Shown here in pieces: positions 1 to 46,618 of a DNA stretch of 46,618 bases. This DNA is from Endomicrobium sp. GTDB taxonomy: Bacteria; Elusimicrobiota; Endomicrobiia; Endomicrobiales; Endomicrobiaceae. Location of the stretch: assembly GCA_031272265.1 (NCBI GenBank), contig JAISUD010000025.1, positions 1 to 46,618 of the forward strand, written 5' to 3'. The translations under genes were made by a program, and so were the position numbers. The first letter of the stretch is position 1; every line of letters begins with the position of its first letter. The notes beneath the pieces are model-generated. The model was given only the letters and a program-made list of their open reading frames with translations, did not search any database and was not told the origin of the DNA.

Positions 1-139
1 AGCTATTGGCGCAAAATATTATATATTAACAAATTAACAAAATCAAAGAGACTGTAGTAAATGCAGCAAATGATTATATGACTACAAAATGTAAATGGAT
101 AAAGTACTCAAAGACTTAAGCAGATAATAAAAAAAGTTG

Positions 140-145
140 TATAAT
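140..145 (+). promoter_or_regulatory. Candidate -10 box upstream of the frameshifted small gene
   Basis: A perfect TATAAT lies 22 bases before the ATG at 167. The only -35-like hexamer at a usable distance is TTAAGC at 116-121 with an 18-base spacer, which is poor. This is sequence reading only. Confidence 0.3.
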
Positions 146-166
146 ATTAGCGTGAGAACCGTCAGA

Positions 167-537
167 ATGCAGAACAAAGAAAGTCCTCAATTCCCGCATA
201 ACACAAATGCCAGAAAGCCCCTTATTTTGGGATTTTAGTCGTTGTTGGAGTTGTAATTGGGTTAGCAATTTTTTTAGAGACAAATTTTGGACGCGTAAAC
301 AAGCTGAGAACTCAACGGCGTTATAGATCTAGAGTTGAAGAAGTTGAAAAGTTAGAAGCCGAAAAGGAGATATTAGAAACTAGATTGACTAGACTGGAAA
401 AATTCTTAGATGAAGAGGAACGAGCATCATCTGTAAATGAAAAGAATCCGGCACTACCTCTGGTTAAGGAACCAGCATTACCTATAAATAGAGGGAATAC
501 AATACCGCCTCAACCATACACAAATGAATATTTGTAG
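167..537 (+). pseudogene. Frameshifted small membrane protein with a coiled coil
   Basis: An ATG at 167 opens a polar N-terminus (begins MQNKESPQFPHNTNARK) that stops at TAG 236-238. A second frame, open from 202, continues without a gap as a hydrophobic helix (ILVVVGVVIGLAIFLE, from about 232). It then becomes a charged heptad-like stretch rich in Glu, Lys and Leu, and a proline-rich tail ending at TAG 535-537. The second frame has no ATG, GTG or TTG start before the helix. The simplest reading is one gene of about 120 residues broken by a one-base frameshift near 225-235. The topology would be a short cytoplasmic tail, one membrane helix and an external coiled coil. I recognise no family. 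A programmed frameshift or sequencing error is possible, but there is no slippery run at the junction. Confidence 0.5.
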
Positions 538-1455
538 AATTTAGTCCCTGAATCTGAGATAGAATCATTATGAGAGAGGATACAGTTCTCTTTGCAGTGT
601 ATTAAAGAGTTATCTCTGTATCATGTGTATAACAAAGTTGACCTGACAAAATACTAAGACATTTAAAACAAACACTAGATCATTATAAAGAAGAAGAAAG
701 CAACATCCAAGATGAATTACAGGGGCACGGTCCGAGTAACAAGCCAAATATTAGAATTGCGGGCTGAGAAAAGAAGAATTGTATAAAAGATCACCTCAAT
801 TTTTCCCTCTCAATTTTTACTGGAACGAGTTCAAATCAGCAGTTGTAGAAAGAATCCAGTTTAATCCATAAGATGGTATCGGAACTCGGAACAATGATAG
901 AAGCACGGCAAGTGACGAAATATATAAGGTTGTACACTTGTAGGTATTGGGTTAAGTTCAAAAGAGTAGCGAACAAGTCATTTCTGAAACCAGAATCCGC
1001 CCAATAACTATACTGGAACAAGCGTATAATGGGAAAACATAGTACTGAAAGAAAGAATCAATTACACAGGTTTATTAAGACCATACTCCCGCTGCGCGGG
1101 AATGTTTGATTTGGAAGAAAAGAACATGCAATTAAATGCACAAAAAAAGCTAAAATAAGAAACTGTACAATTGCGATAAAACGGCTTTTCCAATCTGTAT
1201 TTTTTGAATTTATTTTACTGCGTGCGATAAAGAAGTTCATTATTATATCTCGGTTAAAATTGACGTTGACATTTTTTTGTTTTATAAATACTGATTTTAT
1301 TAAAAAGAAGAGATTGCGGTATTTTGCGCATTCTACTTTCCTCGTTAATCTTGCTTTTCTGCCGCTTTCATTTCTATTGTTTGTATTGCTAGACTGGAAG
1401 TTGATTTGCAAAAAGAGTTATAATCTTAATTGTAAAAGAGTTTATAAGTGAGCAA
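538..1455. other. Decayed or non-coding stretch
   Basis: No intact gene is visible. Short open stretches with charged, helix-like composition remain on the plus strand, for example 642-767 (contains HLKQTLDHYKEEES) and about 858-1010. They have no start codon or ribosome binding site and are separated by stops and frame changes. This looks like the worn remains of one or more coiled-coil genes continuing from the frameshifted gene upstream. The part from about 1080 on is more AT-rich and shows no convincing reading frame on either strand. Confidence 0.4.
1419..1424 (+). promoter_or_regulatory. Candidate -10 box for the rubredoxin-nifS operon
   Basis: TATAAT lies 46 bases before the rubredoxin ATG. 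The nearest -35-like hexamer, TTGATT at 1401-1406, leaves only a 12-base spacer, so the -35 is unclear. A leader of about 40 bases would end in the AAGGGAGG ribosome site at 1457-1464. Confidence 0.35.
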
Positions 1456-1470
1456 TAAGGGAGGATTTAT

Positions 1471-1629
1471 ATGGAGAAGTGGAAATGTCCTGCGTGCGGT
1501 TATATTTATGACGTGGCTTTAGGTATTCCTGAAAAAGGGATTGCCCCTGGAACTCCTTTTGAACAGCTTCCTGAGGATTGGGTGTGTCCGTTATGCGGCG
1601 TTTCTAAGGAGGATTTTAAAAGAGAGTAG
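1471..1629 (+). CDS. Rubredoxin
   Basis: A 52-residue one-electron carrier of the cytoplasm. It has two CxxCG-type knuckles, CPACGY near residue 6 and CPLCGV near residue 39, which together supply the four cysteines of an Fe(SCys)4 centre. The spacing and the typical aromatic and proline residues (YIYD, PGTPFEQLPEDWVCP) match the full-length rubredoxin family. The start is fixed by a strong AAGGGAGG site at 1457-1464, 6 bases upstream. It is the first gene of a string with the NifS-like gene (10-base gap). In anaerobes rubredoxin is the usual electron donor to flavodiiron proteins, superoxide reductase and rubrerythrin, all encoded within the next 5.5 kb, so that role is inferred here. Confidence 0.95.
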   Translation: MEKWKCPACGYIYDVALGIPEKGIAPGTPFEQLPEDWVCPLCGVSKEDFKRE

Positions 1630-1639
1630 GAGAGAGTCT

Positions 1640-2878
1640 ATGAAACGGGTATATTTGGATAACCAGTCAAACACTAAACTTGACGAGAGAGTGTTTAACA
1701 ACATGAAACCGTTTTTTACCGAGTATTATGGAAATCCTCAAAGCATCTATTCTCTTGGAACTGTTTCCAAAGATGCGCTTGAAACAGCAAGGGCAAAAGT
1801 TGCAAATTTAATTAACGCGACTGCTAAGGAGATTGTTTTTACTTCCTGTGGTACGGAATCAAATAACCTAGCGGTAAAAGGCATTGCAGGTGCTTTAAAA
1901 GCGGGCGGCAGACATATTATTGTCTCTTCAATTGAGCATTTTTCAATTTTAAACTCTGTAAAGAGGCTCGAGAAAGAAGGTTTTGAAATAAGCTTCGTTC
2001 CAGTTGATGGTAAAGGCAATGTAGACGACTCAGCGTTGAAGAAGTGCTTGCGGAAGGATACTATTTTAGTATCCGTGCAGTACGCTAATCCCGAGATAGG
2101 CACTATACAAGATGTGAAAAAGTTAGTATCTGTGGTTAAACAAAGTTGCAACGCCGGCAAGTTTATAGCTTTTCATACCGACGCGGTTGCCGCCTGCGGA
2201 GTAGTTCCCGTAGATGTTAAAGATTTGGGAGTTGACGCTTTAACTTTTTCAGCTTCGGTGATGCACGGTCCTAAAGGCGCGGCAGCTTTGTATATTAAAG
2301 AAGGTTTGAAGATTAATCCGCAGATAGAAGGCGGAGTTCAGGAAAATTCTAGACGTTCAGGAACTGAAAATCTACCGGCTATTGTGGGTTTTGGAAAAGC
2401 TTGTGAGATAGCTAAAGAGGAACTTGCGGATAACAATAAATTTATCCGCAGACTGCGAGATAAATTGACTAACGGACTTCTCAATAAAATTGAGCATATT
2501 TATTTAAACGGCGATATGGAGAACCGTTTATCGGGAAATGTAAATTTTTCAATAGAATTTGTTGAAGGAGAAGCGTTGTTTTTACTTTTAGATGCTAAGG
2601 GTATTATGGCGGCCAGTGGTTCTTCCTGTGCTAGTAAAGATCTTAAACTTTCGCATGTTTTAAGAGCTATAAATGTTGACTCTGCCGTCGGACAGGGTTC
2701 TATTTTGTTTACTTTGTCAAAATTTAATACGGAAGAAGAAATAGATTATGTTTTAGAAGAATTCCCGGATATTGTTAAACGTTTAAGAGATATGTCACCG
2801 CTGTATTCTCATTTTATACGCACCGGCGAAAGAAAATCAGCGGGTCCCGGAGCGGATTTTGACGGCCATAGTCATTAA
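1640..2878 (+). CDS. nifS: NifS/IscS-like cysteine desulfurase homologue lacking the PLP lysine
   Basis: The 412-residue class V aminotransferase fold is full length. ATG 1640 is chosen because AGGAGAG (1628-1634) precedes it; the frame is open further upstream but overlaps rubredoxin. Conserved parts are TESNNLAVKG, the PLP-stacking His (IEHFS, His100), the Asp of HTDAV (Asp181), GPKG, and the persulfide Cys in SGSSCAS (Cys330). The Schiff-base lysine is replaced: where the family has SGHK or SASK before xxGPKG, this protein reads SASVMHGPKG, so Val207 (GTG 2258-2260) stands at the position of E. coli IscS Lys206. The IscS Gln183 position is Ala184. The frame is otherwise undamaged. Family membership is secure, but ordinary desulfurase activity is doubtful. 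It may be a pseudo-enzyme or an early missense pseudogene. A NifU scaffold gene follows. Confidence 0.9.
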   Translation: MKRVYLDNQSNTKLDERVFNNMKPFFTEYYGNPQSIYSLGTVSKDALETARAKVANLINATAKEIVFTSCGTESNNLAVKGIAGALKAGGRHIIVSSIEHFSILNSVKRLEKEGFEISFVPVDGKGNVDDSALKKCLRKDTILVSVQYANPEIGTIQDVKKLVSVVKQSCNAGKFIAFHTDAVAACGVVPVDVKDLGVDALTFSASVMHGPKGAAALYIKEGLKINPQIEGGVQENSRRSGTENLPAIVGFGKACEIAKEELADNNKFIRRLRDKLTNGLLNKIEHIYLNGDMENRLSGNVNFSIEFVEGEALFLLLDAKGIMAASGSSCASKDLKLSHVLRAINVDSAVGQGSILFTLSKFNTEEEIDYVLEEFPDIVKRLRDMSPLYSHFIRTGERKSAGPGADFDGHSH

Positions 2879-2901
2879 AACTCCTGAGGAGAATTTTTGC
2901 G

Positions 2902-2925
2902 ACGCGCTGTTTTTCAGCGCGTTTT
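2902..2925 (+). terminator. GC-rich hairpin with short T run between nifS and nifU
   Basis: An 8-bp perfect stem ACGCGCTG/CAGCGCGT closes a TTTTT loop and is followed by only four T. It could terminate part of the transcription after nifS or lower nifU expression. The T tract is too short for a confident intrinsic terminator. Confidence 0.45.
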
Positions 2926-2981
2926 AAGGTGTTGAGAAGATAGAGTTTGTTGTTAAATTTAGAAATAGTGAGGGATTGTTG

Positions 2982-3353
2982 ATGGCGTTTTATTCGGAAA
3001 AAGTTATGGAACATTTCGCAAATCCGCGTAATGTCGGGGAAATAAAAGACGCTGACGGTGTTGGAGAAGTAGGAAATCCCGTATGTGGCGATATGATGAC
3101 TTTTTATATAAAAGTTGATAATAATAGAATTAAAAACGTAAGGTTTAAAACTTTCGGCTGCGGTGCAGCGATAGCCGTTTCTTCTATCGTTTCGGAAATG
3201 GCTCTCGGAAAAACGCTTGAAGAGGTGATGAATCTTACAAACGCGGACGTCGCAAAGGCTTTAGGCGGACTTCCTCCTAATAAAATGCATTGTTCTAATT
3301 TAGGAGCGGACGCGCTACATAAAGCTATTGAAAACTATAAAAGCAAGAAATGA
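2982..3353 (+). CDS. nifU: Fe-S cluster scaffold NifU/IscU
   Basis: This 123-residue IscU-type scaffold domain assembles Fe-S clusters from persulfide sulfur and iron. All three ligand cysteines are present: Cys35 in GNPVCGD with the adjacent Asp37, Cys60 in FGCGAA, and Cys104 in KMHCSN. His103 and Lys101 are also in place. Two TTG codons (2976, 2979) precede the ATG at 2982. I chose the ATG because the GAGGG site at 2970-2974 then lies 7 bases upstream. The protein ends after the scaffold domain, so it lacks the ferredoxin-like and C-terminal Nfu parts of the long Azotobacter NifU. It sits 103 bases after the NifS-like gene and was presumably partnered with it. That is notable because that desulfurase has lost its PLP lysine while the scaffold looks intact. 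Confidence 0.93.
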   Translation: MAFYSEKVMEHFANPRNVGEIKDADGVGEVGNPVCGDMMTFYIKVDNNRIKNVRFKTFGCGAAIAVSSIVSEMALGKTLEEVMNLTNADVAKALGGLPPNKMHCSNLGADALHKAIENYKSKK

Positions 3354-3355
3354 TA

Positions 3356-3377
3356 TAAAAACGACAGCGTTGTTTTT
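3356..3377 (+). terminator. Weak hairpin after nifU
   Basis: An AAAAACG...CGTTGTTTTT inverted repeat with an ACAG loop and one bulged G is followed by a mixed AT run. It lies 3 bases after the nifU stop. The stem is short and AT-rich, so termination is uncertain. Confidence 0.3.
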
Positions 3378-3448
3378 AATTTACGCTTAATTATTTATTG
3401 AAATGTAGAAATATGTTGTTTAAACTAAATGTAAATTGGGTAGAAAGC

Positions 3449-3655
3449 ATGAAAAATGGTAATGCGTCTAAACGTCAAAATTGTTGTTGTCCGCATTGTG
3501 AAACTGAATTAAAGAATAGATGTTTGAGTCCTGAGTTCTGCGAGCCTTGTTATATCAGCAGTAAGAACAGCAGCGTTAAAATATGCCCTGTTTGCAAGTC
3601 TGAATACGCGAATGAATACGAGAAATGTCCCGCCTGCGCGGCGTCTAAAAAATAA
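3449..3655 (+). CDS. Small cysteine-rich zinc-ribbon protein
   Basis: A 68-residue hypothetical protein with eleven cysteines. The pairs are CCCPHC (residues 13-18), CLSPEFCEPC in the middle, and CPVC and CPAC near the end. The two final CxxC knuckles about 13 residues apart are typical of a zinc ribbon. The first half could bind a second metal. The frame is open back to a TTG at 3398, but that start has no ribosome site and the extension is not conserved-looking, so ATG 3449 is preferred (weak GAAAG upstream). It lies between nifU and the flavodiiron gene and may act in metal handling or redox there, but no function can be assigned. Confidence 0.6.
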   Translation: MKNGNASKRQNCCCPHCETELKNRCLSPEFCEPCYISSKNSSVKICPVCKSEYANEYEKCPACAASKK

Positions 3656-3671
3656 CGGCTTATTTTTTAGA
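3644..3671 (+). terminator. Perfect AT-rich 12-bp inverted repeat over the stop codon
   Basis: TCTAAAAAATAA and TTATTTTTTAGA are exact reverse complements around a CGGC loop, and the TAA inside the left arm is the stop of the zinc-ribbon gene. The T6 run is inside the right arm. It can act as a bidirectional AT-rich terminator or processing hairpin. Confidence 0.45.
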
Positions 3672-3766
3672 GTGATTTAAGGGACAGAGGAGAGCTTTTT
3701 ATTTTGAGTTTTACGGAAATAATTTTTTAATCGGACTTTTATTTTTGATTAAAAAAGAGGAGTTTT

Positions 3767-4963
3767 ATGCCGGCAAGATTATTAAAAGACGGAGTTTACG
3801 CGGTAGGAGCGGTGGATTGGAACGAGAGAAATTTTCACGGGCACACTTATGTAACAAGAAGAGGCGTTACTTATAATTCTTATTTGATTGTGGACGATAA
3901 AATTACCTTGATTGATACGGTGCGCAAGGGTTTTGAAAAAACTCTGATAGAAAATATAAACAGCATTGTGAGGGTTTCAAAAATAGACGTAATAATAATC
4001 AATCATATTGAGCCGGATCATTCTGGCGCGTTTCCTGAAGTATTGAAATTATGTCCCGGCGCAAAAATTTACGGAACGGAAAGAGCTAAACAAGGACTTT
4101 TAAAATATTACGGATTAAGCGGTGATTGGACTTCTGTAAGTTCTGGACAAAGTTTAAATATCGGTAAAAGAACTTTGAATTTTATAGATACACCTATGGT
4201 GCATTGGCCTGATAATATGTTTACGTATTCTCCTTACGACAAAATCTTGTTTTCAAACGACGCTTTTGGCCAGCATTATGCAACGGATAAAATTTTTGAC
4301 GACGAAGTTGACTTTGCTTCTTTAATGGACGAAGCGCAAAAGTATTACGCGAATATACTCTGGCCTTTTAATGCAATTATCTCTGGCAAACTTTCTGCCA
4401 TAAGTAAACTAAATCTTAGTATTGATTTTATATCTCCCAGCCACGGGCTTGTATGGCGCAAGTATGTTTCTGAAATTATGCGGAAATATTTTTATTGGTC
4501 GTCTCATTCTTGCAAAAGTAGAATTGCTGTCGTGTATGAAACGATGTGGAATTCTACTGCAAAAATGGCGGAGAAAATTGTTGAAGGTATGATTTCAGAA
4601 GACGTTGAAGTTGCTTTATTTGACGTAACAAAAAACGACAGAACTGATATCGCAGCCTATATGCTTGACGCTGAGGGCTGGGTTTTTGGTTCGTCCACGC
4701 ACGACGGTGAAATGCTTCCTGTTATAGCGGGTTTTTTACATTTTATTAAGGGTTCAAAAGCTAAAAAGCGAATGTCATTTGTGTTCGGGTCCTACGGTTG
4801 GAGTGGGGAAGCGGTTAAATGTATAGAAAATATAGTTTCAAGCGTCAGCGCTTTGTCGCCGTCTTTAAAAGTCGTTTTTAATCCGACAAGCGTGGAGCTT
4901 GATAAATGTTTTGAAATGGGTAGAGCTTTTGCCGTGAAAATAAAAAATGAAAATACAACGTGA
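3767..4963 (+). CDS. fprA: Flavodiiron protein (oxygen/NO reductase, FprA type)
   Basis: A 398-residue cytoplasmic class A flavodiiron protein that reduces O2 to water (or NO to N2O) with electrons usually from rubredoxin. Residues 1-250 form a metallo-beta-lactamase-like domain with the diiron ligands in order: HIEPDH at residues 80-85, His in MVHWPDN, Asp in FSNDAFG and His in SPSHGLVW. From about residue 255 a flavodoxin domain starts (VVYETMWNSTAKMAE) with the FMN phosphate loop and later FGSYGWSGEA. The start has a good AGAGGAG site. There is no fused rubredoxin domain; the free rubredoxin at 1471 and the superoxide reductase 90 bases downstream make a complete oxygen-scavenging set. Confidence 0.95.
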   Translation: MPARLLKDGVYAVGAVDWNERNFHGHTYVTRRGVTYNSYLIVDDKITLIDTVRKGFEKTLIENINSIVRVSKIDVIIINHIEPDHSGAFPEVLKLCPGAKIYGTERAKQGLLKYYGLSGDWTSVSSGQSLNIGKRTLNFIDTPMVHWPDNMFTYSPYDKILFSNDAFGQHYATDKIFDDEVDFASLMDEAQKYYANILWPFNAIISGKLSAISKLNLSIDFISPSHGLVWRKYVSEIMRKYFYWSSHSCKSRIAVVYETMWNSTAKMAEKIVEGMISEDVEVALFDVTKNDRTDIAAYMLDAEGWVFGSSTHDGEMLPVIAGFLHFIKGSKAKKRMSFVFGSYGWSGEAVKCIENIVSSVSALSPSLKVVFNPTSVELDKCFEMGRAFAVKIKNENTT

Positions 4964-5050
4964 AATTTGAAAGGGATATTTATTAGAGTTGAATTTCCTG
5001 CAACGGAAAGTAGCGGAAGTCTGGATTTTATTTTTAAAAAGGAGCATAAT

Positions 5051-5494
5051 ATGAAAGGGTTAGTATGTAAAATGTGCGGTTATGTCTCTTTAAGCGGAGA
5101 CGAGAAACAATGCCCTATTTGTCAGATGAAGAATGTTTTTGAATTGAAAGAGGAGGCTTATAAAACGCCGGACTTTAAGGCAGTTTCAGGTGAGACTGAG
5201 AAAAAGCATATACCTGCGTTTACGGTAGTTGAGGAATGCGGTTTACTTCCGGAGGCAGGCTGTTTAGATGTTCACGTGAAAATCGGAGAGATTCTCCATC
5301 CTATGCTTTCCCAGCATTATATAACTGAAATAACTTTTTATATTAATAATAAATTCATAGGGAACGTTATGTTTACACCTGAGGTTAATCCTGCCGCCGT
5401 TGTGCATTTAAAAGGCGGTGCAAAAGGCAAAGTTCAAGTTGTAGAAAATTGTAGTTTACACGGCAGATGGTTTAACGAAGTGGATATAAAATAA
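5051..5494 (+). CDS. Superoxide reductase (desulfoferrodoxin-like)
   Basis: A 147-residue enzyme that reduces superoxide to hydrogen peroxide without making O2. The catalytic Fe(His)4(Cys) centre is complete: His in KKHIPAF, HPM and HYI in the LHPMLSQHYI stretch, and Cys and His in CSLHGRW. The N-terminal 35 residues carry CKMCGY and CPICQM. Two CxxC pairs of this kind resemble a rubredoxin/rubrerythrin metal site more than the CxxC...CC site of classical desulforedoxin domains. ATG 5051 is chosen because AAAGGAGC lies 6 bases upstream; the frame is open to 4967 but without a ribosome site. It follows the flavodiiron gene and is likely co-transcribed. Peroxide formed would be handled by rubrerythrin at 6434. 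Confidence 0.94.
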   Translation: MKGLVCKMCGYVSLSGDEKQCPICQMKNVFELKEEAYKTPDFKAVSGETEKKHIPAFTVVEECGLLPEAGCLDVHVKIGEILHPMLSQHYITEITFYINNKFIGNVMFTPEVNPAAVVHLKGGAKGKVQVVENCSLHGRWFNEVDIK

Positions 5495-5681
5495 GGGAAC
5501 GGGCGCGTAGGCAACATGATCATGAGTTCCAGTACCGTGCGGACGTAATAGATAAAGATAACGATATAGACAAACTTAAATTTAGAGATTAAAAACTTAA
5601 GACTTCAACGAAACAACAAACGTTCTTATGGATGAACTCTCTCAGAAAATCTAGAGTTAGAGAGTATATAAACATATAAAC
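5495..5681 (+). other. Decayed coiled-coil remnant
   Basis: There is no intact gene. One frame contains the helix-like string EIKNLRLQRNNKRSYG (about 5586-5633), then a stop, then TLSENLELESI before another stop. This looks like a worn-out coiled-coil coding piece resembling the remnants at 541-1050 and 9039-10282. Confidence 0.3.
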
Positions 5682-5831
5682 ATGAGAAAAACTTTAGGTA
5701 GTTTTATTTGTATATACCTGTTGGCGCGATGCACACCTACACAATCACAACTAGAAATAAAGAAAAGCAAGTACGACGAAGACATTCAAGGGGTTAAAGT
5801 CCATGAGAGAATTATTCGGGTCGAGGGATAA
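5682..5831 (+). CDS. Candidate small exported protein with imperfect lipobox
   Basis: A 49-codon ORF beginning MRKTLGSFICIYLLARC: a two-base charged N-terminus, a short hydrophobic core and a cysteine at residue 17. That would be the lipidation site of a lipoprotein, but the -1 residue is Arg, which signal peptidase II does not favour. The mature part is 32 residues, polar and charged. There is no clear ribosome site (only GAGAG about 15 bases upstream). Its last 29 bases overlap the next small ORF in another frame. It resembles in plan the exported proteins at 10722-12388 but is shorter. It may be a truncated relic. Confidence 0.35.
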   Translation: MRKTLGSFICIYLLARCTPTQSQLEIKKSKYDEDIQGVKVHERIIRVEG

Positions 5832-5910
5832 CGGTGGCAGGATCACTTATGCTCTGATGTTCCTCCCCATATTTTTAGTAATTGCTGGTGCCTGTATTTG
5901 TTGGGGGTGA
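5803..5910 (+). CDS. Candidate tiny single-helix membrane protein
   Basis: A 35-codon ORF (begins MRELFGSRDNGGR) whose second half is one hydrophobic helix (ALMFLPIFLVIAGACICWG) ending in Trp-Gly. The AAGGGG site at 5789-5794, 8 bases before ATG 5803, is convincing. The ORF overlaps the 3' end of the upstream small exported ORF by 29 bases. The Arg-Asp-rich N-terminus would stay in the cytoplasm. I recognise no family. Small hydrophobic peptides of this type can be toxins or lysis accessories, but nothing here proves it. Confidence 0.4.
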   Translation: MRELFGSRDNGGRITYALMFLPIFLVIAGACICWG

Positions 5911-6375
5911 AAAGTTTGATATAAAGTTAAGGAGATAGAAACTAATAATCTTAGCATGTATAAGTACTCTATGCGACAATCCTAGCTCTTGCCTTTGCGA
6001 CGGACGCATACTAAGAGAAAAATTGCAAAAATAAACGATAATGAGTTGTACCAAAAAATGCCTCCTTAGAGTAACGGAAAATCTTTCACGATTGTTTAAC
6101 TTATAATTGTTTTTTTAATAGTTTTTCAGATTGAAATGCGCTAAATTGCTGGAATTTAATTAAAGTTTGTATGTGTTGTAAAAATATGCGAGTGCGCTGA
6201 ATTAGATTAGCGATAGAGCCGTATAATCAAGCATGTTTCTCCTTTGATTTGTGTTTTTGCCCAGCGTACTTGCCCTGAGTGGGACATATTCTATCGGCAG
6301 GACTTATAAAAATAGCAAGCAAAGTTATAAATCAGTGTAAGCAGTAAAAATTGAAAACAAAGGAGAGTGAGGGAT
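5911..6375. other. Intergenic stretch without a supported gene
   Basis: Only short broken frames are present. One plus-strand piece near 6283-6348 reads VGHILSAGLIKIASKVINQ before its stop but has no start or ribosome site. The region looks like decayed coding DNA merging into the rubrerythrin promoter region. Confidence 0.35.
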
Positions 6376-6406
6376 TTGAACTAAACAATTTTGTTATTTT
6401 TATAGT
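6376..6406 (+). promoter_or_regulatory. Candidate promoter of rubrerythrin
   Basis: TTGAAC (6376-6381) and TATAGT (6401-6406) are separated by 19 bases and lie 28 bases before the rubrerythrin ATG. The spacer is long, so confidence is modest. Confidence 0.35.
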
Positions 6407-6433
6407 TTAATTATCGGAAGGAGGTGTTAAATT

Positions 6434-7012
6434 ATGGCGAAATCGGTTAAGGGAACAAATACGGAGAAAAATTTGCTAAAGTCGTTCGCAGGCGAATCTC
6501 AGGCGAGAATGAGGTATACTTATTTTGCCTCAAAAGCGAAAAAAGAGGGTTTTGAACAAATTTGCGCAATTTTCAAGGATACCGCTGACAATGAGAAAGA
6601 ACACGCTGAAAGGTTTTTTGGATTTCTGGAAGGAGGTTCTCTTGAAATTTCCGCGGTTTTCCCCGCTGGGAGCGTAAAAAGTACGATTGAAAATTTAAGA
6701 TTTGCAACCGCGGGTGAGAATGAAGAACATTCAAAGGTGTATCCTGAAGCGGCGAAGACTGCCGAGGAAGAAGGTTTCCCTGAAATAGCGGAATGTTTCA
6801 GAAAAATCGCCATTGCCGAGAAATACCACGAAACGAGATATTTAAAAATTCTAGATAATCTTGAAAACGACAGAGTTTTCAAAAAAGGTGCTTTTGTAAG
6901 ATGGAGATGCCGCAACTGCGGTTATGTGTATGAAAGTAAAGAGGCTTTGGATAAATGCCCAGCATGTTTGCACGTTAAAGCTTATATGGAGAAGCTGGTT
7001 GATGATTTTTAA
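6434..7012 (+). CDS. rbr: Rubrerythrin (NADH/rubredoxin-dependent peroxidase)
   Basis: A 192-residue cytoplasmic diiron peroxidase of anaerobes. The ferritin-like four-helix domain (residues 1-145) has the paired ExxH and Glu ligands: NLLKSFAGESQARMRY in helix 1, DNEKEHAERFF in helix 2, AGENEEHSKVYPE in the middle, and IAEKYHETRY in the last helix. A C-terminal rubredoxin-like domain carries CRNCGYVY and CPACLH (two CxxC pairs, from about residue 157). The length is normal for the family. The GGAAGGAGG ribosome site at 6416-6424 is near-perfect, suggesting strong expression. Together with rubredoxin, superoxide reductase and flavodiiron protein it completes the oxygen defence group. A candidate promoter sits just upstream, so it is probably a separate transcript. 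Confidence 0.96.
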   Translation: MAKSVKGTNTEKNLLKSFAGESQARMRYTYFASKAKKEGFEQICAIFKDTADNEKEHAERFFGFLEGGSLEISAVFPAGSVKSTIENLRFATAGENEEHSKVYPEAAKTAEEEGFPEIAECFRKIAIAEKYHETRYLKILDNLENDRVFKKGAFVRWRCRNCGYVYESKEALDKCPACLHVKAYMEKLVDDF

Positions 7013-7182
7013 AATAGTTTTTAGTAGATTGTCTCCTTTTTGTGTATTTTTTGATACGGAAAATGTGTATACGTTGGCAGTCCAGTGTGTTAAGGAGGCG
7101 GTTCTTTTCAGTATGTCGCTGTTTTTTATGCGTTTGACTTGTTTAATGCGCCGGAATAAAATTTCGTGGAAAGTAGGGTAAA

Positions 7183-7890
7183 TTGAAAAAAGCGACTATA
7201 GAAGAAATAAGAAAACGATTTGATAATAACGTTGAGGAATTTTCAAATCTTACTGAGGGACAGACTTCTGTGGTTGACGCGGAAGTTTCTTTAGATATTG
7301 CCGCGGAAACTGTGAAAAGGATCACGCCTGGCGCCTTAGATTTATTGGACGTCGGCTGTGGAGCGGGCAATTATACTTTGGCTGTGCTTTCAAAAATGCC
7401 AGATTTAAATTGCACACTGCTGGATTTGAGTGAACGGATGCTGAACAGAGCGTTTGAAAGAGTTTCAAAAAAAACAAAAGGCGTAGTTAAGAGAGTGCAA
7501 AGCGACGTTAGAACTACTGAGTTGAAAGAGAATCATTTTGATATTATTTTGTCCGGCGCGGTTTTGCACCACCTGAGGGACGATAAAGACTGGGAGGGAG
7601 TGTTTAGTAAATTATATAAACTTCTTAAAGCCAGCAGTTGTTTAATAATTTCGGATTTTGTAGCTCAGGATAATGATTTACTGACTGAATACATGAGGGA
7701 AAAATATATGAGTTATTTAAAAGAAACTGCCGGCGAGAAATACAGTCGCGAAATATTTAATTGTATTGCAAAAAACGATACGCCTAGATCAATGACCTAT
7801 CAGTTGGAGCTTATGAAAAAAGTTGGATTTAGAAGCTTTGAGATTCTACATAAAAATATGTGTTTTGGAACTTTCTGTGCGGTGAAATAA
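7183..7890 (+). CDS. Class I SAM-dependent methyltransferase
   Basis: A 235-residue protein with the Rossmann methyltransferase motifs: DVGCGAGNY (motif I, about residue 60), LLDLSERML (motif II region), the acidic-turn segment RVQSDVRTT, and LSGAVLHHLRDD (motif IV region). The C-terminal third (YQLELMKKVGFRSFEIL) is typical of small-molecule methyltransferases of the UbiE/MenG-like superfamily. The start is TTG 7183, preceded by GTAGGG; no ATG fits the N-terminus. The substrate cannot be told from sequence. It follows rubrerythrin by 170 bases on the same strand and converges with the RNA methyltransferase, with only 25 bases between the stops. Confidence 0.85.
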   Translation: MKKATIEEIRKRFDNNVEEFSNLTEGQTSVVDAEVSLDIAAETVKRITPGALDLLDVGCGAGNYTLAVLSKMPDLNCTLLDLSERMLNRAFERVSKKTKGVVKRVQSDVRTTELKENHFDIILSGAVLHHLRDDKDWEGVFSKLYKLLKASSCLIISDFVAQDNDLLTEYMREKYMSYLKETAGEKYSREIFNCIAKNDTPRSMTYQLELMKKVGFRSFEILHKNMCFGTFCAVK

Positions 7891-7915
7891 AATAAGAATA
7901 TTTATAGAAGTTTGT

Positions 7916-8671
7916 TTAGAGCTTTTTTGATATTTCGTACATAATAACAGAAGCTGCAACAGCGGCATTTAAAGATCTGGTTTTGCCGAGCGTGCGTACT
8001 TTAACAAGTATGGCTGCTGAGTTTTCTGTTTCGCTTTTAATGCCGTGTCCTTCGTTGCCTATTATAAAAGCGCTTTTATCTGCAAATTTAATATCGTTTA
8101 AATATTTTTCTCCTTTTAACGAAGCGGCAAATACAAAAATCTTTTCTTCATTCATTAAGTTTAATATATTTTCAATTGTGATATCGTCTATTACCGGCAA
8201 ACGGAATATTGATCCCGCGGCTGCTCTGAGCGTTTTGTCGGAGTATATGTCGGCGCTTCCCTTTGAAACAAATACGGCTTTTAAACCGAACGCGTCTGCG
8301 GAACGTATAATTGTTCCTAAGTTGCCTGGGTCCTGGATATTTTCTAAAATCACAAAGGGCCCGGTGTTTTTTGTAATCTCTTTTACGTTGTGGAATTTTT
8401 TCTCAACGGCCGCTATTATTCCCTGAGGGGATTTAGTCGCTGATAACTTGCTAAACAAACGTTCTGAAAAAGTAATAATATTTTTGAAATTTTCAACAGT
8501 ATTTTTGTATCTTTCAGATATAAAAATTTGTTTTATATTCCAATTTTCCGGGATTTCTTCAATTTGCTTTTTCCCTTCAATAAGGAATAATTTGCTTTCG
8601 GCGCGGAATTTCTTATCTTGCAGTTTAAGAGCGTATTTAAAAATTTTGTTTTCAGCACTTTTAATTATCAT
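7916..8671 (-). CDS. SpoU/TrmH-family RNA 2'-O-methyltransferase
   Basis: A 251-residue SPOUT methyltransferase of the TrmH/RlmB type that methylates ribose 2'-OH in rRNA or tRNA. The knotted SAM-binding motifs are in order: ENIQDPGNLGTIIRSADAFG (motif 1), FIIGNEGHGIKSE (motif 2) and RSLNAAVAASVIMYE (motif 3). The N-terminal 90 residues form the L30e-like substrate domain (FLIEGKKQIEEI). The start ATG is at 8671 on the minus strand. The exact target nucleotide (G2251-type or another) cannot be assigned. It is alone on this strand, with a decayed region behind it. Confidence 0.92.
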   Translation of the reverse strand: MIIKSAENKIFKYALKLQDKKFRAESKLFLIEGKKQIEEIPENWNIKQIFISERYKNTVENFKNIITFSERLFSKLSATKSPQGIIAAVEKKFHNVKEITKNTGPFVILENIQDPGNLGTIIRSADAFGLKAVFVSKGSADIYSDKTLRAAAGSIFRLPVIDDITIENILNLMNEEKIFVFAASLKGEKYLNDIKFADKSAFIIGNEGHGIKSETENSAAILVKVRTLGKTRSLNAAVAASVIMYEISKKL

Positions 8672-8684
8672 GAGTTTATTTGGA

Positions 8685-8714
8685 ATTTTATCATATTTTT
8701 ACGATATATGTTAA
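8685..8714 (-). promoter_or_regulatory. Candidate promoter of the RNA methyltransferase
   Basis: On the minus strand TTAACA (8714-8709) and TAAAAT (8690-8685) are 18 bases apart and end 13 bases before the ATG. The very short leader leaves little space, so this is tentative. Confidence 0.35.
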
Positions 8715-9038
8715 ATTTTGATAATTAAGTGCTGTTTGAGATTTAGATTTTAAAATGTGGAGAATGCCGTTTGGCGGATAAAAACACATTTTTATTTGAG
8801 TTTTGGCAAACTGTATCAAAAAAGATATATCTCTGCGACTGTGACGGCGGAAATTACCGGCGATACTCTTTGCAAAATTAGGCATACGAATTCTCTGAGG
8901 TATGACTTTCTTTTGTCTTACCCTGTTTCCTGCTCCTGCAAAAATTATCAATTATCCGTCTTTGATTCGTTTAAATCTTGAGTATTTCTTCTGTTTTCAT
9001 TTGGTAGTCGTATAATTATTTCCTACATTTACGACTCT
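8715..9038. other. Intergenic stretch without a supported gene
   Basis: Both strands have open stretches of 70-85 codons (about 8757-8981 plus, 8691-8951 minus) but neither has a ribosome site or recognisable composition, and they overlap each other. Possibly a decayed gene; nothing can be named. Confidence 0.35.
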
Positions 9039-10282
9039 CTACCCGCCTTTATTTAGTCTATATTCAAGAAGTGTCTTTCCCGTACAATTGACTATTATAT
9101 TTACAAAAGCGTTTTTTAATGTGCACACAGTGGATCGGACTTGAAATGTATTCTCTTCATTTGTGTCTTTAGAGCATTCTGAGATTAGTTGTAGACCTTT
9201 TATGATCTCTGCTTCACATTTTTCAATCTTCATTTCTATCTCATTCGGAGGAGTATTGCTTACTTGTTTTTCTATATCTTTTAGATCATGTTTATGGGAT
9301 TTAATGCGACTCTTATATTTTCATCACTTATAAGGAAATGCTTGGGTTCTTTTCCAATTTTTAGAGCGCGGTTTCTTTATAATATGTTGTTCAGTATATT
9401 TACTTCGTTTTCAATTGTTTTTAGTCTTTTTAATGTGACTTCTAGGAGTTTATTAAAGTTATCTTTTTTTGGATTTGTAGTAGTAGTATATTATTCCTAA
9501 TATTGCTGCAAGAACATTAATTGACTACTTTGCTTTCTAGTTCTTTGATTTTGGATTCTAATTTATTGGTTCGCTGACGGTCTTTGATTATTGTTTAACT
9601 TATTATTCTCCAGTCTGAATCTCTTTTGTTTGTGTCTCTGGTTACTTCGTTACGATTTCTATCTCATTTTGTTGACTTTGACTTCTAGCTCGCCAACTTT
9701 TTTGTTATTTCGCTTTATTTTGTCTAATTGTTGAGTATTATTATACCTGATAATTGTGATTCCTAATGACTCCTCTTCCTGCTTGGTCATTGTTAATTGT
9801 TTTTCATTGATTCCAACTGGTTCTTTGACGATTCAACTAAAATAAAATCAATGTGATTGTGATTTTTTCATTTTGCTATTCCATTTGTTTTAGTAATTTC
9901 TATTTCTGTGTATCCACTTTCAATATTTAAATATATTTAGATAATTTTTGCAAACCGCTTTATTATACTTATAAATTTTGCATTTCATTCTTAATATTTC
10001 TAAGTTCCCTCATCAGTGTGTTCAGCAACACAGTCTCTATTGACGCTCTTGTTTTGGCTTTGTTGGCTATTTTTGTATAGTCGTTGGTTCTGATTCCTAA
10101 GTGTTGGATTTTATAAATCATAGATTATCCCGTTTCGGTCTCATCAGAGAAAGACATTTTATTGTTTAATCTATCTATGTGTGTGTTTTGTTTTGATTTA
10201 TCTTTGCTAAATAGCCATTGTTTACAGTTTCTTCTTAGACTATTATTTTCAGTTTGTAGTCTTTCAATAATTCTGTTAACAT
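9039..10282 (-). pseudogene. Heavily decayed coiled-coil protein gene
   Basis: Reading the minus strand downwards, TAGGAGAAAA and an ATG (10282) start a short frame. After a frame change it continues as ERLQTENNSLRRN...MSFSDETETG, reaches an in-frame TAA, and goes on in the same frame through a clean 50-codon stretch (10121-9969, ending RELRNIKNEMQNL). Further pieces in shifting frames read QLDKIKRNNKKVGELEVKV (about 9710-9650) and LLEVTLKRLKTIENEVNIL (about 9440-9385). The last open frame runs from about 9320 to the stop at 9039 (contains KIEKCEAEIIKGLQLI). All pieces are charged, Leu/Ile-periodic and coiled-coil-like, so one gene of about 400 codons with many frameshifts and stops is the simplest reading. 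The family is unknown. Confidence 0.5.
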
Positions 10283-10498
10283 TTCATTTCTTTTCTCCTA
10301 AGTTATATGCAATACGCAGACTTATAGACTTATAATTGATGTTACATAAGTTCCCTGTTTTATGGTCTAAGAGAAAAAATATCAGTTCTAAATTTATGAT
10401 GTGATTAAATCATTTCACCCCCCATATTAGTTAAAATAATATTTATGATATTATACTGTTATGATTTTTCATTTTACTTTTTAACATTTTTTTATAAA
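10283..10498. other. Intergenic AT-rich stretch
   Basis: No reading frame with a start site was found. It contains the ribosome-site-like TAGGAG on the minus strand that belongs to the decayed gene below it, and otherwise only AT-rich sequence. Confidence 0.3.
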
Positions 10499-10516
10499 AG
10501 TTTACAATATTTCAAA
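10499..10516. repeat. 18-bp direct repeat, copy 1
   Basis: AGTTTACAATATTTCAAA is found here and again at 11319-11336. The copies lie 206 and 202 bases beyond the 3' ends of the first and second exported-protein genes. They mark a duplicated unit of about 820 bases that includes the genes. Confidence 0.7.
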
Positions 10517-10721
10517 GTAAAAAACCAACACTTTGTCCACTCCTCTCTCTGAAAATTATTGCACTTGTTTCTTCGCAATTCATTTTTATTATTGCTAATT
10601 TAAATACCATTGATATTTACATTTAACTCCACAGAAGTGCTTTTCTATTTTTTGCTGTTGTGAAATATGAGCCCTCTTTGGTGTAGTCTATTAGCGGGAA
10701 TAATAATACTAATATGATTTT

Positions 10722-11027
10722 TTATAATTTTTTTATGATTTTATCGTAGATTGTCGTTCCTAGAAAAACTATAAATGCTAATATTCCCGTATGACAATAT
10801 ATGGCATCTGTAGAGTTTGTTGCTGCTCCTACAATTGTTAGTAATGCAAATATAGTGCCCATTACTAATACACTCTCTACTGCTTGTTCTTTGTTTATTA
10901 TTGATTCTACTTGTTTTGCTGACGATACTCCTCCGGCCTTTTGTTCGTATACTTCTACCTCAGCTTTGCAATATGTTGTTACTCCCAACAGTAATAAAGC
11001 ACTTAAAGCAATTGAAAACTTTTTCAT
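10722..11027 (-). CDS. Small exported membrane protein, tandem family member 1
   Basis: A 101-residue protein with an N-terminal signal sequence (MKKFSIALSALLLLGVTTYC) almost identical in plan to those of the two upstream neighbours. Next comes a 35-residue polar segment, then two hydrophobic helices (about residues 52-68 and 79-95) ending in a lysine-rich tail (DKIIKKL). Cys20 sits where a lipoprotein would be lipidated, but Tyr at -1 makes lipidation doubtful in this copy. AAAGGAAG lies 7 bases before the ATG. It has its own promoter and a conserved leader. No known family is recognised. The family shares the signal peptide and architecture but little sequence in the mature part. Confidence 0.7.
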   Translation of the reverse strand: MKKFSIALSALLLLGVTTYCKAEVEVYEQKAGGVSSAKQVESIINKEQAVESVLVMGTIFALLTIVGAATNSTDAIYCHTGILAFIVFLGTTIYDKIIKKL

Positions 11028-11101
11028 TTTATCTTCCTTTTACTCAATTTATTTGTTAATTTATTAATTTTACACCCGCAAAACCGCTTCACTTAGTTTT
11101 T

Positions 11102-11136
11102 ATATTCTTAAAAGTCTTAGCTCTTTTGCAACTTCT
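11102..11136 (-). promoter_or_regulatory. Conserved 5' leader block of family member 1
   Basis: This 35-base block of the untranslated leader matches the block of member 2 (11946-11980) at 33 of 35 positions and that of member 3 (12475-12508) at about 27 of 35 with one gap. On the transcript it begins AGAAGTTGCAAAAGAG. It lies about 8 to 42 bases after the predicted transcription start and well before the ribosome site, so it is not explained by coding or promoter function. Confidence 0.6.
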
Positions 11137-11150
11137 GAGGTACAATCACA

Positions 11151-11179
11151 GTTATATTTATTTTTTTACTTTTTGTCAA
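11151..11179 (-). promoter_or_regulatory. Strong sigma-70 promoter of family member 1
   Basis: TTGACA (11179-11174) and TATAAC (11156-11151) are separated by exactly 17 bases on the minus strand, near consensus. The predicted leader is about 117 bases. A near-palindrome (ATCTTGATATTAAGAT, 11198-11183) lies just upstream and may be an operator. Confidence 0.75.
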
Positions 11180-11318
11180 GTTATCTTAATATCAAGATTT
11201 TTGACTATAACGAACGTTTGACTGTTTTGCATCTTCTTAATTGAAATAGTATTAATTAATGCTACATGATTTTCTTTATTTTAATTTTTCCTATTTTTGG
11301 GTGTTAACTATTGTGAGT

Positions 11319-11336
11319 AGTTTACAATATTTCAAA
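11319..11336. repeat. 18-bp direct repeat, copy 2
   Basis: Exact copy of AGTTTACAATATTTCAAA (copy 1 at 10499-10516). The sequence just upstream of it on the minus strand is also recognisably related between the copies (GTGCAA followed by an AGAGA-containing run), supporting segmental duplication rather than chance. Confidence 0.7.
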
Positions 11337-11537
11337 ACGAAAATCCACTTATTATTTTACTTTCTCTTTAAAATTTGCACGACTTCTTTTTGCTGTTCGT
11401 TTTTAAGTCTTTGAGCATATTTCATCTTTTATTCATTTTGGTTTTACTTTCTTATTATTTTCACTGGTAATTGTTAAACTGTTTTTTTTGTTTTGTACAT
11501 TCTATCAACGGAATAAAATTAGTGCTGTACGATTTTT

Positions 11538-11861
11538 TTACCATTTTCTGAAGATTTCAGGAGCTAATTTTCCAATTATAAGTGTAGATGCTATTATTTT
11601 TATACAGTTATTTATAGTTTGTATTTCTGCATTTGTTGTCGCTACTGCGAATAATGCCAATAATAATGCGCCGCTTCCGAGCATTAAATTTATTTTTCCT
11701 TCGCTTAACGTTGTTTTGCTTGTTGATATTGTTAATCGGTTGACTTGTTCTTCTCCATTTGTTAGTTTATTAGGCTTGCGAAAAGGTAGTTTAAGAGGCG
11801 TACAAGATGTGGTTATTCCTAGTAGTAATAAGATACTCAAAACAATTGAAACCTTTTTCAT
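11538..11861 (-). CDS. Small exported protein (probable lipoprotein), tandem family member 2
   Basis: A 107-residue protein with signal peptide MKKVSIVLSILLLLGITTSC and a usable lipobox (TTSC, Cys20). A basic and polar linker follows (residues 21-52), then the segment TLSEGKINLML, a hydrophobic helix (about 59-75), a short polar turn and a second helix (about 83-98) ending in FRKW. AAAAGGAAG lies 7 bases before the ATG. The segment LSEG followed by a hydrophobic helix and a Lys/Trp end is shared with member 3 (LSEGQTSL...IIKEW), while the linker is unrelated. It has its own promoter and leader block. The function is unknown. A cell-envelope location is inferred from the signal peptide. Confidence 0.72.
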   Translation of the reverse strand: MKKVSIVLSILLLLGITTSCTPLKLPFRKPNKLTNGEEQVNRLTISTSKTTLSEGKINLMLGSGALLLALFAVATTNAEIQTINNCIKIIASTLIIGKLAPEIFRKW

Positions 11862-11945
11862 TTTGTCTTCCTTTTGTTCGCATTACGCGTTAATCTTTAA
11901 ATTCGCTAATTTTGCATTAGCACTATACGTCGCTGTAGTAGATTT

Positions 11946-11980
11946 ATATTCTTAAAAATCTTATCTCTTTTGCAACTTCT
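11946..11980 (-). promoter_or_regulatory. Conserved 5' leader block of family member 2
   Basis: It differs from the member 1 block at only two of 35 positions, although the surrounding leader sequence is clearly diverged. This suggests selection on the RNA (or a recent exchange) rather than simple shared descent. Confidence 0.6.
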
Positions 11981-12012
11981 ACTACTATGCTCTTTAGTTA
12001 TAAGTTGTGTTA

Positions 12013-12040
12013 ATCGTATTTATTTTTTACTTTTTGTCAA
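12013..12040 (-). promoter_or_regulatory. Promoter of family member 2
   Basis: TTGACA (12040-12035) is followed after 16 bases by TACGAT (12018-12013) on the minus strand. The -35 and the A-rich spacer start are identical to those of members 1 and 3. The predicted leader is about 145 bases. Confidence 0.6.
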
Positions 12041-12103
12041 AATTATTTTATATTAAGATTTTTAACTATAAATAGTAATTTAATTAATACTGTTATAATT
12101 TTT

Positions 12104-12388
12104 TTACCATTCTTTGATGATTCCATTGACTGCCTGTCCTGCTAGAAGCGTCCACGCTATTATTCCCATCCAGTTACTTATAAATTGTGTATCTTTGCAG
12201 CATTTTACAAGTATTGTTCCCACAAGCAGAGCTGTTGCTACTGTTAAACTCGTTTGTCCTTCGCTTAACATTTCCCATTTTTGTTTTTTTTCTTCTTCAG
12301 GTTGAGAAGATATAATCGTAGGAGTTTTGGAACATGCTGCTATTCCTAGTAGTAATAAAACACTCAAAACAATTGAAATCTTTTTCAT
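12104..12388 (-). CDS. Small exported lipoprotein, tandem family member 3
   Basis: A 94-residue protein with signal peptide MKKISIVLSVLLLLGIAAC and a good lipobox (IAAC, Cys19). A short Glu/Lys-rich linker is followed by LSEGQTSLTVATALLVGTIL (first helix), a CC-containing turn (KCCKDTQ) and a second helix (WMGIIAWTLLAGQAVNG) ending IIKEW. AAAAGGAAAATC precedes the ATG. It is the first of the three in the direction of transcription and has the best promoter and the best lipobox, so it may be the least altered copy. The two helices after a lipid anchor suggest a protein held in the inner membrane. No family is recognised. Confidence 0.75.
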   Translation of the reverse strand: MKKISIVLSVLLLLGIAACSKTPTIISSQPEEEKKQKWEMLSEGQTSLTVATALLVGTILVKCCKDTQFISNWMGIIAWTLLAGQAVNGIIKEW

Positions 12389-12474
12389 TTGATTTTCCTT
12401 TTAATTGATTATAAATTAATTTTTAGTTCAGTGCCCTTGCTATTGACAACATAATTTCGTTAACAATAAGTTTT

Positions 12475-12508
12475 GTGTTCTTGAAATTTTAGTTCTTTTA
12501 CACCTTCT
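12475..12508 (-). promoter_or_regulatory. Conserved 5' leader block of family member 3
   Basis: The third, more diverged copy of the leader block shared with members 1 and 2. It aligns with one gap and keeps the AGAAG start, the AAAAGA centre and the AAGAA end. Confidence 0.5.
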
Positions 12509-12535
12509 AAGACAGTTCCGTATTTTTGATTAATT

Positions 12536-12564
12536 ATTATATTTGTTTTTTTACTTTTTGTCAA
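12536..12564 (-). promoter_or_regulatory. Consensus sigma-70 promoter of family member 3
   Basis: TTGACA (12564-12559), a 17-base spacer and TATAAT (12541-12536) on the minus strand give both hexamers and the spacing at consensus. The predicted leader to the ATG is about 141 bases. Confidence 0.8.
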
Positions 12565-12637
12565 ATTGTCTCATTTTTATTTTGATTGTTGATATTGATA
12601 ACTTGCTAAAGGCTTTTTAACGGAAAATCTTTGGATT

Positions 12638-13096
12638 TTATTGCATTTCTTCAAACGCATTGCTTATGTTTTCAGCTCCTAGTTTTTTTAATGCTAGAAG
12701 ATAACCGTCAGTGCCAAGACCTGAGATTTGCCCTATGGCTACCGGAGCAATATAAGATTTGTGTCTGAAATTTTCTCTTGCGTAGATATTTGAGATATGG
12801 ACTTCAATCGTCGGCACAGAAATGGAAACCAAAGCATCTCTTATAGCTATGGAGGTGTGAGTGAATGCCGCGGGATTTATAATTATTCCGGAAATTCTAT
12901 TTGCACTGCTTTGAATTTTGTCCACGATTTCCCCTTCATGATTTGATTGAAAAAAATCAACTTCTACTTTAAGTTTTTCCGCTAATGAGCGAAGTCTTTT
13001 TTCAATGTCTCCGAGCGTGGTTTTGCCGTATATAGCGGGTTCTCTCATTCCGAGCATATTTATATTAGGACCGTTAATAATGAGTATTTTTTTCAT
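12638..13096 (-). CDS. aroQ: 3-dehydroquinate dehydratase, type II
   Basis: A 152-residue dodecameric enzyme converting 3-dehydroquinate to 3-dehydroshikimate in the shikimate pathway. The family's marks are all present: INGPNINMLGMREPAIYG (start of the fold, catalytic Tyr in AIYG), FFQSNHEGEIVD, INPAAFTHTSIAIRDAL (substrate anchor) and EVHISNIYARE with the catalytic His. The length is typical. ATG 13096 lies 5 bases after the aroB stop, so the two are translated from one message. The substrate of this enzyme is the product of AroB. Confidence 0.97.
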   Translation of the reverse strand: MKKILIINGPNINMLGMREPAIYGKTTLGDIEKRLRSLAEKLKVEVDFFQSNHEGEIVDKIQSSANRISGIIINPAAFTHTSIAIRDALVSISVPTIEVHISNIYARENFRHKSYIAPVAIGQISGLGTDGYLLALKKLGAENISNAFEEMQ

Positions 13097-13101
13097 TTGT
13101 T

Positions 13102-14181
13102 TTATCTCGTAAAACTTTTTAAAACGTCTAAAACAATATCGTCTTTTACAAGTCTGTCGGCCGTTTTGCCTATGTTTTCTATAAGGATGAATTTAATATT
13201 TCCGTTAAGGGACTTTTTATCTTTTTTCATAAGTAGCAGCAATTGCTGTTCATCATTTTTTGCATCCAAATTGAAGTTCGCTTTTTTTAGGAGTTTTTCA
13301 ACTTCTTTATATACTTCTGGGCCGCATATTTTTGTTCTCAATGAAAGCTTTGCCGCGAAAAGTATTCCTATAGCGACTGCTTCTCCGTGTAAGAATTTTC
13401 TGTATTTTGTGAGTGTTTCAAGCGCGTGGGCGAAAGTATGTCCGAGATTTAGAACAGCTCTCAGGCCCGTTATTTCTTTTTCGTCTTTTTCAATAATTTT
13501 AGCTTTATAGGTGCAGCTTTTGTAAATTATATAATCAAAATCTTTCGGCGCTATGGTTTCATTGTCTAAGGCGTCAAATAAATAATCGTAAAACTTTTTG
13601 TCAAAAATTAAAGCGTATTTTATAATTTCAGCAAATCCGTTTTTTATATGTCTGCGGGGTAGAGTACTTAAAAAGGAGGAGTTAATCCAGACTAAACTGG
13701 GCTGGTAAAATGCTCCTGCGATATTTTTGCCGCCTTTTGTATTTATTGCAGTTTTACCTCCTACCGAAGAGTCTGTCATTGCAAGAAGAGTCGTAGGTAC
13801 TTGAATATAGTTTATACCGCGCATATAAGTCGCCGCGAAGAATCCTGCAACGTCGCCGACAACGCCACCGCCGAAAGCTATTACGCAGCTTTTTCTGTCT
13901 ATGCCTGCCTCAAGAGCCTTGTCGTATAGAAAAGACAGACTTTTGATGTTTTTGCCGGTTTCTCCTGCGTGTATAACCGATATTTTAACATTATAGCCTT
14001 TCTGTTTTAATAGATTTGTAAAGTATTTTAGATGAAGTTTTTCTATATTTTTATCCGTGATAACGAAAAGTGAACTTGTTTTTAGAGTTTTTTTTAACCC
14101 TGTAAGAAAATCGTTTTCGGATTGCGAAATGACAATATCGTATTTATTTGTTTTTAAATTTACGTTTATTACTTGTTTCAT
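13102..14181 (-). CDS. aroB: 3-dehydroquinate synthase
   Basis: A 359-residue NAD- and metal-dependent enzyme turning DAHP into 3-dehydroquinate. It has the NAD-binding glycine segment GGGVVGDVAGFFAATYMRG, the conserved PTTLLAMTDSSVGGKTAIN, the metal ligands in NLGHTFAHALE and LHGEAVAIG, and an upstream Glu in GFAEIIKY. The size is normal and no domain is missing. It is the first gene of the aroB-aroQ pair and starts 148 bases after the 3' end of the tRNA-Met gene on the same strand. There is no strong ribosome site (TATAAAGCT). It could be read through from the tRNA promoter. Confidence 0.97.
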   Translation of the reverse strand: MKQVINVNLKTNKYDIVISQSENDFLTGLKKTLKTSSLFVITDKNIEKLHLKYFTNLLKQKGYNVKISVIHAGETGKNIKSLSFLYDKALEAGIDRKSCVIAFGGGVVGDVAGFFAATYMRGINYIQVPTTLLAMTDSSVGGKTAINTKGGKNIAGAFYQPSLVWINSSFLSTLPRRHIKNGFAEIIKYALIFDKKFYDYLFDALDNETIAPKDFDYIIYKSCTYKAKIIEKDEKEITGLRAVLNLGHTFAHALETLTKYRKFLHGEAVAIGILFAAKLSLRTKICGPEVYKEVEKLLKKANFNLDAKNDEQQLLLLMKKDKKSLNGNIKFILIENIGKTADRLVKDDIVLDVLKSFTR

Positions 14182-14328
14182 AGCTTTATAAACGTTGCTG
14201 CCTTAAATTATTATTTTTATTTGCCTTTGCCTACTGGTCGTTGATTTTTCAGAAATGTTTTATTGCTTGCAACCGGTGGCTGCCAATATCTTCAATTTTC
14301 CAATGCTGTTTTATTGCGATGGGCTGAC

Positions 14329-14400
<72 letters not shown>

Positions 14401-14434
14401 AGTGTTAAGACATAGGTAAAATAAATTTAATTAT

Positions 14435-14463
14435 TCTATACATTATTTGACGACAAAAGTCAA
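14435..14463 (-). promoter_or_regulatory. Promoter of tRNA-Met
   Basis: TTGACT (14463-14458), a 17-base spacer and TATAGA (14440-14435) on the minus strand, 35 bases before the mature tRNA 5' end. The elements and spacing are near consensus. Confidence 0.75.
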
Positions 14464-14696
14464 TTTTGAGTTTTTTCCTTTATTTTTAAGCATTAGGGAA
14501 TGAAAATAGGATTTGAAACTCTTTCTATGTTTAAATATCTTATCTTTGGACATCTAACGCTTGTTACATTGATTTATAGTGGCAGTCAATTTTGCTTTAG
14601 AGTTTTTGTGCGTCTGAAAAAAGTGAAAATCTTAATACTTAATGACTTTAACATAAACTAAATCGTCACTCCAAAACTATTTTTGATTTAAAATGC
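14464..14696. other. Intergenic stretch without a supported gene
   Basis: This AT-rich sequence lies between the tRNA-Met promoter and the end of the broken methylase gene. No reading frame with a start site, repeat or clear hairpin was seen. Confidence 0.35.
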
Positions 14697-15588
14697 CTAA
14701 TTCATTGATAAAAAAAGCGGTAGTTGATTGAATTCTTCAGTATCTACCGCTACTGAACTTATTAATTTAAAATCTTTGTCTCTAATAGTTCTTATTTGTC
14801 CAAAATATATGGATACAAAACAATTATTAATTTTTGTCTGTTTTGCATTTTCCGTATTCTTGACAGCGATCTTTACGTACTCTTCGTCTTGCTCTATACC
14901 GATATATTTTCTTCCTAGTTTGTTTGCAGCTACGGCTGTTGTCCCTGTTCCTATAAATGGATCAAGCACAATATCATCCTCGTCGCTGGTCATTAAAATT
15001 AATCTTTCTAAAAGCGGGATGGGAAGCTGGCATGGATGGTTGTCTCTTCTTTTCTTATGCGGGTATGTCGTTCCAAACATCGGAAACTAAAGGCCCAAAA
15101 CTGTGTGCTTGTACTTTCTTGCCTCCGTAATCTTTTAAAAACTCTTTACAGGCTCTACACTTAAGATGCGGCGCTCGTATATCAAAAAATTTGAAATCTT
15201 TATGTGATATAGACTTCGTGTAATACAAAATTCCGTAGTGAGTGGGTAATAGCGTTTTACCAAGAGGTGCTCCACCTGAATCCCAAGCGATCCAATGCTT
15301 AAAATACGCAATTTTGTTCAAATATTCTGCAAAATAAGAAAGCCAATGAGGTATATTGTGAATGAAAATTGCTCCTGAGAATTTTGTAACTCTTACCATT
15401 TCGCCAAGCCATTTATTACACCAATTTAAGTAATCTGATTTTTCTTTTGAATCTTCGTAATGATTGTATTTTTTCTTTAAATTAAAAGGTGGATCTGCGA
15501 AAGTTATGTCAATGGAATTGTCAGGTATTTGCTTTAGCACTTTTAAACAGTCTCCGTTAATAATATTGTTTAAAAATTTGTTTAACAT
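14697..15588 (-). pseudogene. Frameshifted type II DNA methyltransferase
   Basis: Two adjacent frames encode one beta-class (DPPF-first) DNA N4/N6 methyltransferase of about 295 residues. The first (15588-15055) has the catalytic motif ADPPFNL (motif IV), MVRVTKFSGAIFI and KHWIAWDSGG, and runs to VWNDIPA-stop. The second (open before 15080) resumes with HKKRRDNHPCQLP, a segment that normally follows VWxDI directly, and contains the SAM motif DPFIGTGTTAVAAN and KYIGIEQDEEYV. The junction is around 15060-15070 and has no long homopolymer (CATACCCGCATAAG), so a one-base indel is the likely cause. Both halves keep their motifs, implying a recent break. It follows a broken restriction endonuclease by 2 bases. 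Confidence 0.8.
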
Positions 15589-15590
15589 AG

Positions 15591-16311
15591 TTATTTGTTA
15601 TTAATAATATTTTTTAGTAGTTTTTCAAATCTATTCAATTCGTCTTTATGGAAGGTGAAAACATCTTCATAAGCTGCAACCATTCTTTTTAAATCATTTT
15701 TGCGAACATACCAGTCGATACCGTCAACAAATCCTATGAATTTAGCTTGTGGGTAATACGACTTAATAAGAGCGTCAATAGAAATCTCAGTTTTAGATTT
15801 ATCTCCCTGTCCTGACGAAGTCGTTGCCAAAAAAGAACTCTCAACGATAATTAATGGATTTTTCTTATTAGGAATTATAAAATCCATTGTTCTTTTGTTG
15901 AATGGAGTATTTTTAATCAGTTCGGTTAGATCGCCTTTTTCAAAGCTTATTTCAAGACGACTAAGGATTTCTTCAATCAGAATCTCCGGATTATTTTCTT
16001 TTTTTCCAGAATAACTGCCTTTTTCTTTATATCGTATGAGAGTGTCTATCATTTCGTGCAGTTCAAATTTTAATTTTGATATGCTTAGTTTTTTTAAGCT
16101 CAAATAATGGAATAATCTCTGTTAGAAATGGGACTGTTGAACCTTCAAAAAAGATGTTCACGATAGCTTTTCTGAAAAATTTGTTTTCTTTAATAAGTTT
16201 GTGGATTTTAAGAGTAGGCCATTCTTCTAAATTGTCTGCTTTTTCGTCGTTGGCCCATTTATTGGTGAAAAATGATAAATGGTTATTTGTTGTATTTCTT
16301 GAAATAATTGT
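15591..16311 (-). pseudogene. Frameshifted type II restriction endonuclease (DpnII-like)
   Basis: The main frame (from TTG 16103) encodes 170 residues with a PD-(D/E)xK-like core: MDFIIPNKKNPLIIVESSF followed by SGQGDKSKTEISI and GFVDGIDWYV. An upstream frame (16311 to about 16096, contains WANDEKADNLEEWPTLKIHK and FFEGSTVPFLTEIIPLFELKK) joins it exactly at a run of seven A (plus strand T7, 16089-16095). One gene of about 235 codons with a slippage frameshift is the natural reading. The upstream piece has no ATG, GTG or TTG and overlaps the end of the neighbouring endonuclease. The resemblance to DpnII-family enzymes is from motif order and is tentative. Its partner methylase is also frameshifted. 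Confidence 0.6.
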
Positions 16312-17059
16312 CTATTTCATCTCTCAATTCAATACCGACTTTTTCAAAACACTCTAATAAATCGTTATATGTGTTTTTGCCGCTTAAAAAATCCCAGAAC
16401 TCTTCAGCTATTTTTAGTTCATTTTCAATATCAAGCATTCCAGCTATTGTCCATCTGTCATAAGGCCTTGGAGCATAAGGATTATAAGGAATTGCTATCA
16501 ATGTGTTAATTTTAGCTTTTGGATTTTGTGCAAATATCGTTGCTACCCATTCCAGTAAAGTTCTTTTGAATTCTTTAAATCCGCCTTTATTAGGTTTTGC
16601 TGTTTTTAAATCAAAAAGAAATTTTTCTCCGTCAGATTTTTCAAGAAAAATATCTACTTTTGTAAGTTTGACTTTATGCATCTTACCTCTCTGAGATGCT
16701 TCCCTAATTCTTTCTATTTCATCTTTTTTATTGGGTTTGATATTTGCTGCAGATATATTATCAATAATATTTTGGATTTCCCTTTGAGCACCTTCGCTTA
16801 TTTCGCTTCCCACGTTTACTTGTTTTTTTGTTACATTAAAATTAGATTTTGCAAGTTCAAGAGCAATGGGCTCAAATATTGTAGTTCCAAAGTTTGTATT
16901 TAAAGAATGTATAAAAGAAAACAACGCTATCCTGTCTTTACCGAGCAATCTTGTATGAAACGGCATTGCGGCAGGTTCTGGTTTGTAATTGTCAAATTTA
17001 GTTCTAAGGCTTTTCTTTAAAATTTCTTTTATTTCAAATTTATAATTGTTATTTAGCAT
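16283..17059 (-). CDS. Type II restriction endonuclease, TdeIII-like
   Basis: A 258-residue cytoplasmic endonuclease. It begins with a helical domain containing MPFHTRLLGKDRIALFSFIH and TIFEPIALELAKSNF. It then has a PD-(D/E)xK-like core, KVDIFLEKSDGEKFLFDLKT, with the acidic residues and DLK in place, followed by NTLIAIPYNPYAPRPYDRW and a helical tail. This order matches the TdeIII family as I know it. Family enzymes act on GGNCC-type sites, but specificity here is inferred only. The frame is intact. The companion methylase lies 100 bases upstream on the same strand. The ribosome site is weak (AAAGATTAAATAAA). The end overlaps the broken endonuclease remnant. Confidence 0.72.
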   Translation of the reverse strand: MLNNNYKFEIKEILKKSLRTKFDNYKPEPAAMPFHTRLLGKDRIALFSFIHSLNTNFGTTIFEPIALELAKSNFNVTKKQVNVGSEISEGAQREIQNIIDNISAANIKPNKKDEIERIREASQRGKMHKVKLTKVDIFLEKSDGEKFLFDLKTAKPNKGGFKEFKRTLLEWVATIFAQNPKAKINTLIAIPYNPYAPRPYDRWTIAGMLDIENELKIAEEFWDFLSGKNTYNDLLECFEKVGIELRDEIDNYFKKYNK

Positions 17060-17159
17060 TTTATTTAATCTTTAAGTGTGTACCAGATAATTTTTTTGTG
17101 AACAGACCTATTCTTTAATCTAAAGGTATAGAAAGTTTTATAGCCTTATAAACAACATT

Positions 17160-18752
17160 TTAATTTTCTCTTAAATGAAAAATTGTTTCTGAATATGCGC
17201 CTTTGTCTTTTTCTGTGCGGTTAAGCACAGGTCGTTTAAAAGCGTTTACTATTTTCATTTTTGCTTTTTGCGCTATTTTAGGATATAGATTGTATTTATC
17301 GTTTGCTACAAGAAAGACGTTATAATTACTTTTTAAATATTTTTTGCAATTGTTTAACACTCTTGCTATGTCTTCTAAGTAATTTGTTTTAGCTTTTTTA
17401 CCTTGCCCTTTAAACAGCGGACCGATTTCAAATTCGTCGTTTCTTTTAAAGCCAAATATGTCGTAAGCGTAAGCGTGCTGCTCGTGGTAATCTATGAGAC
17501 CCACGTAGGGCGGACTTGAAAATATACCTGAAATCTTTTTTTCGTTTAATATATCCGCAAAAAGTTTATTCTTCTTGGAAAGCGCGTAGTCAATATCAAT
17601 TGTTCTTGAATCCCCTGTTAGACAATACTGGTAAGTATTTGTTTTTAATTTTGAAAAATCTTTTAGCCTTGCAATTGTGTCTTTTGAGTATGTTTTCCAC
17701 CATTTTACGATTGAAAATATAGGTTTACATATTTTCCCGTGCTTGGGACAATAATAAGTCTCCGATATAGGTTTTATGAGCGTCGCTAAATCAGAATGCG
17801 TAGTCGCCCTGCAGGAGCGCATAGCGCGGCTAAGGATTAAAACTAATATATTTTTATTGTTTAAGTCTTTTATTTTTTTTATTTCCTCAAAGATAAAGTT
17901 TATTTCATTAATAATATTTTTGAAATACCATTTATCTGTAAATGTTGCGGGATTGTTTTTAAACAGTTCCGCCTCGTATTTTGCCGTCAAATTTTTATAA
18001 ATAACCGAAAATTGCTTTTCTTTTTCTTGCCCGTAAGAATTTTCGTCTATGAGACTACATTTAATTTTACGCTTGAAATCGGGAACGGGAAAATATTTAT
18101 CATTAAAGTCTTTGAGTTTTTTAATCAGAATCTGCTCAAACTCAATGTTTTCTGCAAATTGGGAATTTGTAAGCAATTTTCCCGTGATATTTTTTATTTC
18201 TTTTTCCAACGAAATAACATCGTATGTGTTTATCTTGCAATTTGCAATAAAAGAGTTAAAAGCTGAAATATCTATTCCTATTGCGTTTATGCCGAGTTCG
18301 TTTGCTTGAGCGAGCGTTGTTCCGCTACCACAGAAAGGATCTAACACTATGTCTTCTTTTTTAAAAAACGTTTCTTTTTTAAGCTCATCAGTATGGCCAT
18401 CCAAAAAGTATTCAACGAGCTGAGGTATAAATTTGCCTTTGTAAGGGTGCAGTCTATGGATATGTTTTGTCGTATCCGATTCTTTTAAATTGTCAAATGA
18501 CAATTTCCAGTTTAAATCTTCGCCGAGTTTTTCTTTCCACGCGGTTTCTTTTGATTTATTTATGAAATTGTAATATTTTTCAAGGTCTGATTTTGATATT
18601 TGTGATGAGCCATTACTTCCGATTCTACGGATATGTCCATACTGGATAAGATAAGAAATATTTGAAGTTGTTATTTCTTTACCTAAATAATTAGAAGCCC
18701 ATAGGCTGGCTTCTTTGATAGTTAAGCACTTTGAAGCTGTTTTTTTTTGCAT
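17160..18752 (-). CDS. DNA methyltransferase (SPPY type) with N-terminal helix-turn-helix
   Basis: A protein of about 530 residues. The first 65 residues look like an excisionase-type helix-turn-helix (TIKEASLWASNYLG...YGHIRRIG). Next come HRLHPYKGKFIPQLVEYFL and the SAM motif VLDPFCGSGTTLAQANELG (about residue 145). The catalytic SPPYVGLIDYHEQHAYAY lies near 415, and KYLKSNYNVFLVANDKY follows. SPPY suggests N4-cytosine methylation. The order, SAM motif before the catalytic motif, differs from the beta-type enzyme next door. ATG 18752 is followed by CAAAAAAAAACA (nine A), a slippage-prone run within the first four codons. A TTG at 18773 in frame is an alternative start; neither has a clear ribosome site. 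It is presumably cognate to the TdeIII-like endonuclease. Confidence 0.8.
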   Translation of the reverse strand: MQKKTASKCLTIKEASLWASNYLGKEITTSNISYLIQYGHIRRIGSNGSSQISKSDLEKYYNFINKSKETAWKEKLGEDLNWKLSFDNLKESDTTKHIHRLHPYKGKFIPQLVEYFLDGHTDELKKETFFKKEDIVLDPFCGSGTTLAQANELGINAIGIDISAFNSFIANCKINTYDVISLEKEIKNITGKLLTNSQFAENIEFEQILIKKLKDFNDKYFPVPDFKRKIKCSLIDENSYGQEKEKQFSVIYKNLTAKYEAELFKNNPATFTDKWYFKNIINEINFIFEEIKKIKDLNNKNILVLILSRAMRSCRATTHSDLATLIKPISETYYCPKHGKICKPIFSIVKWWKTYSKDTIARLKDFSKLKTNTYQYCLTGDSRTIDIDYALSKKNKLFADILNEKKISGIFSSPPYVGLIDYHEQHAYAYDIFGFKRNDEFEIGPLFKGQGKKAKTNYLEDIARVLNNCKKYLKSNYNVFLVANDKYNLYPKIAQKAKMKIVNAFKRPVLNRTEKDKGAYSETIFHLREN

Positions 18753-18773
18753 AGAATAATTTGAAAAATTCAA

Positions 18774-19335
18774 GCTGCCGGCACGCGTTTGATAAATATA
18801 ACTAACGCCGAAAAATTTATATATACGCCTAATACTAACTTTTTGAAAATTCTAGTTCACATAATCCTAATCTTGAATTTTTATTTTTACGTTTTATTTA
18901 ATCATACTATAAATTTGGTTAGTAAGTAAATTAATTAAATTATGTTATGGTGTGGTTAAAATTAGCATTTGCACGTTTTGTTTCTGGCAAAAATCAAGTC
19001 TTTCCAGCCATTTCGTCAAAAACTCTCTGGGCCATTCACATTTTCTGGTTATCTGATTGTCCGACAATACTTGTGTTTTCTACAACGAACCTGTCTGAAA
19101 ACACCTTTTACAAAAACTGTTCTCGAATTATTACGCTTCATGCTATTATCTCTATTCTCAAAATTTCATAAATATTATTAATTTTTCAATAATTCAAAGA
19201 TTTTTATGAACTTTATAAATTTCGTAAAAATCCGGTGAGTGCAACTGGGAATAAAACCAAGAATGAATATTAAAATAATTTACAAATTTGCGTTTGTAAA
19301 GAATATTTGTTAGTTATATTGTTTAGGAATGCAGA
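18774..19335. other. Divergent intergenic region with a possible relic
   Basis: This is the region between the methylase (minus) and folK (plus). Around 18957-19180 the minus strand shows short, coherent but stop-broken pieces (VVENTSIVGQSDNQ, MAQRVFDEMAGKT, FLPETKRANANFNHT), suggesting an old decayed gene. The plus-strand frames there lack start sites. The remainder is AT-rich; promoters for both flanking genes must lie here but no consensus pair stands out. Confidence 0.35.
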
Positions 19336-19857
19336 ATGAAAAGCGTATATTTGAGTTTAGGATCAAACGTAGGAAATAGAACGGAAAATATCGTTTTTGC
19401 TTTGTCTTTTTTGCAGAGCAGCGGGTTTGTAAACATCAAGAGAATATCTTCTTTTTACAAGACGTCTCCCATAGGGCCGAAGCAAAGAGATTTTTATAAT
19501 ATTGTGATTAAGGCACAAACAGATTTGGGTCCGTCTGAACTGCTTTTGCTTATAAAGCACGTGGAACGTATTTCTGGCCGGGAAAAAACTATAAGATGGG
19601 GACCTCGTATTGTTGATATTGATATACTGTTTTTCGGCAGAGAAATTATTAACGCTCAAATTATTGCGGATACTAAATTTGGATTAGTCATTCCTCATAA
19701 GGAAATACAAAACAGGTTGTTTGTTTTAGTTCCGTTATGCGAAATAGGCTGTAATTTTGTTCATCCTGTTTTTAGGCGGAGAATAAGTGGTATTCTATAT
19801 GATAAATCATTGACACTTAAGTGCCAAAAGGTTAGAATTATATATCAGGTGTGTTAA
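19336..19857 (+). CDS. folK: 6-hydroxymethyl-7,8-dihydropterin pyrophosphokinase
   Basis: This 173-residue HPPK transfers pyrophosphate from ATP to 6-hydroxymethyl-dihydropterin, the step just before dihydropteroate synthase. The start [19 protein letters not shown], the loop [10 protein letters not shown], and the metal/ATP site [13 protein letters not shown] with its two Asp, then [20 protein letters not shown], match the family in order. It ends with about 35 less conserved residues. It begins the folK-panB-panC-nadB string; panB follows after 7 bases. The partner folate genes folE and folP are at 35600 and 36263, so the pathway is split over two operons. Confidence 0.96.
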
Positions 19858-19864
19858 CAGAGGA

Positions 19865-20710
19865 ATGAAGTTGAGTGTCAGCGACGGGGGAAGTGTAACG
19901 GATTTTCAAATGAATAAAAAAACGGTTTCAACAATTTTAGAGAAAAAACACGCTAATGAAAAAATAACAATGCTTACTTGTTATGACTATGTTACTGCCA
20001 AACTTATTTCTTCGCAGGGGATAGATATAATATTGGTGGGAGATTCTTTAGGCAATGTAAAACTAGGCTATGAAAATACTCTTTACGTTACCCTTGAAGA
20101 TATGATATACCACACAAAATCCGTAAAAAGGGGCAACAACGGGGCTTTACTTGTTACCGATATGCCGTTTATGTCTTATGAGATAACTGTCGAAGATGCT
20201 GTTAAAAATGCGGCCAGGATTATTAAAGAAGGCGGCGCGGAAGCGGTAAAAGTTGAGGGAGGAATTGAAATTGCAGATAAGATTAAAGCAATTTCAAACG
20301 CGAAAATTCCTGTTGTAGGGCATTTAGGGTTTACTCCTCAGGCGATAAATAAAATCGGTGGATTTAAAATTCAGGGAAGAACGGAAGATAAGTATGATAA
20401 GCTAGTTGAAGACGCTAAAGCGCTAGAAAAAGCCGGCGTATTTGCAGTCGTTTTAGAGGCAGTTCCCGAGCGTCTTGCCGAAGAGGTTACCCGATGCTTG
20501 GAAATTCCTACTATAGGTATAGGAGCAGGGCGTTATTGTGACGGACAAGTTTTAGTTATTGATGATATGCTTGGCATGTTTACTGATTTTACGCCTAAGT
20601 TTGTAAAAAAATATGCAAATCTCAGCGAGGTAATAAAAACGGCGGTTAGAGATTATATAGACGAAGTAAAAGAGGGAAAATTTCCACAAGAGGGGAACAT
20701 TTATAAATGA
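19865..20710 (+). CDS. panB: 3-methyl-2-oxobutanoate hydroxymethyltransferase
   Basis: A 281-residue TIM-barrel enzyme making ketopantoate from 2-oxoisovalerate and methylene-tetrahydrofolate. Family motifs are present: [76 protein letters not shown]. The start is uncertain. ATG 19865 lies only 1 base after AGAGGA; TTG 19871 has better spacing to the same site; ATG 19910 matches where most family members begin but has its purine run 17 bases away. The stop overlaps the panC start (ATGA), so the two are translationally coupled. The enzyme supplies AspB/PanC branch precursor for coenzyme A. Confidence 0.95.
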
Positions 20711-21561
20711 GAATTGTTAAAAGTGCCTCGCTTATGCAAAAGATTGCTTTAGAACATATTAAAAACGGTGACGAAATTGGGCTTGTTCCTACGATGGGCG
20801 CTTTACACGACGGTCACGCCTCTTTAATTGCGAGATCTGAAAAGAACGATGATATTACTATAGTGTCAATTTTTGTAAATCCTACACAATTCGGCCCTAA
20901 GGAAGACTATTTAAAATATCCGAGAACTGTTAAGGAAGATCTGGAGATATGTAAAGAAAATCATGTGGATTATGTTTTTATGCCGTCGGTAAACGATATG
21001 TTTCCGGCAGAGCATAAAACTTTTATAGAAGTAAAAATTTTGCAGGATATTTTGTGCGGAAAATTCAGACAGGATCATTTCAGAGGTGTTGTTACAGTAG
21101 TAGCGAAACTTTTTAATATATCGTGCGCCGACAGAAGCTATTTCGGAATGAAGGATTTTCAGCAGCTTAAAATCGTAGAAAGAATGGTTAAGGACTTAAA
21201 TTTTAAAATTAAAATTATTCCGTGTCCTATAATAAGAGAAAAAAGCGGTCTTGCTATTTCAAGTAGAAATTCTTATTTGAGCGCTAAAGAGAAAAAGTCA
21301 AGCGAGAATATCTCTAGAATTTTAAGGGAAGCATCGGAAGACTTTAAGACTAAAAATTTGAGTTTTGTTAAAAGGAGTGCGTTAAACAAGCTCAAGAAAA
21401 TACCGGGCAGCAAAATTGATTATGCTGAAATTGTGAATTTCAGCGATTTGTCATTTGCGGATAAAAATACGGAAAAAGCAGTTTTCGCGGTAGCTATATG
21501 GATAGGAAAAACAAGACTTATAGATAATTTTGTAATGCTTAAACAAACTCAAAATATATGA
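20707..21561 (+). CDS. panC: Pantoate-beta-alanine ligase
   Basis: A 284-residue ATP-dependent ligase forming pantothenate from pantoate and beta-alanine. It has the nucleotide-binding [15 protein letters not shown], the substrate segment [39 protein letters not shown] and the KMSKS-like SSRNSYLS. The N- and C-terminal domains are full length. It overlaps panB by 4 bases and nadB by 4 bases. panD (aspartate decarboxylase) and panE are not in this window, so beta-alanine and pantoate sources must be elsewhere or imported. Confidence 0.97.
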
Positions 21562-23126
21562 CAAATATAAAGTCGGATTATTTAGTTGTAGGAAGTGGTT
21601 TAGCGGGACTTAGTTTAGCATTGAAAGCGTCAAATAACGGGAGTGTCTCTTTAATTACTAAAAAGAAAATGTTTGATTCTGCTACAGGGAAAGCGCAAGG
21701 TGGTATTGCGTGCGTTAGTGAAAAATCTGATTCTTTTGAAGCGCATATACGCGATACGATAGTTTCAGGGGCGGGGCTTTGCGACGAACAAATGGTTGAA
21801 AGAATGGTTTTTGAAGCTCCAGAAAGAATAAAAGAGCTTATATCTTTAGGTGTTAATTTCAGCAAGAAAGATTGTTCTGACGCGAAGTTTGAGCTTGCTC
21901 TTGAGGGTGGACATAGTAAAAGAAGGATTCTTCACGCCGGAGATATTACAGGAAACGAAATAGAACATGTTTTGATAGGGAATATAAGAAAACATAAGAA
22001 TATAGTAGTCTATGAGAATCATATAGCGGTAGATTTGATTTTAGATGATGGTAAAATGTGTCGTGGTGCATATGTTTTTGATAGTGAAAATAACAATGTG
22101 GAAGTTTTTGAGGCGAAAGTAACAGCTTTGGCTTGCGGAGGAGCCGGTAGGGCATATTTGTACACTTCAAATCCCGATATTGCTACTGGGGACGCGGTAG
22201 CAATGGCTTATAGGATCGGGGCGGATATTGAAAATATGGAATTCGTGCAGTTCCATCCGACTTGTTTGTATAACAGAGAAACCGTGTCTTTTCTGATATC
22301 TGAAGCGATTCGCGGGGAGGGTGGCATTTTAAAGCTTAAAAATGGCGAAACGTTTATGGATAAGTACAGTCCTTTAAAAGAACTTGCTGCACGTGACATC
22401 GTAGCAAGAGCGATAAATAACGAGTTGAAAGTCAGAAAAGAGAATTTTGTTTATTTAGATATTACCGCGAGGAGCAGAGATTTTCTTACGAAAAGATTTC
22501 CAAATATCTATTTGGAATGTCTTAAATGCGGCATAGATATTTCAAAAGATATGATCCCAGTGATTCCTGCGGCGCATTTCTTCTGCGGGGGCATTGCAAT
22601 AGACGAAAACGGAAGGACAAGCATTAAAAATCTATATGCGCTGGGAGAGACAGCGTGTTCCGGAGTACACGGAGCGAACAGACTTGCTTCAAACTCTATG
22701 CTTGAATGTATTGTTTATGCGGAGAGAGTATATAAAGATTCGTTGCAGTTTTTGGGGAAAGAATATTCAAGAGTCGACTTTAAGTTTACTAGAAATATTA
22801 TAACAAGCAAACGTGATATTTTTATGAGCGGTTGGGAAGAAGTTAGGCAACTGACGTGGAGTCATTTAGGTATTTCTCGCTCTAATGAAAAACTTTTGGA
22901 AGCAAAAAGAAGAATAGGTGTTTTGAAAAGCGAAATAGAACAATATTTTGAGGAAGATTGTTTTGCCGTAAATGAAGTTGAACTGAGAAACGTAGTGTTT
23001 ATATCCGAAATGATTGTGTCTTCTGCAATAAATAGGAAAGAAAGCAGAGGAGCGCATTTTAATACGGATTATCCTTTCATGTTACCTGAAGCTAAGAATA
23101 CGATAATAAATATAAATACAAAATAA
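21558..23126 (+). CDS. nadB: L-aspartate oxidase
   Basis: This 522-residue flavoenzyme oxidises aspartate to iminoaspartate, the first step of NAD synthesis. In anaerobes fumarate can serve as the acceptor. The FAD-binding VVGSGLAGLSLALKA opens the protein. ATGKAQGGIACV, GGHSKRRILHAGDITG, EFVQFHPTC, EAIRGEGG, PAAHFFCGGIAID and GVHGANRLASNSMLECIVYAER are the family blocks. The C-terminal helical domain is present. The start overlaps the panC stop (ATGA). nadA and nadC are not in the window. Succinate dehydrogenase/fumarate reductase flavoproteins are related, but the HGANRLASNS block and length fit NadB. Confidence 0.95.
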   Translation: MTNIKSDYLVVGSGLAGLSLALKASNNGSVSLITKKKMFDSATGKAQGGIACVSEKSDSFEAHIRDTIVSGAGLCDEQMVERMVFEAPERIKELISLGVNFSKKDCSDAKFELALEGGHSKRRILHAGDITGNEIEHVLIGNIRKHKNIVVYENHIAVDLILDDGKMCRGAYVFDSENNNVEVFEAKVTALACGGAGRAYLYTSNPDIATGDAVAMAYRIGADIENMEFVQFHPTCLYNRETVSFLISEAIRGEGGILKLKNGETFMDKYSPLKELAARDIVARAINNELKVRKENFVYLDITARSRDFLTKRFPNIYLECLKCGIDISKDMIPVIPAAHFFCGGIAIDENGRTSIKNLYALGETACSGVHGANRLASNSMLECIVYAERVYKDSLQFLGKEYSRVDFKFTRNIITSKRDIFMSGWEEVRQLTWSHLGISRSNEKLLEAKRRIGVLKSEIEQYFEEDCFAVNEVELRNVVFISEMIVSSAINRKESRGAHFNTDYPFMLPEAKNTIININTK

Positions 23127-23325
23127 AGCAAAGTATTTTAAATCAGTAGTCTTAAATTAGAAATGAAGTTAGTTGTAATGTGCAGTGCTTGCTGGTTACA
23201 GAAGTGAAAATTCAGTAACGGGAAAGCTATTTGTGTCGTCGTTATGTTTGAAAGCGGACAAACGGTAAAAAAGGTGAAATTATTTCAAGTTAAATTTGTA
23301 TGACGCAGCGAAAGAAGGAAAAGAT

Positions 23326-26136
23326 ATGAATATAATAAAGATCCGCGGAGCGCGACAACATAATCTAAAAAATATAAATCTTGACATACCTAGAAATAAA
23401 CTTGTCGTTGTAACAGGACTATCCGGTTCCGGAAAATCTTCTCTTGCTTTTGACACAATTTATGCCGAAGGTCAAAGGCGGTATGTAGAGTCTTTGTCTT
23501 CTTACGCAAGACAGTTTTTAGAACTTGTAGAAAAACCTGATGTAGATATTATTGAGGGTTTATCCCCTTCAATTTCAATAGAGCAGAGAAATCCCTCGCA
23601 TAACCCGCGCTCCACGGTGGGAACGGTAACTGAAATCTATGATTATTTAAGACTTTTGTTTGCAAGAATAGGCGTTCCTCATTGTCCTAAATGCGGTAAG
23701 ATAGTCCAGCCTCAGTCTGCGCAGCAAATAATAGAAGAAATTATGAAAATGCCTTCTGAGACTATGATTAATGTTTTCTCGCCGCTTGTTAAGGGAAAGA
23801 CGGGTACTTATGGGGAGCTTTTTTCGCGTCTTGCAAGAAGTGGATATTCAAGGGTAAGAGTTGATAAAAATATATGTCTGCTTGACGAGAAAATAAAATT
23901 GGACAGATATAAAAAGCATTCAATAGATGTATTAATAGACAGGATAAAACTTGATAAAAATTTACGTTCAAGAATCGCGGATTCAGTTGAAACGGCTTTA
24001 AAAGAATCAAAAGGGACAGTGTCCGTTGCTGTAATAAAAAACGGAAATTCTATTTCCGAAACAGTTTACAGCGAACATTATGCCTGTACTGATTGTGGAA
24101 TAAATCTTTCTGAAATTGAGCCGAGGTTATTTTCTTTTAATTCGCCGTTTGGCGCGTGTCCTGAGTGCGGAGGATTGGGAAATAAAATAGAAGTTGATGA
24201 GAATTTGATAGTGCCTAATAAAAACCGCTCTGTAAAGCAGGGAGCGATTGTTGCATGGGCGGAACCTATAACAACGAAAACTAATAGGTGGAAAAACAGT
24301 TGGGGCGGATATTATTGGAAACTTTTAGCTGAAACAGCGAGAAAAAATAATATATCCTTAAATACTCCTTGGAAAGATCTCACGGTGAAACAGCAGGAAA
24401 TTTTTCTTTATGGACATGGTGATTTTGAGGGCGTTATAACAAATATGCAGCGCAGATATAAAGAAACAGTATCCGATTTTGTAAGAGAAGAAATTTATAA
24501 TAAGTATATGGGTAAAAAAGTTTGCCCATTATGCAAAGGGCGGAGACTTAAGAAAGAAGCTCTTTCAATTTTAATTAATGGAAAATCAATTTCAGATATT
24601 GTGAAAATGTCCATTGAAAAGTCGTTTAACTTTTTCAATAAGATCGAATTAAGCGATAAAGATAAGATTATTAGCAAAGCTGTTTTGAAGGAAATACGCG
24701 AAAGATTGCAGTTTTTGAATAATGTAGGACTGGAATATTTGGGCTTAGACAGAGAAAGCGGGACACTCTCAGGAGGAGAAGCGCAAAGAATACATTTGGC
24801 GACACAGATAGGTTCGGGGCTTACAGGGGTTTTGTATGTGCTTGACGAACCGTCCGTGGGTCTTCACCAGAAGGATAACGCTAGACTTTTAGAAACTCTA
24901 GTAAAACTTAGAGATTTAGGTAATTCTTTAATTGTTGTTGAACACGATGAAGATACGATGAGAGTGGCGGACCATATAATAGATTTAGGGCCAGGCGCCG
25001 GAGTGCACGGTGGACATATAGTAGCGGAAGGGAAAGTAAAAGAAGTAGTGAAGTTTAAAGACTCTTTGACAGGCAAGTATTTAAAAGGCGATTTACAAAT
25101 ACAAATTCCCAAAAAGAGAAAACAACCTGTGGATAGGTGGCTTGTAGTTGAAGGGGCAAGACAATTTAACTTAAAAAATATAAGCGTGCGTATTCCGCTC
25201 GGGCTTTTTGTGTGTATTACGGGGGTATCCGGCAGCGGCAAATCTACTTTGGTACACGAGATAATATATAAAAATCTTGCACATAAATTTTACGGGGCGA
25301 AAGAAGAGCCGGGAAAATTTGAGAATATGGAAGGGCTTGAAAATATAGACAAAGTTGTAATTGTAGATCAGTCACCTATAGGAAGAACTCCAAGGTCAAA
25401 TCCTGTAACTTATACGGGTGCTTTTTCAATAATAAGAGATTTATTTGCGCAGATTCCCGAGGCGAGAGCTAGAGGCTACCGGCCCGGAAGATTTTCCTTC
25501 AATGTAAAAGGAGGAAGATGTGAAAATTGTCAGGGGGACGGCACTTTAAAAATTGAAATGCAGTTTTTACCGGATGTTTACGTAAAATGTGATGTCTGCG
25601 GAAGAAAAAGATTTAATGAAGAGACTCTACAGATAAAATATAAGGGTAAAAATATTGACGAAGTTTTAAATATGACGGTTGAAGAAAGCGTAGAATTTTT
25701 TAAGAATATTCCCGCTCTTAAAAGAATTTTGTCAACGCTTAACGATGTCGGACTAGGCTATATAATGATAGGGCAGCAAGCTACTACACTTTCGGGTGGT
25801 GAAGCGCAGAGAGTGAAACTTGCTGGTGAACTTTCAAAAAGAGCTACAGGGAGGACAATATACGTTCTTGATGAGCCTACTACGGGTTTGCATTTTGCTG
25901 ACGTGGAAAGGCTTATTGATATACTGCATAGACTTTCAAATTCGGGAAACACGGTGCTTGTCATAGAGCATAATCTTGATGTTATTAAAACTGCCGATTG
26001 GCTTATTGACTTAGGTCCCGACGGCGGCGAGAGAGGTGGTAGAGTTGTCGCAGAGGGATCCCCGGAATGCGTAATGAAAGCGCCAAAGTCTTTTACAGGT
26101 TATTACTTAAAGAAATATATAGATCGAACCAGATAA
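23326..26136 (+). CDS. uvrA: Excinuclease ABC subunit A
   Basis: A 936-residue DNA damage sensor of nucleotide excision repair. It has two ABC ATPase modules: Walker A GLSGSGKSSLAFD near residue 33 and GVSGSGKSTLVHE in the second half; signatures LSGGEAQRIHLA and LSGGEAQRVKLA; and Walker B YVLDEPSVGLH and YVLDEPTTGLH. Zinc-knuckle CxxC pairs are seen at HCPKCGK, ACTDCG...CPECGG, VCPLCKGR and CENCQGDG...CDVCGR. ATG 23326 is preferred because AAGGA lies 5 bases upstream; a longer frame starts at 23296 without a site. An intrinsic terminator follows, so this appears to be a single-gene transcript. Confidence 0.98.
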   Translation: MNIIKIRGARQHNLKNINLDIPRNKLVVVTGLSGSGKSSLAFDTIYAEGQRRYVESLSSYARQFLELVEKPDVDIIEGLSPSISIEQRNPSHNPRSTVGTVTEIYDYLRLLFARIGVPHCPKCGKIVQPQSAQQIIEEIMKMPSETMINVFSPLVKGKTGTYGELFSRLARSGYSRVRVDKNICLLDEKIKLDRYKKHSIDVLIDRIKLDKNLRSRIADSVETALKESKGTVSVAVIKNGNSISETVYSEHYACTDCGINLSEIEPRLFSFNSPFGACPECGGLGNKIEVDENLIVPNKNRSVKQGAIVAWAEPITTKTNRWKNSWGGYYWKLLAETARKNNISLNTPWKDLTVKQQEIFLYGHGDFEGVITNMQRRYKETVSDFVREEIYNKYMGKKVCPLCKGRRLKKEALSILINGKSISDIVKMSIEKSFNFFNKIELSDKDKIISKAVLKEIRERLQFLNNVGLEYLGLDRESGTLSGGEAQRIHLATQIGSGLTGVLYVLDEPSVGLHQKDNARLLETLVKLRDLGNSLIVVEHDEDTMRVADHIIDLGPGAGVHGGHIVAEGKVKEVVKFKDSLTGKYLKGDLQIQIPKKRKQPVDRWLVVEGARQFNLKNISVRIPLGLFVCITGVSGSGKSTLVHEIIYKNLAHKFYGAKEEPGKFENMEGLENIDKVVIVDQSPIGRTPRSNPVTYTGAFSIIRDLFAQIPEARARGYRPGRFSFNVKGGRCENCQGDGTLKIEMQFLPDVYVKCDVCGRKRFNEETLQIKYKGKNIDEVLNMTVEESVEFFKNIPALKRILSTLNDVGLGYIMIGQQATTLSGGEAQRVKLAGELSKRATGRTIYVLDEPTTGLHFADVERLIDILHRLSNSGNTVLVIEHNLDVIKTADWLIDLGPDGGERGGRVVAEGSPECVMKAPKSFTGYYLKKYIDRTR

Positions 26137-26207
26137 GGCAATTGTGATTTTATGTATTATAAAGATATGAGTTAGAATACTTGTTGAATACGAACCTGCA
26201 GTGTATT

Positions 26208-26228
26208 CGCTAATTTTTAGCGTTTTTT
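26208..26228 (+). terminator. Intrinsic terminator after uvrA
   Basis: A CGCTAA/TTAGCG stem with a TTT loop is followed directly by six T (26223-26228), 72 bases after the uvrA stop. Confidence 0.65.
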
Positions 26229-26236
26229 CATAACGT

Positions 26237-26242
26237 TATAAT
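26237..26242 (+). promoter_or_regulatory. Candidate -10 box for the alkD operon
   Basis: A perfect TATAAT lies 9 bases after the uvrA terminator T run and upstream of the leader ORF and alkD. No good -35 is visible at 16-18 bases, where the terminator itself lies. Confidence 0.4.
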
Positions 26243-26266
26243 TGTAAAATTGGGGGAGGGGGTACG

Positions 26267-26329
26267 GTGAGTTTTGTTTTCGCCGCTATTTGTTGCGCTT
26301 TCTTAAATAGGCACGCGATTATAGTATGA
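26267..26329 (+). CDS. Possible 20-codon leader peptide coupled to alkD
   Basis: GTG 26267 lies 4 bases after a very purine-rich site (GGGGGAGGGGG, 26252-26262) and opens a 20-codon ORF of mainly hydrophobic residues with two adjacent cysteines (AAICC). Its TGA overlaps the alkD ATG as ATGA. alkD has no ribosome site of its own, so translation of this ORF could deliver ribosomes to it. It may simply be a chance ORF, but the strong site and exact overlap are suggestive. Confidence 0.4.
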   Translation: MSFVFAAICCAFLNRHAIIV

Positions 26330-27036
26330 AAAAGAACTTTAAACAAGAACTTTTAAGGGATTTAAGTAGATATAAAAACAAGAGTCTTGTAAAACGTAAC
26401 GCAAAATTTTTTCAAACTTATAAGGGCGGGTATGGTGAAGGGGATCTTTTTTGGGGAATTTGTGTTCCTCATCAGAGGATTGTAGCTGTAAAATATTGCA
26501 AAGACGCGGATTTGAAAGATACTGAGGATTTGTTGCGTCATAAAATTCACGAGATAAGGTTTGTCGCGCTGGTAATTTTAACTGAAATGTATAAAAAAGG
26601 CAATGACAATATAAAATTCAATATAATGCAAGTATATTTAAGGAATTTCAAATATATTAACAATTGGGATTTAGTTGACTTGTCGGCCCCACTAATTGCA
26701 GGAGACTATTGGTATAGGAATTCTTTGGAAGATTTTTGGGAATATGCAAAATCGGGAAACCTTTGGAAAGAAAGAACAGCGGTTATTTCAACGCTATATT
26801 TTGTGAAACGTGGAAGATTTGTGGAGACTTTGGAATTGTCAAAATTGTTTTTGTCACATAAGCACGATTTAATTCACAAAGCTTCAGGCTGGCTGCTTAG
26901 GGAAATAGGAAAAATAGATACAAAACCACTTATTTTGTTTTTAGACAGATATTCCAGCGTTATGCCTAGAACAATGTTAAGATACTCAATTGAAAAATTA
27001 TCTATAGAAAAAAGGAAATATTATTTGAAAAAATAA
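26326..27036 (+). CDS. alkD: DNA-3-alkyladenine glycosylase, AlkD-type HEAT repeat protein
   Basis: A 236-residue all-helical glycosylase that removes bulky or cationic alkylpurines without base flipping. Residues known to matter in Bacillus AlkD have equivalents here: Trp and Asp in NNWDLVDLSAP, Arg in KERTAVIS and Trp in KASGWLLREIGK. The repeats begin with the Phe/Tyr-rich segment FFQTYKGGYGEGD. The size matches the family. It starts inside the stop codon of a short leader ORF and is followed after 2 bases by the HD-domain gene, so the two are probably one operon separate from uvrA, but share a DNA repair neighbourhood with it. Confidence 0.9.
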   Translation: MKKNFKQELLRDLSRYKNKSLVKRNAKFFQTYKGGYGEGDLFWGICVPHQRIVAVKYCKDADLKDTEDLLRHKIHEIRFVALVILTEMYKKGNDNIKFNIMQVYLRNFKYINNWDLVDLSAPLIAGDYWYRNSLEDFWEYAKSGNLWKERTAVISTLYFVKRGRFVETLELSKLFLSHKHDLIHKASGWLLREIGKIDTKPLILFLDRYSSVMPRTMLRYSIEKLSIEKRKYYLKK

Positions 27037-27038
27037 CG

Positions 27039-28208
27039 ATGATAACGAAAGATTTGATTTTAAGGATTTTTTCGGCTGCAAATATTTTAAGATGGAACGA
27101 TCATGTTCGTCCGTCTAGTTTTTATGAGCTTGATAAGCAAGCTCATAAAATGGTAATCGCTTATATCATCGCGAAATTTGAACGGAAATCGGTGGACTGG
27201 ATAAAGCTTATTGAAGGCGGGATTTTTGAATTTTTCCAAAGAGTAATGCTTACGGACTTAAGACCGGAAATTTTCCACGAGATAATGTCAAAAAAAGAGA
27301 AGGAATTAAACGAGTGGGTCATAAGGAATTTAAATAAGGATTTATCAGCTTTAAAAGAAGACTTCGGCGAGAGATTTTCTAAATACTTTTTGGAATCAGG
27401 TTATGCTGTGCGTGAAAAGAGGATTTTAAAAGCGGCTCACTGTTTATCAACAAAATGGGAGTTTGATATAATTTATCCTTGGAATTCAATGATTTACGGT
27501 ATAGGGAAAACTAAACAGAAAGTGGAGGATAGCATTGTTGTTTTTCACGATTTGGCAGGCGTAAGAGAATTAATTATAAATAAAAAGTATTATGGATTTT
27601 TAGATTTATGCGGACAGCTGCGGTTTCAACAAAGATGGTCCCATACTTTTAGAGTGCCTAAGACAAGTGTGTTAGGTCATATGCTTACTGTTGCAATATT
27701 TGCGTACATATTGTCGCTGGAAATGAAAATTTTAGACAAAAGAAGATATAATAATTTTTATTCTTCATTATTCCATGATCTTCCTGAGATTTTAACCAAA
27801 GATATTGTTAAACCTGTAAAGAGTTCAATATCCGGTCTTGAGAGTATAATAAAAGATTATGAAAAGGAGCAGATAAATGACAAAATACTGCCTTTGATTC
27901 CACCAGATTGGCATTTGGAAATGCAATATTTTGTGGAAGACGAATTTTCGGATAGAATTGTTGAAAACGGCAAGATGAGAAAGATTGAAAACGCGGAGGA
28001 TTTTGGCGACGACAAATATAATACTATTGACGGGAGCTTGATTGAAATATGCGATAAACTATGTGCTTATATTGAAGTTTCAATAGCATTGGAATATGGA
28101 ATAAAATCGCCAACTCTAACTAGATCAAAAGAAGCTCTTTACGATGAATATTCTAATATTAAAAAAAATAATTTAGACTTTAAACGACTATTCAACTATT
28201 TTCGCTAA
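27039..28208 (+). CDS. HD-domain metal-dependent phosphohydrolase
   Basis: A 389-residue protein with an HD-superfamily core. The metal ligands are His in SVLGHMLTVAIFAYIL (about residue 211), His-Asp in SLFHDLPEIL (about 245) and a later Asp in EICDKLCAYIEVS. The pattern resembles YfbR/HDDC2-like nucleotidases. The N-terminal 180 residues include another HD-like region starting LDKQAHKMVIAYII. The substrate is unknown; nucleotide or cyclic nucleotide phosphates are the family's usual targets. ATG 27039 lies 2 bases after the alkD stop and lacks its own ribosome site, so coupling to alkD is likely. Confidence 0.8.
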   Translation: MITKDLILRIFSAANILRWNDHVRPSSFYELDKQAHKMVIAYIIAKFERKSVDWIKLIEGGIFEFFQRVMLTDLRPEIFHEIMSKKEKELNEWVIRNLNKDLSALKEDFGERFSKYFLESGYAVREKRILKAAHCLSTKWEFDIIYPWNSMIYGIGKTKQKVEDSIVVFHDLAGVRELIINKKYYGFLDLCGQLRFQQRWSHTFRVPKTSVLGHMLTVAIFAYILSLEMKILDKRRYNNFYSSLFHDLPEILTKDIVKPVKSSISGLESIIKDYEKEQINDKILPLIPPDWHLEMQYFVEDEFSDRIVENGKMRKIENAEDFGDDKYNTIDGSLIEICDKLCAYIEVSIALEYGIKSPTLTRSKEALYDEYSNIKKNNLDFKRLFNYFR

Positions 28209-28340
28209 CAAGGATTTTATAGGAATTATAACACTGCCTAAAAAGTTATTTTTTAATGCTATGCTTTTCCTAGTCAAGCATTTTTTGTGATTTTTATTGT
28301 AATTAGATTATTTAAGAAAGAAATATTTTCAATTCTTGAA

Positions 28341-28426
28341 TGCTGAGGAGGGGATTTGAACCCCTACCACCCTTATTAGGGGACAGGCTTCTGAAACCTG
28401 CGTGTCTGCCGTTCCACCACCTCAGC
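28341..28426 (-). tRNA. tRNA-Leu (CAG)
   Basis: An 86-base class II tRNA gene on the minus strand. It has acceptor GCTGAGG/CCTCAGC with discriminator A, anticodon loop TTCAGAA (CAG), a long variable arm (CCCCTAATAAGGG region) and T arm GTAGGGG TTCAAAT CCCCT. A TATAAT is present on the minus strand at 28443-28438, 12 bases upstream of the tRNA. CCA is not encoded. Confidence 0.95.
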
Positions 28427-28586
28427 TTTATATGTAAATTATATTAAATAAGAAAGAATTTATCTATTGCGCGGATATTTACAATGCCGCAGGGCGATTA
28501 AAATATTTTATAGCTTAGGCAAAAAACGTTTCTTTATTTTTGTTATCGTGTGTTATAAAATTTGTAATCATGTTAAAGGTGTTGGC

Positions 28587-29369
28587 ATGAACGACTTTAT
28601 TGAATTGAAAAAAGTTTCTGTTATACGCAGTGGTAGAAAGATTTTGGACAATATTAATCTTGAAATAAATTCTGATGAAAATGTTGTTATAATAGGCCCG
28701 AACGGGTCTGGAAAATCCGTTTTCATAAAACTTTTGACAGGGAAATTTTATCCGTCTTATACCGGCGACGATACGGTTTGTAGATTGTTTGGACGCAAAC
28801 GGTGGAATATACACGATTTGCGTAGCACGCTTGGAATAGTAACGAACGAACTGCAATATGATTTTCACAACGAGATAACAGGCTTTGAGGCTGTCTTATC
28901 CGGGTTTTTTTCCAGCATTGGCATATTCAAGCATAGGATTACAAAAGAAATGGCTGAAAAAGCTGCGGATATTATTGAGTTTTTAGAAGTATCTCATTTA
29001 AAAGATAGGAAACTTGAGACTATGTCATCCGGTGAAGCGAGAAGATTTTTAATTGCAAGGTCTCTTGTAAATAATCCAAAAGTTTTAATTTTAGACGAAC
29101 CGTCAAATAGTTTAGATATAGCGTCGTCTTTGAAACTTTATAATACAATGAGAAAAATTTCGTCTTGCGGAACAAAGATAATACTTGTGACTCATTTGGT
29201 TTCTGATGTTATCCCGGAGATAAACAGATTTATACTTTTTAAAGACGGAAAAATATTTGCCGATGGCGTGCGCGCTGAAGTTTTTAATAGTGATAAACTC
29301 TCTTCTCTTTTTGGATTGGAAGTAAAACTATATGGAGATAACGGTTTGTACGACATTAAAGTAATATAA
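28587..29369 (+). CDS. ABC-type ATPase without a membrane partner
   Basis: A 260-residue ABC nucleotide-binding protein. It has Walker A GPNGSGKSVFIKL, the signature MSSGEARRFLIAR, Walker B VLILDEPSNSLD and the H-loop THLVSD. The Q-loop region contains a distinctive insertion typical of the YlmA/ModF-like branch (YDFHNEITGFEAVLSGFF). The start ATG 28587 follows AAAGGTG by 6 bases; the frame is open upstream to 28467 but without a site. No permease gene is adjacent, so it may serve a distant transporter or a non-transport role. It is flanked by tRNA-Leu (opposite strand) and mprF. Confidence 0.88.
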   Translation: MNDFIELKKVSVIRSGRKILDNINLEINSDENVVIIGPNGSGKSVFIKLLTGKFYPSYTGDDTVCRLFGRKRWNIHDLRSTLGIVTNELQYDFHNEITGFEAVLSGFFSSIGIFKHRITKEMAEKAADIIEFLEVSHLKDRKLETMSSGEARRFLIARSLVNNPKVLILDEPSNSLDIASSLKLYNTMRKISSCGTKIILVTHLVSDVIPEINRFILFKDGKIFADGVRAEVFNSDKLSSLFGLEVKLYGDNGLYDIKVI

Positions 29370-29589
29370 GATAAAAGTTTTTCAGATTTTTAACGTCAAC
29401 GAGTATAAAGAATGTCCTGCCGATAGTATGTTTTACTAAAACTCTGTTATTTCATAAAGCTTTTTTGTGTTTAATGTTTGGGAAAATATTATTATACTAT
29501 AGAATATTTTTTAAGGGGCATTAGAGAAACGAAGTCGCCTTTTGATAAATAATGTTTAATCGTAGTTGTCAAGGAAAGGACTATATACT
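29370..29589 (+). promoter_or_regulatory. Intergenic region with candidate promoter of the mprF-glmS string
   Basis: TATACT (29493-29498) with TTTAAT 17 bases earlier (29470-29475) is the best promoter candidate ahead of mprF; the -35 is weak. A strong AAGGAAAGGA ribosome site (29571-29580) follows. No gene is seen in the remainder. Confidence 0.4.
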
Positions 29590-32142
29590 ATGAAAAAACT
29601 CTTAAAATACATTTTTTTTATATTTTTAAGTTCTTTATTTTTTATAATTTTAATTCCATTTCTTTGCAATCAATTTAAAAATTTAAGTTATACTGGAATT
29701 ATAAATGCATTAAAGTCTATTTCCTTATTTAGAGTTATAATAGCTTCGTTTTTAGCCATATTGTATTATCTGATTTTGGGCGGATACGATATAATAGCAT
29801 TTAAGTATATAAATCCAAAAAATTCGCCAAATTCTAAATATATTTTACTTACATCTTTTATAAGTAACATTTTTGGAAATAATATCGGGTACTCAATGCT
29901 TCTTGGCGGTTCATTGCGTTACAGGCTTTACTCGTTCTGCAATGTTTCAATTGCTAATATCACAAAAGTTCTTTTTTTTTCTTCTATAACAATTTGGTTC
30001 GGGCTTTTAGCAATTGAGGGATTTATCTTTCTTGCTTACCCTTTCTTTCTAAAAGAGACTATTGACTTTAAATTTAAAATGATAGGTTTGTTTTCTATTA
30101 TTATTTTAGTTTTATATAGCTTATTGCACTCAAAAACTATAAAAGTGCTCAAATGGACTATAACTTTCCCAAATATTAAAATTATTACTTTGCAAATTTT
30201 ACTTTCCGTATCCGATTGGTTTATTGCCTCGTTTATTTTTTACCTTTTTATGCCGATAGGAGAAATATTGTATTTTGTCACGCTTAAAGATTTTCTTATG
30301 TCGCAGTTTATTGGAATTGTAAGTCAAGCACCTGGTGGAATAGGGTTTTTTGAAGCTTTTTTCACGGCGCTAGTTGGCAGATCTTTAAATGAGTTGGAGA
30401 TTATAAGCAGGGTTCTGATCTACAGAATAATATTCTATTTTTTCCCGCTTTTGATAGCATTTGTTCTGTATGGTTCTTTTGAGATTAAGATGTTCAAAAG
30501 AAATTTCAAAAAAACAACAAGAATTTTCGGGAAAACTATTTCTTCGTTTATGATCCAAATTATTGCGCTTTCCTCGTTTTTTATTAGTATGATTGCAATG
30601 TTTTTTACATGGGTGTCTTTCAATGCGGCTCGATTGGAGTTTATAACGAGTATTCTTCCAATGTGGATTGCAGATTTATTACATTTTTTATTGAGCATAG
30701 CAGCTTTAGGATTGCTTTTTATTTCAAGGGCTTTGCAGCTTAGAATCACGAACGCGTGGAGTGCCGCGTGTATTTTGGTAAGTTTTGCGATTGTTCTTAT
30801 GCTTGTTATCGGAGAATCGTATTTTGTTCTTTTACTCTTTACGGTATTGCTGATTACTCTTTTGGCTTCAAAAAAGTATTTTTACAGAGATACTTCAATA
30901 TTAAATATGACTTTTAGCGGGCTATGGTTTAGTGCTGTTGTCGGAGTTTTTATTTTATTAGCGTGCTTGGGGTTCTTTGTAAATAGAGAGGATATTTCTT
31001 CTTGGATGCATTTAAATGTATCGTTTAAAAATATGTTAAACAGCACTACTGATGCCGCGAGATTTTTAAGATTAACTATCGGTATGGGAATTATAATCTT
31101 TATAGTTGCTTTAGAACAAATATTAAGAAACTTATTTAGGAATCCTGTTTCGTTTACTAAGGACGACATAAAAAGCATAATTGATTTTTCGGATTATACG
31201 TATTCATTTAGTGCACTTGCCTGCGATAAAACTTACGTTGTCAACGATAAAAAGGATGCGTTCATTATGTATGCAAAATTAAAAGGTAGTTGGATTGTTC
31301 TGGGTGATCCAGTTGGCAAATGTGGCAATGGAAATAAAAACGAACTTTTATGGAAATTTAAAGAAATGGCAGACGCTAGCTCGGCAAAACTCGCTTTTAT
31401 AGACGTAAGTTGTCAATATCTGCATATATATAACGATATAGGACTAAATACTTTTAAAATAGGACAGGAAGCAAAAATTATTTTAAGAGATTTTAATAAA
31501 GAGACAGAGTGTTTTAAATATTTTTGTCATGTAGAAAAGGAGATTGAAAATACGGGGTTTAAGTATAAAATGTTGGGAGCCGAGCATTTTACACTATATA
31601 AGGATATATTTTCTCAGATAGATAGGGAGTGGGGAAAAAATATAAATTATGTTGAGAGAAATTTCATACCGGGGAAATATGATGATTCTTATATGAAAGA
31701 CATGAATTTTGCAGTGCTTGAAAAACACGGCAAAATTCATGCTTTTTCCATTATTGCAAAAACTAAAAATAAACATGAAGTATCTTCGGGAATTATAAGA
31801 TATATGAAATGCGATAAAAATATTTTTGATTATATGATATCTAAGAATATTTTATGGGCAAAAGAAAACGGATATGAACTGTTTGATCTAGGGCTTGCTT
31901 ATTTCCCGTCAATAGACAAAGGAAACAAAGTGGTAAAGTATTTTGCGAAAATGTTTATGTTTGCAGAACATTTCAATTATAATCTTTTGGCTTTAAGGGA
32001 ATTTAAGAACAGATTTTGTCCAATATGGCGTGATAAATATGCTGCTATTTATCCGACTAACCACATTCCTGTGTTTGTTAGAAGTTTAGCAAAATTAGTT
32101 TCTCCAACTATAAAATTGTCGCGGAAAGACGTTTCTTTATAA
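29590..32142 (+). CDS. mprF: Phosphatidylglycerol lysyltransferase/flippase MprF
   Basis: An 850-residue membrane protein with the bifunctional MprF plan. About fourteen hydrophobic helices fill residues 1-530, including the flippase-domain motif APGGIGFFEAFF. A soluble C-terminal domain of two GNAT-like folds (residues about 540-850) contains WIVLGDPVGK, ISKNILWAKENGYELFDLGLAYFPS and VVKYFAKMF. It attaches an amino acid (commonly Lys or Ala from aminoacyl-tRNA) to phosphatidylglycerol and moves it to the outer leaflet, lowering the negative surface charge. The length matches the family. Start ATG 29590 has AAGGAAAGGA 9 bases before it; a TTG at 29566 is open but inside that region. It heads the long operon, with tilS 15 bases on. 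Confidence 0.92.
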   Translation: MKKLLKYIFFIFLSSLFFIILIPFLCNQFKNLSYTGIINALKSISLFRVIIASFLAILYYLILGGYDIIAFKYINPKNSPNSKYILLTSFISNIFGNNIGYSMLLGGSLRYRLYSFCNVSIANITKVLFFSSITIWFGLLAIEGFIFLAYPFFLKETIDFKFKMIGLFSIIILVLYSLLHSKTIKVLKWTITFPNIKIITLQILLSVSDWFIASFIFYLFMPIGEILYFVTLKDFLMSQFIGIVSQAPGGIGFFEAFFTALVGRSLNELEIISRVLIYRIIFYFFPLLIAFVLYGSFEIKMFKRNFKKTTRIFGKTISSFMIQIIALSSFFISMIAMFFTWVSFNAARLEFITSILPMWIADLLHFLLSIAALGLLFISRALQLRITNAWSAACILVSFAIVLMLVIGESYFVLLLFTVLLITLLASKKYFYRDTSILNMTFSGLWFSAVVGVFILLACLGFFVNREDISSWMHLNVSFKNMLNSTTDAARFLRLTIGMGIIIFIVALEQILRNLFRNPVSFTKDDIKSIIDFSDYTYSFSALACDKTYVVNDKKDAFIMYAKLKGSWIVLGDPVGKCGNGNKNELLWKFKEMADASSAKLAFIDVSCQYLHIYNDIGLNTFKIGQEAKIILRDFNKETECFKYFCHVEKEIENTGFKYKMLGAEHFTLYKDIFSQIDREWGKNINYVERNFIPGKYDDSYMKDMNFAVLEKHGKIHAFSIIAKTKNKHEVSSGIIRYMKCDKNIFDYMISKNILWAKENGYELFDLGLAYFPSIDKGNKVVKYFAKMFMFAEHFNYNLLALREFKNRFCPIWRDKYAAIYPTNHIPVFVRSLAKLVSPTIKLSRKDVSL

Positions 32143-32157
32143 TAGGGTTTTTAAAAT

Positions 32158-33132
32158 ATGAAAGCTTGGGACATTTTTTATAAAAACGTTTGTCAAAACG
32201 ATTTTGTCGGAGCAAGAGATAAAATTGTTTTGTCAGTCTCTGGTGGAATAGATTCTGTCTGCATGCTACATATGTTTTGGCGTCTTGCGAAGAAAATAAA
32301 TATTAATTTCTTGGTAGTGAATTTTGATCATAATTTAAGAGAAGAGTCTTTGAAAGAAGCAAATGTCGTAAAAAATTTGTCGGCCAAATTTGGAATTGAA
32401 TGCGTTCTTGAGAAAATCAGCGTAAAGGAATATTCAAGATCCCACTCTGTTTCAGTTGAAACGGCAGGGAGAGAATTAAGATATTTAACTCTTGAAAAAA
32501 TTGCAACTAAATACAATTGCAACAAGATTGCCATCGCGCATAACGCAAATGATAATGCCGAAACCGTAATCATGTGGCTTTTAAGAGGAACTGGGAATTT
32601 TGCCGGAATACCTCAAAAAAGAGAAGTAAACAAGAAAATTGTCATAATACGACCCTTACTGCCGATTAAAAGAAAGTTGATAGAAGAGTACGTTAAAAGC
32701 CATAATCTTCAATTCTGTGTTGATAAATCTAACTTTTCAGATATTTACACAAGAAACAAAATACGATTTTCCCTTATGCCTATTTTTGAAAAAATAAACC
32801 CTATGTTTGTAGAACATATTTTTGATTTAAGCTGCATACAGAATAGAGAAAACGCGTATTTGGAAGAAATTTCGATTAATTTATTGAAAAAATGTGTAAA
32901 AACAAAGAGAAATCAAATTTTGCTTGATTTGACGATGTTTTTACGATATAATAAAGTTATGCAATTTAGAATTTTAAAAAATATATTACCGCAAAATAAA
33001 TATAGTTCACATATTAATTTCATAATGCATAAAATTTTATCGTCAGATAAATCTATTTATAAGTTGTCTTCCGATTGGGTTTTTAAGATGAAATCAGATA
33101 AAGCCTGTTTTGTTAAAAAGAGAAAATTGTGA
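32158..33132 (+). CDS. tilS: tRNA(Ile)-lysidine synthase
   Basis: A 324-residue ATP-dependent enzyme that converts C34 of tRNA-Ile(CAU) to lysidine, preventing its reading as Met. It has the PP-loop SVSGGIDSVCMLHMF (about residue 24), then NFDHNLREES, HNANDNAETVIMWLLRGTG and the segment DKSNFSDIYTRNKIRFSLMP. The C-terminal domain is short compared with E. coli (about 430 residues) but similar to minimal TilS forms. It sits in the common TilS-Hpt-FtsH order seen in many bacteria; hpt follows after 16 bases. Confidence 0.96.
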   Translation: MKAWDIFYKNVCQNDFVGARDKIVLSVSGGIDSVCMLHMFWRLAKKININFLVVNFDHNLREESLKEANVVKNLSAKFGIECVLEKISVKEYSRSHSVSVETAGRELRYLTLEKIATKYNCNKIAIAHNANDNAETVIMWLLRGTGNFAGIPQKREVNKKIVIIRPLLPIKRKLIEEYVKSHNLQFCVDKSNFSDIYTRNKIRFSLMPIFEKINPMFVEHIFDLSCIQNRENAYLEEISINLLKKCVKTKRNQILLDLTMFLRYNKVMQFRILKNILPQNKYSSHINFIMHKILSSDKSIYKLSSDWVFKMKSDKACFVKKRKL

Positions 33133-33148
33133 AAAAAGGAGATTATGA

Positions 33149-33679
33149 GTGAATATTCTTTTTTCTGAAAAATTAATACGAAAAAGAATCAGCGAAATTT
33201 CAGAGCAAATATCGTTTGATTATAAAGATAGAGAAGTGTTGCTTATTGGAGTTTTAAACGGTAGTTTTGTGTTTTGTGCTGATGTTGTGCGCAATTTGAC
33301 AAATGTGAAATTTAAGATAGATTTCATTACGATAAGTTCATATTTAGGTATACGTTCAACTGGAAAAATAGAAGTGCTTTCAAGGTTTAAAGAAAATATT
33401 ACGGGCAAAGACGTGCTTATACTGGACGATATTATTGAAACGGGCATGACTTTAGATTTTATAATTAAAGAAGTCGCTTCAAAAAATCCTAAAAGTCTTA
33501 AGACATGTGTTTTGGTTGATAAAAGATGTATGCGTAAAAAGGATGTTCCTGTTGAATATATATGTTTAGAGATGGCTGCTAGTATGGGTAACGATTTTGT
33601 TGTAGGTTATGGTTTGGATTATAATGGGTTTTTCAGAGGACTACCTTATATATGTAAATTAGAGGAGTTTGTTAGATGA
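33149..33679 (+). CDS. hpt: Hypoxanthine phosphoribosyltransferase
   Basis: A 176-residue purine salvage enzyme making IMP (and GMP) from free base and PRPP. The PRPP-binding motif reads VLILDDIIETGMTL; Lys in CVLVDKRCM and the C-terminal FVVGYGLDYNGFFRGLPYI are typical. The start is GTG 33149 with AAAGGAG about 8 bases upstream; an ATG at 33145 is in another frame. Its last four bases overlap ftsH (ATGA), giving translational coupling. Salvage of host purines would suit an intracellular or gut symbiont. Confidence 0.95.
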   Translation: MNILFSEKLIRKRISEISEQISFDYKDREVLLIGVLNGSFVFCADVVRNLTNVKFKIDFITISSYLGIRSTGKIEVLSRFKENITGKDVLILDDIIETGMTLDFIIKEVASKNPKSLKTCVLVDKRCMRKKDVPVEYICLEMAASMGNDFVVGYGLDYNGFFRGLPYICKLEEFVR

Positions 33680-35598
33680 AGATAAAAAAGAAAATTCCGT
33701 GGCTTGTGTTTTTCTGGGTAATGTTGTTTATAATTATTTTTATGGTTGTGAATTCTTTCAGACAAAAATCTCAGGAACTTGAACTTGAGTACTCCCAATT
33801 CAAACAATGTATAAGAAACGGAAATATATCAAAAGTTTTAGTTGGCTCGGAATGTATTAAGGGGTATTTTAGAGATAGCAACGGGATACTAAGAAAATTT
33901 AAAACTATTCCTATGAATGATCCTAACCTTGTAAAAGACATGGAAGATGGTAAAGTGTTTGAATTTTCGGCTACGACAAAGAATGATTGGATTTCGCCTA
34001 TCCTTTTTAACTGGGGACCTATGATTCTTTTAATTTTGTTTTGGCTTTGGGTAATTAGAGGCATGGGTGGTGGAAATAAAAGAGCTGTTTCTTTTGGAAA
34101 AACAAAAGCGAAACTCGCGGGAAAGAATAGTGTTGCTAAAAAAATCACTTTTAAAGATGTTGCAGGATGTGGCGAAGCGAAAGAAGAACTTAAAGAGATA
34201 ATAGAGTTTTTGAAAAGTCCGGCAAAATTTAAGAAGCTAGGGGGAAAAATTCCTAAAGGTGTTTTACTTTTCGGATTGCCTGGAACAGGAAAGACGTTGC
34301 TTGCAAAGGCCGTTGCAGGCGAAGCTGACGTTCCGTTTTTTTCTTCAAGTGGTTCGGAATTTGTTGAAATGTTTGTAGGTGTTGGCGCTTCAAGGGTGAG
34401 GGATCTTTTTGAACAGGGTAAAAAGTCTGCGCCATGTTTGTTATTTGTTGACGAAATTGACGCTGTGGGCAGGCACAGGTTTGCAGGTATAGGAGGGGGA
34501 CATGATGAGAGAGAACAGACGTTAAATCAGCTTCTTGTTGAAATGGATGGCTTTGACACGAAAGAAGGCGTAATTTTAATCGCTGCAACAAATAGACCGG
34601 ATGTTTTAGACCCTGCGCTTTTAAGGCCGGGAAGATTTGACAGACAAGTTGTAGTTCCGAGTCCCGATATTAAAGACAGAGAGGAAATACTTGCTGTGCA
34701 TTCAAAACAAATAAAACTTAGTGGTGATATAAACTTGAATATTATTGCGAGAAGAACTCCCGGATTTGTCGGTGCAGATCTTGCAAATCTTGTAAACGAA
34801 GCAGCTCTTCTTGCAGCAAGAAATAATCAGGAAGTCGTAAATATGGAAAATATAGAAGAAGCTATTGAGAGAGTTGTTGCCGGCCCTCAGAGAAAGTCTT
34901 GTTTAATGTCTGCTAAAGAAAGACGAATTACTGCTCATCATGAAGCGGGACATGCTCTTGTTGCAAAATTTGTTCCAAATACAGATCCTGTTCATAAAGT
35001 TTCTATAATTCCGCGCGGGAGTGGTTTAGGATATACGCTTCAGCTGCCAGAAGAAGATAAACATTTGAATTCAAAAGCCGAACTGCTGGATAAAATTGCA
35101 ATATATATGGGCGGGCGTGTAGCTGAAGAACTTGTGTTTTCAGGGGCAGAGATTACTACAGGCGCTCGAGAGGACATATTTAGAGCAACAAATATTGCTA
35201 GGAAAATGGTTACGGAATTTGGTATGAGCGATAAAGTAGGTGCTATGTCTCTAAAACGACCGGAAGAGGAAGTGTTTTTGGGCAGAGATATTTCAAGAGA
35301 TATAAGATATTCCGGAAAAATTTCTGAGCTTGTAGATGAAGAGGTTAAAAGTATTATGGATACTGCAAAAAGTAGAGCTTCCAAAATTATTAAGGATAAT
35401 ATGAAGATTTTAAATAAGATTGTGGATTACCTTTTAGAAAGAGAAAATTTGAGCGGTGAGGATATAGATAAGATACTAAAGGGTGAAGAATTAGTTTCTT
35501 TACCTGAAGACAATTCTTTGATTGATGTGAAGGATAAAAAAGAAAACACTGTTGAAAAGGAAGTTACAAGCGAGCAAGTTTTAGAGAATAAAATATAA
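33676..35598 (+). CDS. ftsH: ATP-dependent zinc metalloprotease FtsH
   Basis: A 640-residue membrane-anchored AAA protease that degrades misfolded membrane proteins and selected regulators. It has two N-terminal membrane helices (about residues 8-25 and 113-131) around a periplasmic segment, then AAA Walker [15 protein letters not shown], Walker [16 protein letters not shown] region [21 protein letters not shown] and zinc site HHEAGHALV. The C-terminal tail is acidic and of family length. It overlaps hpt by 4 bases and is followed by folE after 1 base. Confidence 0.98.
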
Positions 35599-35599
35599 A

Positions 35600-36175
35600 G
35601 TGAAAACGTTTAATTTTAATAGGAAAAAAGCGCAAGAAGCTATAAAACTTTTGCTTGAATCTTTTGGAGAAGATCTCAATAGGGAAGGAATCAGACACAC
35701 TCCGGAGAGAGTCGCAGACTTTTATAAAGAGGCTTTATCAGGAAATGAAATTGATCCTTTAAAGCTCATTTCGGTGCATTATGCGATAGAAAATCATGAG
35801 GAAATAGTTCTAGTTAAAAATATTCCATTTTATTCTATATGTGAACATCATCTGCTTCCTTTTTTTGGTCAGGCAAATGTAGCATATATACCTGAAAAAG
35901 ATAGAATAGTCGGTGTATCAAAAATTATAAAACTTGTGGAAGTTTTTGCAAGTAGACTACAACTTCAGGAAAGACTTATAAAACAGATTGCAGACACTGT
36001 AATGCAATCGGTAAAACCGCGCGGAGTTATGGTAGTCGTTGAAGCAGAACATTTGTGTGTGACTATGAGAGGCGTTAAAAAACCAGGTTCAAAAATTGTT
36101 GCATCTGCTATGCGCGGTATATTTTTAAAGGATGTAAGAACGCGTTCTGAAGCAATAGCGTTGTTAAAAATTTAA
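35600..36175 (+). CDS. folE: GTP cyclohydrolase I
   Basis: A 191-residue enzyme making dihydroneopterin triphosphate from GTP. It has the zinc and active-site residues in FYSICEHHLLPFFG (Cys, His) and VEAEHLCVTMRGVKKPGS (second Cys), plus the family blocks TPERVADFYKE and KIIKLVEVFASRLQLQERL. Start is GTG 35600, one base after the ftsH stop, with no clear ribosome site, so translation probably depends on ftsH. It feeds the folate pathway with folP (next gene) and folK (19336). Confidence 0.96.
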   Translation: MKTFNFNRKKAQEAIKLLLESFGEDLNREGIRHTPERVADFYKEALSGNEIDPLKLISVHYAIENHEEIVLVKNIPFYSICEHHLLPFFGQANVAYIPEKDRIVGVSKIIKLVEVFASRLQLQERLIKQIADTVMQSVKPRGVMVVVEAEHLCVTMRGVKKPGSKIVASAMRGIFLKDVRTRSEAIALLKI

Positions 36176-36262
36176 TGATAGTTAAAGAGACTCAAAGATA
36201 GCTTATTACTGAAAAACGTCGCTGTGTTAAGACGTAAATTTATTTTAGGTTGTCAGCTTTTA

Positions 36263-37432
36263 ATGATTATAAGAAAAGCAGTTGTAAACAGTCTTAGTGA
36301 CGCTTTAAAGCTTGTTAGAAGTGTGGGATGTAGCTTTAATATTAATGGATTTCTTGCAAAGAAAGGACTTCTTAACGCAATAGTTATTGAGGAGATAGAT
36401 AACAGGGCGGCAAATATTTTAAAACAGGAAGCTATTTCTGTTGGAGCGGATTCTGCAGTAAATGAAGTTGTTAGTAAATTTAAACATGGGAGTTCTGACG
36501 CGATTTTGTTTGCCACTGTAGATCAGATTGAAAAGTTAATAAATAAACTTAGTTTGCAGCCATTCGGATTAAAAGAAGTTGCTTTAAAACTTGCCAATGT
36601 AATAAATGAAAAAAAAGTTTTTAAGTACGGTGACAAGTATTTTGATTTATCAAAACCTGTTGTCATGGGTATTGTAAATATGGATCCTAATTCTTTTTCG
36701 GGAGACGGTTTGACAGATCCCGACAAAGCGCTTAAACAGGCTATTGAATTTGAAGAGTTCGGTGCTAAAATAATAGATATAGGAGCGGAGTCTTCAAAAC
36801 CAGGATCTAAGCTTATTGATGCGGAAACAGAAATAAAGAGATTACTTCCTGCTCTTAGGAAAATAAAGAAAAATGTTCGTATTCCAGTTTCAGTAGATAC
36901 TTATAAGTATGAGACGGCAAAGGCAGCTCTTGATGAAGGCGCAGATGTAGTAAATGATGTTTTCGCTTTAAGGAAAGGTAAGGATAAGTTAGCGAAGCTT
37001 ATAGCGGATGCTAAAGTGGGCTTAATACTTATGCATATGAAAGGCATACCGAAGAATATGCAAATGTCGCCGAGTTATAAAAACTGTACGTCTGAGGTAT
37101 ATAAGTTTCTTAAAGAACGTAAAGAATATGCGGTTAGTTTCGGTGTAGTTGAAGAACGCATTGCAGTCGATCCAGGTCCGGGTTTTGGAAAAAATGTAGA
37201 ACATAATATTGAACTAGTAAAGAATATCAGCATTTTTTCAACGCTTGGTGCAGTTGTAGGCGCAGTATCAAGAAAAAGATTTATAAAATTGCTTACAGGA
37301 GACGAAGATAAAACGGCTTTTATCATTGCAAATTTTCTTACAGCGTTTTACGGTGCAGATATTATAAGAGTTCACGATGTAAAAAAGACAGTAAATGTTT
37401 TAAAGATAGCTGAAATTTTCCAGAGAGTGTAG
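36263..37432 (+). CDS. folP: Dihydropteroate synthase
   Basis: A 389-residue enzyme (from ATG 36263) joining p-aminobenzoate to the pterin. The TIM-barrel part begins near residue 130: VMGIVNMDPNSFSGDGL, IIDIGAESSKPGS, PVSVDTYKYETAKAALDEGADVVNDV, DPGPGFGKN and AVSRKRFI. The Thr of the usual N-V/M-T-P-D-S-F block is Asp here (NMDPNSF). The first 120 residues are an extension found in some anaerobe DHPS proteins, not in E. coli. GTG 36224 in frame is an alternative start; neither has a good ribosome site. The gene lies 48-87 bases after folE and 5 bases before cdaA. Confidence 0.93.
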   Translation: MIIRKAVVNSLSDALKLVRSVGCSFNINGFLAKKGLLNAIVIEEIDNRAANILKQEAISVGADSAVNEVVSKFKHGSSDAILFATVDQIEKLINKLSLQPFGLKEVALKLANVINEKKVFKYGDKYFDLSKPVVMGIVNMDPNSFSGDGLTDPDKALKQAIEFEEFGAKIIDIGAESSKPGSKLIDAETEIKRLLPALRKIKKNVRIPVSVDTYKYETAKAALDEGADVVNDVFALRKGKDKLAKLIADAKVGLILMHMKGIPKNMQMSPSYKNCTSEVYKFLKERKEYAVSFGVVEERIAVDPGPGFGKNVEHNIELVKNISIFSTLGAVVGAVSRKRFIKLLTGDEDKTAFIIANFLTAFYGADIIRVHDVKKTVNVLKIAEIFQRV

Positions 37433-37437
37433 TAATA

Positions 37438-38238
37438 GTGGAAACTTTAAAATATATAAATATAAGCAATTTCTTTATAATAGGGAAGTTTCTATTAAGT
37501 GTTTACAATAGATATATAGCCAATTTCCTTGATATTATTATACTTGCTGTAGTGTTTTACAAGATTATTCTTGTTATTAAGAAAACTAGGGCGATACAAA
37601 TTGTCTTCGGCATATTTATAATCTTGTTTTTTACAACTGTTGCAAAATTTTTACATCTGAGGTCAATAGTATGGATTTTAGAAAATTTTTGGATTACCCC
37701 TGTTGTCGTTTTTTCTGTTGTGTTTCAGGCAGAAATCCGAAATGTTTTAGCTCAAATCGGCGGGCAAATTTATGGTTCTAAACTAAAAATAAAAGATCCT
37801 TATGTTAACGAAGTTGTAGAGACTGTAAAGGATTTAAGCGTATCTATGACGGGTGGCCTTATATCTATAGAAAATAAAGTAGGTTTGAAGAACTTTACGG
37901 AAACAGGAGTACCTTTAAATGCGGATGTTTCAAAAGAATTGTTACTTTCAATTTTTAAGAATAAGTCAGCACCGTTACACGATGGAGCCGTGATAATATC
38001 TAACGATAAAATTTTGGCTGCGGGATGTTTGTTCCCTTTAAGCCATGATAACGTAAAAATGTTTGGGACAAGACATAGAGCGGCGCTTGGTTTAAGTGAA
38101 GTAACAGACGCAGTTACAATTGTTATTTCCGAAGAAACAGGTATAGTATCTGTTGCTTATAAGGGGAAATTAAAAACGAATATATCGCCAAAGGAGCTTA
38201 AAGAAATAATTGTTACAAGTGGTGAGGCTTTGCTTTGA
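37438..38238 (+). CDS. cdaA: Diadenylate cyclase CdaA
   Basis: This 266-residue membrane enzyme makes c-di-AMP from two ATP. Three hydrophobic helices occupy residues about 30-105. The DAC catalytic domain (about 110-260) has APLHDGAVII (DGA motif) and FGTRHRAALGLSE (RHR motif), both complete. Start is GTG 37438, 5 bases after folP. In most bacteria the next gene is cdaR (YbbR), its regulator, and then glmM or another amino-sugar gene. Here the cdaR place holds only a remnant, and glmS follows after pdxJ. Confidence 0.96.
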   Translation: METLKYINISNFFIIGKFLLSVYNRYIANFLDIIILAVVFYKIILVIKKTRAIQIVFGIFIILFFTTVAKFLHLRSIVWILENFWITPVVVFSVVFQAEIRNVLAQIGGQIYGSKLKIKDPYVNEVVETVKDLSVSMTGGLISIENKVGLKNFTETGVPLNADVSKELLLSIFKNKSAPLHDGAVIISNDKILAAGCLFPLSHDNVKMFGTRHRAALGLSEVTDAVTIVISEETGIVSVAYKGKLKTNISPKELKEIIVTSGEALL

Positions 38239-38245
38239 GATCAAA

Positions 38246-38383
38246 ATGAAAAAATTATATGACAAAATGAGAAAAGACTGGTTTCTTAAATTACTTGCTT
38301 TGGGAATTGCTTTTTTGGTTTGGCTTATAAATAGCATGAAATGAGTTAAGGTTTTATCTATTAATTATCGTTTGACAGTTTGA
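38246..38383 (+). pseudogene. cdaR: Remnant of cdaR/YbbR, regulator of CdaA
   Basis: ATG 38246 starts a 32-codon frame (MKKLYDKMRKDWFLKLLALG...) that is the classic N-terminus of YbbR/CdaR proteins: a basic stretch, WFLKLLAL and one membrane helix (GIAFLVWLI). It stops at TGA 38342-38344. The same frame then goes on as VKVLSINYRLTV, like the start of the first YbbR beta domain, to another TGA near 38381. The remaining YbbR repeats (normally about 250 or more residues) are absent; only about 75 bases separate this from pdxJ. It is best read as a decayed gene that has lost most of its length. An independent 32-residue membrane peptide is a less likely alternative. Confidence 0.7.
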
Positions 38384-38460
38384 CTCTTAAGATGTTGATA
38401 GGTTGGTTGCTGAAACTTTAATGGGAAAAGTTTTAAGGGAAAGAGGTATGTTTAAATGAA

Positions 38461-39195
38461 ATGATAAAACTTGGCGTTAACATAGATCACATAGCGACTC
38501 TAAGACAGGCGAGGAAAGAAAATTTTCCTTCAATAATTGAAGCGGCAGCGATTTGCGAAAGAAGCGGAGCAGACAGTATAACTGTGCACTTGCGAGAAGA
38601 TAGGAGACACATTCAAGACGAAGATGTTTACAATTTGAAAAATTCTCTTAAGACAAAACTAAATCTTGAAATGGCCCCAAATGAGGAAATAGTTAAAATA
38701 GCTTTGGACGCGAAACCGGATTTTGTGTGTATAGTGCCTGAAAAAAGACAAGAACTTACCACAGAAGGCGGACTTAATGTTAAGAACCAGAAAAGTAAAC
38801 TTTTAAATGTTGTTGCTAGACTTAGAAAAGCTGGAATTATTGTAAGCATGTTTATTGACGCTGACGTAGAACAGGTTTTTGCGTGTAGTGATATAAAAGC
38901 CGACGCTGTAGAACTTCATACAGGGCGTTACGCAAAATTTTTCAGAGAAAATGGAATAAATAGCGTTGAATTTAAAGAAGAGATGAGAAGGATTTTTGAA
39001 GCGTCACAAGTGGCGATAAAGGAGGGTCTTATACTAAATGCAGGGCATGGGCTAGACTATGATAATGTAAGACAAATTTGTAAAGTCTCCGGCATGAATG
39101 AGTTTAATATAGGTTTTTCAATCATTGCAAGATCGGTGTTTACAGGTCTTGGAATGGCTGTTAAAAATATTAAAAAACTTATTAATGGGAATTAG
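38461..39195 (+). CDS. pdxJ: Pyridoxine 5'-phosphate synthase
   Basis: A 244-residue TIM-barrel enzyme that condenses 3-amino-1-hydroxyacetone phosphate and deoxyxylulose phosphate to pyridoxine phosphate. It has GVNIDHIATLRQAR at the start, then TVHLREDRRHIQDEDV, NLEMAPNEEI, CIVPEKRQELTTEGGL, VSMFIDAD, VELHTGRYA and LNAGHGLDYDNV. These cover the active-site His, Glu and Arg set. It is followed by glmS after 3 bases. The upstream CdaR remnant shows deletion has brought it close to cdaA. The product PLP is the cofactor that the NifS-like protein in this window can no longer hold in the usual way. Confidence 0.97.
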   Translation: MIKLGVNIDHIATLRQARKENFPSIIEAAAICERSGADSITVHLREDRRHIQDEDVYNLKNSLKTKLNLEMAPNEEIVKIALDAKPDFVCIVPEKRQELTTEGGLNVKNQKSKLLNVVARLRKAGIIVSMFIDADVEQVFACSDIKADAVELHTGRYAKFFRENGINSVEFKEEMRRIFEASQVAIKEGLILNAGHGLDYDNVRQICKVSGMNEFNIGFSIIARSVFTGLGMAVKNIKKLINGN

Positions 39196-39198
39196 AAT

Positions 39199-41028
39199 AT
39201 GTGCGGGATTTTTGGATATGTAGGTAATAAAAATAGCGTAGACATAATATTTAGCGGTTTAAAAAAACTTGAATACAGAGGATATGATTCTTCCGGTATT
39301 GCTGTCGTCATTGATAAAGAGTTACAAATAAGAAGAAGTGTTGGCAGACTTTGTAATCTTAAATCAAACCTTTTGAAGAGTCCTATGAGTGCAAATATAG
39401 GTATAGGACATACTCGTTGGGCCACACACGGGAAACCTTCTGAAAAAAATGCTCACCCACATATGGATCCTACTAAAAGTATAGTTATAGTTCACAATGG
39501 TATAGTGGAAAATTATGGTAAATTGCGAACCGAACTGTTAAAATGCGAATGGGAATTTAAATCTGAAACTGATACTGAAATAATAGCGCATCTTATAAGA
39601 AGATGTTATAAAAATAATCTATTTAATGCTGTCCAAAAAGCTTTGTGTAAAGTTAAAGGTTCTTACGCGCTTGGAGTGTTATGTAAATACGAGTCTGATA
39701 AAATAGTGTGCGCAAAGCAAGATGCCCCCTTGATTATAGGAGTTGGCAAGGGTGAGAATTTTATAGCTTCTGATGTTACGGCATTGCTTCCTTATACGCG
39801 TGATATGATTTTCCTTGAAGACGGCGACATTGCTGAGGTCAGCGCGGAGAAAATAGTTGTAAAAGATATTAAGGACGGTATAAAAAACAGAGAGATAAAA
39901 AATATACAGTGGAATGCTGCACAAGCTGAAAAAGACGGCTATAAGCATTTTATGTTGAAAGAGATATTTGAGCAGCCTCGCGCAATAGAAAATACTTTTA
40001 GAGGTAGAATTTATCCAGAGACAGGCAGAATTTGCATTGAGGAAGCTAAGCTCAAAGAAGAAGATATTAGAAGCCTTTCAAACATTTATATTGTAGCTTG
40101 CGGAACGTCATACCATGCAGGCCTAGCGTCTAAATTTTTATTTGAAAATTTTACGAAAATACCAACCGAGGTTGACATTGCTTCTGAGTTTAGATATAGA
40201 ACTCCTATTCTAAATGAAAAAACTTTAATTATAGTTATTTCTCAATCCGGTGAAACTGCAGACACTTTGGCGGCTTTAAAGCTTGCGAAAAGTAAGAGTT
40301 GTCAAACTCTTGCGGTGTGTAATGTCGTGGATTCAAGCATTAGTCGTGAAGCTAAATATACAGTTTACACCCATTGTGGTCCCGAAATAGGCGTTGCTTC
40401 TACAAAAGCTTTTACAAGCCAGCTTGCTGTTCTTTATTTGCTTGCTTTTGATTGGGCGTATAAAAGAGGAAAACTCACAAAAGAGAAATTGAAAGAATAT
40501 TTAAAAGAATTATGGGAAATTCCTTTAAAAATCAGTAAGTTTTTGAAAAATACTGAATCTCTTCAAACTCTTGCTAAAGAGTTCATGAATAAGAAAGATT
40601 TCTTGTATTTAGGGAGACATGTAAATTACCCTGTTGCGTTAGAAGGTGCGTTGAAACTAAAAGAAATTGCATATATGCACGCCGAAGGTTATGCTGCTGG
40701 TGAAATGAAACATGGACCGATAGCTTTAATTGACGAATCTATACCTATACTTGCAATAGCTGTTAAAAGCGAAGTTTATAAGAAAATAGTTTCAAATATA
40801 GAGGAAGTTAAGTCTAGAGGTGGGAGTGTTGTAGTAGTGGCAAGTGAATCTGACAAAGAAATTGTAACTAAAAGCGACTACACAATTTATGTGCCTGAAG
40901 TTGACGAATTTATATCTCCGCTTATGACCGTAATTCCGTTGCAACTTTTGGCTTATTACATTGCAGTTTTTCTCGGCTGCGATGTGGATCAACCTAGAAA
41001 TCTTGCTAAATCTGTCACAGTGGAATGA
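39199..41028 (+). CDS. glmS: Glucosamine-fructose-6-phosphate aminotransferase
   Basis: A 609-residue enzyme making glucosamine-6-phosphate for peptidoglycan and LPS. The N-terminal glutaminase domain starts at catalytic Cys2 (MCGIFGYVG) and has GHTRWATHGKP and HNGIVENY. The two SIS domains (from about residue 290) contain CGTSYHAGL, SQSGETADTL and GPEIGVASTKAFTSQLA. The C-terminal end is LAKSVTVE, as expected. The size is normal. No ribozyme-like leader is possible because pdxJ ends 3 bases before; regulation, if any, is at operon level. Confidence 0.98.
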   Translation: MCGIFGYVGNKNSVDIIFSGLKKLEYRGYDSSGIAVVIDKELQIRRSVGRLCNLKSNLLKSPMSANIGIGHTRWATHGKPSEKNAHPHMDPTKSIVIVHNGIVENYGKLRTELLKCEWEFKSETDTEIIAHLIRRCYKNNLFNAVQKALCKVKGSYALGVLCKYESDKIVCAKQDAPLIIGVGKGENFIASDVTALLPYTRDMIFLEDGDIAEVSAEKIVVKDIKDGIKNREIKNIQWNAAQAEKDGYKHFMLKEIFEQPRAIENTFRGRIYPETGRICIEEAKLKEEDIRSLSNIYIVACGTSYHAGLASKFLFENFTKIPTEVDIASEFRYRTPILNEKTLIIVISQSGETADTLAALKLAKSKSCQTLAVCNVVDSSISREAKYTVYTHCGPEIGVASTKAFTSQLAVLYLLAFDWAYKRGKLTKEKLKEYLKELWEIPLKISKFLKNTESLQTLAKEFMNKKDFLYLGRHVNYPVALEGALKLKEIAYMHAEGYAAGEMKHGPIALIDESIPILAIAVKSEVYKKIVSNIEEVKSRGGSVVVVASESDKEIVTKSDYTIYVPEVDEFISPLMTVIPLQLLAYYIAVFLGCDVDQPRNLAKSVTVE

Positions 41029-41247
41029 TTTCATTGTATTTTTTGAATTTGAAATTTAATATACGTTGTAACTGAATCTTAATTTCTCTTGCTTAGCTCC
41101 GTTTAATTTTGCGTTTAGTAGTATTGGGACAACATTTGTATAATAATATTTCGCAAAATCTATAAACTTGAAAATCGTTAATTTAGTCAAATTATTACAA
41201 TTATTTTTAATTGCTTTTACCTTTTCTTGTAAAATTAAGTATTAGAT
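41029..41247 (+). promoter_or_regulatory. Intergenic region with candidate acpS promoter
   Basis: TTAATT (41207-41212), a 17-base spacer and TAAAAT (41230-41235) lie so close to the acpS ATG (41248) that transcription would start within about 5 bases of it. There is no ribosome site between. No gene or clear terminator is seen in the remaining 180 bases. Confidence 0.4.
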
Positions 41248-41583
41248 ATGAATATAGGCGTTGATATTGAAGAGATTAAGAGATTTGCGAAATATGTGAA
41301 AGACAAAAAATATTTAAAAAGAGTTTTTACGGACGAAGAAATATCATATTCGCTTGCTAAGAAAAACGCTATGCAACATTTGGCCGCGCGTTTTGCGGCA
41401 AAAGAGGCCGTTTGGAAAGCGTTAAATACTAGAAATAAGAGATTTATGGTTACTGATATCTCAATTAAAAATAATAAAGACGGTAGACCGCAAGTTTATA
41501 TTAGAAATAAAAAATGTAAGAAGATAGATGTATCATTGTCTCATACTGACAAATATGTCGTTGCCTTTGCAGTTGTTTTTTAA
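41248..41583 (+). CDS. acpS: Holo-[acyl-carrier-protein] synthase
   Basis: This 111-residue enzyme moves phosphopantetheine from CoA to acyl carrier protein. It has the magnesium-binding GVDIEEIKRF at the start and RFAAKEAVWKAL, then the C-terminal VSLSHTDKYVVAFAVV; all family blocks are seen. It has no ribosome site and sits within a few bases of the predicted transcription start, so it may be translated as a leaderless message. It is followed by nnrD after 9 bases. It uses the pantothenate made by the panB-panC pathway. Confidence 0.95.
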   Translation: MNIGVDIEEIKRFAKYVKDKKYLKRVFTDEEISYSLAKKNAMQHLAARFAAKEAVWKALNTRNKRFMVTDISIKNNKDGRPQVYIRNKKCKKIDVSLSHTDKYVVAFAVVF

Positions 41584-41592
41584 AAAGTTTTT

Positions 41593-42447
41593 ATGGAAAA
41601 ACAAGAAATTGAAAATTTTGTTTTGAAACTAAAAAGAAATCCTGACAGTCATAAATATGATTATGGTCATGTTTTGGTAATTGCAGGCTCTAAAACTATG
41701 CCGGGCGCGGGTATTTTATGTTGTTTAGGGGCGTTGCGTTCCGGAGTGGGGCTTGTAACTTACGCTGTTAAAGATGTTTTTTTAAATCAGGCTTGCTCAA
41801 TGTCAAAACCTGAAATAATGTTTTTTGTTTATGAGACAGTAACGGAAATTCTTGATTTTGTTAAATGCAGAAAGATTTCCTCCATCGTCATAGGACCCGG
41901 ATTAAAAGCAGATTTTGGCGTGCTTTGCAAATTTATTAAGGAAATTGTTTGTTCAGTTGATATTCCAGTTGTTTTAGATGCTTCGGGGATTGCTTGTTTT
42001 AATGGCATTTCAAACGAATTTAAAAGTGTAAAAGCTAAGCTTATAATAACGCCGCATCTAGGCGAATTTGCTAAACTTTTAAGTATGGATATTTCCAGAA
42101 TAAAAAATAATAGAGAAAAAATAGCTGCGGATTTTGCTAAGGAGAATTCTCTCATTTGCGTTCTTAAAGGAAATAATACTATTGTATCTTCTAGTAAAGA
42201 AACGTATATAAACGGCACCGGTACTCCTGCGATGGCCACTGCCGGCAGCGGGGATGTTTTAAGCGGAATAATATCTTCTTTTGTAAATATTACAGACGAT
42301 ATATTTGAAGCTGTAAAATTTGCAGTTTATACTCACGGACTTGCAGGTGAAATTTCGGAAAAGAGTAGAGGTGCTTCGGGTGTTATTGCAAGCGATATTG
42401 CTGAGAACGTTTGTTATAGTATAAAGTGTTTAGGAGACGTAAGATGA
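41593..42447 (+). CDS. nnrD: ADP/ATP-dependent NAD(P)H-hydrate dehydratase
   Basis: A 284-residue ribokinase-like enzyme that repairs hydrated NAD(P)H. Motifs include GHVLVIAGSKTMPGAGILCC, SGVGLVTYAV, VIGPGL, TPHLGEFAKLL, VLKGNNTIV and AMATAGSGDVLSGIISSF with the catalytic Asp. It lacks the NnrE epimerase domain that is fused in front in many bacteria; a separate epimerase would be needed elsewhere. The acpS-nnrD order is common in bacteria. Its end overlaps the next start by 4 bases. Confidence 0.94.
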   Translation: MEKQEIENFVLKLKRNPDSHKYDYGHVLVIAGSKTMPGAGILCCLGALRSGVGLVTYAVKDVFLNQACSMSKPEIMFFVYETVTEILDFVKCRKISSIVIGPGLKADFGVLCKFIKEIVCSVDIPVVLDASGIACFNGISNEFKSVKAKLIITPHLGEFAKLLSMDISRIKNNREKIAADFAKENSLICVLKGNNTIVSSSKETYINGTGTPAMATAGSGDVLSGIISSFVNITDDIFEAVKFAVYTHGLAGEISEKSRGASGVIASDIAENVCYSIKCLGDVR

Positions 42448-43613
42448 ATTTAAAGTGCGAAATTATAGGTATGAGAAGGCATATACACAAAAATCCGGAA
42501 CTCAGCGGAAGCGAGTATAATACTGCAAAATTTATTGAATCTAAACTTGAGGAATTGAAGATACCGTATAAGCGTGTAGGGAAGACAGGAGTGATAGGCA
42601 CATTAGAAGGTGCAGTTTCCGGAAAAACAATAGCTTTAAGAGCGGATATAGACGCTTTACCTGTCTGTGAAGGCAATGAGGTTGAATATAAGTCCGGTAG
42701 CCCCGGCATTATGCATGCCTGTGGACATGACGGACATGTAGCTATAATATTAGGCGCGGCGAAAATTTTGAGCCGAAAAAAAGGTAAATTAAACGGCAAT
42801 GTTAGATTTATTTTTCAACCTAAAGAAGAAATTTTAAACGGCGCAAAAGCTATGATTAAAGGAAATGCGTTAAAAAGTCCCAACGTGGATTTTATCTTGG
42901 GGATTCACGTAAGTCCTTGGATAAAAACGGGAAGAATTGGTTTGAAATTCGGCACTATGATGGCTGCTGTTGACGAGTTGAAAATAGAAATTATTGGAAG
43001 AATAGCACACGGGGCTTATCCTCATAAGGGTAAAGATGCTTTAGTCGCGGCTTCCATGTTTGTTAATATGGTTCAATGTATTATCTCGAGGGAGCTTGAT
43101 CCTTTGGAATATGCGGTTATAACTTTGGGAGAAATTAAAAGTGGAGGCGCTTATAATATATTATGTGATAAAGTGAAAGTAAAAGGTACAGTTAGAAGTT
43201 TCAATAGTAAAACGAGAAATTTTATAAAGACAAGTATTTTGGGAAAACTTAATGCCATAGAATTAGCTTATGGGGTTAAATGTGTCGCTAACTATAATAA
43301 AGTAGGAGAGGCGCTTATTAATAGCTATGAGATTACGGAAAGATGTGTTAAAACTGCCCAAGAATTTTACGGTAAAGATAATGTTGAGATATTGGAAAAG
43401 CCGTCTATGGGCGGTGAAGATTTTTCTGAATATTTAAAATTAGTACCTGGCAATTTTATGCATATAGGCACTTGCAAGAATGAACATACTTCCTATCCAT
43501 GGCACCACAGTAATTTTAACATTGACGAAGGGGCCCTGCCGAAAGCCGCAAAATATATTGCATATACCGCAGAACAATTTTTAAAACAGGCAACCCAGAC
43601 GGTAAAAATGTAA
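42444..43613 (+). CDS. M20-family metallo-amidohydrolase
   Basis: A 389-residue zinc hydrolase of the N-acyl amino acid/hippurate/indole-acetyl-amino-acid amidohydrolase branch. Metal ligands are seen in MHACGHDGHVAI (Cys, His, His), FIFQPKEEILNGAKAMI (Glu pair), ILGIHVSPW and GGEDFSEYL, with the C-terminal His in SYPWHHSNFNID. The lid domain lies between about residues 185 and 300. The start ATG 42444 overlaps the nnrD stop and has TAGGAG 7 bases before. The natural substrate cannot be told; peptidoglycan-derived or acetylated amino acids are possible. Confidence 0.9.
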   Translation: MNLKCEIIGMRRHIHKNPELSGSEYNTAKFIESKLEELKIPYKRVGKTGVIGTLEGAVSGKTIALRADIDALPVCEGNEVEYKSGSPGIMHACGHDGHVAIILGAAKILSRKKGKLNGNVRFIFQPKEEILNGAKAMIKGNALKSPNVDFILGIHVSPWIKTGRIGLKFGTMMAAVDELKIEIIGRIAHGAYPHKGKDALVAASMFVNMVQCIISRELDPLEYAVITLGEIKSGGAYNILCDKVKVKGTVRSFNSKTRNFIKTSILGKLNAIELAYGVKCVANYNKVGEALINSYEITERCVKTAQEFYGKDNVEILEKPSMGGEDFSEYLKLVPGNFMHIGTCKNEHTSYPWHHSNFNIDEGALPKAAKYIAYTAEQFLKQATQTVKM

Positions 43614-43663
43614 AATTAGAAATTTATGGTTTAATTTGTTATTTTTTAATAAAAGTGAATTTG

Positions 43664-44965
43664 TTAGATTTTAGCGGTTTCTGTTATCTCTACTTCAAAA
43701 ATGCCGTTCTTTAAAGATAATGGGGAGTGTGGACTGTAAACGGCATTAGCGATGTACCGTGTTTTGTTTAACAGAGTCTTATTTAAACATTTTGACGCAG
43801 AGCAGTTTGTTGTATTTTTGTTTTCAGCTTGTTGAAGTTCCACTTTGATATAGTTATCTGTTAGAGCTTTATATTCCCCTACTTTTACAGCTTTTCTTTT
43901 TGTGCCTATATATTTTTTTAGAAAAATTTTTCTTTTTTCAAAATCTATTTTAGACAATTCTTGCGATCTATTTTTTATTTCGTTTGCGCAGACTTTGTTT
44001 TTAAATGTTGAAGCTTTTGTGCCTTGTCTATCGGAATACCTGAATATATGTAATCTTGTAAACGGGAGTCGTTTTATAAAATTACATGTCGCTTTATGAT
44101 TTTTTTTAGTTTCATTAGGGAATCCCGTGATTACGTCTGTAGTAAGCGCTAAATCGGGTAGAACCTCCACCATTTTGTTTATTTTTTTTTCAAACTCTTT
44201 TGCTGAGTATTTTCTGTTCATTTGTTTTAATATCTTGTCGCTTCCCGACTGCAATGGGATATGTAGATGACAGCATATCTTTTCTGGATTTTCTTTAATG
44301 GCTTCTATCAATTTATTATCAACCGCGTTTAATTCTATAGATGAAACTCGTATTCTAAAATCTAGAGGGATTTTAATTATTTTTTCAATAAGTCCTGATA
44401 GTCCTGTTTTTAGTAATCTGTCGTTGTATTTTCCTAAGTTTATCCCAGTTATGACTATTTCGCAGTAACCGCGTTTTACAAGATTTTCAATTTCTGACAA
44501 AACTTCTTTTTCGGACTTACTCCAAGAAATGCTTCTTATATAAGGGACTATGCAGTAACTGCAAAAATTATTGCAGCCGTCCTGTATTTTCAAAAACGCT
44601 CTTGAATGCTTATCAAAGCTCGAAACTATTTGCTTTTGGGGTTCAATAAAAAGTTTTGTTTTATCTGTTATTATTTCAATGTCAGTATCGGGCAAAAGTG
44701 TTTTGACGCAAATATTTTTGTTTTTTACAATACATCCTGTCAGTATTATTTTAGGTTTATTTGGCAATTTTGCTGTTTTTCTTAAGAAATATTCACATTC
44801 TTTGTCGGCTTTTGCGGTTACAGTGCAAGAATTAAAAACAATAATGTCAGCTTCCTCAGGTTTCTGCGCGTGTTCAAATTTATCGTTTTTAAATTTCTCG
44901 GAAACAAGCTGTGATTCGTATTGATTTACTTTGCAGCCAAAAGTATATATGTAATATTTTTTCAT
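43664..44965 (-). CDS. mtaB: tRNA t6A37 methylthiotransferase MtaB
   Basis: A 433-residue radical-SAM enzyme that adds a methylthio group to t6A37 in tRNAs reading ANN codons. It has the N-terminal UPF0004 domain with cysteines in YTFGCKVNQYESQ, FNSCTVT and LTGCIV (second Fe-S cluster). The radical-SAM motif is CNNFCSYCIVPYIR (CxxxCxxC), followed by LHIPLQSGSDKILKQMNRKY. The C-terminal TRAM region is present. The GCKVNQYES segment distinguishes MtaB from MiaB and RimO. It overlaps rsmE by 4 bases and converges on the amidohydrolase gene. Confidence 0.95.
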   Translation of the reverse strand: MKKYYIYTFGCKVNQYESQLVSEKFKNDKFEHAQKPEEADIIVFNSCTVTAKADKECEYFLRKTAKLPNKPKIILTGCIVKNKNICVKTLLPDTDIEIITDKTKLFIEPQKQIVSSFDKHSRAFLKIQDGCNNFCSYCIVPYIRSISWSKSEKEVLSEIENLVKRGYCEIVITGINLGKYNDRLLKTGLSGLIEKIIKIPLDFRIRVSSIELNAVDNKLIEAIKENPEKICCHLHIPLQSGSDKILKQMNRKYSAKEFEKKINKMVEVLPDLALTTDVITGFPNETKKNHKATCNFIKRLPFTRLHIFRYSDRQGTKASTFKNKVCANEIKNRSQELSKIDFEKRKIFLKKYIGTKRKAVKVGEYKALTDNYIKVELQQAENKNTTNCSASKCLNKTLLNKTRYIANAVYSPHSPLSLKNGIFEVEITETAKI

Positions 44966-45705
44966 TTAAAAGTTTTAAAATAGTTTAAAGTTAAAATAAT
45001 TGCCACTATTGCGGCTGTTTCTACTCTTAAAATATTGTCTCCAAGCGTTACGCTTTTAATGCCTAGTGATTTGGCGAATCCTACTTCTGCGTCTTCAAAA
45101 CCGCCTTCTGGACCTATAAGAATATTTGCACCTTTATATTTTAAATTGTTTTTAAAAATGTTATTAATAAGAGTTTTGCTGTTGCCGTTATTTTCGCTTT
45201 CCCAGGGTATGATGTTTATAAAATCCCTTTCTAAAGCGACATTTTTACAGGCGGCTTTAAAATCTACAAGTCCTTTTATTTTCATAATATCATTTCTTCT
45301 GCATTGCGAGCTTGCGGCGATAACTATCTTTTCATATCGGTTTAGTCTATTTTTTGAAAAACTGATATTCACACTCCTTTTAGTGCTGATGGGTATAATT
45401 TCAGAAACGCCTATTTCAACGCATTTTTCTACGAGCCATTCAAACCTATTAGCTTTGGATATTGAAGTGTAGAGTTTTATAATGAATTCCGGAATTTTAT
45501 ATGAAGAAAATAAAATATTTCCACTAACCAGATTTTTATTTATTGAATTAATTTTTGCTTTGTAAGAGTTTCCGGTACCGTCAAAAATCATTATTTCGTC
45601 GTTAAGTTTAAACCGTCGTACATTAAGTATGTAGTGTGCTTGTTCGTCTCTAACGGTGAAAGTAGTTTCTTTTATATTTTCAGGTTTTACGTAAAAATGT
45701 GTCAT
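44962..45705 (-). CDS. rsmE: 16S rRNA (uracil1498-N3)-methyltransferase
   Basis: A 247-residue SPOUT methyltransferase acting on 16S rRNA in the 30S subunit. It has an N-terminal PUA-like domain (HYILNVRRFKLNDEIMIFDGTG) and then the knotted domain with KCVEIGVSEIIPISTKRS, ILIGPEGGFEDAEV and LGDNILRVETAAIVAI, in the right order. Start ATG 45705 has AGGAA 7 bases upstream. It is first of the rsmE-mtaB pair, both RNA modification enzymes, with a plausible promoter just upstream. Confidence 0.95.
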   Translation of the reverse strand: MTHFYVKPENIKETTFTVRDEQAHYILNVRRFKLNDEIMIFDGTGNSYKAKINSINKNLVSGNILFSSYKIPEFIIKLYTSISKANRFEWLVEKCVEIGVSEIIPISTKRSVNISFSKNRLNRYEKIVIAASSQCRRNDIMKIKGLVDFKAACKNVALERDFINIIPWESENNGNSKTLINNIFKNNLKYKGANILIGPEGGFEDAEVGFAKSLGIKSVTLGDNILRVETAAIVAIILTLNYFKTFK

Positions 45706-45725
45706 AAAAATTCCTATATATTTTT

Positions 45726-45754
45726 ATTATACATAATCAAAGTAATAAAATTAA
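45726..45754 (-). promoter_or_regulatory. Promoter of rsmE-mtaB
   Basis: On the minus strand TTAATT (45754-45749) is followed after 17 bases by TATAAT (45731-45726), 20 bases before the ATG. The -10 is perfect and the -35 poor. Confidence 0.5.
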
Positions 45755-45938
45755 AAAATGATTTTATTAATTTAATAACCTAAAGACATTACAATGCACG
45801 ATTGGAGTAAAATTGCCAAAAGTGAAAAAATAAGTAAGATATTGTTTTAAATTTATACTTAGTTATAAATAGGATAGGTTTTGTTTGCGATATTTTAAGA
45901 TGAGGTGAATGTTTTTAAATATCTTGTATACTAAGGGT

Positions 45939-45966
45939 TTGACAATTAAGAGTATCTTTTTATAGA
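45939..45966 (+). promoter_or_regulatory. Promoter of the tRNA-tuf operon
   Basis: TTGACA (45939-45944), a 16-base spacer and TATAGA (45961-45966) form a near-consensus promoter 170 bases before tRNA-Tyr. The rest of the 430-base gap between rsmE and the tRNAs shows only AT-rich sequence and no gene. Confidence 0.55.
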
Positions 45967-46135
45967 ATCAATTGATGTTAATTTATATTAACTTATAATA
46001 TAAAATTAATGTAAAATTAACAATTATTTATTTTTTAAGTTGTTGAAAAAGCAGTGAAGTCTGTATTTCCCGATTATTTAGTTAAGGTTAATATGTTATT
46101 AATACGGCGTCAGAGTGAAATCAGGTTTTAAAAAG

Positions 46136-46218
46136 GGGGGTGTGGCAGAGTGGTTTAATGCACCAGACTGTAAATCTGGCGGGCTTGCCCTTCGGTGGTT
46201 CAAATCCATCCGCCCCCA
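46136..46218 (+). tRNA. tRNA-Tyr (GTA)
   Basis: An 83-base class II tRNA gene with acceptor GGGGGTG/CGCCCCC (one G-U pair) and discriminator A, anticodon stem-loop CCAGA CTGTAAA TCTGG, a long variable arm (CGGGCTTGCCCTTCG) and T arm GGTGG TTCAAAT CCATC. First of a tRNA-Tyr, Gly, Thr, tuf cluster, an order known from many bacteria. Confidence 0.96.
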
Positions 46219-46263
46219 TCATTAAAAAAGTAAATGTAAAAAAATGTGATGTATGTGTGTTTT

Positions 46264-46334
46264 GCGGGAGTAGCACAATGGTAGTGCTTCAGCCTTCCAA
46301 GCTGGCCACGCGGGTTCGATTCCCGTCTCCCGCT
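46264..46334 (+). tRNA. tRNA-Gly (TCC)
   Basis: A 71-base gene with acceptor GCGGGAG/CTCCCGC and discriminator T, D arm GCAC/GTGC, anticodon loop CTTCCAA (TCC), and T arm GCGGG TTCGATT CCCGT. CCA is not encoded. Confidence 0.96.
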
Positions 46335-46379
46335 TTTGAAATGAAAATTTAGTAAGAATAAGTATTTCTGAGTGTGTAC

Positions 46380-46451
46380 GCCGAGGTGGCTCAGCGGTAG
46401 AGCACCTCCTTGGTAAGGAGGTGGTCACGGGTTCAATTCCCGTCCTCGGCT
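46380..46451 (+). tRNA. tRNA-Thr (GGT)
   Basis: A 72-base gene with acceptor GCCGAGG/CCTCGGC and discriminator T, D arm GCTC/GAGC, anticodon stem CCTCC/GGAGG around TTGGTAA (GGT), and T arm ACGGG TTCAATT CCCGT. It lies 70 bases before tuf. Confidence 0.96.
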
Positions 46452-46521
46452 AATGTATGCTTTAGAAATTATAGATAGGACAGAGTGCGAATAATAGGGA
46501 TACTTGGGAGGAGAAGGGGAA

Positions 46522-46618
46522 ATGGTAAAAGGGAAATTTGAGCGGAGCAAGCCGCACATAAATGTAGGTACGATAGGGCATGTGGATCATGGTAAGACGA
46601 CGTTGACGGCAGCGATAA
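46522..46618 (+). CDS. tuf: Elongation factor Tu, N-terminal part
   Basis: The first 32 codons of EF-Tu, cut by the window end. The sequence [20 protein letters not shown] followed by [12 protein letters not shown] contains the G1 P-loop (GHVDHGKT) that binds GTP phosphates. The ribosome site GGAGGAGAAGGGG is very strong, as expected for one of the most abundant proteins. It is downstream of three tRNA genes, probably in one transcript, a classical arrangement. Confidence 0.98.

Follow-up and report, generated by a model that had tools for sequence, protein, structure and literature searches.

The three consecutive genes P1, P2 and P3 on the minus strand of an Endomicrobium sp. contig are best explained, in a tentative reading that falls somewhat short of being probable, as a duplicated family of inner-membrane proteins located within variable lipoprotein arrays, diversifying in conflict and probably in part cargo of mobile elements. 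The window, that is the whole stretch of DNA analysed, was a contig of 46,618 nt (JAISUD010000025.1, contig C8 below) from a draft genome (698,591 bases in 30 contigs, 60.5% complete). Judged by aroB, its closest named relatives are Candidatus Endomicrobiellum mastotermitis, E. agilis and E. glyptotermitis, endosymbionts of termite-gut flagellates. A preceding reading of the sequence without database searches (the sequence-only reading) had considered the three genes by themselves. The trio is not an isolated system: it is located in one of many arrays of a larger, genome-wide lipoprotein family, designated FQLIGC, decayed members of which are found both in the P2–P1 interval and below P1. As judged from their sequences, P1, P2 and P3 are intact and probably expressed.

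The three ORFs of 94–107 aa that had been reported were all found intact, at 10722..11027 (-) for P1 (101 aa), 11538..11861 (-) for P2 (107 aa) and 12104..12388 (-) for P3 (94 aa); the group is flanked by aroQ and trmH. The proposed signal pattern MKKxSIxLSxLLLLG is invariant in the three products (3/3). The signal peptide is followed by a linker, polar in P3, and by the two hydrophobic stretches described earlier, which we detected in every mature part at a cut-off of 1.3 and more weakly at 1.4. The proteins end in IIKKL (P1), IFRKW (P2) and IIKEW (P3), in agreement with the basic or Trp C-termini noted before. It is safe to predict that all three proteins are exported. A lipobox, scored as [LVI][ASTVI][GAS]C, is strict in P3 (IAAC), marginal in P2 (TTSC) and absent from P1 (TTYCKA). 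Because the strict form occurs in P3 alone, the label ‘lipoprotein’ is a likely one for P3 only; P3 is also the only one of the three with CC after the first hydrophobic stretch. In the AlphaFold model of P1, made along with P2 and P3, helices span residues 39–69 and 73–98, with low scores (pLDDT 54, pTM 0.28).

That each gene has its own TTGACA promoter was confirmed in the sense that three separate near-consensus promoters are predicted: TTGACA-17-TATAAC for P1 (11151..11179 (-), 11/12 positions), TTGACA-16-TACGAT for P2 (12013..12040 (-), 10/12) and a perfect TTGACA-17-TATAAT for P3 (12536..12564 (-), 12/12). They are located 152–179 nt 5′ of the ATG, and a promoter match of at least 11/12 was scored in 0.4% of shuffled upstream sequences. 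The untranslated leaders, about 120–145 nt long, are indeed similar, with pairwise identities of 58–72% against a shuffled baseline of 47%. The leaders of P1 (11028..11150 (-)) and P2 (11862..12012 (-)) are 72% identical in pairwise alignment and have in common an element, GAAGTTGCAAAAGAG..TTTTAAGAATATAAA, with 95% identity over 38 nt; the leader of P3, ~140 nt from an inferred transcription start, occupies 12389..12535 (-).

At the sequence level the likeness among the three loci exceeds chance. In blastn comparisons within the locus we observed E-values of 2e-26 for P1/P2 (272 nt), 1e-17 for P2/P3 and 5e-16 for P1/P3, and the homology of P2 and P3 reaches their 3′ ends (97 nt, 70%). Between P1 and P2 the nucleotide identity is 72% in the leader, 80% in the signal and 50% in the mature part, with a shuffled baseline of 47%, so that nucleotide similarity is no longer detectable in the mature parts of this pair. 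The mature part of P1 is nearly unrelated to those of P2 and P3, but the latter two still align with each other.

Estimates of selection (Nei-Gojobori) differ between the two regions: dN/dS is ~0.17 in the signal for P1–P2 and P1–P3 (small counts, ~10 synonymous sites) and ~0.7–1.4 in the mature parts (dN 0.60–1.01, dS 0.73–0.85), where the paralogues are saturated and the alignment is uncertain; both sets of values serve as indications. As dS between the copies is high and the alignment uncertain, a mature dN/dS near 1 fits positive and relaxed selection alike. Still, the chance that all three frames would have stayed open under neutral drift is ~5e-4 at 0.2 substitutions per site per lineage and ~6e-6 at 0.4, and lower still if both helices must persist; therefore, the reading frames seem to have been maintained, with residues that are nearly free to change. 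We did not see a dN/dS near 1 across the whole ORF combined with stops, the pattern that would have spoken against the family: the signal is conserved and P1, P2 and P3 are stop-free. The suggestion of fast-changing envelope proteins is supported, as are the separate promoters and the constant signal with a diverging mature part.

Searches in Pfam, NCBIfam, PHROG, PADLOC, PDB and Rfam produced no convincing match for P1–P3, in agreement with the earlier remark that no known family was recognized; the matches in family databases were sub-threshold ones, to signal peptides or hydrophobic stretches. Phages and plasmids (tblastn included), viral contigs and contigs of bacterial genomes likewise gave nothing convincing, and neither did a further 294 genomes from the phylum. 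In five other genomes of the phylum that gave matches to P1–P3, it was mostly the signal peptides that were matched, and P3 weakly matches other loci of its own genome. Lipoproteins are not mentioned in those published Endomicrobiellum genome analyses that could be searched.

In the same Endomicrobiellum genome, a lipoprotein family of the type ‘MRKIAIVLILFQLIGCAKQP...’ is represented by ~40 additional genes or remnants. This FQLIGC family is defined here by alignment A2 and by the signal pattern M(K/R)(K/R)IAIxLILFQLIGC; its proteins (‘MRKIAIVLVLFQLIGCAKQP...’) have a lipobox signal, a Pro/Glu/Lys-rich linker, one membrane helix, often Cys-Cys with basic residues, and a variable charged tail. 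Many of the copies are truncated or stop-bearing, and close paralogues show dN/dS of ~0.3–0.6. A common C-terminal domain of the family, considered because of a by-eye resemblance (a ‘KxxLEYR’ motif), was rejected, as phmmer gave no significant match and the motif is common.

A profile built from 14 members matched this genome 41 times at E<=0.01, P3 being one of the matches (4.6e-6), and the 41 other Endomicrobiellum genomes only once, in E. agilis. The P3 match is confined to the signal, which aligns with a 3-residue insertion (hhalign probability of 67% over 30 columns); P1 and P2 are absent from the listed profile matches. Convergence is easy in the signal region. The locus of P1–P3 has remnants of the family leader and of the helicase 5′ fragment that characterize FQLIGC arrays; in the proteins themselves, two hydrophobic stretches without a charged tail replace the one helix, Cys-Cys/basic segment and charged tail. 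Because the trio has its own leader and two hydrophobic stretches, and because the direct sequence link does not extend beyond the P3 signal, we set it apart and treat it provisionally as a private subfamily residing in FQLIGC loci, not as proven homologues.

Traces of the larger family surround the trio. A remnant between P2 and P1 (11254..11440 (-)) contains a truncated helicase 5′ piece (11365–11440) and then a decayed FQLIGC leader and start (11254–11403), which together match C6:1358–1584 by blastn (E-values of the remnant matches, 2e-14 and 1e-10). The remnant below P1 (10425..10670 (-)) consists of a leader (10501–10670, 73% identical to C6:1499–1677, E = 1e-20) and a possible decayed FQLIGC start (10425–10452) with short weak matches. 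Also present are a decayed start, KKITITLILF*L (9833..9899 (-)), which matches intact starts in contigs C11, C29 and C6; a possible decayed tail (..KTLLEYRLNKGG, 9039..9320 (-)), suggested by motif resemblance only, with phmmer not significant; and the truncated 5′ end of a UvrD/PcrA-like helicase gene (8870..9043 (-)). The last is a dispersed repeat present in many arrays of the genome, with copies in at least six contigs besides this one.

Parallel families were seen in other species, of whose genomes these comparisons covered parts. In a lipobox scan, E. agilis yielded 33 ORFs (364 kb scanned), the E. trichonymphae chromosome six (400 kb) and a genome from another genus of Endomicrobiaceae none (83 kb, a small sample). 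Median identity in the E. agilis family (29 sequences) was 53% for the signal and 24% for the mature part (22% for shuffled sequences), with a membrane helix in 23/29; the corresponding values were 69%, 29% and 11/14 for the FQLIGC family of this genome and 50%, 23% and 8/16 for E. trichonymphae. The shuffled mature baseline across the three families was ~0.23.

The E. trichonymphae plasmids pTGRD1-3 and pRSTT2-3 are largely made up of genes with constant signal and variable body, all annotated as ‘hypothetical’, mostly accompanied by a ~420-aa Rep. Taken together, these plasmids and the Rep-flanking stretches (44 kb) contained 17 lipoprotein ORFs, compared with four in the remainder of the sampled chromosome (389 kb). 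Relatives of this Rep adjoin lipoprotein genes in E. agilis C23 (genome G001) and in genomes G116, G128 and G074; in E. agilis C23 a PF23343 microvirus-like Rep is situated between the Rep relative and the lipoprotein genes, and in G074 phage terminases are found beside the Rep and lipoprotein genes. Most of the E. agilis arrays sampled had no Rep nearby, and none was found by single-sequence or profile search in the present 60%-complete genome. The plasmid proteins of E. trichonymphae, from the same genus, resemble the setting of P1–P3 in having a signal peptide of constant sequence, a variable body, a lipobox, a polar or Pro-rich linker and often a membrane helix, but they belong to other signal families with no detectable homology and are encoded on Rep-bearing plasmids.

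The explanation that we favour would run as follows. Tandem duplication gave rise to P1–P3 as small exported inner-membrane proteins, in which promoter, leader and signal peptide are held constant and the mature part is nearly free to vary while the frame stays open and the product hydrophobic. Arrays of this kind would have multiplied by duplication in this Endomicrobiellum symbiont, their members being born, diverging and decaying. Export would be by Sec, and P3 and the proteins of the larger family would be lipidated; the N-terminus would then be lipid-anchored or free in the periplasm, the helices would cross the inner membrane and the tails of the larger family would lie in the symbiont cytoplasm. 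The predicted topology, in which a short periplasmic linker precedes the helices, favours a location of P1–P3 in the inner membrane over one at the cell surface. Conflict at the inner membrane would be the weakest and most inferential step: the most likely role would be that of plasmid or phage-plasmid cargo blocking the entry or action of competing elements in an exclusion-like manner, with the variable part setting specificity and old versions left to decay. Known exclusion lipoproteins (EexN, TrbK, Cor and Ltp types) are small membrane proteins encoded by plasmid or phage elements, usually by one or two genes per element and not by most of its coding capacity. They have no significant homology to the Endomicrobiellum proteins; EexN matched P3 below threshold (E = 0.19), and Cor matched a plasmid protein of E. 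trichonymphae over 20 residues, likewise below threshold (E = 0.024). The E. trichonymphae plasmids were typed as non-mobilizable.

A different role, unlikely in our estimation but not far-fetched, is that of host-interface proteins, also considered in the sequence-only reading, which would be exposed to the flagellate cytoplasm or pass into it and diversify through interaction with the host, in the manner of Borrelia plasmid lipoproteins or phytoplasma effectors. In kind, the closest analogues of these proteins are the Elp/Erp/Mlp proteins of Borrelia and the variable effectors of phytoplasma, neither of them homologous by any test made here. Borrelia Elp proteins have leader peptides in common and unrelated mature parts, and such lipoproteins are located on cp32 plasmids (PMC12018966). 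P1–P3 share this combination of common leader peptide and unrelated mature parts, as a likeness of kind and not of homology; Borrelia belongs to another phylum and no sequence relation was found. The Borrelia proteins are surface lipoproteins with no transmembrane helix, whereas helices are present in P1–P3 and most of their relatives, and because of these helices in the mature part we do not regard proteins of the P1–P3 type as Erp-type surface lipoproteins. Encoding by plasmid or prophage, another Borrelia trait, was seen for E. trichonymphae, while P1–P3 are located between aroQ and trmH in a window in which no Rep was found. Phytoplasma effectors are secreted by an intracellular bacterium, largely species-specific, fast evolving and tied to mobile units, and they are defined by a signal peptide with no further transmembrane domain (PMC3633829); P1–P3 differ in this last trait, and helices are the rule in the Endomicrobiellum proteins. 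A host role gains from the occurrence of these families in obligate intracellular symbionts, from two expanded species-specific repertoires, from a plasmid location resembling that of Borrelia cp32 (PMC12018966) and from the count of zero lipobox ORFs in the small 83-kb sample of a related non-Endomicrobiellum genome. It loses from the helix found 25–60 residues past the anchor in most members, as a rule with Cys and basic residues after it, which would leave the tail in the symbiont's own cytoplasm; moreover, no secretion system was linked to these proteins, the protists have no adaptive immunity to evade, and there are species of the same genus with no detected matches. Given the topology and the plasmid location, we would rank conflict between elements above the host interface, though not by much.

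It is rather improbable, on the whole, that the arrays are functionless debris of recombination-prone mobile elements under relaxed selection, with P1–P3 as the youngest unbroken copies, although the description applies in part to the many copies that are broken. Truncated or stop-bearing members, truncated helicase fragments repeated among them, the position of array matches near contig ends (see below) and the mature dN/dS near 1 are all consistent with it; the retention of signal peptide and near-consensus promoters, the dN/dS of close paralogues in the larger family and the small chance, at the observed divergence, of three frames remaining open by neutral drift are not. Membrane-active toxins, either bacteriocin-like peptides or toxins of type I toxin-antitoxin systems, would likewise be small hydrophobic products of tandem genes with long leaders and strong promoters. 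We consider this very improbable: Rfam gave no match, the leaders contain no clear antisense promoter (promoter-like sites were near the shuffled expectation), a neighbouring immunity gene or exporter is absent, and signal peptides and a length of 94–107 aa are atypical of type I toxins. Scarcely credible is an origin as VirB2/TrbC-like pilin paralogues of a type IV secretion system, for which gross topology (signal peptide and two membrane helices) and tandem divergence offer an analogy, tandem divergent copies being known in Bartonella trwL and Anaplasma virB2; there was no Pfam/NCBIfam match at E<=1 and no PDB match, no T4SS gene appeared among the window ORFs as read, and the linker of P1–P3 is longer than that of VirB2.

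With slightly less assurance than for the explanation of the trio, we propose a previously undescribed, genus-wide repertoire of inner-membrane proteins with constant signal and variable body, which would be spread by small plasmids and phage-like elements, expanded independently in each species and engaged in an arms race between elements or between symbiont and host; P1–P3 would be its two-helix branch. Gene loss is expected in the reduced genomes of intracellular symbionts, yet ~40 copies or remnants of one exported family are present in 0.7 Mb, and E. agilis has a comparable set of its own, of 33 lipobox ORFs in the 364 kb scanned. If real, this would be a rapidly diversifying envelope repertoire, of which we found none described in the phylum, with a link to plasmids in E. 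trichonymphae.

Such arrays would also help to explain where these draft genomes break and rearrange. Array-type matches were found within 1.5 kb of 15 of the 48 contig ends examined, and 20 of 44 array matches fall in the ~13% of sequence that lies within this distance of an end, a crowding to be expected if these repeats break assembly. The genes that come after aroQ in E. mastotermitis, E. glyptotermitis and others are a cold-shock gene, pepQ, efp, accB and accC; in this genome the P array comes after aroQ, and the cspA-pepQ-efp block runs into an array at its end, on contig C15. Arrays are present at both sides of the broken junction.

The arrays of variable-body lipoprotein genes in this genome are interspersed with truncated copies of the 5′-end of a second gene for a UvrD/PcrA-like helicase, in the window at 8870-9043 and on other contigs at C6:1770-1964, C11:508-691, C3:22365-22511, C22:53701-53805, C21:1-108 and C27:1-330. 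Some of these dispersed fragments are 95-100% identical. The multiplication is limited to the 5′-end of this second gene; contig C13 holds an intact copy of the regular helicase (740 aa).

The left contig end of the window (93-168) matches C23:7697-7772 with 97% identity and, since the C23 site adjoins a lipoprotein family gene, an array may likewise be located at or close to this end. Sister genomes have the cspA-pepQ-efp-acc block directly after aroQ; in this genome the block (C15, 41122-44162) runs into an array at the end of its contig. The broken aroQ/cspA junction is thus bordered by an array on either side. In several Endomicrobiellum genomes (G080, G052, G084, G005 and G031; aroQ loci L067 and L069-L075) aroQ itself is interrupted by stop codons, which suggests that the shikimate pathway has been lost there.

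A restriction-modification-type island (14697-18773) is inserted between folK and aroB in the window, whereas folK adjoins aroB in the compared genomes G092, G114 and G110. The island carries a methyltransferase split into two overlapping ORFs, along with a further methyltransferase and companion ORFs. Restriction-modification systems have reportedly been described as mobile elements in such symbionts (Zheng et al. 2016, cited in PMC11257099).

In E. agilis (G001:C23, L221) a microvirus-like replication gene at 1736-2200 (PF23343 REP_ORF2-G2P, E = 1e-6) lies beside a plasmid-type Rep gene and lipoprotein genes, the whole set being flanked by chromosomal genes; this region is a hybrid integrated element. 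Two contigs of genome G074 with plasmid-type Rep, C33 (L350) and C71 (L351), carry Terminase_3 (phage terminase large subunit) genes and are possibly phage-plasmids of Endomicrobiellum.
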